A stretch of 64,000 bases of DNA from Gammaproteobacteria bacterium (GTDB lineage Bacteria; Pseudomonadota; Gammaproteobacteria; HTCC5015), in contig JACDDA010000004.1 of the NCBI GenBank assembly GCA_013817245.1, forward strand, positions 124,001 through 188,000, read 5' to 3'. Below are positions 1 to 64,000 of this stretch, in pieces. The notes under the pieces were generated by a model. The model saw nothing but the letters and a program-made list of their open reading frames with translations. It had not been told where the DNA came from and did no database searches. The position numbers and the translations under genes are program-made. Numbering within the stretch: the stretch's first letter is position 1; every line of letters starts with the position of its first letter.

Positions 1-251
1 ACTTCTTTCAGTAAATCTTCGCGTAAAGTACAGCAAATGCAACCGTTGCTCATTTCAATTAATTTTTCTTCGGACCGATTTAATGAGATTTCATTCGCTA
101 CTATGCTGGCATCAATATTAATGTCACTCATATCGTTTACAATTAAAGCGATACGTAAATTATGTTGATTACGTAAAATAGCATTCAGTAACGTTGTTTT
201 TCCCGCGCCTAAAAAACCAGATAAAACCGTGACGGGTAATATTTTTTGCAT
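1..251 (-). CDS. COG0523 (CobW/ZigA-type) metal-chaperone GTPase, C-terminus cut by window edge
   Basis: Only the first 83 codons lie in the window; the rest runs off the left end. Reading the minus strand from the ATG at 251, the protein opens with a P-loop (GFLGAGKTT, about residues 11-19). About residues 68-72 carry GCICC, which contains the CxCC metal-binding motif of the COG0523 family. These proteins are G3E P-loop GTPases that deliver or insert metals, usually zinc, under metal limitation. The gene sits just downstream of a MerC-like gene on the same strand and close to a Zur-family regulator, which supports a zinc role. The exact subfamily (ZigA, YeiR, YjiA, CobW) cannot be decided from the N-terminus. 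Confidence 0.9.
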
Positions 252-260
252 ACCAATACC

Positions 261-668
261 TTAAGAGAGTGATTTTGTCGGACGCGAAGAGTGATGTTGA
301 TGACTGTGCCAATTTAAACAATGAGCGATTGCGATTAGAATAACGCCACTCACCGTGAAGTAAGTTTCTTGGCTTTCATTGTTGGCATACATTATTGCGA
401 GTGTCATCAGTGTTAATCCGATTATGCCGATCAGCAGCCATGCGAGTTGTCGATGCTGGCGAAAACCTAGCCATAATCCCAGCAAACTTACTGGAATAGC
501 GGTAGTCAATAAGCCGATATGTAACCATTCGGCATCAGTGAATATGCTTATGAGAGGCGAGGCGGTGATGAGCAGGGGCAGCAATAAGCAGTGAGCCAAA
601 CAAATAAGCGATAGTAGTAGCGCGCTACCATCGAAATAACGGAGTTCTGGATTATTACGATTAGGCAT
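261..668 (-). CDS. MerC-domain small membrane protein
   Basis: A 135-residue hydrophobic protein with about four transmembrane segments (roughly residues 15-37, 47-65, 73-92 and 102-120). A Cys and His lie in the first helix (LICLAHCLLLP, residues 21-31), the arrangement seen in MerC-type proteins. The C-terminal tail is His-rich (HSHQHHSS). Founding MerC members move mercuric ions across the inner membrane, but many genomic relatives sit beside COG0523 and Zur genes and are thought to serve zinc or another metal. It ends 9 bp before the COG0523 gene, so the two are probably one operon. The promoter region is shared with the divergent DUF3299 gene and holds two Fur-type palindromes. Metal specificity is inferred from context only. 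Confidence 0.8.
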   Translation of the reverse strand: MPNRNNPELRYFDGSALLLSLICLAHCLLLPLLITASPLISIFTDAEWLHIGLLTTAIPVSLLGLWLGFRQHRQLAWLLIGIIGLTLMTLAIMYANNESQETYFTVSGVILIAIAHCLNWHSHQHHSSRPTKSLS

Positions 669-698
669 GGTGGGTCAGCGTTTTAGAATTCAAGATAC

Positions 699-737
699 GT
701 AATATTATTACACATCCAATATTGTTACAATATTACA
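699..737. promoter_or_regulatory. Paired Fur/Zur-type palindromes between divergent zinc genes
   Basis: Two perfect odd-centred inverted repeats lie back to back in the 84-bp divergent intergenic region: GTAATATTATTAC (699-711) and AATATTGTTACAATATT (718-734). The second overlaps TGTTACAATATTACA (723-737), which resembles the 7-1-7 operators of Fur-family repressors. AT-rich GTAATA/TGTTAY half-sites are typical of proteobacterial Zur boxes. A Zur-family gene lies 600 bp away. Binding by that protein is inferred. Confidence 0.6.
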
Positions 738-752
738 TAAATAGGTGTTTTT

Positions 753-1328
753 ATGAATCGAGTACGGTATTTGGTCAGGCAAAATTTAGCGCTGTGCTTG
801 CTGTTATTTTGTGCGGCTGGAATTGCAGCGCCAGCGAGTAAGCCCATAGTTGAAAAGTCGGTAAAAATGGCGCCAGCAAAGCCCAAAACTATTGAATGGA
901 CCGCGTTAATGCCATCCAGTGATCAAAAAGCTTTGCAACTGGCGCCCCCGATTAGTCACAACATCGTGATGGATTTTGATGAAAATGGGGAGCTTAAGTG
1001 GGAGTTACCAGAGGTTTATAGTTCGGCCAAAACCGTCCCGACCATGCATGGCCAGTACATCAAGATTGCCGGATTTATTGTGCCGATTGAAATGGATGAA
1101 AAGCACATTTATGAATTTTTCTTGGTGCCGTATTTTGGTGCTTGCATCCATGTACCGCCACCACCGCCTAATCAAATAATCTATGTTCGATATCCACAAG
1201 GTTTAACCGCGGCGGAAATAATTGATCCCTTTTGGGTAGTGGGGACGTTGCAAATTGAAAAAGTTGCGAAGGGTATCGCCGCGTCTAGTTATACATTGAA
1301 GGCGGATAAAGTTTACATCTATAAATGA
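753..1328 (+). CDS. DUF3299-domain secreted protein
   Basis: A 191-residue protein with an N-terminal signal peptide (hydrophobic residues about 10-24, likely cleavage near AAPA). The C-terminal domain fits DUF3299: it has the block GACIHVPPPPPNQIIYV with Cys131 and His133 next to a poly-proline run. The molecular function of DUF3299 is not established. The Cys/His pair and the neighbours (COG0523 GTPase, MerC-like protein, Zur-family repressor) suggest periplasmic zinc handling under zinc limitation. The ATG at 753 follows directly after the palindromic operator region, so repression by Zur is plausible. It converges on the regulator gene with a 4-bp gap. Confidence 0.8.
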   Translation: MNRVRYLVRQNLALCLLLFCAAGIAAPASKPIVEKSVKMAPAKPKTIEWTALMPSSDQKALQLAPPISHNIVMDFDENGELKWELPEVYSSAKTVPTMHGQYIKIAGFIVPIEMDEKHIYEFFLVPYFGACIHVPPPPPNQIIYVRYPQGLTAAEIIDPFWVVGTLQIEKVAKGIAASSYTLKADKVYIYK

Positions 1329-1332
1329 TATG

Positions 1333-1788
1333 TTAGCCGCAGTGCTGACAAATTCCATGTGCTTCAATGGTTTGTCGATTAATCTTAAATCCAATCTTAG
1401 CTGCTTGCGCCTCCAATGACTGCATTGAAACGCTGGTATGCGCCTCGGTGACGGAGCCACAGCGTTCACAAATGAGTAATTGACCGACACTCGTGTCTTG
1501 AGGATGGCGGCACACGACAAAAGTGCTATCTGACGCAATGCGATGAATAAAGCCGTACGCACTTAAAAAATCAAGGGCTCTATAAACAGTGATAGGTTTG
1601 GCCGAAGGTGTGGTCGTTTGCAGCATATCTAATAAATCATAGGCACCGATGGCGTGGCCTGACCTGAGCATCAGCTCAAATACTTCGCGACGGCTTTTAG
1701 TTAAACGTAAGCCTTGTTGCTGGCATAGCGTATCAAGTGTCGCTAATAAATGATCATTTTCAATATTCACGTGAACAAGCCTAAACAT
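1333..1788 (-). CDS. zur: Fur-family transcriptional repressor, probably Zur
   Basis: A winged-helix Fur-family protein of 151 residues from the ATG at 1788; an in-frame start at 1821 would add 11 residues. The DNA-binding part includes GLRLTKSRREVFELM and KPITVYRALDFL. The dimerisation half has two CxxC pairs, CERCG and the C-terminal CQHCG, which form the structural zinc site. A short His/Cys-rich C-terminus and the company of COG0523, MerC and DUF3299 genes favour Zur over Fur. Zur senses Zn(II) and represses zinc-uptake genes. Palindromes at 1877-1908 upstream of the gene could allow autoregulation. Fur or PerR identity cannot be fully excluded from sequence alone. Confidence 0.85.
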   Translation of the reverse strand: MFRLVHVNIENDHLLATLDTLCQQQGLRLTKSRREVFELMLRSGHAIGAYDLLDMLQTTTPSAKPITVYRALDFLSAYGFIHRIASDSTFVVCRHPQDTSVGQLLICERCGSVTEAHTSVSMQSLEAQAAKIGFKINRQTIEAHGICQHCG

Positions 1789-1876
1789 AAGGTTGTTTAG
1801 TATAACGAAAGCAGCTATCACTCGGATGTCGGTATTTCAAAGCTATTCAGAAGATCGCACTGCACACTGATTGCGA

Positions 1877-1908
1877 ATGTTATTCTATTTAACATAATAC
1901 ACATTATG
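1877..1908. promoter_or_regulatory. Overlapping palindromes upstream of zur and ppsA
   Basis: ATGTTA and TAACAT arms surround a 7-bp centre (1877-1895). CATAAT and ATTATG arms surround a 4-bp centre (1893-1908). The GTTA/TAAC half-sites resemble Zur or Fur operators. The site lies 90 bp upstream of the zur start and 144 bp upstream of ppsA in their 264-bp divergent region. No convincing -35/-10 pair was found to anchor it. Confidence 0.35.
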
Positions 1909-2051
1909 CGAAGTAAATAATAAAGCGCAAAGCACGGGTTTAAGGCTATTTAGTCAGTAAAGCCCATCTTCACTGCGGCTGGCATTAATTACCGTTTCCC
2001 ATTGTCGTAGCCAATCAATACAATTGCGCATCTTTTTGGACGGGCCTATTG

Positions 2052-4484
2052 ATGACTTATATAAAGCGTTTCAGTGAAGTTGGGATTGACGATGTTGCTA
2101 TTGTCGGCGGCAAAAATGCGTCACTGGGTGAAATGTATTCATCGCTTTCAAAGCTGGGTGTTAAGGTCCCAAATGGCTTCGCTATTACCGCTGAAGCATT
2201 TCGTTATTACTTAACTTTCAATAACTTAGATGAACAAATAAAAAATCTTATCACTCAGCTGAACGTTGAGGATTTGGATAGTTTGCATGATATCGGCGGT
2301 AAAATTCGAGCCAGTATTGAATACGGCGAAATGCCTGAAGATCTGCGCGATCAAATCATCAGTGCTTACAATGAACTGGCCGAAGAATACGGCATGGAAA
2401 AACCTGACGTTGCCGTCCGTAGTTCAGCTACCGCTGAAGACTTACCGAATGCCTCTTTTGCAGGCCAGCAAGAAAGTTATCTTAATATTCGCGGGACGCG
2501 GAACCTTATCAGCACCTGTAAGAAGGTCTTTGCATCATTATATACAGACCGTGCCATTGCCTACCGTGTACATCAGGGCTTTGATCACACCGGCGTTGCT
2601 TTGTCGATTGCAGTACAAAAGATGGTGCGTTCCGATATGGCGTCATCGGGTGTGATGTTTACCATTGATACTGAAACCGGTTTTAAGAATGTGGTCTTTA
2701 TTACGGCGGCCTATGGCCTAGGTGAAAACGTCGTGCAAGGCACGGTGAATCCCGATGAATATTATGTATTTAAACCTGCGCTTGCTAAGCCCAATACCTT
2801 ACCTATTATTAAACGTCAGTTAGGTAGTAAAGATTTAAAAATGATTTACACGGGCGATCATCAAGCCGGTATGTCAACGAAGAATGTGCCAGTTCATCCT
2901 GAAGATCAACGTAGCTTTACGTTAAGCGATGAAGAAATTGTTACCCTCGCCCGTTATGCTGCGATTATTGAAGATCACTACTGCAATAAACACAATCGTT
3001 ATTCTCCCATGGATATTGAGTGGGCCAAAGATGGCGTGACCAATGAATTATTTATTGTGCAAGCGCGTCCTGAAACGGTGCAATCACAAAGCAATCATTT
3101 GATCCATGAAGTTTATGAGTTGCAAGTGGCGGCTGATGCGAAAAAAATTGTGGCGCAAGGTAAAAGCGTTGGTAAAAAAATCGCTTCGGGTAAAGCTAAA
3201 GTTATTTTAGAAGCGAAAGACATGCACGATTTGCACGATGGCGAAGTATTAGTAACCGATATTACGGATCCTGATTGGGAACCCGTTATGAAACGTGCTT
3301 CTGCGATTGTCACCAATCGTGGTGGACGTACATGCCATGCTGCGATCATTGCGCGTGAATTAGGTATTCCGGCGATCGTGGGTTGTGGTGATGCAACGAA
3401 TCGTATTAGTGAAGGTGAAGCCTTAACGATTTCTTGCGCTGAAGGTGATAGTGGTTATGTGTATGAAGGTCTCCTGCCCTTTAAAAAACATCAAATTGAT
3501 TTGTCGGGATTGGCAACAACACGCACAAAATTAATGCTGAATGTTGGTAATCCGGAAATTGCATTTGAAGCTTCTTTCTTGCCTTCCGAAGGTGTTGGTT
3601 TGGCACGTTTGGAATTTATTATTAATAATTCTATTGGCATTCATCCACGCGCTTTAATAGAGTTTGATAAGTTAGATGAATATACCCAGTATCGCATTGA
3701 AAAAAATATGCGGGGTTACACAGATCCAAAAGCATTTTATGTAGAAAAATTATCCGAAGGCGTCGGTACATTAGTAGCCGCGTTTCACCCTCGCCCGGTG
3801 ATTGTTCGCTTAAGTGATTTTAAATCTAACGAATATGCCGCCATGATTGGTGGCGATCGTTATGAACCTGATGAAGAAAATCCGATGTTAGGTTTTCGTG
3901 GTGCATCACGTTATTTTGCGCCTGAATTTACCGATTGCTTTGCATTGGAATGCCAGGCTTTGAAAAAAGTCCGCGATGAAATGGGTTTAGACAATATGAT
4001 TCTAATGGTGCCTTTTGTGCGCACTGTGGCAGAAGGTAAACGTGTATTAGAGTTATTAGCAAAAAATGGTTTGAAGCGTGGTGAGAATGGTTTAAAAGTT
4101 TATCTCATGTGCGAATTACCTGCTAATGCCCTACTCGCTGATCAATTTCTTGATCACTTCGATGGTTTTTCAATCGGTTCAAATGATTTAACGCAGCTAA
4201 CTTTAGGCGTGGATCGTGATTCCGGTATTTTAACGGGTTACGATGAACGCAATGATGCGGTCAAAGCGTTGTTAGTGATGGCAATTGAAGCATGTAATCG
4301 TCGCGGCAAATATGTTGGTATTTGTGGTCAAGCGCCGTCAGATTTTCCGGAGTTTACGGAATTTTTGGTTGAGCATAATATTCAATCGATATCATTAAAT
4401 CCTGATAGCTTGTTAGAAATGAAAAGTATTGTTTTAAAAACCGAACAAAAAATGCCACATTTGGCTGAAGTGGTTAATCGTTAA
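2052..4484 (+). CDS. ppsA: Phosphoenolpyruvate synthase
   Basis: An 810-residue protein, slightly longer than the 792-residue E. coli enzyme. It converts pyruvate, ATP and water to PEP, AMP and phosphate, the entry step of gluconeogenesis. The three expected domains are readable in order: an N-terminal ATP-grasp-like part (VGGKNASLGEM near residue 20, AVRSSATAEDLPNASFAGQQ), a central swivelling domain with GGRTCHAAIIARELGIPA where His429 is phosphorylated, and a C-terminal TIM-barrel PEP-binding domain (GSNDLTQLTLGVDRDS and GICGQAP with catalytic Cys758). The start is the ATG at 2052; a TTG immediately before it is not needed. The gene for the regulatory kinase/phosphatase PpsR is not adjacent. 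A terminator follows, then a phosphofructokinase gene. Confidence 0.97.
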   Translation: MTYIKRFSEVGIDDVAIVGGKNASLGEMYSSLSKLGVKVPNGFAITAEAFRYYLTFNNLDEQIKNLITQLNVEDLDSLHDIGGKIRASIEYGEMPEDLRDQIISAYNELAEEYGMEKPDVAVRSSATAEDLPNASFAGQQESYLNIRGTRNLISTCKKVFASLYTDRAIAYRVHQGFDHTGVALSIAVQKMVRSDMASSGVMFTIDTETGFKNVVFITAAYGLGENVVQGTVNPDEYYVFKPALAKPNTLPIIKRQLGSKDLKMIYTGDHQAGMSTKNVPVHPEDQRSFTLSDEEIVTLARYAAIIEDHYCNKHNRYSPMDIEWAKDGVTNELFIVQARPETVQSQSNHLIHEVYELQVAADAKKIVAQGKSVGKKIASGKAKVILEAKDMHDLHDGEVLVTDITDPDWEPVMKRASAIVTNRGGRTCHAAIIARELGIPAIVGCGDATNRISEGEALTISCAEGDSGYVYEGLLPFKKHQIDLSGLATTRTKLMLNVGNPEIAFEASFLPSEGVGLARLEFIINNSIGIHPRALIEFDKLDEYTQYRIEKNMRGYTDPKAFYVEKLSEGVGTLVAAFHPRPVIVRLSDFKSNEYAAMIGGDRYEPDEENPMLGFRGASRYFAPEFTDCFALECQALKKVRDEMGLDNMILMVPFVRTVAEGKRVLELLAKNGLKRGENGLKVYLMCELPANALLADQFLDHFDGFSIGSNDLTQLTLGVDRDSGILTGYDERNDAVKALLVMAIEACNRRGKYVGICGQAPSDFPEFTEFLVEHNIQSISLNPDSLLEMKSIVLKTEQKMPHLAEVVNR

Positions 4485-4511
4485 TTAAGTTGCACTAAGC
4501 GCTACCCAGAG

Positions 4512-4548
4512 GCCGCCTTGTTAATCATTAAAACAGGCGGCTTCTTTA
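4512..4548 (+). terminator. Rho-independent terminator after ppsA
   Basis: GCCGCCTTGTT pairs with AACAGGCGGC around a short A/T-rich loop, followed by a T-rich stretch (TTCTTTATAT). It separates ppsA from the phosphofructokinase gene. Confidence 0.85.
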
Positions 4549-4593
4549 TATAAGCATGTTATTCATTATATTAATTTATAGAGAGAATCTGTT

Positions 4594-5859
4594 ATGCCAA
4601 AAAATGCATTTTATGCGCAATCCGGTGGTGTTACTGCCGTTATCAATGCCACTGCTGCAGGTCTTATTGAAACAGCACGTCTACATCCAGATAAAATCGG
4701 TAAAGTGTATGCAGGACGCAACGGCATCATTGGTGCGTTAACAGAAGATTTAATTGATACGAGTTTAGAGTCAGCAGAATCCATCGCTGCATTACGTCAC
4801 ACGCCAGCAGGTGCATTTGGTTCTTGTCGTTACAAACTTAAAGGCTTAGAAGAAAACAAAGCGGAATATGAACGTCTGATCGAAGTATTTAAAGCGCATG
4901 ATATTGGTTATTTTTTCTATAACGGTGGCGGTGATTCACAAGATACGTCACATAAAATTTCTCAGCTTGGCGAAAAAATGGGTTATCCAATGATCTGTAT
5001 TGGTGTACCAAAAACCGTGGATAACGATTTGCCGATTACTGATAACTGCCCTGGTTTTGGTTCCGTTGCTAAATATGTTGCGGTATCCATTAAAGAAGCT
5101 GCGTTTGATGTTGCGTCGATGGCCAAGACATCAACTAAAGTTTTTGTGATGGAAGTTATGGGTCGACATGCGGGTTGGATTGCAGCGGCTGGAGGTTTGG
5201 CGCAAGAATTTAAGGGCGATGCTCCGCATATTATTTTATTTCCAGAAATTGCTTTTGATGAAGCGGCATTTTTAAGCCGTGTTAAAGAGTCGGTTGATCA
5301 ATATGGTTATTGTTGCATCGTAGTATCAGAAGGTGTGCGTAATGCGAATGGTCAATTCTTAGCCGAGGCTGGCGGCAAAGATGCATTTGGTCATGCGCAA
5401 CTAGGCGGCGTTGCGCCGACGATTGCAGAATTAATTAAATTAAAATTAGGCTACAAATATCATTGGGCAGTAGCCGATTACTTACAACGTGCGGCAAGAC
5501 ACATAGCTTCAAAAACCGATGTTGAACAAGCGTATGCGATGGGTAAAGCAGCAGTGGAATTTGCGCTTGCGGGCAAAAATGCAGTGATGCCAACGATAGA
5601 ACGCATTTCAGATCAGCCTTATGCTTGGAAAGTAGGTGTTGCTTCATTGGCTGATGTCGCGAATGTTGAGAAAAAAATGCCACGTGATTTTATTACTGCA
5701 GATGGTTTTGGTATTACAGAAGCATGCCGAAATTATTTAAGTCCCCTCATTCAAGGTGAAGACTACCCTCCCTATCACAATGGTTTGCCAAAGTATGTGC
5801 GCTTGCAGAATATTTCGGTTACAAAAAAGTTAAATACCGAATTTAATTTGAAAAAGTAA
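4594..5859 (+). CDS. pfp: 6-phosphofructokinase, pyrophosphate-dependent type
   Basis: A 421-residue member of the phosphofructokinase A family, longer than the roughly 320 residues of bacterial ATP-PFK. The two positions that separate donor types are readable. GGGDS (111-115) has Asp114 where ATP enzymes have Gly, and PKTVDND (139-145) has Lys140 where ATP enzymes have Gly. Both favour pyrophosphate as phosphoryl donor. MGRHAGW, the fructose-6-phosphate site, is intact. A PPi-dependent enzyme runs reversibly and could serve glycolysis and gluconeogenesis next to PEP synthase. Start at the ATG preceded by a GAGAG ribosome site. Donor specificity is inferred from residues, not tested. Confidence 0.92.
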   Translation: MPKNAFYAQSGGVTAVINATAAGLIETARLHPDKIGKVYAGRNGIIGALTEDLIDTSLESAESIAALRHTPAGAFGSCRYKLKGLEENKAEYERLIEVFKAHDIGYFFYNGGGDSQDTSHKISQLGEKMGYPMICIGVPKTVDNDLPITDNCPGFGSVAKYVAVSIKEAAFDVASMAKTSTKVFVMEVMGRHAGWIAAAGGLAQEFKGDAPHIILFPEIAFDEAAFLSRVKESVDQYGYCCIVVSEGVRNANGQFLAEAGGKDAFGHAQLGGVAPTIAELIKLKLGYKYHWAVADYLQRAARHIASKTDVEQAYAMGKAAVEFALAGKNAVMPTIERISDQPYAWKVGVASLADVANVEKKMPRDFITADGFGITEACRNYLSPLIQGEDYPPYHNGLPKYVRLQNISVTKKLNTEFNLKK

Positions 5860-5919
5860 TTTCCCTTCCGTTTTGCCTTTTGTTTTTAACGGTCTGTACT
5901 AGACTAACATCATCGAATG

Positions 5920-5957
5920 TTGCACCATCGGGTCATATTGTGGATCTTATGGTGCAA
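5920..5957. promoter_or_regulatory. Inverted repeat, candidate operator upstream of TonB receptor
   Basis: TTGCACCAT (5920-5928) is repeated perfectly in inverse orientation as ATGGTGCAA (5949-5957) with a 20-bp spacer. It lies just upstream of a TATAAT at 5969-5974 that could be the -10 element of the receptor gene. The two arms are about three helical turns apart centre to centre, as expected for a dimeric repressor. No cognate regulator is in the window. Confidence 0.4.
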
Positions 5958-6023
5958 TCACAAAGCGCTATAATATCTTTCGCTATTCAAATTTATAATG
6001 AAACCATATTTCGAGGGGGATTT

Positions 6024-8402
6024 ATGTCTCTATATAAACATCCAGTTATTACTACTTCTGTTGCCTGCTTCTCAATCTTAATGCTGCAACCGGCGTTCGC
6101 AGCCGCGCTTGATGAAATTGTTGTAACCGCTCAAAAACGCGAACAAAATTTACAAGACGTGCCCCTATCTGTTACCGCTGTTTCAGGTCGAAAAATGCAA
6201 CAAATGTTATTAAATGATATGACAGCTGTTGCTGCATATGTCCCCGGCCTATCAATAGATGTTAGTGATGATACAAATATACATATGCGTGGTTTAGGTT
6301 CTGGCGATAACGAAGGATTTGAGCAATCAGTGGGTATGTATATTGATGGCGTTTATATGAGTCGCGGTCGTCAATATCGAAGTGCTTTAGTCGATGTAAA
6401 TCGTGTTGAAGTCGTGAAAGGCCCACAAGGTATTTTGTTTGGTCAAAACACTATTGCCGGCGCGATCAGCGTTGTTACTAATCGTCCCACAGATACGTTT
6501 GAAGCGAGTGCCTCTGCTACCGTTGGCATTGAATACGGTGATGATCAAATAACGGGCATTATTTCAGGGCCATTGACTGAAAAAATTAAAGGTCGTTTTG
6601 TAGTTAACGCTCATCAAATGGATGGTTATTTAGAAAATACAAATGCCACAACGAATGTTGAAGGTGCGCCTGGTGATGTACCGCAAGATGATGATCATAC
6701 CCTTCGGGGTAGTTTAGACATTGCCGTAAATGAAAATGTAAATATGTTTATTAAAGCAGAGTTAGGCAGTTATGAACGTTTAAATAGCACTACTCAAATG
6801 ACGGTTAATGGTAATTTCACTCCTACTGCTTCTTGGGGAAATTTATTTCAACTCGCCGATCCTACCCATGAAACGACTCTTGATACGACGGTGCATAGTG
6901 GCTCGGATAACGCGGATAAACAATATAAAGAGTTTGATACAACCGACACTCAGAATTTAGTTTTTAGTCTTGATCATGCTTTAAAAGATGGTTTGGTTAT
7001 GACATATGTTACGGGCTACACCGATTACGATTATCAAAATGCTAAAGACGTTGACTTTACGCCATTACCGTTAATTTTTCGCGAACGTCAACAAGCATTT
7101 GATCAGTTAAGTCAAGAAATTCGTATTACCTCCCCTGCCGGTGAAAATATTGAATATATCGGCGGCGTTTATTATCAGCAAGATAATTTAGATAGTCATG
7201 TGCGCAGTGATTTACATGGAAAAACGTTAGGTATTTTAAATTCCCAATTTAATTTTCTGACGGCATCCATCATTAATAACTTTGAACAAGATGGCACTAC
7301 TGCCGCAGTATTTGCGCAAGGCAGTATTAAGTTGCCTGCTAACACCAAATTAACATTAGGCGGTCGTTACAGCAGTGTGCGAAAGGAAGTAAGCAAAAAT
7401 CAATATATTGCTAATTACGGTACTGAAACAGAAAATGTTTTATTGCAGACACCGATGTTAGGTTTAGGTTTTGATAAACATAGTTTTACTCAATCACGTA
7501 CCGATACAGAGTTCACGCCTTCTGTTAATTTTCAGTGGGAGCCTGATGCTACTGCCATGTTATATGCAGGTGTTTCTACGGGTTTTAAAGCCGGTGGTTT
7601 TAATGAAGATCAAGAATCGGCCAATCCTGCGTTTAATCCTGATTATCGCGATGAGTTTGCTTATGATCCAGAAACATCTGCTTCTTTGGAATTAGGCAGT
7701 AAGTTCAATTTAAATGATGGCGCAACTCGCTTAAACATAGCATTGTTTTATACGCAGTTTGAAAACTTACAAACCTCTACACTCGTCGGTACAAATTTTG
7801 TAGTGAGTAATGCTGCAGAAGCAACCACCACCGGTTTTGAAATAGATACTCAATGGCTCGTAACTGAAAGTTTAGAGGCGGGTGGTAGCGTGGCGTATGT
7901 CAAAGCTGAGTTTGATAAATTCAATAATGCGCCCTGCACTTCACCCGTGGCAGCAGCGTATCTCGCAGGACGTTGTACTATTACAGGTACATCACCATTA
8001 GACATTCCGATTGGTTCGACTGATTTATCAGGCCAAACCTTACCGTTTGCGCCTGAGTGGACGGCTAATGTATATGCGCGTTATATCATTCCAATGAATG
8101 ATTTAAATTGGACGATTCAAGGTGATGCAAATTATACGGACGCTTATTTCTTTGAAGCGGATTTAGATCCTCTGGATAAACAAGATGCATATACCAAATA
8201 TGATCTGCGTTTAGCGCTGGGTCATGCCGATGGGATTTGGGAAGCGGCGTTAGTGGGTAAAAATATTACCGATAAAATCACAGCGGTTGCGGGTGGCGAT
8301 GTGCCTTTCTTGTCTGATATCAGTAGTGGTGAAGCGCCGCATTATGTTTGGACTGCACCGGGTCGTAATTACTTAGTTAATTTTACGTATCGTTTTAAAT
8401 AA
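6024..8402 (+). CDS. TonB-dependent outer-membrane receptor
   Basis: A 792-residue outer-membrane receptor. The start is the ATG at 6024 with the ribosome site GAGGGGGA; the frame stays open upstream but that part lacks coding character. A signal peptide (residues 1-26, ending AFA) is followed by the TonB box EIVVTA (31-36) and a plug domain (QDVPLSVTAVSG, then VEVVKGPQGILFGQNTIAGAISVVT). The rest is a 22-strand-type beta-barrel ending in NFTYRFK. Such receptors import siderophores, haem, cobalamin, sugars or other ligands using TonB/ExbBD energy. The substrate is not evident: no transporter, sigma factor or hydrolase gene is next to it. An inverted repeat and a TATAAT lie upstream, and a strong terminator follows, so it is probably monocistronic. 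Confidence 0.93.
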   Translation: MSLYKHPVITTSVACFSILMLQPAFAAALDEIVVTAQKREQNLQDVPLSVTAVSGRKMQQMLLNDMTAVAAYVPGLSIDVSDDTNIHMRGLGSGDNEGFEQSVGMYIDGVYMSRGRQYRSALVDVNRVEVVKGPQGILFGQNTIAGAISVVTNRPTDTFEASASATVGIEYGDDQITGIISGPLTEKIKGRFVVNAHQMDGYLENTNATTNVEGAPGDVPQDDDHTLRGSLDIAVNENVNMFIKAELGSYERLNSTTQMTVNGNFTPTASWGNLFQLADPTHETTLDTTVHSGSDNADKQYKEFDTTDTQNLVFSLDHALKDGLVMTYVTGYTDYDYQNAKDVDFTPLPLIFRERQQAFDQLSQEIRITSPAGENIEYIGGVYYQQDNLDSHVRSDLHGKTLGILNSQFNFLTASIINNFEQDGTTAAVFAQGSIKLPANTKLTLGGRYSSVRKEVSKNQYIANYGTETENVLLQTPMLGLGFDKHSFTQSRTDTEFTPSVNFQWEPDATAMLYAGVSTGFKAGGFNEDQESANPAFNPDYRDEFAYDPETSASLELGSKFNLNDGATRLNIALFYTQFENLQTSTLVGTNFVVSNAAEATTTGFEIDTQWLVTESLEAGGSVAYVKAEFDKFNNAPCTSPVAAAYLAGRCTITGTSPLDIPIGSTDLSGQTLPFAPEWTANVYARYIIPMNDLNWTIQGDANYTDAYFFEADLDPLDKQDAYTKYDLRLALGHADGIWEAALVGKNITDKITAVAGGDVPFLSDISSGEAPHYVWTAPGRNYLVNFTYRFK

Positions 8403-8420
8403 GTAATCAGCATTTACTGA

Positions 8421-8456
8421 AAGGCGCTCATGTTGGTGTTTATGAGCGCCTTTTGT
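8421..8456 (+). terminator. Rho-independent terminator after TonB receptor gene
   Basis: GGCGCTCAT (8423-8431) pairs with ATGAGCGCC (8442-8450) around a 10-nt loop and is followed by TTTTGTTT. Confidence 0.92.
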
Positions 8457-8561
8457 TTGGCTGCGGATAAACGTAATTTGGTCTATGATGAGGGCAGATT
8501 TTATTTGTAGTTTGGCGCGCATTGGCCGCTATTTCTCTACTGCCCAGAATAAAGGTTGTTC

Positions 8562-9398
8562 GTGTTTAAACGCATCTCCAAAAAACTTCTAACGGTGGCA
8601 ACACGTTGGTTAAATAAGGATCTGTCGGTAGCGGATCGTATCGCCCTCACCGACTTTGATAGCTTGTTGGCTAACATTCGATTTGCAGATGTATTATTGG
8701 TTGAAGGTCAAACACGCGTCAGCAGTATTATTCGCACTATCACCATGAGCCCATGGACCCATGCCGGTATTTATATAGGTCCTTTGACAGGTATCCAAGA
8801 TGAAAAATTACGCGAATTAATTCTGCAACACTATCCTGCTCAGCCTGATGAACCCTTGGTCGTTGAAGCATTATTAGGCCGTGGCACGGTGATTACTTCA
8901 TTAGCAAAATACCGTGGTGAACATTTGCGCATTTGTAGACCTAAAGGTTTATCTAGCGATGATGCGCACGCTGTTGTAGCTTATTCTATTAGTCGATTAG
9001 GCACGGAATATGATGTACGCCAATTGATTGATTTAGCGCGTTTTCTTGCGCCTTACCCTTTTATTCCGAAGCGGTGGCATTCAACTTTGTTTGGCGAAAG
9101 TAAAATCGCTAAAACAGTGTGTTCGACCATGTTAGCTGAAGCGTTTGCGAGTGTGCGTTTTCCGATTCGGCCCATATTTCGTAAAACGGCTGCGGGTGAT
9201 ATCCGTATGTATCGACGTAACTTTCGTTTATATACACCGTCGGATTTTGATTATTCGCCGTATTTTGAAATTGTTAAAGCGCCAATTTTTGGCCAACAAA
9301 CTCAGTTGGCTTATCGCGACTTGCCGTGGGAAGAACAAGACAGCGCCGAAACACTCCATGATGAAGAGTTACAGCACTCTGCAATAAAGCTCAAATAG
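8562..9398 (+). CDS. YiiX-like permuted NlpC/P60 (papain-fold) protein
   Basis: A 278-residue protein with the circularly permuted papain-like layout of the YiiX/YebB group. His67 lies in WTHAGIYIG, the acidic residue Glu102 in VVEALLGRG, and the candidate nucleophile Cys187 in KTVCSTMLAEAF. Relatives are thought to hydrolyse amide or ester bonds, such as lipid or peptide substrates, but no substrate is established. There is no clear signal peptide; a basic amphipathic N-terminus (FKRISKKLLTVATRWL) might associate with membranes. The GTG at 8562 is chosen because AAAGG lies 6 nt upstream; a TTG at 8556 would sit against that site. It converges on the PilZ gene, so it is a single-gene unit. 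Confidence 0.75.
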   Translation: MFKRISKKLLTVATRWLNKDLSVADRIALTDFDSLLANIRFADVLLVEGQTRVSSIIRTITMSPWTHAGIYIGPLTGIQDEKLRELILQHYPAQPDEPLVVEALLGRGTVITSLAKYRGEHLRICRPKGLSSDDAHAVVAYSISRLGTEYDVRQLIDLARFLAPYPFIPKRWHSTLFGESKIAKTVCSTMLAEAFASVRFPIRPIFRKTAAGDIRMYRRNFRLYTPSDFDYSPYFEIVKAPIFGQQTQLAYRDLPWEEQDSAETLHDEELQHSAIKLK

Positions 9399-9403
9399 TA
9401 AAC

Positions 9404-9754
9404 TTACATTGTGTGAGTAGGACGATCTGCCTTGAGCGCACCGGCTAAATATCCTTCGATCTTATTACGCGTTTGACCATTATCTTGTTCGCCAAATTGC
9501 ACACCAATACCGGCGGTTTTGTTGCCTTGTGCGCCAGCAGGCGTAATCCAAACGATTTTGCCGGCAACCGGTAACTTATCGGTCTCGTCCATTAAAGTCA
9601 GTAACATAAACACTTCATCACCCAATTTATAAGGCTTGCTGGTGGGAATGAATAAACCGCCATTTTTTACAAAGGGCATATAGGCGGAATATAACGCGCC
9701 TTTATCTTTGATCGTAAGTGAAAGTATCCCCTGACGAGTGCCAACTGCTGACAT
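9404..9754 (-). CDS. pilZ: PilZ-domain protein, PilZ-like of type IV pilus systems
   Basis: A 116-residue single-domain protein. The sequence GILSLTIKDKGALYSAYMPFVKNGGLFIPT and the late GIGVQFGE match the PilZ proteins encoded next to holB, which act in type IV pilus assembly. The classical c-di-GMP residues (RxxxR and DxSxxG) are not seen; these pilus-type members usually do not bind the nucleotide. The start is the ATG at 9754, whose AGGAG overlaps the holB stop codon, so translation is probably coupled. It is the last gene of the fabD-to-holB run. A longer in-frame start inside holB is unlikely. Confidence 0.88.
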   Translation of the reverse strand: MSAVGTRQGILSLTIKDKGALYSAYMPFVKNGGLFIPTSKPYKLGDEVFMLLTLMDETDKLPVAGKIVWITPAGAQGNKTAGIGVQFGEQDNGQTRNKIEGYLAGALKADRPTHTM

Positions 9755-9762
9755 AAATGCTC

Positions 9763-10767
9763 CTAAGTAGTTACTGGTTGAGTAATATCGACCCAATCCA
9801 ACATTAAACTTTCAAAAATCAATAAGCTGTTCGCATTAGTATTCAATAGCCGTTTTGCGGTGCGAAGCTTATCGATGTAATGCATAACTTCTGCTAAGTC
9901 TATCTGCTTGGCGAGGACTTGCAAGCTCTGGGCGAGTTCCGCTGACGACAAGGTTGATAATGACTGCTGACTATCCGCTTGCAGCAACGCAATATCTTCT
10001 ACGCAACGCACTAACCAGCTTAAAACAATATCCGAATCACCTTCTAAGCATTGTTTCGCAAACTGTAAGGGATCTTCTTGCTGCTTAGCTACCCGTAAAA
10101 ACTGGCGAAGTAATTTGTCACGTAAATTAAGCATACCGCTTTCGACAAGATGAACCGCATGCATAGGCGCACCTTCAGCAGCGTTTAATAACCCTTGAGG
10201 ATCTTCATTAGGACAATGCTGTGTTAACCAGGTTTTAATGGAGGGAAATTCTGGTTGTTGGAAAACTAAACGTTGGCAACGACTGCGAATAGTCGGCAAT
10301 AATCTGCTCGGCTCTGACGTTACTAAAATAATTAGCGTTTGTGGAACAGGTTCTTCCAAGGTTTTTAACAAACTATTAGCTGCATTTCGATTCATGCGTT
10401 CTGCGGGTGAAATGACGGCAATTTTATAATGCCCAAATTGTGAGGTTTGCGTAAAGCGTTCACATAAATCACGAATCTGATCAATTTTAATTTCTTTGCT
10501 GACTTTGCCTTCATCATTTACCTCGCGTTCAATGCGTAATAAATCGGGATGGCTGCCCGCTAAAGTCATTTTGCAGGCGTGACATTCGCCGCATGGCATT
10601 TGGCCAATGGGTCTTTCACATAATAAACCACGTGCAAATTCCATGGCGAAACTGGTTTTGCCGATGCCCGCTTGTCCTTGAAACAATAAAGCATGCGGCA
10701 AAGACTGTTGTGCTGCACGTTGTTGCAGTTGTGCTAATTGCGCCGGATGCCAATTTAAAAAACTCAT
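9763..10767 (-). CDS. holB: DNA polymerase III delta-prime subunit
   Basis: A 334-residue clamp-loader subunit. It has a modified Walker A motif (GQAGIGKTSFA, about residues 31-41), a four-cysteine zinc module (Cys50, 59, 62, 65) and an SRC motif (TIRSRCQRL) that serves as arginine finger for the neighbouring subunit. It forms the clamp loader with DnaX and HolA. It lies 13 bp downstream of tmk and is followed by pilZ, the usual gammaproteobacterial order tmk-holB-pilZ. Confidence 0.95.
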   Translation of the reverse strand: MSFLNWHPAQLAQLQQRAAQQSLPHALLFQGQAGIGKTSFAMEFARGLLCERPIGQMPCGECHACKMTLAGSHPDLLRIEREVNDEGKVSKEIKIDQIRDLCERFTQTSQFGHYKIAVISPAERMNRNAANSLLKTLEEPVPQTLIILVTSEPSRLLPTIRSRCQRLVFQQPEFPSIKTWLTQHCPNEDPQGLLNAAEGAPMHAVHLVESGMLNLRDKLLRQFLRVAKQQEDPLQFAKQCLEGDSDIVLSWLVRCVEDIALLQADSQQSLSTLSSAELAQSLQVLAKQIDLAEVMHYIDKLRTAKRLLNTNANSLLIFESLMLDWVDITQPVTT

Positions 10768-10780
10768 AATGGAGATTTTT

Positions 10781-11419
10781 TCATAAAGAAGCAGAACTTA
10801 TAAATTGCTGCAAATGGGTTTGCAATTCTTTTTGCACGATGTTTAAGTTTTGTGCTGCATCAACTATTCGGTAGCGAACTGGATCGCTAGCTGCACGCGC
10901 TAGGTAAGCCTCGCGCACTCGCTGAAAAAAATCAACAGCTTCGCGTTCGAAGCGATCTTTAGCGATGCCGCGCTCTGTTAGTCTACTCGTTAGTTGCGCG
11001 GGATCAGCGTCAAACAATAATGTTAAATCTGCTTTAAAATCTTGCAGGATAGTTTTTTCAATGGCGGAGATGGTATCAAATGCTAAACCTCGCCCGCCGC
11101 CTTGATATGCATAAGACGCATCGACAAAACGATCACAAATGACCCATGCACCTTGTTGCAAGGCGGGCTTAATAACGTCTTCTATATGTGGTGCCCGCGC
11201 TGCAAACATTAATAATAATTCGCTAAGTGGATGAATCTTTTCCTCTGGCGCTAATAACAATGCCCGAATTTTTTCGCCTAATTGCGTACCGCCTGGCTCA
11301 CGTGTTAATACTACTGACAAACCTTGCGCCTGCAAGTAATCACGAATAAATATCGCGTTTGTGCTTTTACCAACACCTTCGCCACCTTCGAGTGTAATTA
11401 ATTTTCCTATGGCGCTCAT
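10781..11419 (-). CDS. tmk: Thymidylate kinase
   Basis: A 212-residue kinase that phosphorylates dTMP to dTDP. Walker A GGEGVGKST lies near residue 12. The DR(F/Y) motif appears as CDRFVDASYAYQGGGRG, and the LID region has the E. coli-type basic residues (LTERGIAKDRFE). Its start overlaps the mltG stop by 4 bp, which indicates translational coupling. Confidence 0.97.
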   Translation of the reverse strand: MSAIGKLITLEGGEGVGKSTNAIFIRDYLQAQGLSVVLTREPGGTQLGEKIRALLLAPEEKIHPLSELLLMFAARAPHIEDVIKPALQQGAWVICDRFVDASYAYQGGGRGLAFDTISAIEKTILQDFKADLTLLFDADPAQLTSRLTERGIAKDRFEREAVDFFQRVREAYLARAASDPVRYRIVDAAQNLNIVQKELQTHLQQFISSASL

Positions 11420-12420
11420 TTCGGTTTCTTTATTTTTCGTTGGAATTTGTCAACTGCTGCTTCATGATCACGTAGGTCTTTAGAGAAAACATGGGTGCCA
11501 TTACCACGTGATACAAAAAACAAAGCATCACTATCCGCAGGATGTACTGCGGCATATAGGGCATCATGACCTGGCATTGCAATCGGGGTTGGTGTTAATC
11601 CTGCGCGAGTGTAAGTGTTATAAGCACCGTCTTTGCGCAAATCTTTTAAGCGAATATTGCCGTCATAAGTTTCGCCAATACCATAAATAATGGTGGGGTC
11701 TGTTTGTAAGCGCATATTTTTTCTTAAACGATTAATGAATACGGCTGCAATTAACGGCCGCTCATGCGCAGCACCGGTTTCTTTTTCTACAATGGAAGCC
11801 AATATTAATGCTTCATAGGCGTTGTTGAGTGGCAAACCTAGTTCGCGTTCTTGCCATATCATCCGCAAATTCGTGTCCATGGTTTTATACGCGCGGCGTA
11901 AAAAATCAACATCCGTTGTTCCACTAGGAAAACGATAAGTATCAGGGAAAAAACGACCTTCGGGATGTTCGCCCGCATAACCTAATTTCTCCATAATAAA
12001 CTTAGGTGCAGCATTGTCAGGCAAAGTATGTTCGATGTAAGAACTGTTTTTTAATGATTGCCACAGTTCGCGGAAACTCCAGCCTTCAATAATAGTGAAT
12101 TCATATAATATAACTTTGCCATTAACCCACATATCTAACGCTTCGGCGCCCGTTACACCAGGAGTTAGTCGGTAATCGCCCGCTTGTATTTTGTTGGCTT
12201 TGCGTAACACGCGCGCATAAATTCGTAAGCTGTACGTTTCTTTTAATACGTGATGTTCTTGTAATTGTTGAGTCACAGCTTGTAAATTGCTGCCAGCTGC
12301 GATACGTAAAGTATAAGGCTCACTTAAATGCAAGGGTTGATTGACTTTATGCAATAACAATAAAGTAATCACAACAATCACTAAAATACTGAGTTTAAAT
12401 AAGCGAATAAGATTGCGCAT
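11416..12420 (-). CDS. mltG: Endolytic murein transglycosylase MltG
   Basis: A 334-residue inner-membrane protein that cleaves nascent peptidoglycan strands and may terminate glycan elongation. One N-terminal membrane helix (about residues 9-24) is followed by a LysM-like region (YTLRIAAGSNLQAVTQQL) and the YceG domain with LASIVEKETG, whose Glu is catalytic. LQTDPTIIYGIG and TPIAMPGHDALYAAVHP are also typical. It lies between pabC and tmk, as in E. coli. Confidence 0.95.
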   Translation of the reverse strand: MRNLIRLFKLSILVIVVITLLLLHKVNQPLHLSEPYTLRIAAGSNLQAVTQQLQEHHVLKETYSLRIYARVLRKANKIQAGDYRLTPGVTGAEALDMWVNGKVILYEFTIIEGWSFRELWQSLKNSSYIEHTLPDNAAPKFIMEKLGYAGEHPEGRFFPDTYRFPSGTTDVDFLRRAYKTMDTNLRMIWQERELGLPLNNAYEALILASIVEKETGAAHERPLIAAVFINRLRKNMRLQTDPTIIYGIGETYDGNIRLKDLRKDGAYNTYTRAGLTPTPIAMPGHDALYAAVHPADSDALFFVSRGNGTHVFSKDLRDHEAAVDKFQRKIKKPK

Positions 12421-12428
12421 GTTTGTCC

Positions 12429-13256
12429 TTAAAAGCCGAGCTGCTGCTGCGCTCGCTCCTGTAATTTTTGACTAATAGCAGTTTGAGAGTATAAGCGCGA
12501 ATCTATCGATGACACCGCTACAATACCGTGTATAGCATTACTAATAAACACTTCATCTGCCGTTTTTAATGCGTCAGCTGGATAGCGGGCTATTCTGTAA
12601 GAGATATTAAGCGAGCTCGCTTGTTCTAAAATCCACTGCCGCATTACGCCAGCAACGCCGGCAAAGCCTAAATCGGGCGTATAAAGACAGTTATCGCTAA
12701 CCCAAAAAATATTATGTCGCGTGCATTCAATAATAAAATTATCAGTGTCACAGACAATGCCCTCGTCTGCTGATTGCGTGCTTAGTTCTATGCTGGCCAT
12801 GACTTGCTCGAGTCGATTTAAATGTTTTAAACCCGCAAGCAACGGCTGTTTGGCTAGCTGAGTATTTAGTTGCACCAGTTTGCGCGTGTTATTTTTTATT
12901 TTAGATGAATTTAAAGGCGCAACGCCAATGTAACACTGCGCAGCATGATTATCTGGCGTATAGGTTTTACTTGGGTCAATATTATTACTGCGCGTAACAA
13001 TTATTTTTATTTTATATTCGCCCTGTTTTGACGTCAGTGCATTAATCTGATCAAGGATAGCTTGTTCGTTCAGCGCTTCAATTTTTAGTCGAATTAAACT
13101 TTGTTGTAATCGTTGCCAGTGTAATGACCACAGGGGCAATTTGCCATTTACAACACGAATCGTTTCAAAAACACCATCGCCATAGGCAAAGCCGCGTTCA
13201 TTTAAGAACGTAAAGTTTGTTATGTCTGAATCTTCTTTATGAATACACCATTTCAT
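12429..13256 (-). CDS. pabC: Aminodeoxychorismate lyase (4-amino-4-deoxychorismate lyase)
   Basis: A 275-residue fold-type IV PLP enzyme that releases pyruvate from aminodeoxychorismate to give p-aminobenzoate for folate synthesis. NERGFAYGDGVFETIRV is the family signature near the N-terminus. LKHLNRLEQVMA contains the lysine expected to bind PLP, and FISNAIHGIVAV lies in the C-terminal part. The gene overlaps the end of pabB by 4 bp (ATGA type), so the two steps are translationally coupled. A branched-chain aminotransferase is less likely given the short length and the neighbours. Confidence 0.93.
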   Translation of the reverse strand: MKWCIHKEDSDITNFTFLNERGFAYGDGVFETIRVVNGKLPLWSLHWQRLQQSLIRLKIEALNEQAILDQINALTSKQGEYKIKIIVTRSNNIDPSKTYTPDNHAAQCYIGVAPLNSSKIKNNTRKLVQLNTQLAKQPLLAGLKHLNRLEQVMASIELSTQSADEGIVCDTDNFIIECTRHNIFWVSDNCLYTPDLGFAGVAGVMRQWILEQASSLNISYRIARYPADALKTADEVFISNAIHGIVAVSSIDSRLYSQTAISQKLQERAQQQLGF

Positions 13257-14626
13257 GCATTAAGCCCTAACGCTCGCAATAAGCCTTTGGCTTTGCTGCG
13301 TGTTTCGTTTAATTCAGCAACAGGTTCTGAATCGGCAACAATGCCGCCGCCCGCACGTAAACGCACAATATTATTTTGTTGAACTAAGGTGCGAATCAAA
13401 ATATTTAAATCCATAACGCCGTTTAAATTTAAATAACCTAAGCTGCCAGTGTAAGGTCCGCGCGCGCAACCTTCTAGTTGCGCTAAAATTTCCATGCAAC
13501 GTACTTTTGGGCAACCTGTAATGGTGCCGCCGGGGAATACTGCGCGAATAATGTCACCCACGCTTACATTTTTGCGTAGACGTCCGCGGATGTTGGAAAC
13601 AATGTGGTGCACGTGAGCATATGATTCAACGCTCATGAGTTCATTTACTTCAACGCTACCGGCTTCGCTGATACGGCCTAAGTCGTTGCGCTCTAAATCA
13701 ATTAGCATAATATGCTCAGCGCGTTCTTTGGGCGTATCTAATAATTCTTGGATTAAGGCTTGATCCGCATCTGCAGTGCTGCCGCGTGGTCGTGTGCCGG
13801 CAATGGGTCGAGTGTCTACGAAACCATTCTGCACGCGCACTAAACGTTCCGGCGATGAGCTGATAATATTAAAATCCGCAAACTGTGCCAGCGCAGCAAA
13901 TGGCGCGGGATTATGTTTGCGTAAGCGTTTATATAAATTACTAGGATTGACGGAATCGCTAAGCGTAATATTCCATTCCCGCGATAAGTTTGCTTGGAAA
14001 ATATCGCCATTGTGTATATGGTTTTTGCAGTGCGCGATATTATTTAAATGTTGTTGTGCTGAATCTTCGTGAAGATGCTCGATTTTTAATTCATTAATGG
14101 CTTCCATTTTTTTATTGCATAACTGTATGTCGTTAAGAATTGTTTCAACAACATCTGCTGCCGATGTTTCATAAGCAATCCACCGTTGTTGCGTTTGATG
14201 ATCGTGCACAAGAGCAACTTTATGGCGGACCGCTGCTGCGATTAAGGAATAATTTTTTTTGATATTGTGTGCGGCAACCCTCGGTTCAATTTGGCGAGCG
14301 AGTTCGTAACCTAAATATAAAAACCAGCCATTGGAAAATATTTCGTCATTGGGATGCGTAAAACTATGTTGTTCTTGAGCAAGCCATTGATCGAGTGCAT
14401 TTAAAAAATTGCCCTGCTCCATATCAACGGGCGCTGAACCACTTAGATGCTCATGTTGACTATTGTGGCGCAGTTCTAAACGTTCGCCTGGAAACGCCAA
14501 CAAAATATCGTAACGATGCCCGACGACATTGCCGGTGACGCTTTCGAGTAAAAAGGGATAACGTTGCGGATTTAGTTCGCACAAATCCGCCATGTCACAA
14601 AAAGGAGTTTCTAGTGGGTAGCGCAT
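13253..14626 (-). CDS. pabB: Aminodeoxychorismate synthase component I
   Basis: A 457-residue chorismate-utilising enzyme that aminates chorismate using ammonia from a PabA-type glutaminase. The C-terminal domain carries DIFQANLSREW, SSSPERLVRVQNGFVDTRPIAGTRPRG (split here by description only), ERNDLGRI and GGTITGCPKVRCMEIL. The PIAGT motif with its lysine/threonine context fits PabB better than anthranilate synthase TrpE. No pabA is adjacent, so the glutaminase must be elsewhere, possibly shared with TrpG. It is the first gene after fabF, 24 bp downstream. Confidence 0.92.
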   Translation of the reverse strand: MRYPLETPFCDMADLCELNPQRYPFLLESVTGNVVGHRYDILLAFPGERLELRHNSQHEHLSGSAPVDMEQGNFLNALDQWLAQEQHSFTHPNDEIFSNGWFLYLGYELARQIEPRVAAHNIKKNYSLIAAAVRHKVALVHDHQTQQRWIAYETSAADVVETILNDIQLCNKKMEAINELKIEHLHEDSAQQHLNNIAHCKNHIHNGDIFQANLSREWNITLSDSVNPSNLYKRLRKHNPAPFAALAQFADFNIISSSPERLVRVQNGFVDTRPIAGTRPRGSTADADQALIQELLDTPKERAEHIMLIDLERNDLGRISEAGSVEVNELMSVESYAHVHHIVSNIRGRLRKNVSVGDIIRAVFPGGTITGCPKVRCMEILAQLEGCARGPYTGSLGYLNLNGVMDLNILIRTLVQQNNIVRLRAGGGIVADSEPVAELNETRSKAKGLLRALGLNA

Positions 14627-14650
14627 GAGCGAAACACCACGTCGCAGGTT

Positions 14651-15895
14651 TTAACTAATACGACGCAACGCCAATGTGCCGTTAGTACCACCAAAACCAA
14701 ATGAATTGGAAATGACTAAATCGATTTTTAATGGTCTTGCAGTGCCTGGCACATAATCAAGATCGCATTCAGGATCAGGATTCACTAAATTGATAGTAGG
14801 TGGTGCAACTTGATCGCGAATCGCTAGAGCACTGAAGACGGCTTCTACACCGCCAGCTGCGCCAAGCAAATGCCCGGTCATTGATTTAGTAGAACTCACT
14901 GCTACTTTATATGCGTAGTCACCAAAAGCACCTTTAATGGCCATGGTTTCTGCTGCATCACCTGCCGGTGTGGAAGTGCCGTGCGCATTAATGTAATGCA
15001 CGTCGGTAGGATTTGCTTTGGCATCGCGCAGTGCATTTAACATGCACGTTTTTGCACCTGAGCCATTTTCACGTGGTGAGGTCATATGATAAGCATCACC
15101 GCTCATACCATAGCCCGCTATTTCAGCATAAATTTTTGCGCCACGTTTTTTAGCGAATTCGTATTCTTCAAGCACTAATACGCCTGCGCCGTCACCTAAA
15201 ACAAAACCATCACGCTCTTTGTCCCACGGACGACTCGCGGTTTGTGGATCATCATTACGTGTTGATAAAGCACGCGCTGCTGCAAAACCAGCTAGACCTA
15301 ATGGGGAAGTCGCCATTTCTGCGCCGCCTGCAATCATCACATCAGCATCGCCGTATTGAATCATACGTGCGGCTTCACCAATGTTGTGGGTGCCAGTTGT
15401 GCAAGCGGTGACGATAGCGATGTTAGGGCCTTGAAAGCCATAACGAATTGATAAATTACCGGCAATCATATTAATGATGCTAGCCGGTACAAAAAATGGG
15501 GTAACTTTGCGAGGACCACCCGCTAATAAAATATTGTGCGTGTTTTCGATGTAAGGCAAGCCACCAATGCCTGAGCCAATCGCTGCGCCAATGCGGCCCG
15601 CATTTTCTTCTGTGACGACTAAACCAGAATCAGCAATTGCTTCTACTGCTGCGGCGAGACCATATTGCACAAAAATATCCATCTTGCGCTGTTCTTTGCG
15701 TTCGATGCCAAATGCTTCAGGATCAAAATCTTTTACGCCACAGGCAAAACGAACCGAATATTCTGACGCATCAAAATGCGTGATCGGCGCTGCGCCGGAT
15801 TTACCCGCTAATATATTGTTCCAGGTGTCTTTGACGTTGTTGCCCAACGGAGTAATGCAACCAAGACCCGTTATGACGACGCGACGTTTTGACAT
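14651..15895 (-). CDS. fabF: Beta-ketoacyl-ACP synthase II
   Basis: A 414-residue condensing enzyme of fatty-acid elongation that joins acyl groups to malonyl-ACP. The start is the ATG that gives [12 protein letters not shown]; an upstream in-frame ATG adds 11 poor residues. The catalytic triad is readable: Cys in [12 protein letters not shown], His in [11 protein letters not shown] and His in [15 protein letters not shown]. It follows acpP after a 150-bp spacer with a hairpin, the usual acpP-fabF order. Confidence 0.97.
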
Positions 15896-15990
15896 ATTGT
15901 TTGGCTCCTGATGACAATCGATTAACACTGAAAATGTTTTGCAGGGCGTGCATAGCGAAGAATATAACTATGCCAAACCCTATACATAAA

Positions 15991-16024
15991 TATAGCCGCG
16001 ATCCCGTGTGAGATAGCGGCTATA
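15991..16024 (-). terminator. Hairpin between acpP and fabF, possible partial terminator
   Basis: TATAGCCGC (15991-15999) pairs perfectly with GCGGCTATA (16016-16024), with a few more pairs possible inside the 16-nt loop. On the minus strand it is followed by TATTTATG, a weak U-tract. It could stop most acpP transcripts and let a fraction read into fabF, matching the much higher need for ACP. Confidence 0.5.
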
Positions 16025-16045
16025 AGATATTACCACCGTACCGAT

Positions 16046-16279
16046 TTATGAATGGCTAGTGACGTAGTTGATGGCATCCTGAACAGTGGCAATTTTTTCA
16101 GCCTCTTCATCAGGAATTTCCATTTCAAACTCTTCTTCCAGCGCCATGACTAATTCGACGATGTCTAGGGAATCTGCGCCAAGATCATCAACGAATGACG
16201 CAGCATTCGTGACTTCTTCTTCTTTAACGCCCAACTGTTCGATAACAATCTTTTTAACTCGTTCTTCCACGTTACTCAT
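16046..16279 (-). CDS. acpP: Acyl carrier protein
   Basis: A 77-residue acidic protein that carries growing acyl chains on phosphopantetheine. The attachment site is the Ser in the signature [19 protein letters not shown]. The start is the ATG at 16279 giving [12 protein letters not shown]; the upstream ATG at 16297 adds six atypical residues. Size and sequence match the standard FabG-AcpP-FabF cluster member. Confidence 0.98.
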
Positions 16280-16403
16280 GGTCCAAAAGGCCTCCAAATA
16301 TTATGCGGCTTTGCGCGGTCGCTATTGTAGTGAAAACGTCCTCAGCAATCTACTGTCTTGCTGAATTCAAATTCCCCGTTCTTGGGCTGACTGCCTGCGC
16401 AGT

Positions 16404-17150
16404 CTAGCTCATATACATCCCGCCGTTAACATGTAATGTTTCACCGGTGATGTACATCGCCGCAGGTGAGGCTAAAAAAGCCACGGCCTGAGCGATATCT
16501 TCTGCACGTCCCAAACGATTTAATGGGATTTGACTGATTAATGAATCACGCTGCGCTTCGGGTAAGTCGCGTGTCATGTCGGTATCGATAAATCCGGGCG
16601 CCACCACGTTGACAGTGATGCCTCTAGAACCGATTTCTCGTGCTAATGATTTGCTAAAGCCGATTACGCCCGCTTTGGCAGCGGCATAATTCGCTTGACC
16701 GGGATTACCTGTCGAACCAACTACGGAAGCGATGCTGATAATACGGCCTTTACGTGCTTTGGTCATGCCTCTCAATACCGCTTTAGAAACACGAAAAATG
16801 GAGGATAAATTTGTTTGGATAATGTCATCCCACTCTTCCGCTTTCATCCGCAGCAATAAGTTATCGCGGGTAATGCCGGCGTTATTAATTAATATGCTAA
16901 CCGCGCCGTGATCTTTGCTGATGGTTTCAATCAACTGTTCGATTGCACTGTTGTCTTTAACATCTAACATTTTTCCGACGCCGTTTATTTCTTTTTCTTT
17001 CAAATAGTTAGAGATCTTTTGTGCACCAGTTTCTGATGTGGCGGTACCGATCACAAATGCTCCTTGACGGCCTAATTCCAGCGCGATCGCTTGGCCAATG
17101 CCGCGACTCGCGCCAGTGACTAAGGCTATTTCTCCGCTTAAGAAATTCAT
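16404..17150 (-). CDS. fabG: 3-oxoacyl-ACP reductase
   Basis: A 248-residue short-chain dehydrogenase that uses NADPH to reduce beta-ketoacyl-ACP. The cofactor motif TGASRGIGQAIA is near residue 14, NNAG near residue 88, and the catalytic Ser-Tyr-Lys lies in SIASVVGSTGNPGQANYAAAKAG. It sits between fabD (30 bp) and acpP (124 bp). Confidence 0.97.
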   Translation of the reverse strand: MNFLSGEIALVTGASRGIGQAIALELGRQGAFVIGTATSETGAQKISNYLKEKEINGVGKMLDVKDNSAIEQLIETISKDHGAVSILINNAGITRDNLLLRMKAEEWDDIIQTNLSSIFRVSKAVLRGMTKARKGRIISIASVVGSTGNPGQANYAAAKAGVIGFSKSLAREIGSRGITVNVVAPGFIDTDMTRDLPEAQRDSLISQIPLNRLGRAEDIAQAVAFLASPAAMYITGETLHVNGGMYMS

Positions 17151-17180
17151 CCAGACTTCCCTTTTATTTTTGGTATTTAA

Positions 17181-18119
17181 TCAAAGACTGCGAAAAGCAT
17201 CGAGAGTTTGCTGCATGCCTTCAGTAGTGTCAGCCGCATAACCTTTTAACTCGCGATCAATCCGCTTGCATAAACCGGCTAATACCTTGCCTGGGCCTAA
17301 TTCAGCTAAGTTGATAATGTCCTGCGCTTGAATATGTTTAATGGTGTCTACCCATAACACAGGACTGTGCAGCTGTTGTTGTAGCGCGCTAATGATATCC
17401 GCTGCACTGTTACGTGCCTGGGCATCAATATTATGCAATACCGGAATAGTCGGTGCTTTGACTTCAATGTTACGTAAATGTACGGCCAGCTTTTCTGCGG
17501 CTCCCCGCATTAAACTGCTATGCGAAGGTACGCTCACGGGTAATAAGCGCGCCATTTTTGCGCCAGCCGGTTTGGCTAATTCAATTGCACGAGCAACCGC
17601 GGCGCTTTGACCGGCAATCACCACTTGACCAGGCGAATTGAAATTAACCGCTTCAACAATGTCGCCTTGCGCCGCATCGCGGCAGAGTTGCCGCACTTGT
17701 TCATCTTCTAAGCCTAAAATAGCCGCCATAGCGCCTTGACCTTCCGGTACGGCTGCCTGCATCAGACGGCCGCGTTCCGCGACAATACGTAAAGCATCGG
17801 CATAAGCTATAGAGCCGGCCGCTACTAAAGCTGTGTATTCGCCTAAGCTATGTCCTGCTAAATACGCGGGCTGAGGACCTTTTAAACTTTGCCACACACG
17901 CCATGTCGCTACGCCTGCCGCCAACATTGCTGGCTGAGTGTATTCAGTTTTATTGAGTTTATCGTCTGGATTTTCGCTAATGATGTGCCACAAATCGTAG
18001 CCTAAGGCCTCTGTCGCTTCAGCAAAGCTTTCTTGCGCAACACTATGTGTGGCACGTAATTCGGCCAACATATTGACTGACTGGGAACCTTGTCCCGGAA
18101 ACAAAATTGCAAAACTCAT
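17181..18119 (-). CDS. fabD: Malonyl-CoA:ACP transacylase
   Basis: A 312-residue acyltransferase that loads malonyl onto ACP. FPGQGSQSVNML opens the protein, GHSLGEYTALVAAG holds the catalytic Ser (about residue 92), and the His lies in VPSHSSLMRGAAEKL. The gene begins the fab cluster. fabH, plsX and rpmF, which precede fabD in many gammaproteobacteria, are absent; dapB lies upstream instead. Confidence 0.97.
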   Translation of the reverse strand: MSFAILFPGQGSQSVNMLAELRATHSVAQESFAEATEALGYDLWHIISENPDDKLNKTEYTQPAMLAAGVATWRVWQSLKGPQPAYLAGHSLGEYTALVAAGSIAYADALRIVAERGRLMQAAVPEGQGAMAAILGLEDEQVRQLCRDAAQGDIVEAVNFNSPGQVVIAGQSAAVARAIELAKPAGAKMARLLPVSVPSHSSLMRGAAEKLAVHLRNIEVKAPTIPVLHNIDAQARNSAADIISALQQQLHSPVLWVDTIKHIQAQDIINLAELGPGKVLAGLCKRIDRELKGYAADTTEGMQQTLDAFRSL

Positions 18120-18143
18120 AATATCCTCGTGTGTACTGACGAC

Positions 18144-18956
<813 letters not shown>

Positions 18957-19011
18957 CTACTTCGTTTATAGAATGCGCGTCATTATACGGAAGCCATGCC
19001 CATCGCGCAGC

Positions 19012-20142
19012 TTAGAGTTTCATATCATCAAAAAACTTTTTTACATGATCACGCCAGCCGCGTTCTTGGGGGCTGTGTTTGCCGTTATCTTTAGCCATGC
19101 TTTGTGCAAATTTATTCAGCAAATCTTTTTGCTCGCTGGATAAATTCACCGGAATTTCAACTTGCACTTGGCATAACAAATCACCGCGCGCGCCGCCGCG
19201 CACAGGTTTTACGCCTTTGCCGCGAATGCGAAAAACTTTATCACTTTGAGTTTCGCTAGGAATTTTTAATTTAACACGACCATCAAGCGTAGGAATTTCA
19301 ACTTCACCGCCGAGTGCTGCAATCACAATACTGATGGGGACTAAGCATAAAAGATTGTTGTCATCACGTTTAAAAATGGCGTGCGCTTTAACATTAATCT
19401 GCACATATAAATCGCCGGCAGGGCCATTGTTCTGGCCTGCTTCGCCTTCACCGCTTAAACGAATACGATCTCCGGTATCGACACCGGCGGGTACTTTGAC
19501 AGATAAGGTTTTATTTTTTTGTAAACGACCTTCACCGCGACAAGCATTACACGGATCGCTAATTATTTGACCGCGACCATGACAACGTGGACACGTTTGT
19601 TGTACGGAAAAAAAGCCTTGCTGCATACGTACTTGGCCAACACCACCACAAGTAGTACAGGTTTGTGGTTTGCTGCCCTTTTTCGCACCGGAACCGTCAC
19701 AGGTATCGCATATTTCCATCGTCGGAATGCGAATTTTTACTTCAGTACCGTTAACGGCATCTTCTAGTGAAATATCTAAACGATATTGCAAATCAGCGCC
19801 GCGATAAACGCGATTACCGCCACGTCCACCACCGCCAAAAATATCACCAAACACATCGCCAAAAATATCACTGAAGTTACCATTGCCATGTTGCGCGCCA
19901 GCGCCGCCACCCATGCCACTTACGCCGGCATGACCAAATTGATCATACGCACTGCGTTTTTGGGAATCGGATAAAATTTCGTAAGCTTCTTTCGCTTCTT
20001 TGAATTTTTCTTCGGCTTCTTTCGAATCAGGATTGCGATCAGGATGATGCTTCATCGCTAAACGGCGATAAGCTTTTTTAATTTCTTCGTCACTAGCGTT
20101 TTTTGCAACGCCTAAAGTTTCGTAATAATCAGATTTTGCCAT
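19012..20142 (-). CDS. dnaJ: Chaperone DnaJ (Hsp40)
   Basis: A 376-residue type I J-protein that stimulates DnaK ATPase and delivers substrates. The J domain has [10 protein letters not shown] with the essential HPD. A Gly/Phe-rich linker follows ([22 protein letters not shown]), and the zinc domain has four CxxCxGxG-type repeats ([32 protein letters not shown]). The ATG at 20142 giving [11 protein letters not shown] is preferred over an ATG 8 codons upstream. It lies 100 bp downstream of dnaK, with a hairpin between them. Confidence 0.98.
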
Positions 20143-20164
20143 TGCGATCTCGTATCTAAAACAC

Positions 20165-20193
20165 ATTGCCCAATAGCAAAGCTACTGGGCAAT
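20165..20193 (-). other. Hairpin in the dnaK-dnaJ spacer
   Basis: ATTGCCCA plus TAGC (20165-20177) pairs with GCTA plus TGGGCAAT (20181-20193) around a 3-nt loop, with one mismatch in a 13-bp stem. On the transcript it is followed by GUGUUUUAG, too short a U-run for an efficient terminator. It may limit read-through or stabilise dnaK mRNA, giving less DnaJ than DnaK. Confidence 0.55.
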
Positions 20194-20242
20194 GGTTAAT
20201 CATCATGCCGGTCATTGTTTATAATGTCATAAACAAAAATTC

Positions 20243-22162
20243 TTATTTGTCTTCTTTTACTTCTTCGTAATCAGCGTCGACGACATCACCATCGTTATTG
20301 GCTTCTGTGCTTTGTGATGAATTCGCTTGTTCTTGATTACCCGCTTGTTGAGCATAAGCTTTTTGCGCTAAGTTACCCGCAGCTTCAGTTAAAGCCGTGG
20401 TTTTTTCTTTAATCGCATCTAAGTCATCATTTTTTAACGCTTCTTGCAATGCGCTAATCGCCGTTTGCACCGCTTGTTTATCACTGGTTTCTGCTTTATC
20501 GCCCAAATCCGTCAAGGATTTTTCGGCGGCATTAATCATCGTATCTGCTTGATTACGTGCATCGATGCGCTCACGCAATTTACGATCTTCTTCGGCATTC
20601 GCTTCTGCATCTTTCACCATGCGTTCAATTTCAGCATCGCTTAAACCGCTAGATGCTTTAATCACGATAGATTGTTGCTTGCCTGTGGCTTTATCTTTAG
20701 CCGATACGTTTAAAATACCGTTGGCATCGATATCGAAATTCACTTCGATTTGCGGTGTGCCGCGCGGTGCAGGCGGAATATCATTTAAATCAAAACGACC
20801 CAGTGATTTATTGCCAGAAGCAATTTCGCGCTCACCTTGTAACACGTGCACGGTAACGGCAGTTTGATTGTTTTCTGCGGTAGAAAATACTTGATTCGCT
20901 TTGGTCGGAATCGTGGTATTTTTTTCGATGAGTTTGGTCATGACCCCACCCATCGTTTCAATACCTAACGATAACGGGGTAACGTCTAACAATAATACGT
21001 CTTTAACTTCGCCGCCTAATACGCCACCTTGAATAGCAGCGCCAATGGCAACGGCTTCATCAGGATTTACATCTTTGCGCGGCTCTTGACCAAAGAATTC
21101 GCGTACTGCTTGTTGTACTTTTGGCATACGCGTTTGGCCACCTACTAAAATCACATCGGTAACCTGTTCAGCGGTCAAGCCTGCATCTTTTAATGCTTGT
21201 TTACATGGCGCAATCGTATTTTGAATCAAGTCATCGACTAATGATTCTAATTTTGCGCGCGTAATTTTTAGATTTAAATGTTTCGGACCGGTGTTATCTG
21301 CCGTAATGTACGGCAAATTAATGTCGGTCTGTGTGGCAGAAGATAATTCGATTTTAGCTTTTTCTGCCGCTTCTTTTAGTCGCTGCATAGCTAAAGGATC
21401 ATTTTTAATATCAATGCCTTGTTCTTTTTTGAATTCAGCTAATAAGAATTCAATTAAACGGCGATCAAAATCTTCACCGCCTAAGAAAGTGTCGCCATTG
21501 GTTGCCAATACTTCAAATTGATGTTCGCCATCAATTTCAGCAATTTCAATAATAGAAATATCGAAAGTACCGCCACCTAAATCGTACACGGCAATTTTAG
21601 CGTCGCCACGATTTTTATCCATGCCGTAAGCCAATGCAGCGGCAGTAGGTTCGTTGATGATGCGCTTAACATCTAAACCTGCAATTCGTCCTGCGTCTTT
21701 AGTTGCTTGACGTTGTGAATCATTAAAATAAGCAGGAACGGTAATAACTGCTTCGCTGACGGTTTCACCTAAATAATCTTCTGCCGTTTTTTTCATTTTC
21801 ATTAAAACGCGCGCAGAAATTTCCGGCGCAGCCATACGCTTGCCACGCGCTTCTACCCACGCGTCGCCGTTGTCAGCTTTAACAATTTTATAAGGTACTA
21901 ATTGAATATCTTTTTGCACTTCTTTTTCATCAAAGCGACGACCAATCAATCGTTTGACGGCATAAAGTGTATTTTGTGGATTCGTAACCGCTTGGCGCTT
22001 GGCTGCTTGACCAACGAGAATTTCGTCGTCTTCCGCAAAAGCTACGGTGGAAGGTGTAGTGCGATCACCTTCGCTATTTTCAATTACTTTGGCTTTGCCA
22101 CCTTCCATCACTGCTACGCAAGAATTGGTGGTGCCTAAGTCAATACCAATAATTTTACCCAT
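20243..22162 (-). CDS. dnaK: Chaperone DnaK (Hsp70)
   Basis: A 639-residue Hsp70, essentially the E. coli length. The ATPase domain begins [19 protein letters not shown] and includes [15 protein letters not shown] and [14 protein letters not shown]. The linker [19 protein letters not shown] leads into the substrate-binding domain, and the acidic tail ends in an EEVKEDK-like sequence that binds co-chaperones. A sigma32 promoter lies 45-70 bp upstream. It forms the DnaK-DnaJ-GrpE machine with its neighbours. Confidence 0.99.
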
Positions 22163-22206
22163 GTTTAAATCTCCGCAAGCTTATGCTTAATAATTTGATG
22201 CCTCAT

Positions 22207-22234
22207 ATATAAGGCTCAGGTTGTGTATTTCAAG
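22207..22234 (-). promoter_or_regulatory. Sigma32 heat-shock promoter for dnaK
   Basis: On the minus strand CTTGAAA (22234-22228), a 13-nt spacer and CCTTATAT (22214-22207) match the sigma32 consensus CTTGAAA-N13-CCCCATNT with a perfect -35 and 6 of 8 positions at -10. Confidence 0.85.
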
Positions 22235-22248
22235 TCTTCAATGTGGTT

Positions 22249-22815
22249 TTAGTTAGCCGGTGCTTTAGCGATAACCACCAAGGCGGGCCGTAATAAACGT
22301 TCATGCAAGCGATAACCTTTTTGCAGTACTTGAATGATGGTGTTCGCGGGTTGTTCGGCACTTTCTTGCATAGACATGGCTTGATGCCAATCTGGATTAA
22401 ACTTTTCATTTATAGGATCAAGCACTTTGATTTGATAACGCTCCATGGCTTGCGCTAATTGTTTCAAGGTCAAATCCACGCCTTCGCGCAAAGTGGCTAT
22501 ATCATTTGATTTATCCGCTGCGGCTAAGCCTAATTCCAAGCTGTCACGAACGCTTAAAATATCTAAAGCCATTTTTTCAATACTGTATTTATGCGCATTT
22601 TCTAAATCGCGCTGAGCGCGTTTTTGGGCATTATCCAGCTCCGCGCGGGCCCGTAATCCTTGGTCCCACTGCTCAGCAATTTTTTGCTGTGCCGCCGCCA
22701 GCTGTTCTTGTAATACGCTTAATTCAGAAGGTATTTCAGTTGAGTCGAGCTCCACTTGCACATGGGCTTCAGCTTGATCGAGCGGGCTTTGATCGACGGG
22801 TTGTTCTGCGGACAT
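22249..22815 (-). CDS. grpE: Nucleotide exchange factor GrpE
   Basis: A 188-residue protein that releases ADP from DnaK. A long N-terminal helix region (ELSVLQEQLAAAQQKIAEQWDQ) precedes the beta-domain with the GrpE signature near the C-terminus (IIQVLQKGYRLHERLLRPALVVIA). The start is the ATG at 22815, giving MSAEQPVDQS, with AAAAGAG as ribosome site; a TTG six codons upstream is not convincing. A near-consensus sigma32 promoter lies directly upstream. Confidence 0.97.
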   Translation of the reverse strand: MSAEQPVDQSPLDQAEAHVQVELDSTEIPSELSVLQEQLAAAQQKIAEQWDQGLRARAELDNAQKRAQRDLENAHKYSIEKMALDILSVRDSLELGLAAADKSNDIATLREGVDLTLKQLAQAMERYQIKVLDPINEKFNPDWHQAMSMQESAEQPANTIIQVLQKGYRLHERLLRPALVVIAKAPAN

Positions 22816-22847
22816 AACATACTCTTTTGACAATACGAAGTTCTAGT

Positions 22848-22875
22848 AACTGGGGCTAAATCCAAGGATTTCAAG
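22848..22875 (-). promoter_or_regulatory. Sigma32 heat-shock promoter for grpE
   Basis: On the minus strand CTTGAAA (22875-22869), a 13-nt spacer and CCCCAGTT (22855-22848) match CTTGAAA-N13-CCCCATNT at 14 of the 15 element positions, counting the free N. Transcription would start about 25-30 bases before the grpE ATG. Confidence 0.92.
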
Positions 22876-22958
22876 GGCTGCTAAGGATTCAGCGGAGGCG
22901 CACTATATAAAAGATAACGATAATTTGCGACCCCATCCGGTCAATTCGGGATGCTTAT

Positions 22959-24035
22959 TTATGATTGCTCAGACAATGCTGCACTGAGTAATTTGGCGGT
23001 GATGTCTACAATAGGAATCACCCGATCGTAAGCCATGCGCGTGGGTCCCACTACACCTAACACCCCAATTACTTCGCCACCGACAGAATATGGCGCAGTA
23101 ATAACGCTGCAATCATCCAGCGCTTGGTAGCCCGACTCTTGACCTATATAAATCTGTACGCCATCAGCCTGCTGACAACGATCCAGTAAATGCAGAATGT
23201 CGCGTTTTTTATTGAATGCTTCAAACAATTGCTTGAGCTTTTCCATATCGGATAAATCTTTGACGTTCATTAAATTAGTCTGGCCATCAACAAATAAATC
23301 ATCGCCGGTTTGTTGAGGATCTAATGAAAATACCTGCCCCGACATTTCAATCACGAGTTTCATCAAATGATTTAACTGTTCTTGCGCCTGCAACAAATCA
23401 TGGCGTAAACGTTCTTGAATGCCGCCTAAATCACGACCCGAAAAATGCGCATTAATAAAATTCGCCGCTTGCTGTAATTCATCACGACTGTAATCACGAT
23501 CTACATGTACGACACGGTTTTGAATTTCCTTGTCATTGACGATCAACAATGCCAATACCCGTCGATTGCTTAAAGGTAAAAACTCTACTTGGCGCAAAGC
23601 TGCCGCTTCAGGTCTAGGTACCATGACCAAACCCGCAAAGCGCGTGATATCGGATAACACCGTGCTCGCCGACTTTAGTAAGGTTTTGTTATCTCGCGTT
23701 AAACCCAGTTGTAATTTTAGGCTTTCGATTTCCACATCATGCAAAGGTTTGATGTTTAACATCGTGTCAACAAAGACGCGATAGCCTTTAGCAGTCGGAA
23801 TACGTCCAGCAGAAGTATGTGGCGAGCGCACCAAACCCATGCCCTCTAAATCCGCCATCACATGACGAATCGTCGCGGGACTCAAATCCATCAACGAATC
23901 CTGCAATAAAGTACGTGACCCTATCGGCTCGCCGTCACGAATATAACGTTCAATCAGAGTTTTGAGTAATTGCTGTGAACGCTCATCTAAAGAATGAAAC
24001 GTGGGGTCAGGATGAAAAACAGGAGAATCAGTCAT
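22959..24035 (-). CDS. hrcA: Heat-inducible transcription repressor HrcA
   Basis: A 358-residue repressor with an N-terminal winged helix (RSQQLLKTLIERYIRDGEPIGSRTL is split across residues about 19-43; DLSPATIRHVMADLEGMGLV follows) and a GAF-like effector half. HrcA binds CIRCE inverted repeats and is kept active by GroEL. The gene lies upstream of grpE on the same strand with a 143-bp spacer holding the sigma32 promoter. No CIRCE element was found in front of hrcA, grpE, dnaK or dnaJ, so its target is probably groESL elsewhere. Confidence 0.95.
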   Translation of the reverse strand: MTDSPVFHPDPTFHSLDERSQQLLKTLIERYIRDGEPIGSRTLLQDSLMDLSPATIRHVMADLEGMGLVRSPHTSAGRIPTAKGYRVFVDTMLNIKPLHDVEIESLKLQLGLTRDNKTLLKSASTVLSDITRFAGLVMVPRPEAAALRQVEFLPLSNRRVLALLIVNDKEIQNRVVHVDRDYSRDELQQAANFINAHFSGRDLGGIQERLRHDLLQAQEQLNHLMKLVIEMSGQVFSLDPQQTGDDLFVDGQTNLMNVKDLSDMEKLKQLFEAFNKKRDILHLLDRCQQADGVQIYIGQESGYQALDDCSVITAPYSVGGEVIGVLGVVGPTRMAYDRVIPIVDITAKLLSAALSEQS

Positions 24036-24133
24036 AGTCGTATTCTGACAGATTAACGCATTACAGCAATATATTAGCGTTAAATGCTGAACAACTTCGT
24101 GTTTACTTGCTTATGCATTTCATACGCGCATTA

Positions 24134-25654
24134 TTATTCTGGTCGCATATGCGGAAACAGTAAGACATCACGAATCGACGGCGCATTGGCTAACAACATC
24201 ACCAAACGATCAATGCCTATACCCTCGCCTGCAGTAGGCGGTAAACCATATTCTAGGGCGCGAATATAATCAGCATCATAATGCATTGCCTCTTCATCGC
24301 CAGCGGCTTTTTCATCGACTTGCTTTTTGAAACGTTCAGCTTGATCTTCCGGATCATTTAATTCTGAAAAACCATTCGCAATTTCACGGCCGCCGACAAA
24401 AAATTCAAAACGATCAGTAACAAAAGGATTGTCGTCGTTGCGCCGCGCCAATGGTGATACTTCAGCGGGATATGCAGTTATAAAAGTCGGTTGACGTAAT
24501 TTTTCTTCAGCCGTTTTTTCGAATATTTCAATTTGAATTTTACCTAAACCATAAGTAGGTTTCAGCGCAATACCAATACTTTTTGCATACGCGCTGGCGC
24601 GACTCAGATCGTCGATGTCATCACCGCTAAGTTGCGGATTAAATTTTAAAATCGCTTCGCGCACGCTCATGCGTACAAACGGTTCAGCAAAATCATAGCG
24701 CTCATCTTGATATTGGATTTTGCTGCTGCCTAAAGTTGTTTCAGCTAATTTACGCAGCATGTCTTCAGTAAGATTCATCAAATCGTGATAATCAGCATAC
24801 GACTGGTAAAACTCTAACATGGTAAATTCTGGATTGTGGCGAGTCGACACGCCTTCATTACGAAAGTTTCGATTGATCTCGTAGACTTTTTCAAAACCAC
24901 CTACGACTAAACGTTTTAAATATAACTCTGGCGCGATGCGCAAATACAGCGTCATATCTAAAGCATGATGATGCGTAACAAAAGGTCTTGCGGTTGCGCC
25001 ACCCGGAATAACTTGCATCATCGGTGTTTCAACTTCAACAAACTCTAGACCATTTAAATATTGACGAATAAAGTTAATCACGCGCGTGCGCAAATGAAAC
25101 ACTGCACGGGCTTCTGCGTTCATGATTAAATCAACATAACGTTGACGATAGCGTTGTTCTGTATCAGACAAGCCATGGAATTTTTCGGGTAATGGCCGTA
25201 GCGATTTAGTTAATAATTGTAAACTGTCAATTTTTACGCTGAGTTCACCGGTTTTAGTTTTAAACAAGACGCCTTGGGCGCCGACGATATCGCCGATATC
25301 CCACGTTTTAAATGCATCGTAAACACCTTCTGGCAAACTATCGCGCTGGACAAATAATTGCACTTGACCTGACATGTCTTGTAAGTGAGTAAAACTAGCT
25401 TTGCCCATTATGCGTTTCGCCATCATGCGGCCTGCTACCGCTACACGTAATTTAAGCGCTTCTAATTCTTCCGCGGTTTTATCATTATATTGCGTATGTA
25501 ATTTTGCAGCTAAAGCATCGCGCCGAAAATCATTGGGATAGGCTTGACCTTGTTCGCGCAATTTTCCTAATTTTTCGCGACGCAATGCGATGAGTTTATT
25601 TTCATCCGGTTTTTCAACGGTCGAGTCAGCGGCTTCGTGATTTTTATCGGTCAT
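24134..25654 (-). CDS. lysS: Lysyl-tRNA synthetase, class II
   Basis: A 506-residue class IIb synthetase. The N-terminal OB-fold anticodon-binding domain includes [21 protein letters not shown]. Motif 2 appears as [27 protein letters not shown] and motif 3 as [12 protein letters not shown] (the motif is quoted in short parts only). It follows prfB by 3 bp, the conserved recJ-prfB-lysS arrangement of gammaproteobacteria. Confidence 0.98.
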
Positions 25655-25657
25655 GAT

Positions 25658-26756
25658 TTATAATCCAGCTTTTAAACTTGCTTCAATGAATTTATCCAAA
25701 TCACCGTCTAAGACGGCTTGAGTATTAGAGGTTTCGATATTAGTACGCAAATCTTTAATTCTTGATTGATCTAATACATATGAGCGGATTTGACTGCCCC
25801 AGCCAATATCCGACTTACTATCTTCTAGTGCTTGTGACGCGACATTACGTTTTTGTACTTCTAATTCGTAAAGTTTGGCTTTTAATTGCTTCATCGCCGT
25901 ATCGCGATTTTTATGTTGTGAACGATCGCTTTGACATTGCACAACTGTATTAGTAGGCACATGCGTGATGCGAATAGCCGATTCAGTTTTATTAACGTGT
26001 TGTCCGCCGGCGCCGCTGGCACGATACACGTCAACGCGTAAATCAGCCGGGTTAATTTCAATATCAATATCGTCATCAATTTCAGGCGATAAAAACACCG
26101 CGCTAAATGACGTATGACGACGATTGCCAGAATCAAACGGTGATTTACGGACTAAGCGATGCACGCCGGTTTCGGTGCGTAACCAACCATAGGCATAATC
26201 ACCATCCACTTTAATCGTAGCGCTTTTAATACCTGCTACTTCACCGGGTGATAGCTCAATAATTTCTGCTTTGAAACCTTTAGCTTCTGACCAACGCAAA
26301 TACATACGCAATAATATTTCGGCCCAGTCTTGCGCTTCGGTGCCGCCGGAGCCGGCTTGAATATCAAGGAAGGCATTATGACTATCCATTTCGCCGGAAA
26401 ACATACGACGAAATTCTAAAGCAGCGACGCGTTGTTCGCATTGCGCTAAATCAACGGCGATGGATTCGATAGTGTCGATGTCATTTTCGGCGCGTGCTAA
26501 GGCTAAGAGTTCAGCGGTATCGGCGATTTGTGCGGCGGTGTTGCCAATGACGTTTACAATAATTTCTAAGGCTGCGCGCTCTTTGCCTAAGGCTTGCGCG
26601 CGTTCGGGATTATTCCAGATGTTGCCTGTTTCCAGTTCGCGATTAACTTCTTCTAAACGTTCTTGTTTGGCGGCATAGTCAAAGATACCCCCTGAGCGAA
26701 TCTAGGCGCAGCGTTAAATCGGCAATATGAGCAGTGACGGCGTTAATTTCGAGCAT
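25658..26756 (-). CDS. prfB: Peptide chain release factor 2, with programmed +1 frameshift
   Basis: The full protein is 365 residues, as in E. coli, made from two reading frames. The first starts at the ATG at 26756 ([18 protein letters not shown]) and reaches an in-frame UGA after about 25 codons. The site AGGGGGTATCTTTGAC (26693-26678) has an internal Shine-Dalgarno, a CUU slip codon and UGA-C. The ribosome shifts +1 and continues [13 protein letters not shown] into the long frame. That frame holds the tripeptide-anticodon SPF ([14 protein letters not shown]) and the catalytic GGQ ([15 protein letters not shown]). RF2 terminates at UGA and UAA, so low RF2 favours frameshifting and more RF2. 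Confidence 0.97.
26678..26693 (-). promoter_or_regulatory. prfB programmed frameshift site
   Basis: AGGGGG-UAU-CUU-UGA-C on the minus strand. The Shine-Dalgarno-like AGGGGG, 3-nt spacing, CUU slip codon and weak stop context are the textbook RF2 autoregulatory elements. Confidence 0.97.
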
Positions 26757-26837
26757 AATTTTTATCTACTGAGTTTTTTCTAGAAGACACGATGCGCGTC
26801 ATGATACACGAAATAGGCGGGCAATTACTAACGCTGC

Positions 26838-28574
26838 TTAATCGGCCGCTTCAATATGGGTGATTTGTAATTGTAGTTTTCGTTGGTCTGTATAGAAGTT
26901 AATATCAAGTTTATAACTTGCACGCACACGTTGAATATTTTGCCAGCTTTCTCCCGTTTCATTAAATGCAATGGCGTCGAATACACGGCCCGCTAAATTT
27001 AGTTTTAATTTGAGATGCGATTCTCCGACAATTCTACGTTCCACTACCTCAAAATACCCATCAAATATAGGCTCAGCGAAACGCTGCCCCCATGGTGCGG
27101 CATCACGTAAGACTTGCGCTGTTTCTAAAGTGAGATCGGCGGCATCTAATTCACCATCGGACCAAATAATGGCTTCGCCTAATTCAACATCTTGTGCGTA
27201 ATATTCCACCGCTTGTGCAAAGGCCGCCTGGAAATCACTTAATGCACTCTGCGCAATCGTTAAACCTGCCGCCATTGCATGACCACCAAAACTTTGGATT
27301 AAACTCGGATACTGCGCATGCACCCATTCCAAACAATCGCGAATATGCACGCCTGGAATTGAACGCGCCGAGCCTTTAATAAAATTCATTTGTTCACTGG
27401 GCGCAAAAGCAATCACCGGACGATGAAACGTTTCTTTAATTCGCGCTGCTAAAATACCAATAACGCCCGGGTGCCATTCGCTATCGAACAAAGCCAAGCC
27501 CGCTGGCAATTTCGCGCCTGCCAGTTTTTTGATGAGCGCAGATAATTTATCCAATGCTTGCGTTTGCATGTCACGCTCAATGACGCGCCGTTCTTTATTA
27601 AACGCATCCAAACGTTCAGCTAATTGACGCGCTTCGTTCGCATCATCAGTCAATAAACAACGAATACCTAAAGCCATGTCATCTAAACGCCCGGCTGCAT
27701 TAAGCCGCGGCGCAACTACAAAACCTAAATCACTAGCGAGCAATTCTTGTGCTGAACGTCCGGCTACAGCTAACAAAGCCTGAATACCCGGTACACATTG
27801 TTTCGCTCGTATGCGACGTAATCCTTGTTCAACTAAAATGCGATTGTTGTGATCGAGTGGCACCACATCGGCAACCGTGCCGAGTGCGACTAAATCTAAC
27901 CATTGGGCAAGATTAGGTGCTATTCGTGTTTCGTTAAACCATGCACGTTTGCGTAAAGCAGCGCGCACCGCAGACAAAACATAAAATATTACGCCGACAC
28001 CCGCAAGATTTTTACTTGGGAAAGTATCATTCGGTAAATTTGGATTTACGATAACGCGCGCGGCGGGTAAATGTGCGCCCGGTAAATGATGATCGGTGAT
28101 AATGACGCCGATCCCTGCTGCATTCGCAGCAAGTACTCCCGCATGACTAGAGATGCCGTTATCAACAGTCAGTAACCAATCTGGTTTTCGTTGCGCGGCT
28201 ATCGCGACAATTTCGGGCGTTAAACCATAACCAAATTCAAAACGGTTAGGCACTAAAAAATCAACTTGTTGCGCTCCCATTGCGCGTAGCGCGCGTACCG
28301 CTAACGCACTGCTCGTTGCGCCGTCGGCATCAAAGTCGCCCATAATTAAAATGCGTTGATTGCTTATGATGGCGTCAGCTAATAATTCGGCAGCTTGCTC
28401 TAAACCAGACAAAGCTTGCGCATCGTATAATTTATTTAAGCTACAATTTAATTCGTCAACTGATCCAATGTGACGATGGGCTAAAACCTGACGTAAAATT
28501 GGATGTACATCGCTGGACCAAACGAGTTGATTAACAATATTGCGACGTTGAATCTTTTTATGGATGTGAGACAA
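26838..28574 (-). CDS. recJ: Single-stranded-DNA-specific exonuclease RecJ
   Basis: A 578-residue DHH-family 5'-3' exonuclease of recombination and mismatch repair. Motif I is MGDFDADGATSSALAV, motif III the DHH in VIITDHHLPGAH, and the DHHA1 signature appears as SFGGHAMAAGLTI. The frame contains no ATG near the expected N-terminus; the best start is the TTG at 28574, and its ribosome site is weak. It precedes prfB and lysS as in E. coli. Confidence 0.95.
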   Translation of the reverse strand: MSHIHKKIQRRNIVNQLVWSSDVHPILRQVLAHRHIGSVDELNCSLNKLYDAQALSGLEQAAELLADAIISNQRILIMGDFDADGATSSALAVRALRAMGAQQVDFLVPNRFEFGYGLTPEIVAIAAQRKPDWLLTVDNGISSHAGVLAANAAGIGVIITDHHLPGAHLPAARVIVNPNLPNDTFPSKNLAGVGVIFYVLSAVRAALRKRAWFNETRIAPNLAQWLDLVALGTVADVVPLDHNNRILVEQGLRRIRAKQCVPGIQALLAVAGRSAQELLASDLGFVVAPRLNAAGRLDDMALGIRCLLTDDANEARQLAERLDAFNKERRVIERDMQTQALDKLSALIKKLAGAKLPAGLALFDSEWHPGVIGILAARIKETFHRPVIAFAPSEQMNFIKGSARSIPGVHIRDCLEWVHAQYPSLIQSFGGHAMAAGLTIAQSALSDFQAAFAQAVEYYAQDVELGEAIIWSDGELDAADLTLETAQVLRDAAPWGQRFAEPIFDGYFEVVERRIVGESHLKLKLNLAGRVFDAIAFNETGESWQNIQRVRASYKLDINFYTDQRKLQLQITHIEAAD

Positions 28575-28612
28575 GGCAAGTTATAAATCAAAAAATAGCG
28601 CTTAACAATTAA

Positions 28613-30268
28613 TCAAGCAGCACTATAACGAGCACTGCGCAAGATTCGTTTAATGCGTTGGACTAATAATTGGCGTTGCACGGGTTTAAATAATAATTTA
28701 TTGCGCGGCACGTCATGATATTCCAACAACCATTCTGCATCATAACCAGAAACGTATAATACGTTTAATTGCGGATACACTGCATTGAGTTGTTGATATA
28801 ACTTAACACCAGAACCGTCGGGCATTACTACATCGCTAAGCAATAAACTAATTTCCGAACCACATTCTTGCATCAGCGCTCGTGCTTCAGCGGTGCCACC
28901 CGCAGAAAATACTTTAATGTTCGCTGCACGCAAGGCCGTTACCATAAAAGTACGTACGGTCGAATCATCTTCAACGATTAATACTGCACCTGTGTCATTA
29001 GCTAATTTAATATCCGATGTAATAGATGATGCGCCTACTAATGGCGCGTGCGCTGCTTGCATGTCACGCGCTGGCAGCTCCAGAATAAAACAACTGCCTT
29101 TCCCTAACGTGCTTTTAACACTAATGCGCCCTTCATGCTGTTTCACTAATGCATATACCGTCGACAAACCTAATCCATTGCCTTGTTGTTTAGTCGTATA
29201 AAAGGGTTCGAAAATACGCTGTAATTGTTCTTCGCGCATGCCAGTACCGGTATCTGTCACTTCCACAATCACAATGGGTTGCGCATCTTGATTAGGTGCA
29301 CGGCGTGTGTAGACATCAAGCGCTAAACGTCCGCCATCGATCATGGCATCTTGCGCATTTAAAGCAAGATTCATAATAATTTGATCAAGTTGGGTTGCAT
29401 CAAACCAAATCATCGGTAGTTGAGCTGCGCAATTAATTTCCAAACGAATATCTTCGCGCAATAAACGTCGCAACATGGGTTGCAATTCATGTAAGCAACG
29501 ATTGATGTCTAAATATTCTGGTGATATGGGTTGTTTACGAGCAAAAGCTAATAATTGCTCGGCTAAATCACGCGCGCGTTCACCTGCGCCTAAAATTGCT
29601 TCGACGTATTCGCTAGCGGTGCTATTCGGTGTTGATTGTTCTTGTAATAATTCAGCGTAACCTAAAATACCGGAAAGCAAATTATTAAAGTCATGCGCAA
29701 CGCCGCCGGCTAAATTACCAATGGCTTCCATTTTTTGCATCTGACTTAATTGATCTAATGCGGTTTGATATTCGGTAATATCTTGTGCAGTGCCGACAAT
29801 TAAACGGACACGCCCATCAGCGTCGCGCTCATAAATTGAATCGCGACTATGAAACCATCGCCATTGACCATCATTTGCTTTTAAACGGTAAGTTGCTTCT
29901 AGGGGTGTTTCATTGTCATTGGAATGCAGCAACGCAGCAAAATGTTGTTCCATATGTGCCGCATCATCGGGATGCATTACGGCGGGTAACAACTCGCCAC
30001 CCATATCTATAAGTTGCTGGGTGCTGTAACCCAACACCTGCAAAGCACCTCTACTATTAAATAATGTTTTACGTTCAATGACGTCGAACAAATAAATAGC
30101 GTTCGGACTCGTATCATAAATGGCTTTGACAAAGCGGACTTGCTGCTCAACTTTTGCATCAGACCACAACCACTCAATTGCGTGAGAGGTAGATCTATTG
30201 TCGGTGATAACCGATAAGTTGCCCGAGTGGGTGGTGCGTGATTGATTACTGCCGGCATTGTCTTTCAT
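28613..30268 (-). CDS. Hybrid sensor histidine kinase (PAS-HisKA-HATPase-REC)
   Basis: A 551-residue signalling protein with no membrane helix. A PAS/PAC sensor covers about residues 45-168 (SPNAIYLFDVIERKTLF, WRWFHSRDSIY, GTAQDITEYQTALDQL). The HisKA helix carries GGVAHDFNNLLSGILGYAELL with phosphorylatable His192. The ATPase domain has NLALNAQDAM, DTGTGM and GNGLGLSTVYALVKQHEG. A C-terminal receiver (about 428-548) has the phosphoacceptor Asp479 in LLLSDVVMPDGSG. Similar cytoplasmic kinases pass the signal to a separate phosphotransfer or response regulator. None is adjacent here, so partner and stimulus are unknown. Confidence 0.92.
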   Translation of the reverse strand: MKDNAGSNQSRTTHSGNLSVITDNRSTSHAIEWLWSDAKVEQQVRFVKAIYDTSPNAIYLFDVIERKTLFNSRGALQVLGYSTQQLIDMGGELLPAVMHPDDAAHMEQHFAALLHSNDNETPLEATYRLKANDGQWRWFHSRDSIYERDADGRVRLIVGTAQDITEYQTALDQLSQMQKMEAIGNLAGGVAHDFNNLLSGILGYAELLQEQSTPNSTASEYVEAILGAGERARDLAEQLLAFARKQPISPEYLDINRCLHELQPMLRRLLREDIRLEINCAAQLPMIWFDATQLDQIIMNLALNAQDAMIDGGRLALDVYTRRAPNQDAQPIVIVEVTDTGTGMREEQLQRIFEPFYTTKQQGNGLGLSTVYALVKQHEGRISVKSTLGKGSCFILELPARDMQAAHAPLVGASSITSDIKLANDTGAVLIVEDDSTVRTFMVTALRAANIKVFSAGGTAEARALMQECGSEISLLLSDVVMPDGSGVKLYQQLNAVYPQLNVLYVSGYDAEWLLEYHDVPRNKLLFKPVQRQLLVQRIKRILRSARYSAA

Positions 30269-30333
30269 TAATACTCCTGGCAGCCCCTGCCCGAGCTTAT
30301 AGTTTGGCTAATGAGTATATATAAGTATGAATT

Positions 30334-30410
30334 TGGTCGGGACGGCAGGATTTGAACCTGCGACCACCACACCCCCAGCGTGGTGCGCTACCAGGCTGCG
30401 CTACGCCCCG
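30334..30410 (-). tRNA. tRNA-Pro (anticodon GGG)
   Basis: A 77-nt cloverleaf on the minus strand with encoded CCA. The anticodon stem CCACG/TGTGG closes the loop CTGGGGG, giving anticodon GGG. The T-arm GCAGGTTCAAATCCTGC is canonical. A TATAAT (30429-30424) lies 14 nt upstream of the 5' end, so it may have its own promoter despite following the ihfA-merR operon. Confidence 0.97.
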
Positions 30411-30423
30411 ACAAAGCGGGCGC

Positions 30424-30429
30424 ATTATA
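30424..30429 (-). promoter_or_regulatory. Candidate -10 element for tRNA-Pro
   Basis: TATAAT on the minus strand ends 13 nt before the tRNA and is followed by a GC-rich discriminator (GCGCCCGC), as expected for a stringently controlled stable-RNA promoter. No good -35 was found; the merR terminator T-run occupies that position. Confidence 0.5.
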
Positions 30430-30432
30430 ACC

Positions 30433-30457
30433 AAAAAACATCTTAACGTTTTAAGAT
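30433..30457 (-). terminator. Terminator overlapping the merR-like stop codon
   Basis: ATCTTAA and TTAAGAT pair perfectly around a 4-nt loop and are followed on the minus strand by GTTTTTT. The stem includes the last codons and stop of the MerR-family gene. The stem is AT-only apart from one C-G pair, so efficiency may be modest. Confidence 0.7.
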
Positions 30458-30799
30458 TTGCAAGATCTCTTCGAGTTCAACGCGGATCTGGTGAATAATT
30501 TGTTGGCTTTGAGAGGTGTCGTCTTTTGCGGTTTCGCCGGATAACTGCAAACGCGCGCCGCCGATAGTGTAGCCTTGGTCATATAATAAACTACGAATTT
30601 GCCGAATCAGAATCACATCATGACGTTGATAATAACGGCGGTTACCACGACGCTTAACGGGTTTAAGATGTGAAAATTCTTGTTCCCAATAACGCAATAC
30701 ATGCGGTTTGACACTGCACAACTCGCTGACTTCACCAATTGTGAAGTAACGTTTGTTAGGTATCGCAAGTAATTCGTTATTGTTGCTGGCTTCCAGCAT
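30443..30799 (-). CDS. MerR-family transcriptional regulator of the ihfA operon
   Basis: A 118-residue regulator with the MerR winged helix at the N-terminus ([26 protein letters not shown] in residues about 17-42, then [23 protein letters not shown]). The helix that follows is short and lacks metal-binding cysteines. This gene is almost always encoded directly after ihfA in pseudomonads and relatives. Its start overlaps the end of ihfA by 23 bp, which indicates coupling. The target genes and effector are not known from sequence. Confidence 0.93.
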
Positions 30800-31079
30800 A
30801 CGCTTCCACTCGTGCTTTCAGTTTTTGTCCTGGCCGGAATGTCACTACGCGCCGCGCTGAGATAGGTATCTCTTCGCCCGTTTTAGGATTTCGGCCGGGT
30901 CGTTGATTTTTGGTACGCAAGGTAAAATTACCAAAACCTGATAACTTTACTTCATCACCTTTAGCTAAGGCGTCGCGCACTTCGATAAAAAATAACTCCA
31001 CCAATTCCTTGGCTTCACGCTTGTTCAGTCCGAGTTCATCGAACAGCATCTCGGCCATTTCAGCTTTGGTGAGTGCCAT
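30777..31079 (-). CDS. ihfA: Integration host factor subunit alpha
   Basis: A 100-residue HU/IHF-family DNA-bending protein that works as a heterodimer with Ihf[21 protein letters not shown] begins the protein, and the beta-arm that inserts into the minor groove carries [14 protein letters not shown] with the intercalating Pro. It lies 8 bp after pheT, the conserved pheST-ihfA order. Confidence 0.98.
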
Positions 31080-31087
31080 GTTAACGC

Positions 31088-33469
31088 CTACTCCCTCAAG
31101 ATCGCGTTGAGATCTGCCCGTAGTGCAGCGAGAATAACGGCCACTGCCGCATCCACCTCATCGTCGGTAAGAGTGCGCGAAAATTCCTGTAAAATCAAGC
31201 CCATCGCGAAACTTTTTCGACCAGGTATCACGCCTTTTCCAGCGTAAACATCAAATAAAAGCACGGATCGTAAACTGCTAATGCCTATTTTCTGCACGCT
31301 CGCCAAGACCGCTTGCCAGTCGCAGTTGTGATCCACGATGATGGCCAAATCCCGGCGAATGGCAGGGAATTTGGAAACATCAGCAGCTTTTGCTACCGTG
31401 GGCTGATTTAATAAAGGCGCTATATCGAGTTCAAACGCATAGACCGCGCCTTCTATATCAAGTGCTGCCAAATTAGCAGGATGCAAAGCACCGACTACAC
31501 CGATGACTTTATCCGCACATTTTATATAGGCTGCGGAGCCGGGCTGCCACGGCAATAACTCGTTCATAAGCGGTTCAAATAAAATATCGCGCAAACCAGC
31601 AGCGGCGAGCAAAGCTTCGATGTCGCCTTTAATATCATAAAAATCTAACTGTGGTTTAGCTGCTTGCCAGGATTCCGGTTCACGACTACCCCATCGCAAA
31701 GCCGCTAAGGTTGGCGTTTGACTAAGTTGATTATGTGCATCTAATTCAAAGCGCAAACCAGCTTCAAAAATTTGTAAGCGTTTTTGTTGGCGATTTTGAT
31801 TGTAAATTAATGTTTGTAACAAGCCCGGAATTAAGCTCGTGCGCATCACCGCCATTTCAGACGAAATCGGATTGCGTAAAGCAAGATTAATCCGCTGAGG
31901 TAATAGAGGCTGCTGCAAAACGGGATCAACAAAACTGTAGGTAATAACTTCTTGGAAACCGCGCGCTATTAATAAATGGCTTAAACGACGTTGGCGATTT
32001 TCACCCGCATCGGCACGCACACGTGCGCGTAGCATGGGCATACGACGCGGCAAATTATCGTAACCATGCAAGCGCGCTAATTCTTCGATCAAATCTACTT
32101 CACGCGCCATATCAAAACGAAAAGTCGGTGGTGTTACCTGCCAACCATCAGCCACACGCTGCAGTTGCATACCAAGACCACTGAGAATTTGTTCCACCTG
32201 CGTTTGCGGGAATGGCATTCCAAGTATTTTTTCAATGCGCATAGTGCGCAAATGAATGGTCGGCCGCGTTAGATTAGTATTGTTAACATCGATTACGGGG
32301 CCTACTTGACCACCCGCTAAGCCACAAATTAATGTCGTTGCACGCTCTATTGCTAAACGCTGAATCGCGGAATCAACACCACGTTCGAAACGCTGCGATG
32401 AATCGGTATGTAAATTATATTCGCGCGCTTTACCTGCTAATGCATCTTGAGTAAAGCACGCGCTTTCTAGAAAAATATCGGTAGTGTTCTCTGTTACCGC
32501 TGAGGCTGCACCGCCCATGATGCCGGCTAATGCTAATACACCCTTGTCATCCGCAATGACTAAAGTATCTGATTTTACTTCAATGGTTTGACCATCTAAT
32601 AACGCCAAACTAATGGCCTGTTTCAGTGTACGAACATGAATGCCGCCGTGTAATTTCTGCAAATCAAACGCATGCATAGGCTGCCCGATTTCTAACATTA
32701 CATAATTACTTATATCAACGACGGGATGAATATTACGTATACCGGCACGACGTAATCGTTCCGTAATCCAAATAGGCGTTTGAACGTTTTCTAATTTTAA
32801 ATTACGAATTACGCGGCCCACATACACAGGACAGGCATCACGCGCTTCGATATTAATTTTTAAAACATCGTCAATCGTCGGGGCAAACGGAGTAATCGCA
32901 ATGTCTTGCAAAGACAAATTATTCAAAGTCGCAATTTCACGTGCAACCCCTCGAACGCTTAAGCAATCACCTCGATTCGGCGTGACATCAATTTCTATAA
33001 TGTTATCGTTTAATAATAGATATTCGCGAATGTCTTGACCGACAGGCGCATCACTGGGCAATGCCAATAATCCATTTGAGACTTCCGCTAAACCTAATTC
33101 TACTGCTGAACACAACATACCGAAGGACTCAACGCCGCGTAACTTGCCCTTTTTAATATTTAAACCATTCGGCAAATTAGCGCCAATCATGGCTAATGGC
33201 GCTTTCATTCCTTGCGCAGCATTCGCTGCACCACACACGATTTGCAATAGTTCTGTTTGACCAACATCAACACCACACACGCGTAAACGATCTGCATCCG
33301 GATGTTGGCTGATGGTTTTTATTTCAGCCACAACTACATTATCAAACATGGGGGCAACAGCAGAGACGCCATCTACTTCCAAACCCAAGCGATTGAGTTG
33401 GACCAGCAACTCGTCCGTCTTAATAGCGGGATTTACAAATGTTCGTAGCCAAGCTTCACTGAATTTCAT
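31088..33469 (-). CDS. pheT: Phenylalanyl-tRNA synthetase beta subunit
   Basis: A 793-residue subunit with the standard domain order. The N-terminal tRNA-binding domain has [11 protein letters not shown], the B3/B4 editing module has [22 protein letters not shown], the B5 domain follows, and the C-terminal ferredoxin-like anticodon-binding domain has [13 protein letters not shown]. It forms the alpha2-beta2 enzyme with PheS, 34 bp upstream. Confidence 0.98.
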
Positions 33470-33503
33470 AGGTTCATCAACAGAGTATTTTTAAATCATG
33501 CTA

Positions 33504-34529
<1,026 letters not shown>

Positions 34530-34545
34530 TCAATCCTGAAGGACA

Positions 34546-34582
34546 TAAAAAAGGGGAAGTCTTTACAGGCTTCCCCCTTTTC
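34546..34582 (-). terminator. Terminator/attenuator between rplT and pheS
   Basis: On the minus strand GGGGAAG and CTTCCCC pair around an 11-nt loop and run into TTTTTT. It matches the position of the E. coli pheST attenuator. No Phe-rich pheM leader peptide fits in the 76-bp gap, so phenylalanine-responsive attenuation of the E. coli kind is doubtful. Confidence 0.85.
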
Positions 34583-34602
34583 TTAACTTACATTACTGCG
34601 TC

Positions 34603-34959
34603 TTAAGACAGGGAAGTTCTAGCTTGCTCAGCGATCTGAGCAAACGCTTCCTTATTAAACACGGCTAAATCAGCTAACACTTTACGATCGATTTCAATGT
34701 TCGCTTTTTTCAGCCCATTCATAAAGCGGCTGTACGATAAACCGCAATCACGTGCCGCAGCATTAATCCGCACAATCCATAAAGAGCGGAATTGGCGTTT
34801 TTTCTGACGACGATCGCGATAAGCGTATTGACCTGCTTTGGTAACAGCTTGCTCGGCTACACGAAACACACGACTACGTGCGCCATAATAACCTTTTGCT
34901 TTATCTAAAACTTTTTTGTGCCGCGCGCGAGCGGTCACACCACGTTTAACTCGAGGCAT
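34603..34959 (-). CDS. rplT: 50S ribosomal protein L20
   Basis: A 118-residue basic protein ([20 protein letters not shown]...) needed early in 50S assembly. Length and sequence are standard. In E. coli L20 also represses translation of rpmI-rplT by binding the mRNA. It follows rpmI by 10 bp. Confidence 0.98.
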
Positions 34960-34969
34960 GTCTCACTCC

Positions 34970-35167
34970 TTATGCGTAGGGCATCATTTGATAAATAGAA
35001 GCGACGTCACTTCCATGTACATGGATACCATCGCGTAATTGACGTTTACGCTTGGCGCTCTTTTTGGTGAGGATATGTCGTTTGTGCGACTGTCCACGCT
35101 TGATTTTGCCTGATGCGGCAACTCTAAACCGTTTGGCTGCGCCACGGTTTGTTTTCAACTTAGGCAT
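34970..35167 (-). CDS. rpmI: 50S ribosomal protein L35
   Basis: A 65-residue very basic protein ([20 protein letters not shown]...). Size, start and position between infC and rplT are canonical. Confidence 0.98.
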
Positions 35168-35243
35168 TTTGTGCTCCTAGAGTGTTAGAACTAAAATAGT
35201 CTTGCGGGCAATGCCCTGCCCAGCTCAACCAATTACTTGCTAC

Positions 35244-35762
35244 TTACTTCTTTTTCGGTCCCAGAACCATGATCATTTGGCGACCTTCAAGCTTGGGATA
35301 TTGTTCAACTGTCCCATGCTCTTCTAAATCTTTTTGCACGCGTTTCAAAAACTCAAAACCTAAATCTTGATGCGCCATTTCGCGACCACGAAAACGCATA
35401 GTCACTTTGGCTTTATCACCATCTTCTAAGAATCGAATTAAATTACGCAATTTAACTTGATAATCACCGTCATCAGTTCCGGGGCGCAACTTAATTTCTT
35501 TGAGCTGCACTTGTTTCTGATTACGTTTTGCTTGATGAGCTTTCTTGCTTTGCTCAAACTTAAATTTGCCGAAATTCATAATACGGCAAACCGGCGGTTT
35601 TTCGGTGGGCACGATCTCAACCAAATCTAACTCTGCTTCATTTGCTAATGCTTGTGCTTCGCTAATGCTTAACACGCCGAGCTGATTGCCTTCTGAATCA
35701 ATTACTCGTACTTCACGAGCGGTAATCTTGTCATTGATTCGATGACTCTTTACATCAACGAT
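35244..35762 (-). CDS. infC: Translation initiation factor IF-3, apparent AUC start codon
   Basis: A 172-residue factor that blocks premature subunit joining and checks the start codon. The N-domain ([20 protein letters not shown]) and C-domain ([16 protein letters not shown], then [14 protein letters not shown]) are complete. No in-frame ATG, GTG or TTG exists between the stop upstream and the GTG at 35675, which would delete about 29 conserved residues. A strong GGAGG (35775-35771) stands 8 nt before ATC at 35762, so the start is read as AUC. E. coli infC uses AUU, and IF-3 represses its own rare-codon start. The start choice is inference from spacing and homology. Confidence 0.95.
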
Positions 35763-35798
35763 AGGTCGATCCTCCGAAAAAATTTACTATCTACAGGC

Positions 35799-37721
35799 TC
35801 ATTCTAATGATGGCCGACTACGACTCACGACTTCCTGCTGCAAATGCGCAGCAAACGCGGCGAGCGTCATAATACCAAGATCTTCCCCTTCGCGGGTACG
35901 AACTGATACAGAACCAGACTCTACTTCACGATCTCCCACAACTAATAAGTAAGGGACGCGCTGTAAAGTTTGCTCGCGGATTTTAAAGCCGATCTTCTCA
36001 TTTCTCAAGTCAGAAGTGACTCTGAGCCCCTGTTTTTTAAGGATTTTTTCAGCTTCGCGCACAAATGAGCCTTGTGCATCGGTAATATTGAGTAAAACCG
36101 CTTGTTGCGGCGCCAACCAAGCAGGAAATTTGCCGGCGTAATGCTCGATTAAAATACCAATAAATCGCTCCAGCGAACCCAAAATAGCCCGATGCAGCAT
36201 AATTGGCGTCTGCCGACTGCCGTCTTCAGCGATATAAGTAGCGTTCAAACGCGCTGGAATAAAGGGATCTAATTGCAAAGTCCCGCACTGCCACACGCGA
36301 CCGATACAATCTTTTAATGCGAATTCGATTTTAGGGCCATAAAATGCACCTTCTCCAGGATTGGGTTGCCACGCAATTCCCTCAGAATCTAAAGCATCCG
36401 CTAAGGCTTTTTCAGCAGTGTCCCAAAAAATATCGTCGCCAATGCGTTTTGCAGGGCGTGTTGATAATTTCACTTGGATATCGGTGAAGCCAAAGTCTGC
36501 ATAAACCGAATATAACAATTTTATAAAACTCGCGGCTTCCGCGCTGACTTGTTGTTCGGTACAAAAAATATGGGCATCGTCTTGCACAAAACCGCGCACT
36601 CGCATTAAGCCATGCAAAGTGCCCGACGCTTCATTACGATGACAAGAACCAAATTCCGCCATTCGTAACGGTAAATCACGATAACTTTTCAAACCATGAT
36701 TATAGATTTGCACATGACAAGGACAATTCATTGGTTTGATCGCAAATTGGCGATCTTCCGAACCCGTTAAAAACATATCATCAATAAATTTTTCCGCATG
36801 ACCGGATTTTTGCCACAAAGAAATATCCACAATTTCCGGTGTATGTACTTCTTCATAATCTGCTTCGCGTAAACGTCCGCGAATATAATTTTGAATTTCA
36901 GTATAAATACGCCAGCCGTTGTCATGCCAAAATACCATGCCAGGCGCTTCTTCTTGGGTGTGAAATAAATCTAACGCACGCCCTATTTTGCGATGATCGC
37001 GTTTTTCAGCTTCTTCTAATCGATGCAAATAAGCTTTTAATTCTTTAGGATCAGTCCATGCAGTACCATAAATACGCTGCAACATTTCATTATTAGAATC
37101 ACCGCGCCAATAGGCACCCGCAACTTTCATCAATTTAAATGCTTTTAAATGACCCGTACTAGGCACATGCGGGCCTCTGCATAAATCAATAAAATCGCCT
37201 TGCTGATATAAAGAAATCGCCTGATCCGATGGAATATCTGCAATGATTTTAGCTTTATATTCTTCGCCTAAGCCACGAAAAAAAGTGACCGCTGCATCAC
37301 GTGCCATTACGGTGCGCGCTACTTTGAAATCAGTTTGCGCAAGCTCGGTCATTTTGGCTTCAATAAGCGCCAAGTCATCTAAAGTAAAAGTACGCTCAAA
37401 CGCAAAGTCATAAAAAAATCCGTCTTCAATGACAGGACCGATGGTAACTTGTGCAGTGGGAAATAATTGTTTAACCGCTTGCGCTAATAAATGTGCGGTT
37501 GAATGACGAATGACGTCTAACGCTTCCGGACTTTTTGGCGTAATGATACTGAGCGCGACATCGCGTTCAATGAGATAACTGGTGTCGACTAATTGGCCAT
37601 CAATGGCGCCGGCCAGCGCCGCTTTAGCAAGTCCCGCACCTATAGATGCAGCAACTTCAGCGACAGTAACAGCATGATCGAAAGGACGTTGCGAACCATC
37701 AGGAAGAGTAATAACAGGCAT
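35799..37721 (-). CDS. thrS: Threonyl-tRNA synthetase
   Basis: A 640-residue class II enzyme. The N-terminal TGS domain ([20 protein letters not shown]) and editing domain ([16 protein letters not shown] with its HxxxH) come first. The catalytic core includes [12 protein letters not shown], which supplies zinc ligands, and motif 3 ends in the [15 protein letters not shown] region. It is the first gene of the thrS-infC-rpmI-rplT-pheST-ihfA run. E. coli thrS is repressed by its product through tRNA-like leader structures; I could not establish such a structure here. Confidence 0.98.
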
Positions 37722-37909
37722 GAACTATCTCCAGTGGTGGCTGATACGAAGAGCCACGTGGTTATAAAAAATGAAATGAAATCCAATAAACTACAGGAAG
37801 CTTTGAATGACGATGGCATGTTAATGTCACAGCCAATAACGTTAAGATCTGCAACTTCGCTCGCCATGCCGTACGAGTGCATGGAATCGAAACACAGTAT
37901 TAGCATTAT

Positions 37910-37986
37910 TGGTAGGCACGACTGGACTCGAACCAGCGACCCCTACCATGTCAAGGTAGTGCTCTAACCAACTGAGCTACGCGCCT
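37910..37986 (-). tRNA. tRNA-Val (anticodon GAC)
   Basis: A 77-nt cloverleaf on the minus strand with encoded CCA. The acceptor AGGCGCG pairs with CGTGCCT including one G-U pair. The anticodon stem CTACC/GGTAG encloses TTGACAT, giving GAC. It lies upstream of thrS on the same strand. Confidence 0.97.
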
Positions 37987-38240
37987 GCCGTTCATCCCGC
38001 TGTTTCCAGCTGGGCGCGGAACATTATCACATGTGCTTGAAGCTGACTAGACACTATGCGGCAACAAAGCCTATCTAGTTCAGCCTCAACAACGCATCAT
38101 TCTTTAGCAAAATATCTCATAATGGCAACGACCTGATTTTGAATTGTAATGGACTTCAATATGTTTAATGCTTCATCTTTTGCCGCTATCATGCTGACAT
38201 TTTTCGTTTTAAGAAACGCTTAGATTAAAAAGCACGCATA
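37987..38240. other. Spacer between tRNA-Val and the cytochrome gene
   Basis: About 250 bp between the tRNA and the terminator of the cytochrome gene. A GATAAT on the minus strand (near 38030) could be a -10 for the tRNA but no matching -35 was found. I see no gene or repeat in the rest. Confidence 0.4.
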
Positions 38241-38270
38241 AAAAAAGCTCGCTGGATAACCGCGAGCTTA
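38241..38270 (-). terminator. Rho-independent terminator of the cytochrome gene
   Basis: AAGCTCGC (38245-38252) and GCGAGCTT (38262-38269) form a perfect 8-bp stem with a 9-nt loop. On the minus strand it is followed by TTTTTT, placing it 25 bp after the stop codon. Confidence 0.92.
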
Positions 38271-38294
38271 AATAAGAAGCATTAATTAAATTTA

Positions 38295-39605
38295 TTACCA
38301 ACCGCTCCACTCATATGAATAATTGTAGCCAGCTTCGAGATTGGTGCCGTCTAAAAGATAATCACCTGGTTTTTGTCCGTTATAACCATTTTTGTAACGT
38401 GGCATATGCGCCGCTAAAATTGCCGCTTGAGAACCCGACCAAAAATATTCATGGGTACGCTTCGCCAATGGCATGACACCTAAGTCGTAAACCAAATGTT
38501 CTATTTGACGCGCATATAACATAAAGTCTTTATACGAATTAAAAGTTAACTGGTTACGCATCAAACCACCACGTTGTGCATGACAGGCTCGACAATTAGG
38601 CGCTACTACTTGTGTATAAAGTATCTCTGTATTAGCGGGAGCGGTAGGATTATTAATTGCTAGCCAGCCGGATGGAATATAAGCGCCATTAAATGTTGGA
38701 TTCGGCAACGTTTTCCCACCATACCAACCATAAATCATTTTTACGGGCGTAGGCGTAGACCATTCTTCTGGAATGCCATTCACGGGTAACAACGGATACG
38801 TCGCGAGGACCGCTTGATTAAAGGTTTTTAATCGCGGTTCTAATGTTGCGCGATTATTATCGACGGCAGTATCAAACAATAAAGTATCTAAATCCCACGG
38901 CAAGAAGTAAGTGTTGGTGTCACCATTGTTCGGATAAGTACCATTACTCAATAATGATTTTGGTTCACCGCCATGACATACATTGCATAAACCGGGCATA
39001 AATTTCGCGCCTTCGCCATCCAAATCTGCCGCATAAATTCGGCGACCTACGCCATCATAAGCAAAAAACTTTACAAACTTACGACCTGACAACAACACAT
39101 TAGGTGCAATCGCTGTATTAGGTATTCCATTTGAAGGTGATTCAGTGCTGGGTGTGCCCGTATATTCCATGCAAACTGTGGCTAATAATTCACTCGCAAG
39201 ATGTGCTTTAGCGCTGTCAATTTTAACTTGTGCAGGGGCATTCACACTACCCGCTGGGCCTGCATAATTTTCTACACACGAAGCAACGCTTCCATCAGCA
39301 TTTGTTTTTACATACATGCGTCGCCCAAAACCAAGATCGGCTTCATTAACATAAACAGCGGCATTGCTATCGCTAAGGGCATTAAAGGTTTTAAAAGCAT
39401 CATGCGTGAGTCGTAAATTAGCGGGATCGATCGCGGCATAATACGCTTCAGCAGTTGTTTGAGTTTCTTGAAACTGCGGTGCGGATTTGTTTAAAAATTG
39501 CAAAAAGGCATGCGCAGGTTCCACGGCATGACAATATGCGCCATAAGTGAGCAATGGTAAAAATAACAAAGGTACACGCGCACGTAAAACTAACAGACGG
39601 TTCAT
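38295..39605 (-). CDS. Secreted di-haem c-type cytochrome-like protein of unknown role
   Basis: A 436-residue exported protein; the signal peptide covers about residues 1-27 (hydrophobic LLFLPLLTYGAYCHA). It has two haem c motifs, CNVCH (207-211) and CRACH (338-342), spaced about 130 residues apart. MPLAKRTHEYFW (from Met378) offers a possible distal Met or His ligand. Domains outside the haem sites are not recognised. The spacing suggests two fused cytochrome domains or one large domain with two haems. It stands alone between tRNA-Val and uvrB with its own terminator; no oxidase, dehydrogenase or maturation gene is nearby, so its redox partner is unknown. The start is the ATG at 39605; an ATG six codons upstream is less likely. 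Confidence 0.8.
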   Translation of the reverse strand: MNRLLVLRARVPLLFLPLLTYGAYCHAVEPAHAFLQFLNKSAPQFQETQTTAEAYYAAIDPANLRLTHDAFKTFNALSDSNAAVYVNEADLGFGRRMYVKTNADGSVASCVENYAGPAGSVNAPAQVKIDSAKAHLASELLATVCMEYTGTPSTESPSNGIPNTAIAPNVLLSGRKFVKFFAYDGVGRRIYAADLDGEGAKFMPGLCNVCHGGEPKSLLSNGTYPNNGDTNTYFLPWDLDTLLFDTAVDNNRATLEPRLKTFNQAVLATYPLLPVNGIPEEWSTPTPVKMIYGWYGGKTLPNPTFNGAYIPSGWLAINNPTAPANTEILYTQVVAPNCRACHAQRGGLMRNQLTFNSYKDFMLYARQIEHLVYDLGVMPLAKRTHEYFWSGSQAAILAAHMPRYKNGYNGQKPGDYLLDGTNLEAGYNYSYEWSGW

Positions 39606-39705
39606 AGTCCATATCTCCAACATTATTGTTATTAAAAAAGTTTTATTTCAGGAGAAGCTCTAAAGCGCATTCCGCGCTCCGTACAAAAAATCATCCTTAA
39701 ACAGC

Positions 39706-39729
39706 CAGTGGGTATTCATTACCCTACTG
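39706..39729 (-). other. Hairpin in the uvrB-cytochrome spacer
   Basis: CAGTGGGTA pairs with TACCCTACTG, one bulged base, around a 5-nt loop. It lies about 80 bp after the uvrB stop with no clear U-run. It may be a weak or Rho-assisted end of the uvrB transcript. Confidence 0.35.
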
Positions 39730-39811
39730 CGGCGCAAGATAATGCAACGCTGCTAAAAAATCAATGATAAAAATCTGCTTTATGTTTTTTATTTATGAAT
39801 ATTTAATGACG

Positions 39812-41869
39812 TTACAAAATAGTTGTAAGCTCCAGCGCTTTCTTGCGCAATTGCTCAATCTTGTCACGTAGTCGTGCGGCATTTTCAAATTCTAGATTAC
39901 GCGCATGTTCGTACATTTGTTGTTCGAGTTTTTTTATAGCTTTACTTGCTTCGCGTGGCGACATATTTTCCATCGCCTGATACTCGCCCGCTTCTTCAGC
40001 TGCTTTTAAAATAGTATTGCGTAATCCCGTATTCCGGCCACTGGGCGCATTCACCGTGTAACCACCTTGCATGATATCGCCAATACTCTTTGTAATGCCC
40101 ACTGGCGTAATGCCGTGTTCTTGATTATAAGCCATCTGCTTTTCACGTCTACGCGTGGTTTCACTCATGGCGCGCTGCATAGAATTAGTTATTTTATCCG
40201 CATACAAAATAGCTTTGCCATTTATGTTACGTGCAGAACGACCTATCGTTTGAATCAAAGAACGTTCGGAGCGCAAGAAACCTTCTTTATCGGCATCAAG
40301 AATCGTGACTAAAGAAACTTCAGGCAAATCCAAACCTTCGCGCAATAAATTAATACCCACTAACACATCAAATTCACCTAAGCGTAAATCACGAATAATT
40401 TCCACGCGTTCAACAGTGTCTACATCGGAATGCAAATAACGCACTTTAATGCCGTGCTCGGATAAATAATCCGTTAAGTCTTCCGCCATACGTTTAGTCA
40501 ACGTCGTCACTAATACGCGTTCATTGACGGCGACACGCAAATTAATTTCTGATAAAACATCATCAACTTGGGTAACGGCCGGACGTACTTCAACAATCGG
40601 ATCAATTAAACCCGTTGGACGTACGACTTGTTCGGCAATATTATCAGCGTGCTCGGCTTCATAAACACTCGGTGTTGCGGAAACAAAAATAGTTTGCGGC
40701 GAAATACGTTCGAATTCTTCAAATTTTAACGGTCGGTTATCTAACGCCGAAGGCAAGCGAAATCCATAAGTCACTAAGGTTTCTTTGCGCGAACGATCGC
40801 CTTTATACATAGCACCTATTTGCGGCACAGTGACGTGACTCTCATCAATTACAAGTAACGCATCCGCTGGCAAATAATCAAACAAACACGGTGGTGGTTC
40901 ACCACTCACACGTCCTGACAAGTGACGAGAATAATTTTCAATGCCGTTGCAATATCCCAACTCTTGAATCATTTCTAAATCGAACATCGTGCGTTCTTGC
41001 AAGCGCTGCGCTTCTACTAATTTATTATTTGCGTATAACTCTTCTAAGCGTTCTTTTAATTCTATTTTGATTTTATCAATAGCTTTTAAAACCATTTCTC
41101 TCGGCGTTGCATAATGAGTTTTTGGATAAATTGTAAAACGTTGGAGCTTGTGTAGAACTTCGCCTGTTAAAGGATCAAACAAACTGATGTTTTCAATTTC
41201 ATCATCAAACAATTCGATGCGCAGCGCTTCGCGTTCAGACTCTGCCGGAAATACGTCTAAGACTTCACCGCGAACACGATAAGTCCCCCGGCGTAATTCA
41301 ATATCATTGCGCGTGTATTGCAATTCAGCCAGTCGGCGTAATAACTGACGTTGGTCAATGCGTTCGCCTTTGACTAAATGTAAAATCATTTTGAAATAAG
41401 ATTGTGGATCACCCAAACCATAAATCGCCGAAACGCTGGCGATAATAATAGTATCGCGACGCTCTAATAATGCCTTGGTGGCTGACAAACGCATTTGTTC
41501 AATTTGTTCATTCAGTGAAGAATCTTTCTCTATATAAGTATTGGATGCCGGCACATACGCTTCGGGTTGGTAATAGTCGTAATAGGAAACAAAATATTCC
41601 ACTGCATTATTGGGAAAAAATTCTTTCATCTCCCCGTAAAGTTGTGCTGCCAAGGTTTTATTAGGCGCCAAAATCATTGCTGGACGTTGCAAACGATTAA
41701 TCACATTGGCGATCGTGAAGGTTTTACCGGAACCCGTCACCCCCAACAGGGTTTGATACATCAAACCTTCTTGCAGGCCACGGCATAGACTTTCAATCGC
41801 CGCGGGCTGATCGCCAGCGGGTTGATAGTGGGTATTTAATTCAAATAATTTTGCAGCTGGTTTAGACAT
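39812..41869 (-). CDS. uvrB: Excinuclease ABC subunit B
   Basis: A 685-residue helicase-like subunit of nucleotide excision repair. Walker [14 protein letters not shown] is near residue 46. The beta-hairpin [12 protein letters not shown] clamps [12 protein letters not shown] is the DEAD-type box, and the C-terminal UVR motif ([22 protein letters not shown] in part) binds UvrC. It is divergent from the aminotransferase gene. No LexA-type box was found upstream. Confidence 0.98.
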
Positions 41870-41943
41870 TGGGCAAGAATTCAGTATGATGTGCGCCCAG
41901 CAGTTTACCTGAATTTACAACGATTTTTGGAGTCGCAAACAAC

Positions 41944-43125
41944 GTGGACATCAAGCTTTCTGAGCGCGTACAACGCATACAACCCTCGCCTACTTTGGCA
42001 TTGACCGGCCTCGTGGCCAAATTAAAAGCCGAAGGCCGCAATATCATCGCGCTAGGCGCAGGCGAGCCGGATTTTGATACGCCGGAACATATTAAAGACG
42101 CCGCCATTAAAGCACTGCGCGATGGCCATACCAAATATACACCGGTAGAAGGCATAGCTTCCCTTAAACAAGCGGTTGTCGATAAATTCAAACGCGAAAA
42201 CGAACTAAATTATAAAACTGAGCAAGTGCTGGTGTCGTGCGGTGGCAAACAAAGCATTTTTAATCTCGTCAGCGCCTACATTAATCCGGGCGATGAAGTG
42301 ATTATCCCCAGTCCTTATTGGGTTTCTTATCCGGATATTGTGACGCTGCATGAAGGCGTGCCGGTCTTTATTGAAGGCAGCCAAGATCAGCGCTTTAAAA
42401 TTACGCCTGCTCAATTGGCGGCAGCCATTACGCCTAAAACCCGCTTATTCTTTATTAATAGCCCCTCTAATCCTGCGGGCACGGCTTATACACATGCCGA
42501 ACTACGCGCCTTGGGTGATGTATTACGCAAACACCCACACGTGTTAATTGCCACCGATGATATGTACGAACACATCATGTGGACCGATGAGGCTTTCGCC
42601 AATATTTTGATGGTCTGCCCCGACTTATACGATCGCACGATGGTGTTAAATGGCGTTTCCAAAGCCTATTCCATGACGGGCTGGCGTATCGGTTACGCTG
42701 CAGGTCCGCAAAATTTGATTAAGGCTATGTCTAAAGTGCAATCTCAAAGCACCACTCATGCCGCATCGATCGCACAATACGCTGCTGTTGCGGCTTTGAA
42801 TGGTGATCAAAATTGCATCAAAGAAATGGTTGTCGCTTTTAAACGTCGCCATGATTTATTGCACAAAGGTTTAAATGAAATCAGCGGCATTGAATGCATT
42901 GCAGGCGACGGCACTTTTTACTTGTTCCCACAAGTTAAGGGCTTAATTCAAAAACTCGGATTAAAGAATGATATGGAACTGGCATCCTTCCTGATCGAAA
43001 AAGCGGAAGTCGCCTTAGTGCCTGGATCATCATTCGGCATGGATGGCTATACGCGTTTATCATTTGCGACTAGCGATGCCAATTTAGTAGAAGCACTCGC
43101 GCGCATCAAAAAAGTCATTGCTTAA
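41944..43125 (+). CDS. aatA: Aspartate aminotransferase-type PLP enzyme (class I, subgroup Ib)
   Basis: A 393-residue class I aminotransferase. LGAGEPDFDTPEHIKDAA, NSPSNPAGTAYT and the PLP-lysine region NGVSKAYSMTGWRIGYAAGP mark the subgroup Ib aspartate aminotransferases found in many proteobacteria. It interconverts aspartate and oxaloacetate; some members also use prephenate, which cannot be decided here. The start is GTG at 41944 (VDIKLSERVQRIQPSPTLA matches family N-termini) with GGAG upstream. A strong terminator follows. Confidence 0.93.
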   Translation: MDIKLSERVQRIQPSPTLALTGLVAKLKAEGRNIIALGAGEPDFDTPEHIKDAAIKALRDGHTKYTPVEGIASLKQAVVDKFKRENELNYKTEQVLVSCGGKQSIFNLVSAYINPGDEVIIPSPYWVSYPDIVTLHEGVPVFIEGSQDQRFKITPAQLAAAITPKTRLFFINSPSNPAGTAYTHAELRALGDVLRKHPHVLIATDDMYEHIMWTDEAFANILMVCPDLYDRTMVLNGVSKAYSMTGWRIGYAAGPQNLIKAMSKVQSQSTTHAASIAQYAAVAALNGDQNCIKEMVVAFKRRHDLLHKGLNEISGIECIAGDGTFYLFPQVKGLIQKLGLKNDMELASFLIEKAEVALVPGSSFGMDGYTRLSFATSDANLVEALARIKKVIA

Positions 43126-43147
43126 TAAACGACCAATGAAACGCAAT

Positions 43148-43175
43148 AAAAAAGCCGGCAATGCCGGCTTTTTTT
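43148..43175. terminator. Symmetric rho-independent terminator after aatA
   Basis: GCCGGC/GCCGGC forms a 6-bp GC stem with a 3-nt loop, flanked by six A on one side and seven T on the other. It can work in both directions, ending aatA and also the minus-strand tRNA-Asn transcript. Confidence 0.95.
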
Positions 43176-43238
43176 GTACTGCTGTTTTTTTGTAGTGCTA
43201 AGGGATCAAGCGTAAAACATCTACACTGACCGAAAAAA

Positions 43239-43314
<76 letters not shown>

Positions 43315-43328
43315 ACGGTAGGGGCGCA

Positions 43329-43357
43329 ATCTTACGCATTCAGCTCTAGTTGGTCAA
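43329..43357 (-). promoter_or_regulatory. Sigma70 promoter for tRNA-Asn
   Basis: On the minus strand TTGACC (43357-43352), a 17-nt spacer and TAAGAT (43334-43329) are followed by a GC-rich discriminator (TGCGCCCC). The mature tRNA begins about 15 nt further on. Confidence 0.88.
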
Positions 43358-43408
43358 TGCTAGAACGCCACTGAAAAATGGCTCACCGCTGCCAACTTTA
43401 CCGGTCAA

Positions 43409-44290
43409 TTACACTTTTAAATTACGCAAATACTCAGCGAACTCGGCTTTTATTTCAGCATGCTCTAAACCGTATTCGACTGACGCTTGCAAGTAACCTA
43501 ATTTGCTGCCGCAATCAAAACGTTTGCCTTGAAACTGATAACCATACACTGTTTCTTCTTGTAGCAAGGTTGCAATCGCGTCGGTTAATTGAATCTCACC
43601 ACCCGCACCCGGTTTGGTTTTTTCTAAATGATGAAAAATACGGCTGTTAAAAATATAACGTCCTACCACCGCAAGATTAGAACGCGCATCTTTAGGTTGT
43701 GGTTTTTCAACAATGCCAGTCATACGGGTTAAATACTTACCACCAACCTCGCCTTCAACAATCCCATATTTAGAAGTATCTTCGCGAGGCACTTCTTGCA
43801 ATGCAATCACACTATTATTTTCACGATTATAAATAGTCACCATTTGTTCTAAACAAGTGCTGCCATCACCACGAATCAAATCGTCTGCCAAAATAACCGC
43901 GAACGGATCATCACCCACAATTTTTTTCGCGCATAACACCGCATGGCCTAAACCCAACGCTTGCGTCTGACGAATATAAACACAGGTCACTTCGGGCGGC
44001 AAAATGTCACGTACCAATTCTAAAGTTTCCAGTTTGCCTTTTTGTTCTAGCTCGGTTTCTAATTCATACGCTTTATCAAAATGATCAGGAATCGAACGTT
44101 TATTACGACCCGTTACAAAAATCAATTCATCAATGCCCGCTTTCACGGCTTCTTCAGCCGCATATTGAATTAAGGGTTTGTCGACAATAGGCAACATTTC
44201 TTTGGGATTAGCTTTAGTCGCCGGCAAAAAACGTGTGCCCATGCCTGCCACCGGGAAAACCGCTTTACGTACTTTCTGCACCTTGCTCAT
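43409..44290 (-). CDS. galU: UTP-glucose-1-phosphate uridylyltransferase
   Basis: A 293-residue nucleotidyltransferase that makes UDP-glucose for polysaccharides and glycolipids. The N-terminal [22 protein letters not shown] is split by the nucleotide loop [12 protein letters not shown]; later motifs include [19 protein letters not shown] and [12 protein letters not shown]. It is a single-gene unit divergent from the nuclease gene. Confidence 0.96.
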
Positions 44291-44409
44291 CGATCACTCC
44301 TTAAATACTTATTTAATCGACCTTCACACTGCTAACCATGGATGTCGATCAGTGAAAATTTGTCGTGCATGATACTATGTCCCTCATCAGTTCAACAGTT
44401 GAGCAAGAC

Positions 44410-47175
44410 ATGAATCTGATCGATCGCACAACAAAAGCATTGTTTACCCTGCATGCGGCCTCGTTACCCGATTGGTCGAATCTGCTCATTCTTACCCCGC
44501 ATGCTGCCGGTGCACGCGCGCTGCGCACGGCCTTACTACACGAAAGCCAAAAACAGGGTTATGCCGCTTTATTAGGCCCGCAAATTTTGCCATTTAGACA
44601 ATGGCTAGATGAAACTTGTCCTATTAATCTGTTGCCCAGACTCAGTGACGCGCAACGCCTATTGTGGTTAGTGAATGTATTAAAACAATATCCCAGCTTA
44701 TACGGCCAAGGCAGCCCTTGGTTGCTGGCGCAAAATCTCATGAGCTTGTTTGATGAACTTAGCACGCGCAGTTTAGTGTTGATTGATGATTTAACGGAAT
44801 TTAAAACCAACCTTCAACAAGCGTATGCTTTTTCACAACACCATGCGGATGCGAGTCTTACTTGGTTAGATCGCGAAGCCGCCTTAGTACATTCGTTATG
44901 GAAAGCATGGCAAAGCGGCCCACAACAGCAATTAGACAAAACTCAAAGTTATGTTACCCAATTACACAATAGTCCTGCGCAGATTTTTGCAGATACGCAG
45001 ATTTGTTTAATGGGTTTAGAACTAAAACATCCAGCTGAACGTGCTTGGCAAAGCGCTTTGATGGCAGAATTTAACACCACGCTGATTCCCCTATTTGATG
45101 AGCATGAAACTTCACCCGCGCATCTATTATTAAATGCTGCCTTACATGAAGATGAAATGCCTTTCAGTCAACGTGCGCAACAATTTGCGCAACAATATCC
45201 TGAACATTCACAACAAGAAAACTGGACACTTTGCGTAACCCATGACTTCGAACATCAAGCTCATGCTATCGCGCAACACGTCATTCACTTAAAAACCAAA
45301 AACATTAACAACATTGGCATTGTTACCGAAGATCGTCGTTTTGCACGACGTTTACGCGCATTACTGGAACGTCAAAAAATTTCTTTACGTGACCATACGG
45401 GCTGGGCTTATTCCACTACACGAGTGGCCGCTTTTTTTGAATATTGGTTGCAATGCATAGAAGAAGATTTTCCACATACTGCGTTTCTCGATATTTTAAA
45501 AACGCCTGCGATGCTGAGCAGTCGCGATGAACATTATGCGCAACATATTTATCGTTTTGAACAAGACATTATTCTGCGGGAAAATATTGGCAGCGGCTTA
45601 CAACGTTACAAACTAGCCTTAAAAAAACGTCGTGAACGCTTGGCTATTCAACAGCAACACTATCATTTGGAATACAGGGCGATTGATGATCTTCTCAGCG
45701 AGTTTGAGAATATCGCCAAGCCCTTAAAAAAACTCAAACAAACCAAAAATGTCAAACTCGACGAATTAATTAAGGTTTTATTAAGCAGCCTAGAACAGCT
45801 AAACGTTCGCGAGTTTTTCTCACAAGATGCAGCTGGCGCGCAGTTATTAGAACTCCTTACAACATTGCACGCCGAAGCGATTGCGCTAAATGAATCCTTA
45901 CAATGGCATGAATTTCGTATATGGTTACGATACGTGCTAGAACATAATTATTTTCATTTAGACAGCGATTATCACGGGGTTGAATTATTAACGCTGGAAC
46001 AAGCCCGAGGCTTAGCCTTTGAGCAAATTATTATCGCCGGCGCGAATGCGCAACAATTTCCTGGCGACTCGCAGCAACTAACTTTTTTTAATGATCGTGT
46101 ACGCAAACAACTCGGTTTAAGCGATTGGCCAGAACGACGCACGCGCCGGCAACAACTTTTTTGTCGATTATTAACAGACGCTAAACACAGCTTAATTATT
46201 TGGCAAACTACGCAAGACGGCGCACCTCAAGAACCCTCGCCCTGGTTACTGGCAATCGATAAATTTCACGAGCTTGCATACGGCACTTCGCTCATTGATA
46301 TAGCAGCGCCTTTATTTAAATCAACGCCATTTAATTTATTGTCGAATAATAGGCCTGCGCCGTCACTACTAACACCGCAACTTTTGCCCGATGACATTTC
46401 GGTCAGCGCGCATCAACGACTGATTACCTGCCCTTATCGGTTTTTCATGAGCGATGTGTTGCGCTTAAAAGCGCCAGATACGATTAAAGAAATGATGGCG
46501 CATGATGAATACGGTCGTTTAGTTCATCAAGCATTACATCTATTCCATCAACAACTGGCCGCAAACGAAATTATTACAGCAGAACACGCCAATGTTTTAT
46601 TGCAAGATATTAGTAAAAATTTATTTAATCAGAGATTAGAAGCCAATTTCTTGCACCACGGTTGGTTACAGCGCTGGCTAAATGTAATTCCTGCTTATAT
46701 CGAATGGCAATATCAGCGTAACGTCGATTGGCAAGTTATCGCAATGGAACAAGCTGAAGCACAACAACTCAGTGTAGATCCAGCGCTCAGCATTCATGGC
46801 ACGATTGATCGTATTGACAAACAAAGCGCTGGCGAATCATTAATCGATTACAAAACAGGCGCATTACCCAATAAAGAAGCTGTATATGCGGGCGAAAATG
46901 TACAGTTAAGCAGTTATCAATGGTTAAGACCGGCAACGCAAGTTGTTAATTACGTGAGCCTTAAAGACGAAGAAAAAATTCGAGTATTAGAAGTCGAAGG
47001 CGACACATTAAAATTATTAGCTAATAAAACCCAACAACGTTTAATTAATATTTTCCGCGACATTAACGCAGGAGTTGCATTAACGGCAACAGGCGTGCCT
47101 AAGGATTGTGCTTATTGCGATGCGCGCGCCTTGTGCAGAGAACCTGCATGGCGACGCACATCGATATCGAAATAA
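44410..47175 (+). CDS. AddB-like PD-(D/E)XK nuclease, probable DNA repair protein
   Basis: A 921-residue protein related to the AddB subunit of AddAB. The N-terminal half has a degenerate helicase fold (LLILTPHAAGARALRTALL). The C-terminal nuclease domain has VHQALHLFHQQL, GTIDRIDK and SLIDYKTGALP, covering the Asp and DxK metal and catalytic positions. A Cys in ITCPYRFF plus CAYCDARALC supply four cysteines for an AddB/Cas4-type iron-sulfur cluster. Proteins of this kind in beta- and gammaproteobacteria are annotated as probable DNA repair proteins. The AddA/UvrD-like helicase partner is not adjacent. Other in-frame starts lie at 44377 and 44365. Confidence 0.85.
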   Translation: MNLIDRTTKALFTLHAASLPDWSNLLILTPHAAGARALRTALLHESQKQGYAALLGPQILPFRQWLDETCPINLLPRLSDAQRLLWLVNVLKQYPSLYGQGSPWLLAQNLMSLFDELSTRSLVLIDDLTEFKTNLQQAYAFSQHHADASLTWLDREAALVHSLWKAWQSGPQQQLDKTQSYVTQLHNSPAQIFADTQICLMGLELKHPAERAWQSALMAEFNTTLIPLFDEHETSPAHLLLNAALHEDEMPFSQRAQQFAQQYPEHSQQENWTLCVTHDFEHQAHAIAQHVIHLKTKNINNIGIVTEDRRFARRLRALLERQKISLRDHTGWAYSTTRVAAFFEYWLQCIEEDFPHTAFLDILKTPAMLSSRDEHYAQHIYRFEQDIILRENIGSGLQRYKLALKKRRERLAIQQQHYHLEYRAIDDLLSEFENIAKPLKKLKQTKNVKLDELIKVLLSSLEQLNVREFFSQDAAGAQLLELLTTLHAEAIALNESLQWHEFRIWLRYVLEHNYFHLDSDYHGVELLTLEQARGLAFEQIIIAGANAQQFPGDSQQLTFFNDRVRKQLGLSDWPERRTRRQQLFCRLLTDAKHSLIIWQTTQDGAPQEPSPWLLAIDKFHELAYGTSLIDIAAPLFKSTPFNLLSNNRPAPSLLTPQLLPDDISVSAHQRLITCPYRFFMSDVLRLKAPDTIKEMMAHDEYGRLVHQALHLFHQQLAANEIITAEHANVLLQDISKNLFNQRLEANFLHHGWLQRWLNVIPAYIEWQYQRNVDWQVIAMEQAEAQQLSVDPALSIHGTIDRIDKQSAGESLIDYKTGALPNKEAVYAGENVQLSSYQWLRPATQVVNYVSLKDEEKIRVLEVEGDTLKLLANKTQQRLINIFRDINAGVALTATGVPKDCAYCDARALCREPAWRRTSISK

Positions 47176-47179
47176 TAAA

Positions 47180-48280
47180 TTATTGCCCTTTAATAGCGAT
47201 CAACTCTTTACCTACCGTTAGATAAAGCATTTTTTCAGCTAAAAAAGGTGCGGTACGCAACGGCTGGCCGATGTCTAATTTCCATAACTCTTTACCATTA
47301 CCGCGATCTACTGCATATAAAACACCATCGGTGCTCGCAATATATACTTGATCCCAACTTAATAGCGGCGCAGCAACGATAGCGTTGAAAGTTTTATATT
47401 CCCATTCGGCACTACCATTTCTGCGATTTAAACCATAAGCCACACCATCTTCGCTCACCACCACGACTAAACTTCCATCGATAGCTACCGAGGTTTTAAT
47501 GGCTTTACCGGCGCGAAATTTCCAATCTTCTTTGCCAGATTTTAAATTTAGCGCATACAGAAAACGATCATCACTGCCTACATACGCACGACCACTATAA
47601 ATTACCGGTGCTGCATGAATGGGTTCAAGTGCTTCAACTTGCCACATGAATTGACCATTCTCACTATTGAAGGCATAGATCATACCTTTAGTCGTTGCCA
47701 TTACGACCACATCATCGGCAACGGCAATACCTGCCGTTACTATTTGTTTCGCTTCAAACTGCCAACGTTTTTGTCCGGTTTTTAAATCAACCGCTGTCAA
47801 CAAACCATCGCGATTAACCACATATAACATGTCTTTAAAAATCATCGGGGCGCTATCAATGATGCCGCCCATTTTAAAACGCCAGTTTTCGCGTTTCTCT
47901 TTTAAGTTAAACGCATACACTTGGCCATCTGCGCTAGTCATATAATAAATATCTTCAACAACGGCCGGCTCACCGACAACAGCGCCTTGCGTACCATAAC
48001 GCCAACGTTTTTGTCCGGTTTTAGCATCGACGGCATAAACATATTTATCATCAGCGCCAAACAACGCGACCTCATTATCGTTCACCACGACTGCAGAACG
48101 TATGGCCGCATTTACTGGATAACGCCATGCGATAACCGGATTTTTAGTAACATCTTTAGCGTCGGAATAACCCACACGACCCGACGTGTAATGACTCATC
48201 ACATCAGCGGCAGCGAGTCCGCACAAAAATATTTGAATAATTGAAACACAACCCACGATTACTAAGGTTTTCTTTGGCAT
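47180..48280 (-). CDS. Exported PQQ-type beta-propeller protein, BamB-like fold
   Basis: A 366-residue protein with a signal peptide (about residues 1-26, ending LAAAD) and at least seven tandem propeller repeats. Each repeat ends in a Trp block: KTGQKRWRYG, EKRENWRFKM, KTGQKRWQFEA, GQFMWQVEA, GKEDWKFRA, GSAEWEYKT, GKELWKLDI. The fold is that of BamB and quinoprotein blades, but PQQ-binding residues cannot be assigned. No lipobox cysteine is visible at the expected place, and it is not next to der or hisS, so it is not called BamB. It converges on the nuclease gene with a 4-bp gap. The ATG at 48280 has GGAAGGG upstream. Confidence 0.8.
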   Translation of the reverse strand: MPKKTLVIVGCVSIIQIFLCGLAAADVMSHYTSGRVGYSDAKDVTKNPVIAWRYPVNAAIRSAVVVNDNEVALFGADDKYVYAVDAKTGQKRWRYGTQGAVVGEPAVVEDIYYMTSADGQVYAFNLKEKRENWRFKMGGIIDSAPMIFKDMLYVVNRDGLLTAVDLKTGQKRWQFEAKQIVTAGIAVADDVVVMATTKGMIYAFNSENGQFMWQVEALEPIHAAPVIYSGRAYVGSDDRFLYALNLKSGKEDWKFRAGKAIKTSVAIDGSLVVVVSEDGVAYGLNRRNGSAEWEYKTFNAIVAAPLLSWDQVYIASTDGVLYAVDRGNGKELWKLDIGQPLRTAPFLAEKMLYLTVGKELIAIKGQ

Positions 48281-48377
48281 GTCATTACCCTTCCTTTTAT
48301 TTATATTTAACAACATTTATATTTAATAAAAAAGTATACCGATTTATTACACGCGGTTGCTAGCGCATGCGAGCAGT

Positions 48378-49454
48378 TTACACATTTTGATAAGCCGTGC
48401 GCACCCGATCTTGAATTCCACATAATAATTCATAGGCGATGGTTTCAGCGTTCTGTGCAATCTGTTCGACCGGCAAACCTTCGCCCCACAAAGTTACTTC
48501 ATCACCCACCTGAATGTTTGATAAATGACTCACATCCAACGTTAATAAATCCATCGACACACGTCCCACTAAAAATGCGCGCTGTCCGTTTACTAATACA
48601 GGCGTGCCGCTTTTTGCATGACGCGGATAACCATCGCCATAACCAATCGCGACTACCGCAATACGCATATCGCGCTGACAAACATAAGCATCACCGTAGC
48701 CTACCGAATCACCGGCACGTACTTGATTAATAGCAATCACCCGCGTTTTTAATGTCATGACAGCGTGTAAATTTAAAGCAGTTGCTGTGTGATCTAAGAA
48801 TGGAGAAATACCATACAAAGCAATGCCTGGCCGTACCCAATCATAATGACTATTTGGCCAATCCCATAAACACGCAGAATTAGCAGCGCTAGCTTCTAAC
48901 TGTAATGACTGTTGAACCTGAGCAAAGACCGCAAGTTGTTGACTGGTGAATTGACCATGAGTAATACCTTCATCTGCTCGCGCCATATGCGTAAGCAAAC
49001 GCACATTGATGCCGTGAGTTTTTAATTTTTGCCCTAAAACTAATGCATCATCCGGTGTTACACCTAAACGATTCATGCCGGTTGTTACTTTTAACCATAC
49101 GGCAGTTTTATGACTAGCGTGTGAACATACTAAATCGACTTGCCACGCTTGATACAACACTGGCCATAATGTTTGTTGCTGGCATTGTTGCCAATCACTT
49201 GCCGTTTGTATGCCCTGAAAAACACTAATGGGTTTTTGAATGCCCGCATCACGCAAAGCTTGTGCTTCATTTAAATGCGCAACGGCAAAACCATCGGCAT
49301 CTGTTAATATTTTCGCAACCGCAACTAAACCATGCCCATAGGCATTGGCTTTAATAACCGTCATTATTTTTGCATGTGGCACACGTTGTTTAATCAGCGC
49401 TAAATTATGCCGCAGCGCAACACCATTAATTTCAACCCAAGCCATTCGCTGCAT
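48378..49454 (-). CDS. alr: Alanine racemase
   Basis: A 358-residue fold-type III PLP enzyme that makes D-alanine for peptidoglycan. The PLP lysine is Lys35 in VIKANAYGHG. The second catalytic Tyr lies in SVGYGDAYV, and the substrate-binding RVSMDLLTLDV is intact. It follows dnaB by 12 bp, as in many gammaproteobacteria. A start three codons later (MAWVEIN) is possible. Confidence 0.97.
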   Translation of the reverse strand: MQRMAWVEINGVALRHNLALIKQRVPHAKIMTVIKANAYGHGLVAVAKILTDADGFAVAHLNEAQALRDAGIQKPISVFQGIQTASDWQQCQQQTLWPVLYQAWQVDLVCSHASHKTAVWLKVTTGMNRLGVTPDDALVLGQKLKTHGINVRLLTHMARADEGITHGQFTSQQLAVFAQVQQSLQLEASAANSACLWDWPNSHYDWVRPGIALYGISPFLDHTATALNLHAVMTLKTRVIAINQVRAGDSVGYGDAYVCQRDMRIAVVAIGYGDGYPRHAKSGTPVLVNGQRAFLVGRVSMDLLTLDVSHLSNIQVGDEVTLWGEGLPVEQIAQNAETIAYELLCGIQDRVRTAYQNV

Positions 49455-49466
49455 TGCTTATGTCAC

Positions 49467-50855
49467 TTATTGGCGATTGTTGTAAGCTTCTGCAACAAAA
49501 TTTTCGAAGCGTGTGTATTCATTTAAGAATGTTAAGCGCGTGGTACCAATGGGACCATTTCGCTGTTTACGAATTAAAATTTCGGCGGTGCCTTTATCCG
49601 GACTGTCGGGGTTATACACATCATCACGATAAATAAATACAATCAAGTCCGCATCTTGTTCGATAGCACCTGATTCTCGTAAATCAGACATCACGGGGCG
49701 TTTGTCAGGACGTTGTTCAACGCTACGATTTAACTGCGATAAAGCAATGACAGGTACATTTAATTCTTTTGCTAATGCTTTTAGCGAACGCGAAATTTCT
49801 GAAATTTCGGTGGCGCGATTTTCTTTAGTATTTGGCACTGACATTAATTGCAAGTAGTCGACCACGATTAAACTTAAACCGTTTTGTTCACGCATAATAC
49901 GACGCGCGCGTGCGCGTAATTCAGTAGGTGATAAAGCAGGTGTATCATCAATAAACACCGGCGCTTCGTTTAACATAGAAATGGCAGAAGAAATACGTGG
50001 CCAGTCCATGTCATCTAAATTACCAGTGCGTAGTTTTTGTTGATTGACGCGACCTAAAGATGAAATCATCCGCATCGCCAATTGATCGCCTGACATTTCC
50101 ATACTGAATACGGCAACAGCGCGTTGGGTTTTAATCGCGGCATGTTCCGCAATGTTCATTGCAAAAGCAGTTTTACCCATCGAAGGACGCGCTGCCAAAA
50201 TAATTAAATCAGATGGCTGCAAACCGGTCGTCATTTTATCAAAATCAGCAAAGCCGGTTTCTAATCCCGTTACAGAGTTTGGATTATTAAATAATTTATC
50301 AATTCGGTCGACCGCTTGCTTCAGCAAACGTTTCATTCCTTGAAAACCCTGCTTACCTTTTAAACCTTGTTCAGCAATTGCAAAAATTTCTGATTCAGCT
50401 TTATCAAGAATTTGTTTAACACCTGATTCACCGGGATTATAAGCAGTCGTCGCAATGCGTTCACTGACGCCAATCAATTGCCGCAACACGGAACGATCAC
50501 GCACAATATCGGCATAGGCTTGAATGTTTGCAGCGGTCGGAGTGTCGACGCTTAACGTTACTAAGTACGCAGCACCGCCCGCTTTTTCTAATTCATCTCG
50601 TTGTTGTAACCATTCGATTACTGTCACACGATCGCGCGGTTGTTCTTTTTCAACCAACGCCGCAATCGCACGAAAAATTAAACGATGATCATTACGATAA
50701 AAATCACCTTCATTAATACGATCCGCGATTTGATCCCACGCGTCTTGGCTAATCATTAAACCGCCCAATACCGCCTGCTCTGCTTCTACAGATTGCGGAG
50801 GAACTTTGAGTGATTTGTGGATGCGTTCATCCACTAAATTTGCCAAATCAACCAT
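49467..50855 (-). CDS. dnaB: Replicative DNA helicase DnaB
   Basis: A 462-residue hexameric helicase. The N-terminal DnaG-interacting domain (VPPQSVEAEQAVLGGLM) is followed by a linker and the RecA-like motor with Walker A ARPSMGKTAFAMN and Walker B LIVVDYLQLM. No intein interrupts it. It lies 197 bp downstream of rplI on the same strand. Confidence 0.98.
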   Translation of the reverse strand: MVDLANLVDERIHKSLKVPPQSVEAEQAVLGGLMISQDAWDQIADRINEGDFYRNDHRLIFRAIAALVEKEQPRDRVTVIEWLQQRDELEKAGGAAYLVTLSVDTPTAANIQAYADIVRDRSVLRQLIGVSERIATTAYNPGESGVKQILDKAESEIFAIAEQGLKGKQGFQGMKRLLKQAVDRIDKLFNNPNSVTGLETGFADFDKMTTGLQPSDLIILAARPSMGKTAFAMNIAEHAAIKTQRAVAVFSMEMSGDQLAMRMISSLGRVNQQKLRTGNLDDMDWPRISSAISMLNEAPVFIDDTPALSPTELRARARRIMREQNGLSLIVVDYLQLMSVPNTKENRATEISEISRSLKALAKELNVPVIALSQLNRSVEQRPDKRPVMSDLRESGAIEQDADLIVFIYRDDVYNPDSPDKGTAEILIRKQRNGPIGTTRLTFLNEYTRFENFVAEAYNNRQ

Positions 50856-50991
50856 GAATTATTTCTGACCTTTGCGTAGGTGCCGCGTGAGCATTTCGAG
50901 GTGGCTTATTTAAACACATCGCGCTTGCCAGCGGGTTGCGTTAATTGTGCGCTAGCTGTGGATAATCTGTGAATTGTTCAGCCCCATAACA

Positions 50992-51018
50992 AACCAAGGG
51001 TGCCGTAGCACCCTTGAT
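50992..51018 (-). terminator. Terminator after rplI, before dnaB
   Basis: CAAGGGTGC and GCACCCTTG form a 9-bp stem closed by a UACG tetraloop on the minus strand, followed by GGTTTGTTAT. The stem is strong but the U-run is short, so some read-through into dnaB is possible. Confidence 0.7.
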
Positions 51019-51052
51019 TAACATCATTAATTTCGATCAGTAGTATTTAAGA

Positions 51053-51505
51053 CTACTCTTCGCCTTTAATAATAACTTTCAGTACCGTATCGAGATCGGT
51101 GTGCAAATGAATCGTCACATCAAAGGTACCGGTTTCACGCAAATTACCCGTAGGTAAACGTACTTCGCGCTTTTCAATATCCAAACCTGCTGCTTGCGCT
51201 GCTTCGCAGATATCCACCGTACCAATCGAACCGAACAATTTGCCTTCGCTAGCGGTTTTAGCAACAACCGTTAAACTACCCACCGCATCAATCTTCTCTT
51301 TACGCGTAGCGGCAACAGCTAACGCTTCACTGGCAGCTTTTTCTAACTCTGCACGACGCGCTTCAAACGCTGCCAAATTGGCTGCCGTGGCAGGCTTTGC
51401 TTTGCCTTTAGGAAACAAAAAGTTACGTGCATAACCGTTCTTTACACGAACCTTATCGCCCAATGCGCCAAGATTGGCGACTTTCTCAAGTAAAATAATT
51501 TCCAT
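51053..51505 (-). CDS. rplI: 50S ribosomal protein L9
   Basis: A 150-residue two-domain protein with the N-terminal signature MEIILLEKVANLGALGDKVRVKNGYARNFL (shown only as landmarks LLEKVANLGALGD and GYARNFL). A long central helix joins the C-terminal rRNA-binding domain. It lies 15 bp after rpsR. Confidence 0.98.
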   Translation of the reverse strand: MEIILLEKVANLGALGDKVRVKNGYARNFLFPKGKAKPATAANLAAFEARRAELEKAASEALAVAATRKEKIDAVGSLTVVAKTASEGKLFGSIGTVDICEAAQAAGLDIEKREVRLPTGNLRETGTFDVTIHLHTDLDTVLKVIIKGEE

Positions 51506-51520
51506 AAATAGCCCGTCCGC

Positions 51521-51748
51521 TTAGCGATGTTGATCGGAATAAGGCAATAAAGCCAAAAAGCGCGCGCGTTTAATCGCGGTAGCTAACTGACGCTGATAAC
51601 GTGCATTCGTGCCAGTAATACGACTAGGCACGATCTTGCCGGTTTCGGTCACATAATTTTTCAGTGTATCGAGATCTTTATAATCAATCTCTACCACACC
51701 ATCTGCGGTAAAACGGCAAAATTTACGACGGCGAAAATTGCTACTCAT
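51521..51748 (-). CDS. rpsR: 30S ribosomal protein S18
   Basis: A 75-residue protein ([28 protein letters not shown], then [19 protein letters not shown]). It binds as a heterodimer with S6. Its start overlaps the rpsF stop by 4 bp. A single early Cys remains, so the older zinc-binding S18 form is not indicated. Confidence 0.98.
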
Positions 51749-52176
51749 GCATCACCTCGATCGGCTGGTGCTTTATCTGAAGAAAAACGATCCGCTTGGG
51801 GTCTATCTGATTGCGGACGATCTGATTGGGGTCTGTCAGAAGAACCTTCTTCACGATCTTTGGTTTTCAACAACGGTGAAGGTTCGGTCGTCGCACTATC
51901 ACGGCTCAATACCAAATTACGTAATACAGCATCGTTAAAACGGAAAGCATTCTTTAACTCAGTCAACGATGGCGCCGTACATTCAATATTCAGCAGAATA
52001 TAGTGAGCTTTGACGATTTTATTAATGGGATAGGCCAATTGACGACGGCCCCAGTCTTCCATACGGTGCAGCTTGCCACCATCGGTTTCGATTAATGCGC
52101 GGTAACGTTCAACCATTGCCGGCACTTGTTCACTCTGGTCAGGATGGACCAGAAACACCACTTCATAATGACGCAT
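51745..52176 (-). CDS. rpsF: 30S ribosomal protein S6 with repetitive hydrophilic tail
   Basis: A 143-residue protein. The core (residues 1-95, [19 protein letters not shown] to [11 protein letters not shown]) is standard S6. The C-terminal 45 residues are a charged tail with tandem SDRPQ units ([18 protein letters not shown]). E. coli S6 also has a variable tail that receives glutamates through RimK, but this one ends ADRGDA, not in Glu. A structured leader lies upstream. Confidence 0.97.
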
Positions 52177-52201
52177 TTTTAATGCTCCTTATGGGTTAAG
52201 A

Positions 52202-52320
52202 GCCTCCCCAAAAGGGTGAGGCAAGGAGTTCTTCGATAAGGTAAAGGCCAAAACCCTGCCCGAACCAAAGAGGGGCGGATTCTACCCAAAGGTGGGCAGG
52301 AATGCTAGAAAAGAACTCCT
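52202..52320 (-). promoter_or_regulatory. Structured 5' leader of the rpsF-rpsR-rplI operon
   Basis: In the minus-strand transcript AGGAGTTCTT (52320-52311) pairs perfectly with AAGAACTCCT (52233-52224), closing a 77-nt region. Inside, CCTGCCC and GGGCAGG form a nested stem. Between this and the rpsF Shine-Dalgarno, GCCTCACCC and GGGGAGGC form a second hairpin (52222-52202) with a TTTT loop. Ribosomal protein operons of this type are often repressed by the S6-S18 dimer binding the leader. I do not recognise the known S6-S18 consensus, so autoregulation is inference. Confidence 0.55.
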
Positions 52321-52451
52321 CTACTTTAATCGCCAGCTCCTATATCGCTGTTATCCACTGTAGTTTGTCTGAATCAGGGCAAATTCATCGTTTAGTACCG
52401 CCATTTACATGTAGATATACCGCAATAACGCATTGCAACGCTTTTAAAAAC

Positions 52452-52480
52452 TTGACCCGCAAATAAAATCAAATGATAAT
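52452..52480 (+). promoter_or_regulatory. Sigma70 promoter of the porin gene
   Basis: TTGACC (52452-52457), a 17-bp spacer and GATAAT (52475-52480) form a near-consensus promoter 38 bp before the porin ATG. The -10 is embedded in a Fur-like sequence. Confidence 0.85.
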
Positions 52481-52488
52481 TATTCGTA
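52474..52488 (+). promoter_or_regulatory. Fur-like box over the porin -10 element
   Basis: TGATAATTATTCGTA keeps a perfect left half (TGATAAT) of the 7-1-7 Fur consensus and 4 of 7 positions of the right half. Its position over the -10 would allow iron-dependent repression. The sequence is AT-rich, so a chance match is possible. Confidence 0.45.
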
Positions 52489-52517
52489 TTAACAACTAAA
52501 CTAAAGAGAACAGACAA

Positions 52518-53639
52518 ATGAAAGCCCGGAAATTCATCAGCGGTATAGCTACCGCTAGTTTAATAAGTGTATGTGCACAAGCTGTTGCCCAACCGAGTAA
52601 TCTAGACGCCCGCATTGAAGCTCTCGAAAAACAAGTTACCGTTCTGGCTGATCAACTCGAAAAGAAAACCGCAACGAATAATTCAACTAACGATAATATT
52701 CATCTGGGTGGTTATGGTGAAATTCATTACAATAATTATGACGATGGTATCGATAATAAAATCGATTTTCATAGATTTGTTCTCTTCGTTGGCCATGACT
52801 TTAGTGACGACATACGATTTTTTTCAGAAATCGAAATTGAACACGCTCTCGCTGGCGAAGGCAAACCGGGAGAAGTTGAATTAGAACAAGCTTATATTGA
52901 ATTTGCTGTAAATAAATCTTTAAATATTAAAGGCGGTTTGTTCTTGATACCTATTGGTATTCTTAATGAAACTCATGAACCACCGACATTCTATGGCACA
53001 GAACGTAATCCTATAGAAAACAAAATAATTCCTAGTACTTGGTGGGAAGGCGGCATAGGTGCAAACGGCAATATGGGCGCTGGCTTTTCTTATGATATCG
53101 CAGTGCATTCTGGTTTAGACGGTGGCACAAACATTAGAGATGGTCGCCAAAAAGTAGCAGAAGCAACCGCTAACCAATTAGCAACTACAATGCGTATTAA
53201 ATATACAGGTGTCGCTGGCCTCGAAATCGCCACTTCGCTACAAAGACAAAATGACATGACACAAAATGATACCGACATTATTGATGGCGCAACATTATTT
53301 AGTGCGCATATCGTATATCAAGGTGATAAATTAGGTGCGCGTGCACTATATGCAGACTGGGAATTTGACGGTAACTCTGCCGGATCAAAAGATGAGCAAC
53401 AAGGTTTCTACATCGAGGGAAGTTATAAAATCATTAGTCAGCTTGGTGTATTTGCGCGCCAGAACATATGGAATAACAGCAGCGCTAATATATCAACAGT
53501 AAAAAATAGCACTCAAACTGATTTTGGCTTCAACTACTGGGCACACGAGAATGTTGTAGTAAAGTTAGATTTCCAACAACAAAATGTTGAAGCTGGCAAC
53601 AAAGATGGCTACAACATTGGCTTAGGCTATCAATTTTAA
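52518..53639 (+). CDS. Outer-membrane porin, phosphate-selective porin O/P-like
   Basis: A 373-residue outer-membrane protein. A signal peptide ends near QAVAQ (about residue 25). A short coiled coil follows (LDARIEALEKQVTVLADQLEKK in residues 29-50), which trimeric OprO/OprP-like porins use in the periplasm. The rest is a beta-barrel starting IHLGGYGEIHYNNY and ending in aromatic YQF, the sorting signal. Many uncharacterised relatives of the OprO/OprP group transport unknown anions or small solutes. The promoter carries a Fur-like box. An FMN-binding protein gene follows 73 bp downstream, with a perfect hairpin between. Confidence 0.85.
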   Translation: MKARKFISGIATASLISVCAQAVAQPSNLDARIEALEKQVTVLADQLEKKTATNNSTNDNIHLGGYGEIHYNNYDDGIDNKIDFHRFVLFVGHDFSDDIRFFSEIEIEHALAGEGKPGEVELEQAYIEFAVNKSLNIKGGLFLIPIGILNETHEPPTFYGTERNPIENKIIPSTWWEGGIGANGNMGAGFSYDIAVHSGLDGGTNIRDGRQKVAEATANQLATTMRIKYTGVAGLEIATSLQRQNDMTQNDTDIIDGATLFSAHIVYQGDKLGARALYADWEFDGNSAGSKDEQQGFYIEGSYKIISQLGVFARQNIWNNSSANISTVKNSTQTDFGFNYWAHENVVVKLDFQQQNVEAGNKDGYNIGLGYQF

Positions 53640-53669
53640 TCTTTGTCATTTCACACATAAGAGCAGAAT

Positions 53670-53696
53670 CGTCAGTATAAAGTCCTTATACTGACG
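53670..53696 (+). other. Perfect hairpin between porin and FMN-binding genes
   Basis: CGTCAGTATAA (53670-53680) pairs perfectly with TTATACTGACG (53686-53696) around AGTCC. No U-run follows. It ends 16 nt before the next ATG, which has no Shine-Dalgarno. It may protect porin mRNA, act as a leaky end, or control the next gene. Confidence 0.7.
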
Positions 53697-53712
53697 ACTC
53701 GCCAACAACAAA

Positions 53713-54243
53713 ATGAACATAGCAAAATCCCTTCTCTTGTTAGCAATATTATTACCAGCACTCGGTTTCCCCGCACATCCAGAAGAAAATAATGCTATTT
53801 CGAATTTCATTAGCAATGAGTTTTCAAGCTCTGCCATAGAAAAAGAAATATGGCTCAACAGCGAGCTTAAAAGAGATATTAAAAATATTATGCAGCACGA
53901 CTATCATCAATTTAGAATTAAATATTGGAAACATCAAACACGAACAGCTTGGGTGCTAGAAGAAATAGGCAAAGAACGATTAATTACCAGTGGATTTATA
54001 ATCCACAATAAGCAGATTGAAAAAACTAAGGTGCTGCAATATAGGGAAAGTCGTGGCAGCGAAATTCAACGTGATTTTTTTACACAACAGTTTATTGGCT
54101 TAACGATTAATCAAAAAAACAAGCTAGACAAACCCATCGATGGCATTAGCGGTGCGACATTGTCGGTTCGAGCGATGAAAAAAATGGCCGCACTTGCTTT
54201 ATATTTACACGATCATGTCAATCAAACACCACAACATCTGTAA
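53713..54243 (+). CDS. Exported FMN-binding (flavinylated) protein
   Basis: A 176-residue protein with a signal peptide or N-terminal membrane anchor (about residues 4-20). The C-terminal FMN-binding domain of the RnfG/NqrC type carries DGISGATLS (143-151). In this family an ApbE transferase links FMN to the last Thr of the SGAT motif, here Thr149. No ApbE gene is in the window. Such proteins shuttle electrons outside the cytoplasmic membrane. It follows the porin gene and converges with a 2-bp gap on a small multi-histidine membrane protein. A weak or absent Shine-Dalgarno precedes the ATG. Confidence 0.85.
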   Translation: MNIAKSLLLLAILLPALGFPAHPEENNAISNFISNEFSSSAIEKEIWLNSELKRDIKNIMQHDYHQFRIKYWKHQTRTAWVLEEIGKERLITSGFIIHNKQIEKTKVLQYRESRGSEIQRDFFTQQFIGLTINQKNKLDKPIDGISGATLSVRAMKKMAALALYLHDHVNQTPQHL

Positions 54244-54245
54244 AT

Positions 54246-54698
54246 TTATTTCCGCCCAAGCATTATATGCAAAGGTAAACATACCCCCGCAAGCAACCCA
54301 GCCAACCAATGCACTACACTTGCATAATCACGTAACATTTCATGACTTGCGTAATACAGCAAACAAGCTGTCACTGTTAGAATTAATAAATTTGTTAACA
54401 ATAGGCTTCCAGCAATACGATTACGCCCCAGCGCCCAAGCTTGTCGCATATGTCCATTTAACAAACTACCGAATAAAAAAATAAATAGAAATGCCCATAC
54501 TCCATGCCATTGCAAAACAACATATTCTAAAGGATGTGGCATCGATCCATATTCATCTTCCAAACGATCAAAATAATGAAACCATAACCACGCAATACCT
54601 GTCACCATTAAACCCAGACTTGCCAGGTACAACAAATAACGATGCCATTTTTCTAAACGGATTGTTTCTAATCGTGGCATGGCAATTGTCTTATCCAT
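54246..54698 (-). CDS. Four-helix multi-histidine membrane protein, likely b-type cytochrome
   Basis: A 150-residue membrane protein with about four transmembrane helices. Histidines are placed to bind haem: His65 and His83 near the ends of helix 2, His130 and His144 near the ends of helix 4, with His19 before helix 1. The spacing resembles small cytochrome b / DUF4405-type or PepSY-linked electron carriers, but I do not recognise the exact family. It lies opposite and adjacent to the FMN-binding gene, which suggests quinol-to-flavin electron transfer. Upstream on the same strand is ahpC, separated by a terminator. The start could also be Met7. Confidence 0.7.
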   Translation of the reverse strand: MDKTIAMPRLETIRLEKWHRYLLYLASLGLMVTGIAWLWFHYFDRLEDEYGSMPHPLEYVVLQWHGVWAFLFIFLFGSLLNGHMRQAWALGRNRIAGSLLLTNLLILTVTACLLYYASHEMLRDYASVVHWLAGLLAGVCLPLHIMLGRK

Positions 54699-54754
54699 GT
54701 AAAATTCAAAATAAACTCATACATAAGCTGATATACGTACTTGAGATTATAAAC

Positions 54755-54785
54755 AAAAAACCCGCTTCATGACTGAAGCGGGTTA
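54755..54785 (-). terminator. Rho-independent terminator after the peroxiredoxin gene
   Basis: AACCCGCTTCA and TGAAGCGGGTT form an 11-bp stem with a 4-nt loop. On the minus strand it is followed by TTTTTGTTT. Confidence 0.95.
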
Positions 54786-54811
54786 ATGATGAAGGGTCGA
54801 ACAAAATCGTG

Positions 54812-55417
54812 TTATAGATTTTTAGATTCGGACGCTAAGTAAGCAGCCACACCTTCTGGATTTGCTTTCATACCTTTAGAACCTTTTTGCCAACCGGCTG
54901 GGCATACTTCGCCATGTTCTTCATGGAATTGTAATGCATCAACTACGCGTAACAATTCGTCCATATCGCGACCTAAAGGTAAGTCATTAATAACTTGATG
55001 ACGCACAACGCCCTTGGTGTCGACTAAGAATGAACCACGAAATGCAACTGCGCCATTAGGTGTTTCGACATCATACGATTTTGCAATGTTATGGGTTACG
55101 TCAGCAATCATGGTGTATTTCACGGGGCCAATACCGCCTTTATCAACGGGCGTGTTGCGCCATGCGTTGTGGGTGTATTGTGAATCAATCGATACCGAAA
55201 ATACTTCAACGCCACGTTTTTTGAATTCATCAACGCGATGATCTAAAGCAATTAATTCAGAAGGACACACAAAAGTGAAATCCAAAGGATAAAAAACTAA
55301 TACGGCATATTTACCTTTTGTTGCTTGACGAAAATTTAATTCACCAACAATTTTGCCATCGCCTAATACCGCTGCAGCGGTAAAATCGGGGGCTTCACGT
55401 CCTACTAATACTGACAT
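54812..55417 (-). CDS. ahpC: Typical 2-Cys peroxiredoxin (AhpC/Prx1 group)
   Basis: A 201-residue thiol peroxidase that reduces hydrogen peroxide and organic peroxides. The peroxidatic Cys51 lies in FYPLDFTFVCPSELIALD and the resolving Cys172 in HGEVCPAGWQKG. The longer C-terminal tail (PEGVAAYLASESKNL) fits the Prx1/AhpC group. AhpF and thioredoxin reductase are not adjacent, so the reductant is unknown. No OxyR site was recognised. It stands between rlmB and the flavin/membrane-protein genes. Confidence 0.95.
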   Translation of the reverse strand: MSVLVGREAPDFTAAAVLGDGKIVGELNFRQATKGKYAVLVFYPLDFTFVCPSELIALDHRVDEFKKRGVEVFSVSIDSQYTHNAWRNTPVDKGGIGPVKYTMIADVTHNIAKSYDVETPNGAVAFRGSFLVDTKGVVRHQVINDLPLGRDMDELLRVVDALQFHEEHGEVCPAGWQKGSKGMKANPEGVAAYLASESKNL

Positions 55418-55477
55418 TGACTATCTCCTGAAGATTTAAAGGGGTTTAGAACAAATCTAAGTTGAAAGATTCTAACG

Positions 55478-56236
55478 CTAGCGCACGGATTTTACAAAGC
55501 TACGTTGACGAACGGCTTCGTATAAACATACGCCGGTGGCTACCGCCACGTTCAAACTCGACACAGTACCTGCCATCGGTAACGACACCATGAAATCACA
55601 CGCTTCTTGAGTTAAACGGCGTGCACCTTTGCTTTCACCGCCTAAAATAAGGCCAATCGGTCCCGTGAGATCAGTTTCATATAAGTTACGCTCGGCCTTA
55701 TCGCTAGTACCGACTAGCCATACACCTTTTTGTTTCAACATTTCTAAGGTGCGCGCCATATTACCGACTTGAATAAACGGTGTGCTTTCAGCGGCACCGC
55801 TGGCCACTTTGCGCACCGTTGCATTTAAATCAACGGCTTTATCACGCGGCGCAATTACCGCATGCACGCCAGCGCCATTCGCAACGCGTAAACAGGCACC
55901 TAAGTTATGCGGATCTTGTACACCATCAACGATCAATAACAAACATTTCTGCCCCGCTGCTTCTACTAAGGGCAACAAATCTTGTTCTTGCCAACTGCGC
56001 GCGGCCGTCGTGCACTCTGCAACCACGCCTTGATGACTTTCACCGGGCAATAAATTATCTAAAGTTGCACGATTACAACGTTGTGGTCGTACGCCCGCGG
56101 TTAATGCGAGTTTTTCAAGTTGTTGCACACGTGCATCTTTACGATTATCAACTAACCATAATTGCCGAATACTAGCGGGTTCGTATTCCAAAGCTGCGGC
56201 AACAGCATGCAAACCAAAAATATATTGTTGTTTCAT
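55478..56236 (-). CDS. rlmB: 23S rRNA (guanosine-2251-2'-O)-methyltransferase
   Basis: A 252-residue SpoU-family (SPOUT) methyltransferase. An N-terminal substrate-binding domain (FGLHAVAAALEY) is followed by the knotted domain with DGVQDPHNLGACLRVANGAG, LILGGESKGARRL and the final SLPMAGTVSSLNVAVATGV. It methylates G2251 in the peptidyltransferase P loop. It is 5 bp after rnr, the usual rnr-rlmB pair. Confidence 0.97.
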   Translation of the reverse strand: MKQQYIFGLHAVAAALEYEPASIRQLWLVDNRKDARVQQLEKLALTAGVRPQRCNRATLDNLLPGESHQGVVAECTTAARSWQEQDLLPLVEAAGQKCLLLIVDGVQDPHNLGACLRVANGAGVHAVIAPRDKAVDLNATVRKVASGAAESTPFIQVGNMARTLEMLKQKGVWLVGTSDKAERNLYETDLTGPIGLILGGESKGARRLTQEACDFMVSLPMAGTVSSLNVAVATGVCLYEAVRQRSFVKSVR

Positions 56237-56241
56237 TTTGT

Positions 56242-58602
56242 TTAACGTTTCTTACGTGGTTTCTTTTTAGAGGAAGGCGCAGGAGTTGCCGCCTTGTCGT
56301 GTTGTTTTGGTTTACCGGAACGGCCGCGCTTTTTTTTGTTTGGTTTATCACCATCAGCGGGCTGCGATTTTTTATTTTTACGCGGCGCGGCGTTTGGATC
56401 CAGCATGGCCGAATCGGCCGGTATAAAATCTATTTTGCGATCATCCAAACTCACGCGCACTACTTTTACTTTGATTACATCGCCTAAACGATAAACTTGG
56501 CCACTGTGCTCACCGACTAAACGATGACCCACTGGATCAAATTGATAATAGTCACGACTTAATGAGGTGATATGAATTAAACCTTCAATATGAATGTCAT
56601 TCAGTGAAACGAATAAACCAAATGAAGTGACCGAACTAATTATTCCAACAAATGATTCACCCACTTTATCGAGCATGAATTCACATTTCAACCAATCCGT
56701 TGCATCGCGGGTGGCTTCATCTGCACGTCGTTCGGTTTTCGAACACTGTGCAGCCATATCCAGCATATCGTCTTTGCTGTAATGATATTGCGCAACCTTA
56801 CCGCCACGTAAAATATGGCGAATCGCACGATGCACTAACAAATCAGGATAACGGCGAATGGGTGAAGTAAAATGCGCGTACTCTTCTAATGCTAAGCCAA
56901 AATGTCCACAATTTACTGGATTATATTCCGCTTGCGATAATGAGCGCAGCAATACGGTTTGAATTAAATGAAAATCGACACGTTCGCGAATTTTATCTAA
57001 CAATAAACTATAGTCTTTAGGCTTAATATCTTCGCGCGCCGCAAACTTCAAACCCATCTCACCCAGAAACGTACTGAAGTCTTCGGTTTTCTTTAACGGC
57101 GGCGTATCGTGCACGCGGAATAAACCAGGAATTTCATGATGCTCTAAAAAGCGCGCTGCGCAGATATTTGCCGCAATCATGCATTCTTCAATGAGCTTAT
57201 GTGCATCATTACGTTCAACTGCAATGATGGCGGAGATTTTGCGATTTTCACCAAATAAAATTCTAGTTTCAGTGGTTTCTAAATCAATCGCGCCGCGTTT
57301 TTTACGTTGCTTAGCAAAAACATGATAAAGCTCATAGAGCGTTTCTAAAGAATCGATAACGGTTTCAAATTGTTTGCGCACAGGAATTTTACGCAACACC
57401 AGCATATCGGCTACTTGGTTATACGTGAGTCGCGCATGTGAACGAAACACGGCTTCGCTAAATTTATAATCAACAATGCGTCCATCAATACTGATATCCA
57501 TACGACAGACCATCGCCAAACGATCAACGTGGGGATTAAGCGAGCATAAACCATTCGATAAAATTTCAGGCAACATCGGAATAACACGACCGGGAAAATA
57601 CACCGAGTTACCGCGATTAAAAGCTTCTTTATCTAAACCCGTATCGGGCCGTACATAATGCGCAACATCGGCAATCGCGACATACAAACGCCAACCGGTG
57701 CCATACGTTTCGCAATAGACAGCGTCATCAAAATCTTTAGCGTCTTCACCATCAATCGTGACAAATAATTTATCACGTAAATCTTCACGACCTTGTTTAT
57801 CCGCGTCTGCGACTTGGTCGCTTAGCTGTTGTATTTCACTTAATACTTCAGGCGACCATTCATTCGGCAAGTCATGTGCGTACACCGCGATATCAATTTC
57901 CATCCCAGGCGCCATGTGATCGCCTAGAATTTCACGTACGCGACCTACTGGTTGACGTCGAAATGTAGGTTGTTCAGTAATATCTGCTAATACAATTTGT
58001 CCGGGCTTAGCATCGCCGACTTGATCAGCAGGAATAAAAATATCTTGTGTGATGCGTTTATTATCTGCGACCACATACGTTAAACCTGCATCCACCAAGA
58101 TGCGGCCAACGATACGTTTATTAGCACGTTCAAGGACATGCACCAATGCAACTTCTAAGCGTCCGCGTTTGTTAGTGCCGGTGATGCGCACCATCGCGAC
58201 GTCGCCGTGCAATAAACTTTTCATTTGACCAGGCGGAATAAATAAATCTTCTTTGGCATTGCCTAGCGCAGGATGTAAAAAACCAAACCCATCGGGATGC
58301 GCAATGACACGACCACGGATTAAATCTTTATCATCAACCGGCAAAAAACCATCGACTTTATTAGAGATCAACTGACCATCACGCACCATCGCGCGCAAGC
58401 GTCGTTCCAATGCTTCCAGCGACACGGGGTCTTCGTACTGCAACAACGTCGCAACTTGCTCAAAAGTGCAAGGCGGTTGATGCGTCTTAATTAATTCGGC
58501 TAAATGCTCTCGACTTGCGATGGGCTGGTCATAACGCGTCGCTTCACGATCAAGATGAGGGTCTAGTGCAGTGAGTACTGGGGGTTTCGTTTGTTTTTCC
58601 AT
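56242..58602 (-). CDS. rnr: Ribonuclease R
   Basis: A 786-residue processive 3'-5' exonuclease able to degrade structured RNA. An N-terminal helix-turn-helix-like region (HLAELIKTHQP) and cold-shock domains (GRVIAHPDGFGFL) precede the RNB core with DGEDAKDFDDAVYCE, whose Asp residues bind magnesium. An S1 domain (SFVGIISSVTSFGLFVSL) follows. The Lys-rich tail (KNKKSQPADGDKPNKKKRGR onward) is unfolded and typical of RNase R. Confidence 0.98.
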   Translation of the reverse strand: MEKQTKPPVLTALDPHLDREATRYDQPIASREHLAELIKTHQPPCTFEQVATLLQYEDPVSLEALERRLRAMVRDGQLISNKVDGFLPVDDKDLIRGRVIAHPDGFGFLHPALGNAKEDLFIPPGQMKSLLHGDVAMVRITGTNKRGRLEVALVHVLERANKRIVGRILVDAGLTYVVADNKRITQDIFIPADQVGDAKPGQIVLADITEQPTFRRQPVGRVREILGDHMAPGMEIDIAVYAHDLPNEWSPEVLSEIQQLSDQVADADKQGREDLRDKLFVTIDGEDAKDFDDAVYCETYGTGWRLYVAIADVAHYVRPDTGLDKEAFNRGNSVYFPGRVIPMLPEILSNGLCSLNPHVDRLAMVCRMDISIDGRIVDYKFSEAVFRSHARLTYNQVADMLVLRKIPVRKQFETVIDSLETLYELYHVFAKQRKKRGAIDLETTETRILFGENRKISAIIAVERNDAHKLIEECMIAANICAARFLEHHEIPGLFRVHDTPPLKKTEDFSTFLGEMGLKFAAREDIKPKDYSLLLDKIRERVDFHLIQTVLLRSLSQAEYNPVNCGHFGLALEEYAHFTSPIRRYPDLLVHRAIRHILRGGKVAQYHYSKDDMLDMAAQCSKTERRADEATRDATDWLKCEFMLDKVGESFVGIISSVTSFGLFVSLNDIHIEGLIHITSLSRDYYQFDPVGHRLVGEHSGQVYRLGDVIKVKVVRVSLDDRKIDFIPADSAMLDPNAAPRKNKKSQPADGDKPNKKKRGRSGKPKQHDKAATPAPSSKKKPRKKR

Positions 58603-58734
58603 AGGGGCGGCAGTCTACCCCAAAGCTGCCATCGCCAAAAGCCGAAAGCGGCTTATTCTTATATATAGTGTGGGTCTTATAGCACCTATACCTATATAAA
58701 GGCCGATGCCCACCGTCGTGGGCCACGCCTTTAA

Positions 58735-58763
58735 TTGACAAGCCAACAGCTGGCCGGTACATT
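58735..58763 (+). promoter_or_regulatory. Sigma70 promoter for tRNA-Leu
   Basis: TTGACA (58735-58740), a 17-bp spacer and TACATT (58758-58763) precede the tRNA by 18 bp, with a GC-rich discriminator (TCGCGGCC). The -35 is a perfect consensus. Confidence 0.85.
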
Positions 58764-58781
58764 TCGCGGCCTGCACCCTCG

Positions 58782-58868
58782 GCCGAGGTGGCGAAATTGG
58801 TAGACGCGCTAGTTTCAGGTACTAGTGAGGTAAAACTCTTGGAGGTTCAAGTCCTCTCCTCGGCACCA
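58782..58868 (+). tRNA. tRNA-Leu (anticodon CAG)
   Basis: An 87-nt class II tRNA with encoded CCA. Acceptor GCCGAGG pairs with CCTCGGC. The anticodon stem CTAGT/ACTAG encloses TTCAGGT, giving CAG. A variable arm (TGAGGTAAAACTCTT) is present as expected for Leu. Confidence 0.98.
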
Positions 58869-58975
58869 TCTCTGCATTTCATTGTTAACCTTATATTTCA
58901 CTATCTCATTGTATTTCCTTGCATCGCTAGCGCATGGCAAGATACCGCATTACACATTATTCAAAGGCTGTATTC

Positions 58976-61900
58976 ATGTCTTCTGGCGCCACTCATTTAT
59001 TGTCCACACGACGTTTTCTGCCGCTATTTTTAACCCAAGCACTGGGCGCCTTTAACGATAATATTTTCAAACAAGCTTTAGTATTAATGCTGAGTTATGG
59101 CTTAGCCGAACGCATGGGTTTAAATCCACAAGTGATGGTCACCGCTGCGGCGGGGTTATTTATTTTGCCGTTCTTTTTATTTTCCGCCACCGCCGGACAA
59201 CTGGCAGAACGTTTTGAAAAATCACAATTAATCCGTTACGTAAAACTTGCCGAGATTGGGTTATGCGTCATTGCCACTATCGGACTTTTTACAGATAACC
59301 TGTATGTGCTACTCGCCACTTTATTTTTTCTCGGTGCGCAATCGACTTTTTTTGGGCCTTTAAAATACAGCATTTTGCCAGACCATTTGCAGACCGATGA
59401 ATTAGTCGCCGGCAATGGTTTAATTGAAATGGGTACATTCTTATCTATTCTTTTAGGCATTATCATTGGCGGTGTTTTTATTACGCTGCCGTATGGTGAT
59501 TGGATTATTTCCGGCATCTTACTCACGGCTTCTATTTCAGGTTATTGGATTAGCTGCAAAATTCCACGCGCCACCATCGCGGCACCTGGTTTAAAAATTA
59601 GTCCGAATTTTATTGCGGCAACGTTTCAAATGCTCGCTTACACACGCAAGCATCGCACCGTATTTCTTTCTGTAATGGGCATTTCTTGGTTTTGGTTTTT
59701 AGGTATAACGTATCTTTCGCAATTCCCTAGCTTCAGTAATCATACGCTACACGCGAATGCCGATATTGCTACTTTATTTAATGTCGCTTTTTCAGTAGGC
59801 GTAGGACTTGGATCATTATTATGTCATCGCTTATTACAAGGTGATATTTCTGCTCGTTATGTACCTTTAAGTGCATTAGGCATGACCGTGTTTGGCGTAG
59901 ATTTATACTTTGCGGCAAACAACATCGTGATCCCAACTGATACCGCCTTGCTTACACTCAGTCAATTTTTACAACTATCAGCGGCATGGCGCATTTTATT
60001 TGACCTGACTGCACTCTCTATTTGCGGAGGCCTTTATATCGTACCTTTATACGCCATCGTGCAGCATTATAGTGAAGCCAGCCATCGTTCACGCACTATC
60101 GCGGGCTTAAACATTATGAACGCTTTGTTCATGGTGGGTTCAGCACTATTTACGCTGATATTATTAAAAATGAATTACAGCGTAAATCATGTTTTCTTGA
60201 TTATCGCTTTACTAAATACCATAGTTGCTATTTATATTTGTAAATTATTACCTGCTGATGCGCTTGCATCGCTGGCGCGTTTTATTTTACGTTTATTATT
60301 TCGAGTTGAAGTACGGGGTATCGAACATTATCGCCGCGTAAAAGATAAAGCCGTTATCGTGTTAAATCATGCCTCTTTTTTAGATGGCTTGCTCATTGCC
60401 GTATTTTTACCAGAAATGCCCACGCTAGTCATGAACACACACATCGCTAAACGCTGGTGGGCAAAACCGGCATTATATGTTGCGCGTATTTTAACCGTCG
60501 ATTCAACCAGTCCGATGGCGGTTAAAACCATGGTGCGATACGTGCAAGCAGGACATAAACTCGTCATTTTCCCGGAAGGCCGCATCACCGTCACGGGCGC
60601 ATTAATGAAAGTGTACGAAGGCCCTGGCACAGTTGCCTATTTTGCGGACGCGCCTTTATTACCCATTCGAATTGACGGCGCGCAATACACTATTTTTTCA
60701 CGTGCGCGCAAAGTCCTGCCTACACATTGGTTTCCAAAAATTACTTTAACTATTCAAGAACCTCATTACTTTCATGTCCCTAGCGATATGCGTGGTCGCG
60801 TGCGTAGACAATTTATTGGCCGAAAACTTTATGACTTAATGGCTGATATGATTTTCAAAACAAGTCCAATTGATCAACCCTTATTTAAAAGCCTGATTCA
60901 AACCAGTAAAATTTTTAGCGCTAATACTTTAGTGCTAGAAGATGCCGCACGCGTGCCGCGCAGTTATCGGCAAGTATTTAAAAGCAGCTTTGCGTTAGGC
61001 GCGTATTTAAAAACACGCACTAGTGCTCAAGAAAATGTCGGGGTTTTATTACCCAACGCAGCTGCCACCGCCATTAGTTTTTTTGCGTTGCAAGCGATTG
61101 GCCGCACTCCCGCGATGCTTAATTTTTCTACTGGCTTGCAAAACATGCAAGCCGCTTGCGCGATGAGTAATATAAAAACTATTATCACGTCACGCCGATT
61201 TATTGAAATGGGAAAATTACAAGACACTCTCAACTCACTTGCAGAGCGACTACAAGTAATCTATTTAGAAGACATGCCCCACGCATTATCGCTACAACAC
61301 AAACTAATTGGTTTATGCGGTGCGTATGCGCCCGATTTTATTTATCATTTACTGAATGATAAAATTAGCGCGGATGATGCCGCCGTTATTTTATTTACCT
61401 CCGGCTCAGAAGGTGTACCTAAAGCGGTAGTTTTGTCGCACAGAAATATTCAAGCGAATCGGTATCAGCTACTCGCACGTATTGATTTTAACCCTTCAGA
61501 TCTTGTCTTTAATGCTTTGCCCTTATTCCATTCTTTTGGATTAACGGGCGGATTTTTATTGCCGGTTTTGAGCGGAATTCGTACTTTCTTTTATCCCTCG
61601 CCCCTGCACTATCGAATAGTGCCGGAGCTTGTGTATGAAACTAATGCGACCATTATGTTTGGCACTGATACTTTTTTAAGTGGTTACGCAAAACGTGCGC
61701 ATCCTTATGATTTTTATAGTTTACGTTATGTTTTTGCAGGTGCAGAACGTTTAAAACCCGAAACATCACAACACTACACCGAAAAATTTGGCTTACGCAT
61801 ACTCGAAGGTTATGGTGCAACGGAAACAGCACCTGTGTTATGTGCAAATACCGCTATGCAATGCAAATTAGGCACAGTGGGTCGTTTTTTACCGGGCATC

Positions 61901-62410
61901 AATCACCGTTTAGAATCCGTGCCTGGCATTCACGAAGGCGGACGGTTATTTGTGCAGGGCCCTAATATTATGAAAGGTTATTTAAAACACGATCAACCCG
62001 GTGTATTACAAATACCCGAAAGTGGTTGGTATGATACCGGCGATATTGTAACGATAGATGATGAAGGTTATGTGCGCATTGTTGGACGCGCCAAACGTTT
62101 TGCGAAAATTGCCGGCGAAATGGTTTCGCTGAGTGCGGTAGAACAATTAATCAGTGGCGCTTGGCCTGACAAGCTACATGCCGTCATTGCTATTCCGGAT
62201 CAACGTAAAGGTGAACAGCTGGTATTAATCACGAATGCCATTAATCTTGAGCGTCGTGATATAGCAGAAATTTTACGACAACAAGGTGCCGCGGAATTAA
62301 TGCTGCCTCGTCATATCGTACATGTTAAACAATTGCCTATGTTGGGCACCGGTAAAATAGATTATATGAGCTTGCAAAAAGAAGTGAGCACCACCTTAAA
62401 ACCGGATTAA
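58976..62410 (+). CDS. aas: Three-domain fusion: LplT-like transporter, PlsC acyltransferase, acyl-ACP synthetase (Aas)
   Basis: A 1144-residue inner-membrane protein joining what E. coli makes as LplT and Aas. Residues about 1-415 are an MFS lysophospholipid flippase-type domain (FLTQALGAFNDNIFKQAL, GPLKYSILPDHL). Residues about 430-640 are a PlsC acyltransferase with NHASFLDG (His465, Asp470) and FPEGRIT (Glu534). Residues about 650-1144 are an AMP-binding acyl-activating domain with LFTSGSEGVPKAVVLSHRN, GYGATETAPVL and YDTGDIV. Together these would bring in lysophospholipid, activate a fatty acid and re-acylate it. The start is the ATG at 58976 with AAAGG upstream; a longer in-frame start at 58934 is unlikely. 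Confidence 0.93.
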   Translation: MSSGATHLLSTRRFLPLFLTQALGAFNDNIFKQALVLMLSYGLAERMGLNPQVMVTAAAGLFILPFFLFSATAGQLAERFEKSQLIRYVKLAEIGLCVIATIGLFTDNLYVLLATLFFLGAQSTFFGPLKYSILPDHLQTDELVAGNGLIEMGTFLSILLGIIIGGVFITLPYGDWIISGILLTASISGYWISCKIPRATIAAPGLKISPNFIAATFQMLAYTRKHRTVFLSVMGISWFWFLGITYLSQFPSFSNHTLHANADIATLFNVAFSVGVGLGSLLCHRLLQGDISARYVPLSALGMTVFGVDLYFAANNIVIPTDTALLTLSQFLQLSAAWRILFDLTALSICGGLYIVPLYAIVQHYSEASHRSRTIAGLNIMNALFMVGSALFTLILLKMNYSVNHVFLIIALLNTIVAIYICKLLPADALASLARFILRLLFRVEVRGIEHYRRVKDKAVIVLNHASFLDGLLIAVFLPEMPTLVMNTHIAKRWWAKPALYVARILTVDSTSPMAVKTMVRYVQAGHKLVIFPEGRITVTGALMKVYEGPGTVAYFADAPLLPIRIDGAQYTIFSRARKVLPTHWFPKITLTIQEPHYFHVPSDMRGRVRRQFIGRKLYDLMADMIFKTSPIDQPLFKSLIQTSKIFSANTLVLEDAARVPRSYRQVFKSSFALGAYLKTRTSAQENVGVLLPNAAATAISFFALQAIGRTPAMLNFSTGLQNMQAACAMSNIKTIITSRRFIEMGKLQDTLNSLAERLQVIYLEDMPHALSLQHKLIGLCGAYAPDFIYHLLNDKISADDAAVILFTSGSEGVPKAVVLSHRNIQANRYQLLARIDFNPSDLVFNALPLFHSFGLTGGFLLPVLSGIRTFFYPSPLHYRIVPELVYETNATIMFGTDTFLSGYAKRAHPYDFYSLRYVFAGAERLKPETSQHYTEKFGLRILEGYGATETAPVLCANTAMQCKLGTVGRFLPGINHRLESVPGIHEGGRLFVQGPNIMKGYLKHDQPGVLQIPESGWYDTGDIVTIDDEGYVRIVGRAKRFAKIAGEMVSLSAVEQLISGAWPDKLHAVIAIPDQRKGEQLVLITNAINLERRDIAEILRQQGAAELMLPRHIVHVKQLPMLGTGKIDYMSLQKEVSTTLKPD

Positions 62411-62422
62411 CAAGGCCTCCAT

Positions 62423-63403
62423 TTATTCTGCGCTAGCACTCGCGGTTTTTTGACGAACAAATGCCACTTTGTCAAATTGCGGCAAACTCGCTTTCAGAAA
62501 TTCGTCTATCGAAACGGAGCTTGTGGCATAGTACGCAGGCGGTTTTAACACGCGTACATAATCGGGTTCTTCTGAAAAATCCGGTTGATAAACATAAAAT
62601 GCAAAAGCTAAGAAACTAATAATGCTCGCCGACAATGCCATTGACATAACAGTACGTCGACGTGCGGGAAAATTACTGGCCAAATACAAACCGCCCCATA
62701 ACAACACAAACAAACCGATAATATAACCGCCAATCGCTAATACACGTTGCAATAATAAATTCGCTGAATTAAATGCGATAACTTCTACCATTTCATCAAA
62801 AAAAGTTAACAAAATCATAAAGACTAAGGCAATACTAACATGCGCTAAAAAGCGGCCATCATGGCGCAATACGCGCCCTACAAATGACCACAGCAGTCCC
62901 CATAAAGTTGCAATAAAAATAGGTAAAACCGCCGTGATTAATAATTTCTGGATATTCATGGGTTCGTACCACGTACGATATTCACCCCAAATAAAAATGC
63001 TAAACGCAAACATCATTAATAACATCACATAGGGCAAACGATTGAGACGTCGAATGTACGGCTCCCAAGAATCTAGCGGCAACGTCTCAGCCACAGGATG
63101 GCTTGTTAATAACATACGCAAGCGTACACGACCTAAAATAAATTCATCGCCTGATTGACAAACTTCTTCTTGAATCACGTCATGCTTTTGCCGTGAATAA
63201 GTACCATTCAAACTGCTGATATCACGTAAGCGCCAACCCTGTTCTGGATCGTGACTTAAAATAGCATGATGGGGTGAAACATGCGGATCAGACAAAATGA
63301 TGTCGTTATCATAGGCACGCCCTATACGAATAACGCTTTGATTAAAACGATAGACTTCTAAAGCACGTTGCGAACGATTCACAACTTCAACAATTATTTC
63401 CAT
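62423..63403 (-). CDS. Membrane-anchored FHA-domain protein
   Basis: A 326-residue protein. An N-terminal FHA domain (residues about 5-95) has the phosphothreonine-binding motifs VIRIGRAYDNDIILSD, VSPHHAIL and SLNGTYSRQ. About five transmembrane helices follow between residues 124 and 275, then a short tail. FHA domains read phosphothreonine marks made by Ser/Thr kinases. Fusion to a multi-helix membrane part is unusual. It overlaps the gene upstream by 10 bp. The architecture is not one I recognise; no kinase or phosphatase is in the window, but the operon continues beyond it. Confidence 0.8.
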   Translation of the reverse strand: MEIIVEVVNRSQRALEVYRFNQSVIRIGRAYDNDIILSDPHVSPHHAILSHDPEQGWRLRDISSLNGTYSRQKHDVIQEEVCQSGDEFILGRVRLRMLLTSHPVAETLPLDSWEPYIRRLNRLPYVMLLMMFAFSIFIWGEYRTWYEPMNIQKLLITAVLPIFIATLWGLLWSFVGRVLRHDGRFLAHVSIALVFMILLTFFDEMVEVIAFNSANLLLQRVLAIGGYIIGLFVLLWGGLYLASNFPARRRTVMSMALSASIISFLAFAFYVYQPDFSEEPDYVRVLKPPAYYATSSVSIDEFLKASLPQFDKVAFVRQKTASASAE

Positions 63404-64000
63404 TGAATATTCTCCATGAATTTTTTACTGAACTTCATGGCCAAATTTTTATCGACACCCGCTAATGTGAAGTGCGCCACCAATCCTTGTTTTTTATGAT
63501 TAACGGTCGCGCCAATAAATAACACATCATACAAATCATCAAAATCAGCATAGGCGCGAGTGCATAAAGAGACTCGCATTATCATTGGTTTTATTGGAGA
63601 AACAACCGCAGCCGTTTTTTTGCTGGTTTTTTTATGGGCTTTAGCTGCTTTTTCTTCTGCAATTTTTTGTGCGTCTTGTTGAGCTTCAATAGCGACATTA
63701 TTGTCAACAAAAGCTTCATGACAAGAAAAATTGCTGACCTTGCCCTCTTTTACCTTATTTACAGAATTAACACTGCCAATCATACCTTCATAACGCGCAT
63801 AAAATTGTGAAGAACTTAATTGATCAGTTTCTACTGAGGTAAATTCATATTCCAACCCACCAGTCGTAAAATCACGTCCTAAATAAATATATTCGTTGTG
63901 CGTGCACAGACTACGAACAGTACTAACCAACTCTTTATTATTATCAGCACCTGCTTGCGTGGATTCACCCCAGCAACGCGCAAACTTAGCCATTTCACCA
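63394..64000 (-). CDS. Unrecognised protein, probable 5' end beyond window
   Basis: The frame holds at least 201 codons and is open to the window edge. An ATG at 63993 gives MAKFARCWGES, but the codons before it (Gly-Glu) are also open, so the true start probably lies outside. A low-complexity Lys/Ala/Glu segment (IAEEKAAKAHKKTSKKTAAV) sits in the middle and looks like an exposed linker. Cysteines at CWGES, LCTHNE, SCHEAF and LCTRAY could form disulfides if the protein is exported. It overlaps the FHA gene by 10 bp, so the two are co-translated. I do not recognise a family. Confidence 0.6.
   Translation of the reverse strand, partial: GEMAKFARCWGESTQAGADNNKELVSTVRSLCTHNEYIYLGRDFTTGGLEYEFTSVETDQLSSSQFYARYEGMIGSVNSVNKVKEGKVSNFSCHEAFVDNNVAIEAQQDAQKIAEEKAAKAHKKTSKKTAAVVSPIKPMIMRVSLCTRAYADFDDLYDVLFIGATVNHKKQGLVAHFTLAGVDKNLAMKFSKKFMENIQWK

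Follow-up and report, generated by a model that had tools for sequence, protein, structure and literature searches.

The locus described here raises the question whether a porin, an exported flavin-binding protein and a small membrane protein, encoded side by side in a genome of the Gammaproteobacteria, act together in electron transfer, and which donor and which substrate such a module would have. The window, i.e., the whole stretch of DNA that was analyzed, comprises 64,000 nt of contig JACDDA010000004.1. An earlier note on this DNA had described three open reading frames, a flavinylation motif (DGISGATLS) and four histidines, all of which were confirmed by ORF and family analysis. The features of the locus are as follows:

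52452 to 52480, plus strand: sigma70-type promoter, TTGACC-17 nt-GATAAT, 10/12 consensus positions, 37 nt 5' of the porin start
52474 to 52488, plus strand: Fur-box-like sequence TGATAATTATTCGTA lying over the -10 element, matching 11/14 positions of TGATAATNATTATCA
52518 to 53639, plus strand: porin gene, Porin_O_P (OprO/OprP-like) family; ORF of 373 aa, with orthologues beside FMN_bind genes and homologues above the PF07396 cut-off
53713 to 54243, plus strand: FMN_bind gene, exported protein of 176 aa with the motif DGISGATLS and a match to PF04205
54246 to 54698, minus strand: gene of a four-helix cytochrome b561/DUF4405-like membrane protein of 150 aa, assigned by family matches, invariant histidines and a structural model

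The FMN_bind gene and the gene of the 150-aa protein are arranged tail to tail with 2 bp between their stops. The trio is bordered upstream by a ribosomal-protein/dnaB region and at the other end by a peroxiredoxin gene, which is separated from the 150-aa cytochrome gene by a terminator-like site. In the following, FMN1 designates the window-type FMN_bind protein that is paired with a porin, and 4TM the family of the 150-aa protein.

The 176-aa protein scores above the cut-off of PF04205 (31.7 bits, cut-off 22). A Foldseek search of the PDB with its AlphaFold model (pLDDT 92) gave NqrC and RnfG with a probability of 1.00, and it shares with them the FMN_bind fold and the S/TGAT flavinylation motif. 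In contrast to these subunits, to which it is ~15% identical, it is a small carrier encoded outside any NQR or RNF operon. T149 of the DGISGATLS motif, pointed out in the earlier note, is invariant across 20 homologues and is the predicted site of FMN attachment. The motif was found in 80 of 81 scanned rows, DAISGATLS being the lone exception. The apbE gene, which that note had proposed to look for, is present in three copies: behind an NQR operon, near a thioredoxin-like gene, and in a cassette on contig C5 of the same genome. The second copy (L044:5309-8329) is accompanied by the thioredoxin-like protein and a protein that resembles DUF3570 and carries an SGAT motif; this is probably a separate flavinylated system. 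The C5 cassette (L035:5669-8423, minus strand), a second complete flavinylation unit of the genome, encodes a DUF6662 outer-membrane protein, an FMN_bind protein, ApbE and a divergent four-helix protein. It adjoins iron genes of the imelysin, DUF1513 and DUF1111 types, the DUF1111 label being assigned by eye.

For the porin of the window, the profile search gave no Pfam porin match, and the PF07396 cut-off was not reached. Its orthologues in L050 and L065 (54% and 42% identical) do exceed this Porin_O_P cut-off, so that the proposed likeness to OprO/OprP is borne out through homologues. Comparison of the porin profile with solved structures returned chance-level matches only. The pairing with FMN_bind is strongly conserved. 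Among 94 relatives, 20 other genomes contain an FMN_bind homologue, and in 18 of the 19 readable relatives from the class the orthologous porin lies directly 5' of it. At L062, the porin is found 2.4 kb upstream of FMN_bind instead of directly adjacent. A scan of named genomes yielded 80 FMN_bind loci, and a porin of the same family is located directly upstream in 77 of the 78 that offered room for it.

The third gene is less uniform. For 79 loci the same-strand gene after FMN_bind could be assigned: it encodes a PepSY_TM protein in 70 (69 by script and L076 by eye) and a 4TM protein in nine, and both together were found in none. L126, whose contig breaks off ahead of the third gene, was left outside the 79 and carries the default PepSY label in the FMN1 and porin trees. 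PepSY_TM is also the directly following same-strand gene in all 19 readable relatives from the class. The nine porin-FMN_bind-4TM operons (L065, L070, L075, L079, L099, L104, L116, L121 and L138) come mainly from Gallionellales and relatives (Gallionellales/Rhodocyclaceae). The trio postulated as a module does recur in other genomes, as these nine same-strand operons, but its usual third member is PepSY_TM. Since no PepSY_TM gene is present at the trio locus and a convergent 4TM gene lies there instead, the window appears to carry a partner swap with an inverted gene. The two proteins differ in architecture. From its sequence, the PepSY_TM of these operons has a periplasmic domain of ~160 residues flanked by two membrane helices, one on either side, whereas the 4TM protein has four helices and lacks such a domain. 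Homology between them was considered and rejected, as hhalign pairs one helix only (probability 29%); PepSY_TM and the b561-like cytochrome seem to occupy the same slot without detectable common origin. Their mutual exclusion in one slot argues that both do the same job, namely the delivery of electrons to the FMN protein.

What kind of protein fills this slot in the window can be seen mainly from its family. The AlphaFold model of the 150-aa protein (pLDDT 87) contains four helices. Helix 2 carries H65 and H83, helix 4 carries H130 and H144, and each of these histidines is conserved without exception in the 17 family sequences, which bears out the earlier description of a four-helix protein with two pairs of histidines. 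With DUF4405 (PF14358) the window protein reaches 17.2 bits and stays below the cut-off of 26.7, while the homologue from L079 exceeds it with 28.5 bits. At an E-value of 0.01, cytochrome b561 (PF01292) is matched by 13 of the 17 family members and DUF4405 by 11; the window protein has no PF01292 match at this threshold, and the homologues from L065 and L079 exceed the cut-off of that profile (37.2 vs 30.1). Neither cut-off is reached by the window protein itself, so that its family membership is derived from these relatives. The best membrane-protein fold match is cytochrome b of E. coli hydrogenase-1, which is weak, and the 4TM profile gave chance-level matches only against solved structures. 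Two haems with bis-histidine ligation, H65-H130 and H83-H144, are probable from the conserved residues. Charge counts assign the C-terminus and the basic loop that joins helix 2 to helix 3 to the cytoplasmic side. This topology would put the H65-H130 haem near the periplasm and the H83-H144 haem near the cytoplasm.

To see where the family occurs irrespective of FMN_bind, 369 genomes of the class were searched for 4TM proteins. The gene is rare (11 of 369 genomes). Besides the window protein, eight strong homologues were detected, one of them on contig C5. Seven of the eight, including the C5 protein, are encoded in FMN_bind-apbE-4TM cassettes. For the nearest homologue, G122 (L036), neither FMN_bind nor apbE was found in the stretch read, and a contig end is close by. 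The cassettes from other genomes of the class are L037, L038, L039, L040, L041 and L151; two of them, L037 and L038, have a porin of the window's family directly upstream.

Phylogenetic trees were used to follow the swap. The trees of FMN1 and of the porin place the window among the PepSY-type gammaproteobacteria, and in them the nine 4TM loci cluster by themselves. In that of 4TM, the window protein groups with the proteins of the apbE cassettes and not with those of the porin-FMN1 operons (support 92/92 and 94/92). This pattern suggests two separate recruitments of 4TM into the slot. AU tests of a single origin of the swap gave p 0.71 for FMN1, p 0.17 for the porin and a borderline p 0.05 for 4TM, and once L039 was omitted the 4TM tree no longer opposed a single origin. 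Because these tests fail to reject one origin, independent swaps are regarded as likely only. The nine 4TM operons all belong to a single related group and hence represent few independent events.

The same tree bears on a different reading of the locus, in which porin and FMN_bind alone form the module, FMN1 is fed by another membrane protein, and the window cytochrome is unrelated or serves the C5 cluster. The cytochrome gene of the window is convergent to the other two genes, is not co-transcribed with them and lacks its own Fur-like box (best match 9/14), which counts against the preferred model of a common module and fits this alternative, as does the placement of the window protein with the apbE cassettes, for which the AU value of 4TM is borderline. 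A candidate for the other membrane protein also exists. The sole PF03929 (PepSY_TM) match of the genome is located next to a TonB receptor, ~7 to 9 kb ahead of the first position of the window. On the other hand, nine operons carry the 4TM family directly after FMN1, the usual PepSY partner is missing at the locus, the C5 cassette already has its own 4TM protein, and it is unlikely that so rare a gene came to lie beside FMN1 by chance. Overall, we regard an unrelated neighbor as unlikely, and prefer the reading that the convergent cytochrome would serve the FMN protein of the window. The PepSY_TM protein mentioned above (464 aa; C4:115461-116600, L042:5267-8845) and its neighbor, a TonB-dependent receptor, are a probable siderophore reductase pair.

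Regulation was analyzed as a possible indication of the substrate. The sigma70 promoter that had been described as near-perfect matches the consensus at 10/12 positions at its place, but is not above chance for the region, in which nine promoter-like sites were observed and 10.6 were expected from shuffles. As such matches are no more common than in shuffles, the promoter is weak on its own and was not used as evidence. The Fur-like box on the -10 element was also found as described (11/14). Taken alone it has p ~0.035 and is one of ten comparable 15-mers in the window; it becomes credible because a box is kept upstream of the orthologous porins. Of 70 loci, 64% have a Fur-like 15-mer with at least 11/14 matches close to the start of the porin gene. 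The frequency was 4.1% in dinucleotide shuffles and 4.5% in upstream regions taken elsewhere in these loci. Perfect boxes occur in L070, L079 and L096. In six loci of the Gallionellales type the operon has a divergently oriented fur gene as its neighbor, and feoB adjoins it in L099, L138 and L064. These fur and FeoB neighbors point to iron. At L045, a PepSY-type module is adjoined by di-haem/imelysin genes like those near the C5 cassette. Imelysin operons are under Fur control and have a link to iron uptake (PMC3143127); for PepSY-like flavinylated clusters, an association with iron assimilation and Fur has been described (PMC8238504). The genome under study contains the main fur gene. Another Fur-family regulator, one of four in the genome and not the main Fur, is encoded in the window at 1363 to 1716 on the minus strand (PF01475, E 6e-13).

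A substrate other than ferric iron, such as copper, another metal or an oxidant, would require that the iron-linked regulation is indirect. A role in copper was proposed for the PepSY_TM protein CrpH (PMC13038864), the gene next to the trio encodes a peroxiredoxin, and the porin may admit other substrates. Against this stand the Fur-like boxes at 64% of the porin promoters, the fur and feoB neighbors, and the terminator-like site between the peroxiredoxin and cytochrome genes; we consider such a substrate improbable. It is very improbable that electrons run inward and that the module aids Fe(II) oxidation in the iron-oxidizing Gallionellaceae, with the window as a relative. The 4TM operons are indeed concentrated in Gallionellales. 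However, Fur-type repression is not expected for iron oxidation genes, adjacent feoB suggests uptake, and the porin-FMN module occurs widely in Shewanella, Alteromonadales, Thiotrichales and further groups that are not known as iron oxidizers.

We therefore return to ferric iron and to electrons that move outward. The module is best read as an iron-repressed assimilatory ferric reductase with a swapped membrane partner, an assignment that we hold with somewhat better than even confidence. Members of the Porin_O_P family are known for phosphate, not for iron. By analogy to this phosphate-selective family, the porin may admit a small anionic ferric chelate, which is a guess. The FMN_bind protein would receive its flavin on T149 from an ApbE whose gene lies elsewhere in the genome, and would reduce Fe(III) in the periplasm. 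It would then be re-reduced by the four-helix, probably di-haem b membrane protein, itself fed by electrons from the membrane, for which quinol is assumed as the source. In most bacteria with the module this membrane step would be carried out by the two-helix PepSY_TM protein, the product of the third operon gene; in the window and in the separate Gallionellales/Rhodocyclaceae group, a b561/DUF4405-like protein of other architecture would have taken its slot. The path from haem to flavin to ferric iron under iron repression, as put forward in the earlier note, is well supported by genomics (nine trio operons, apbE and Fur boxes) but unproven; the usual partner turned out to be PepSY_TM, and no importer for the resulting Fe(II) was found among the families searched. 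Profile searches of the genome gave no FeoB, Nramp, ZIP, FTR1 or VIT1, so that the classical Fe(II) routes are missing. Matches to PF02421 were rejected as FeoB, as their length and score resemble those of other GTPases.

Light and colleagues have described related systems, and the trio of the window is a variant of such electron-transfer systems. The closest are the PepSY-like flavinylated systems, which were proposed to function in iron reduction and assimilation and include Fur-repressed examples (Meheust et al., 2021, PMC8238504). They too combine a PepSY_TM membrane protein with a flavinylated periplasmic protein, and the porin-FMN1 pair of the window belongs to such operons. In these systems DUF2271 is the usual flavinylated substrate and the cluster frequently contains apbE, whereas here the substrate is FMN_bind and apbE is mostly located elsewhere. 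Furthermore, the porin is here the constant partner, and in the window PepSY_TM is replaced. The word "porin" is absent from the cited article (PMC8238504). A constant porin with an exchangeable membrane partner was not found in the literature examined here, although it could still be published.

The membrane protein also has known counterparts. Haem b was shown for one DUF4405 protein in vitro and for FezC (Huang et al., 2024, PMC11334425). Like these, the window protein is a membrane protein, and a predicted cytochrome, with four conserved histidines encoded beside flavinylation genes. The published DUF4405 type has six helices, occurs in apbE clusters and is often paired with a flavodoxin-type substrate (PMC11334425); the window protein, by contrast, has four helices, is below the cut-off alone and is encoded beside a porin and FMN_bind. 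To cytochrome b561 and the Ni-hydrogenase cytochrome b (PF01292) it is linked by the homologues of L065 and L079 and by the weak hydrogenase-1 match, but it comprises four helices in 150 aa and is not accompanied by a hydrogenase. With VciB and the ferrisiderophore reductases FoxB, FpvG and FrcB the module would share iron reduction on the periplasmic side, to which it would add a separate flavinylated carrier. To our knowledge, no such carrier is known for FoxB, FpvG and FrcB. All four are inner-membrane proteins, several of them with haems, that reduce iron on the periplasmic side (PMC8891985, PMC8238504); a separate flavinylated carrier is likewise not known for VciB (PMC8238504).

A wider reading of these data can be offered tentatively, at slightly below even confidence. 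A constant flavinylated carrier would be combined with an interchangeable membrane donor in a porin-fed, siderophore-independent ferric reductase, and 4TM would probably have been recruited repeatedly from FMN_bind-apbE-cytochrome cassettes. If this is true, the module would be a widespread reductase for iron uptake in which an outer-membrane pore is a constant component, and a flavin carrier could be wired to differing membrane cytochromes. It would offer a small system for studying how periplasmic flavin proteins recognize their electron donors. It would also give a testable role to unnamed porins and small cytochromes in Shewanella, Alteromonadales, Thiotrichales and the iron-oxidizing Gallionellaceae.
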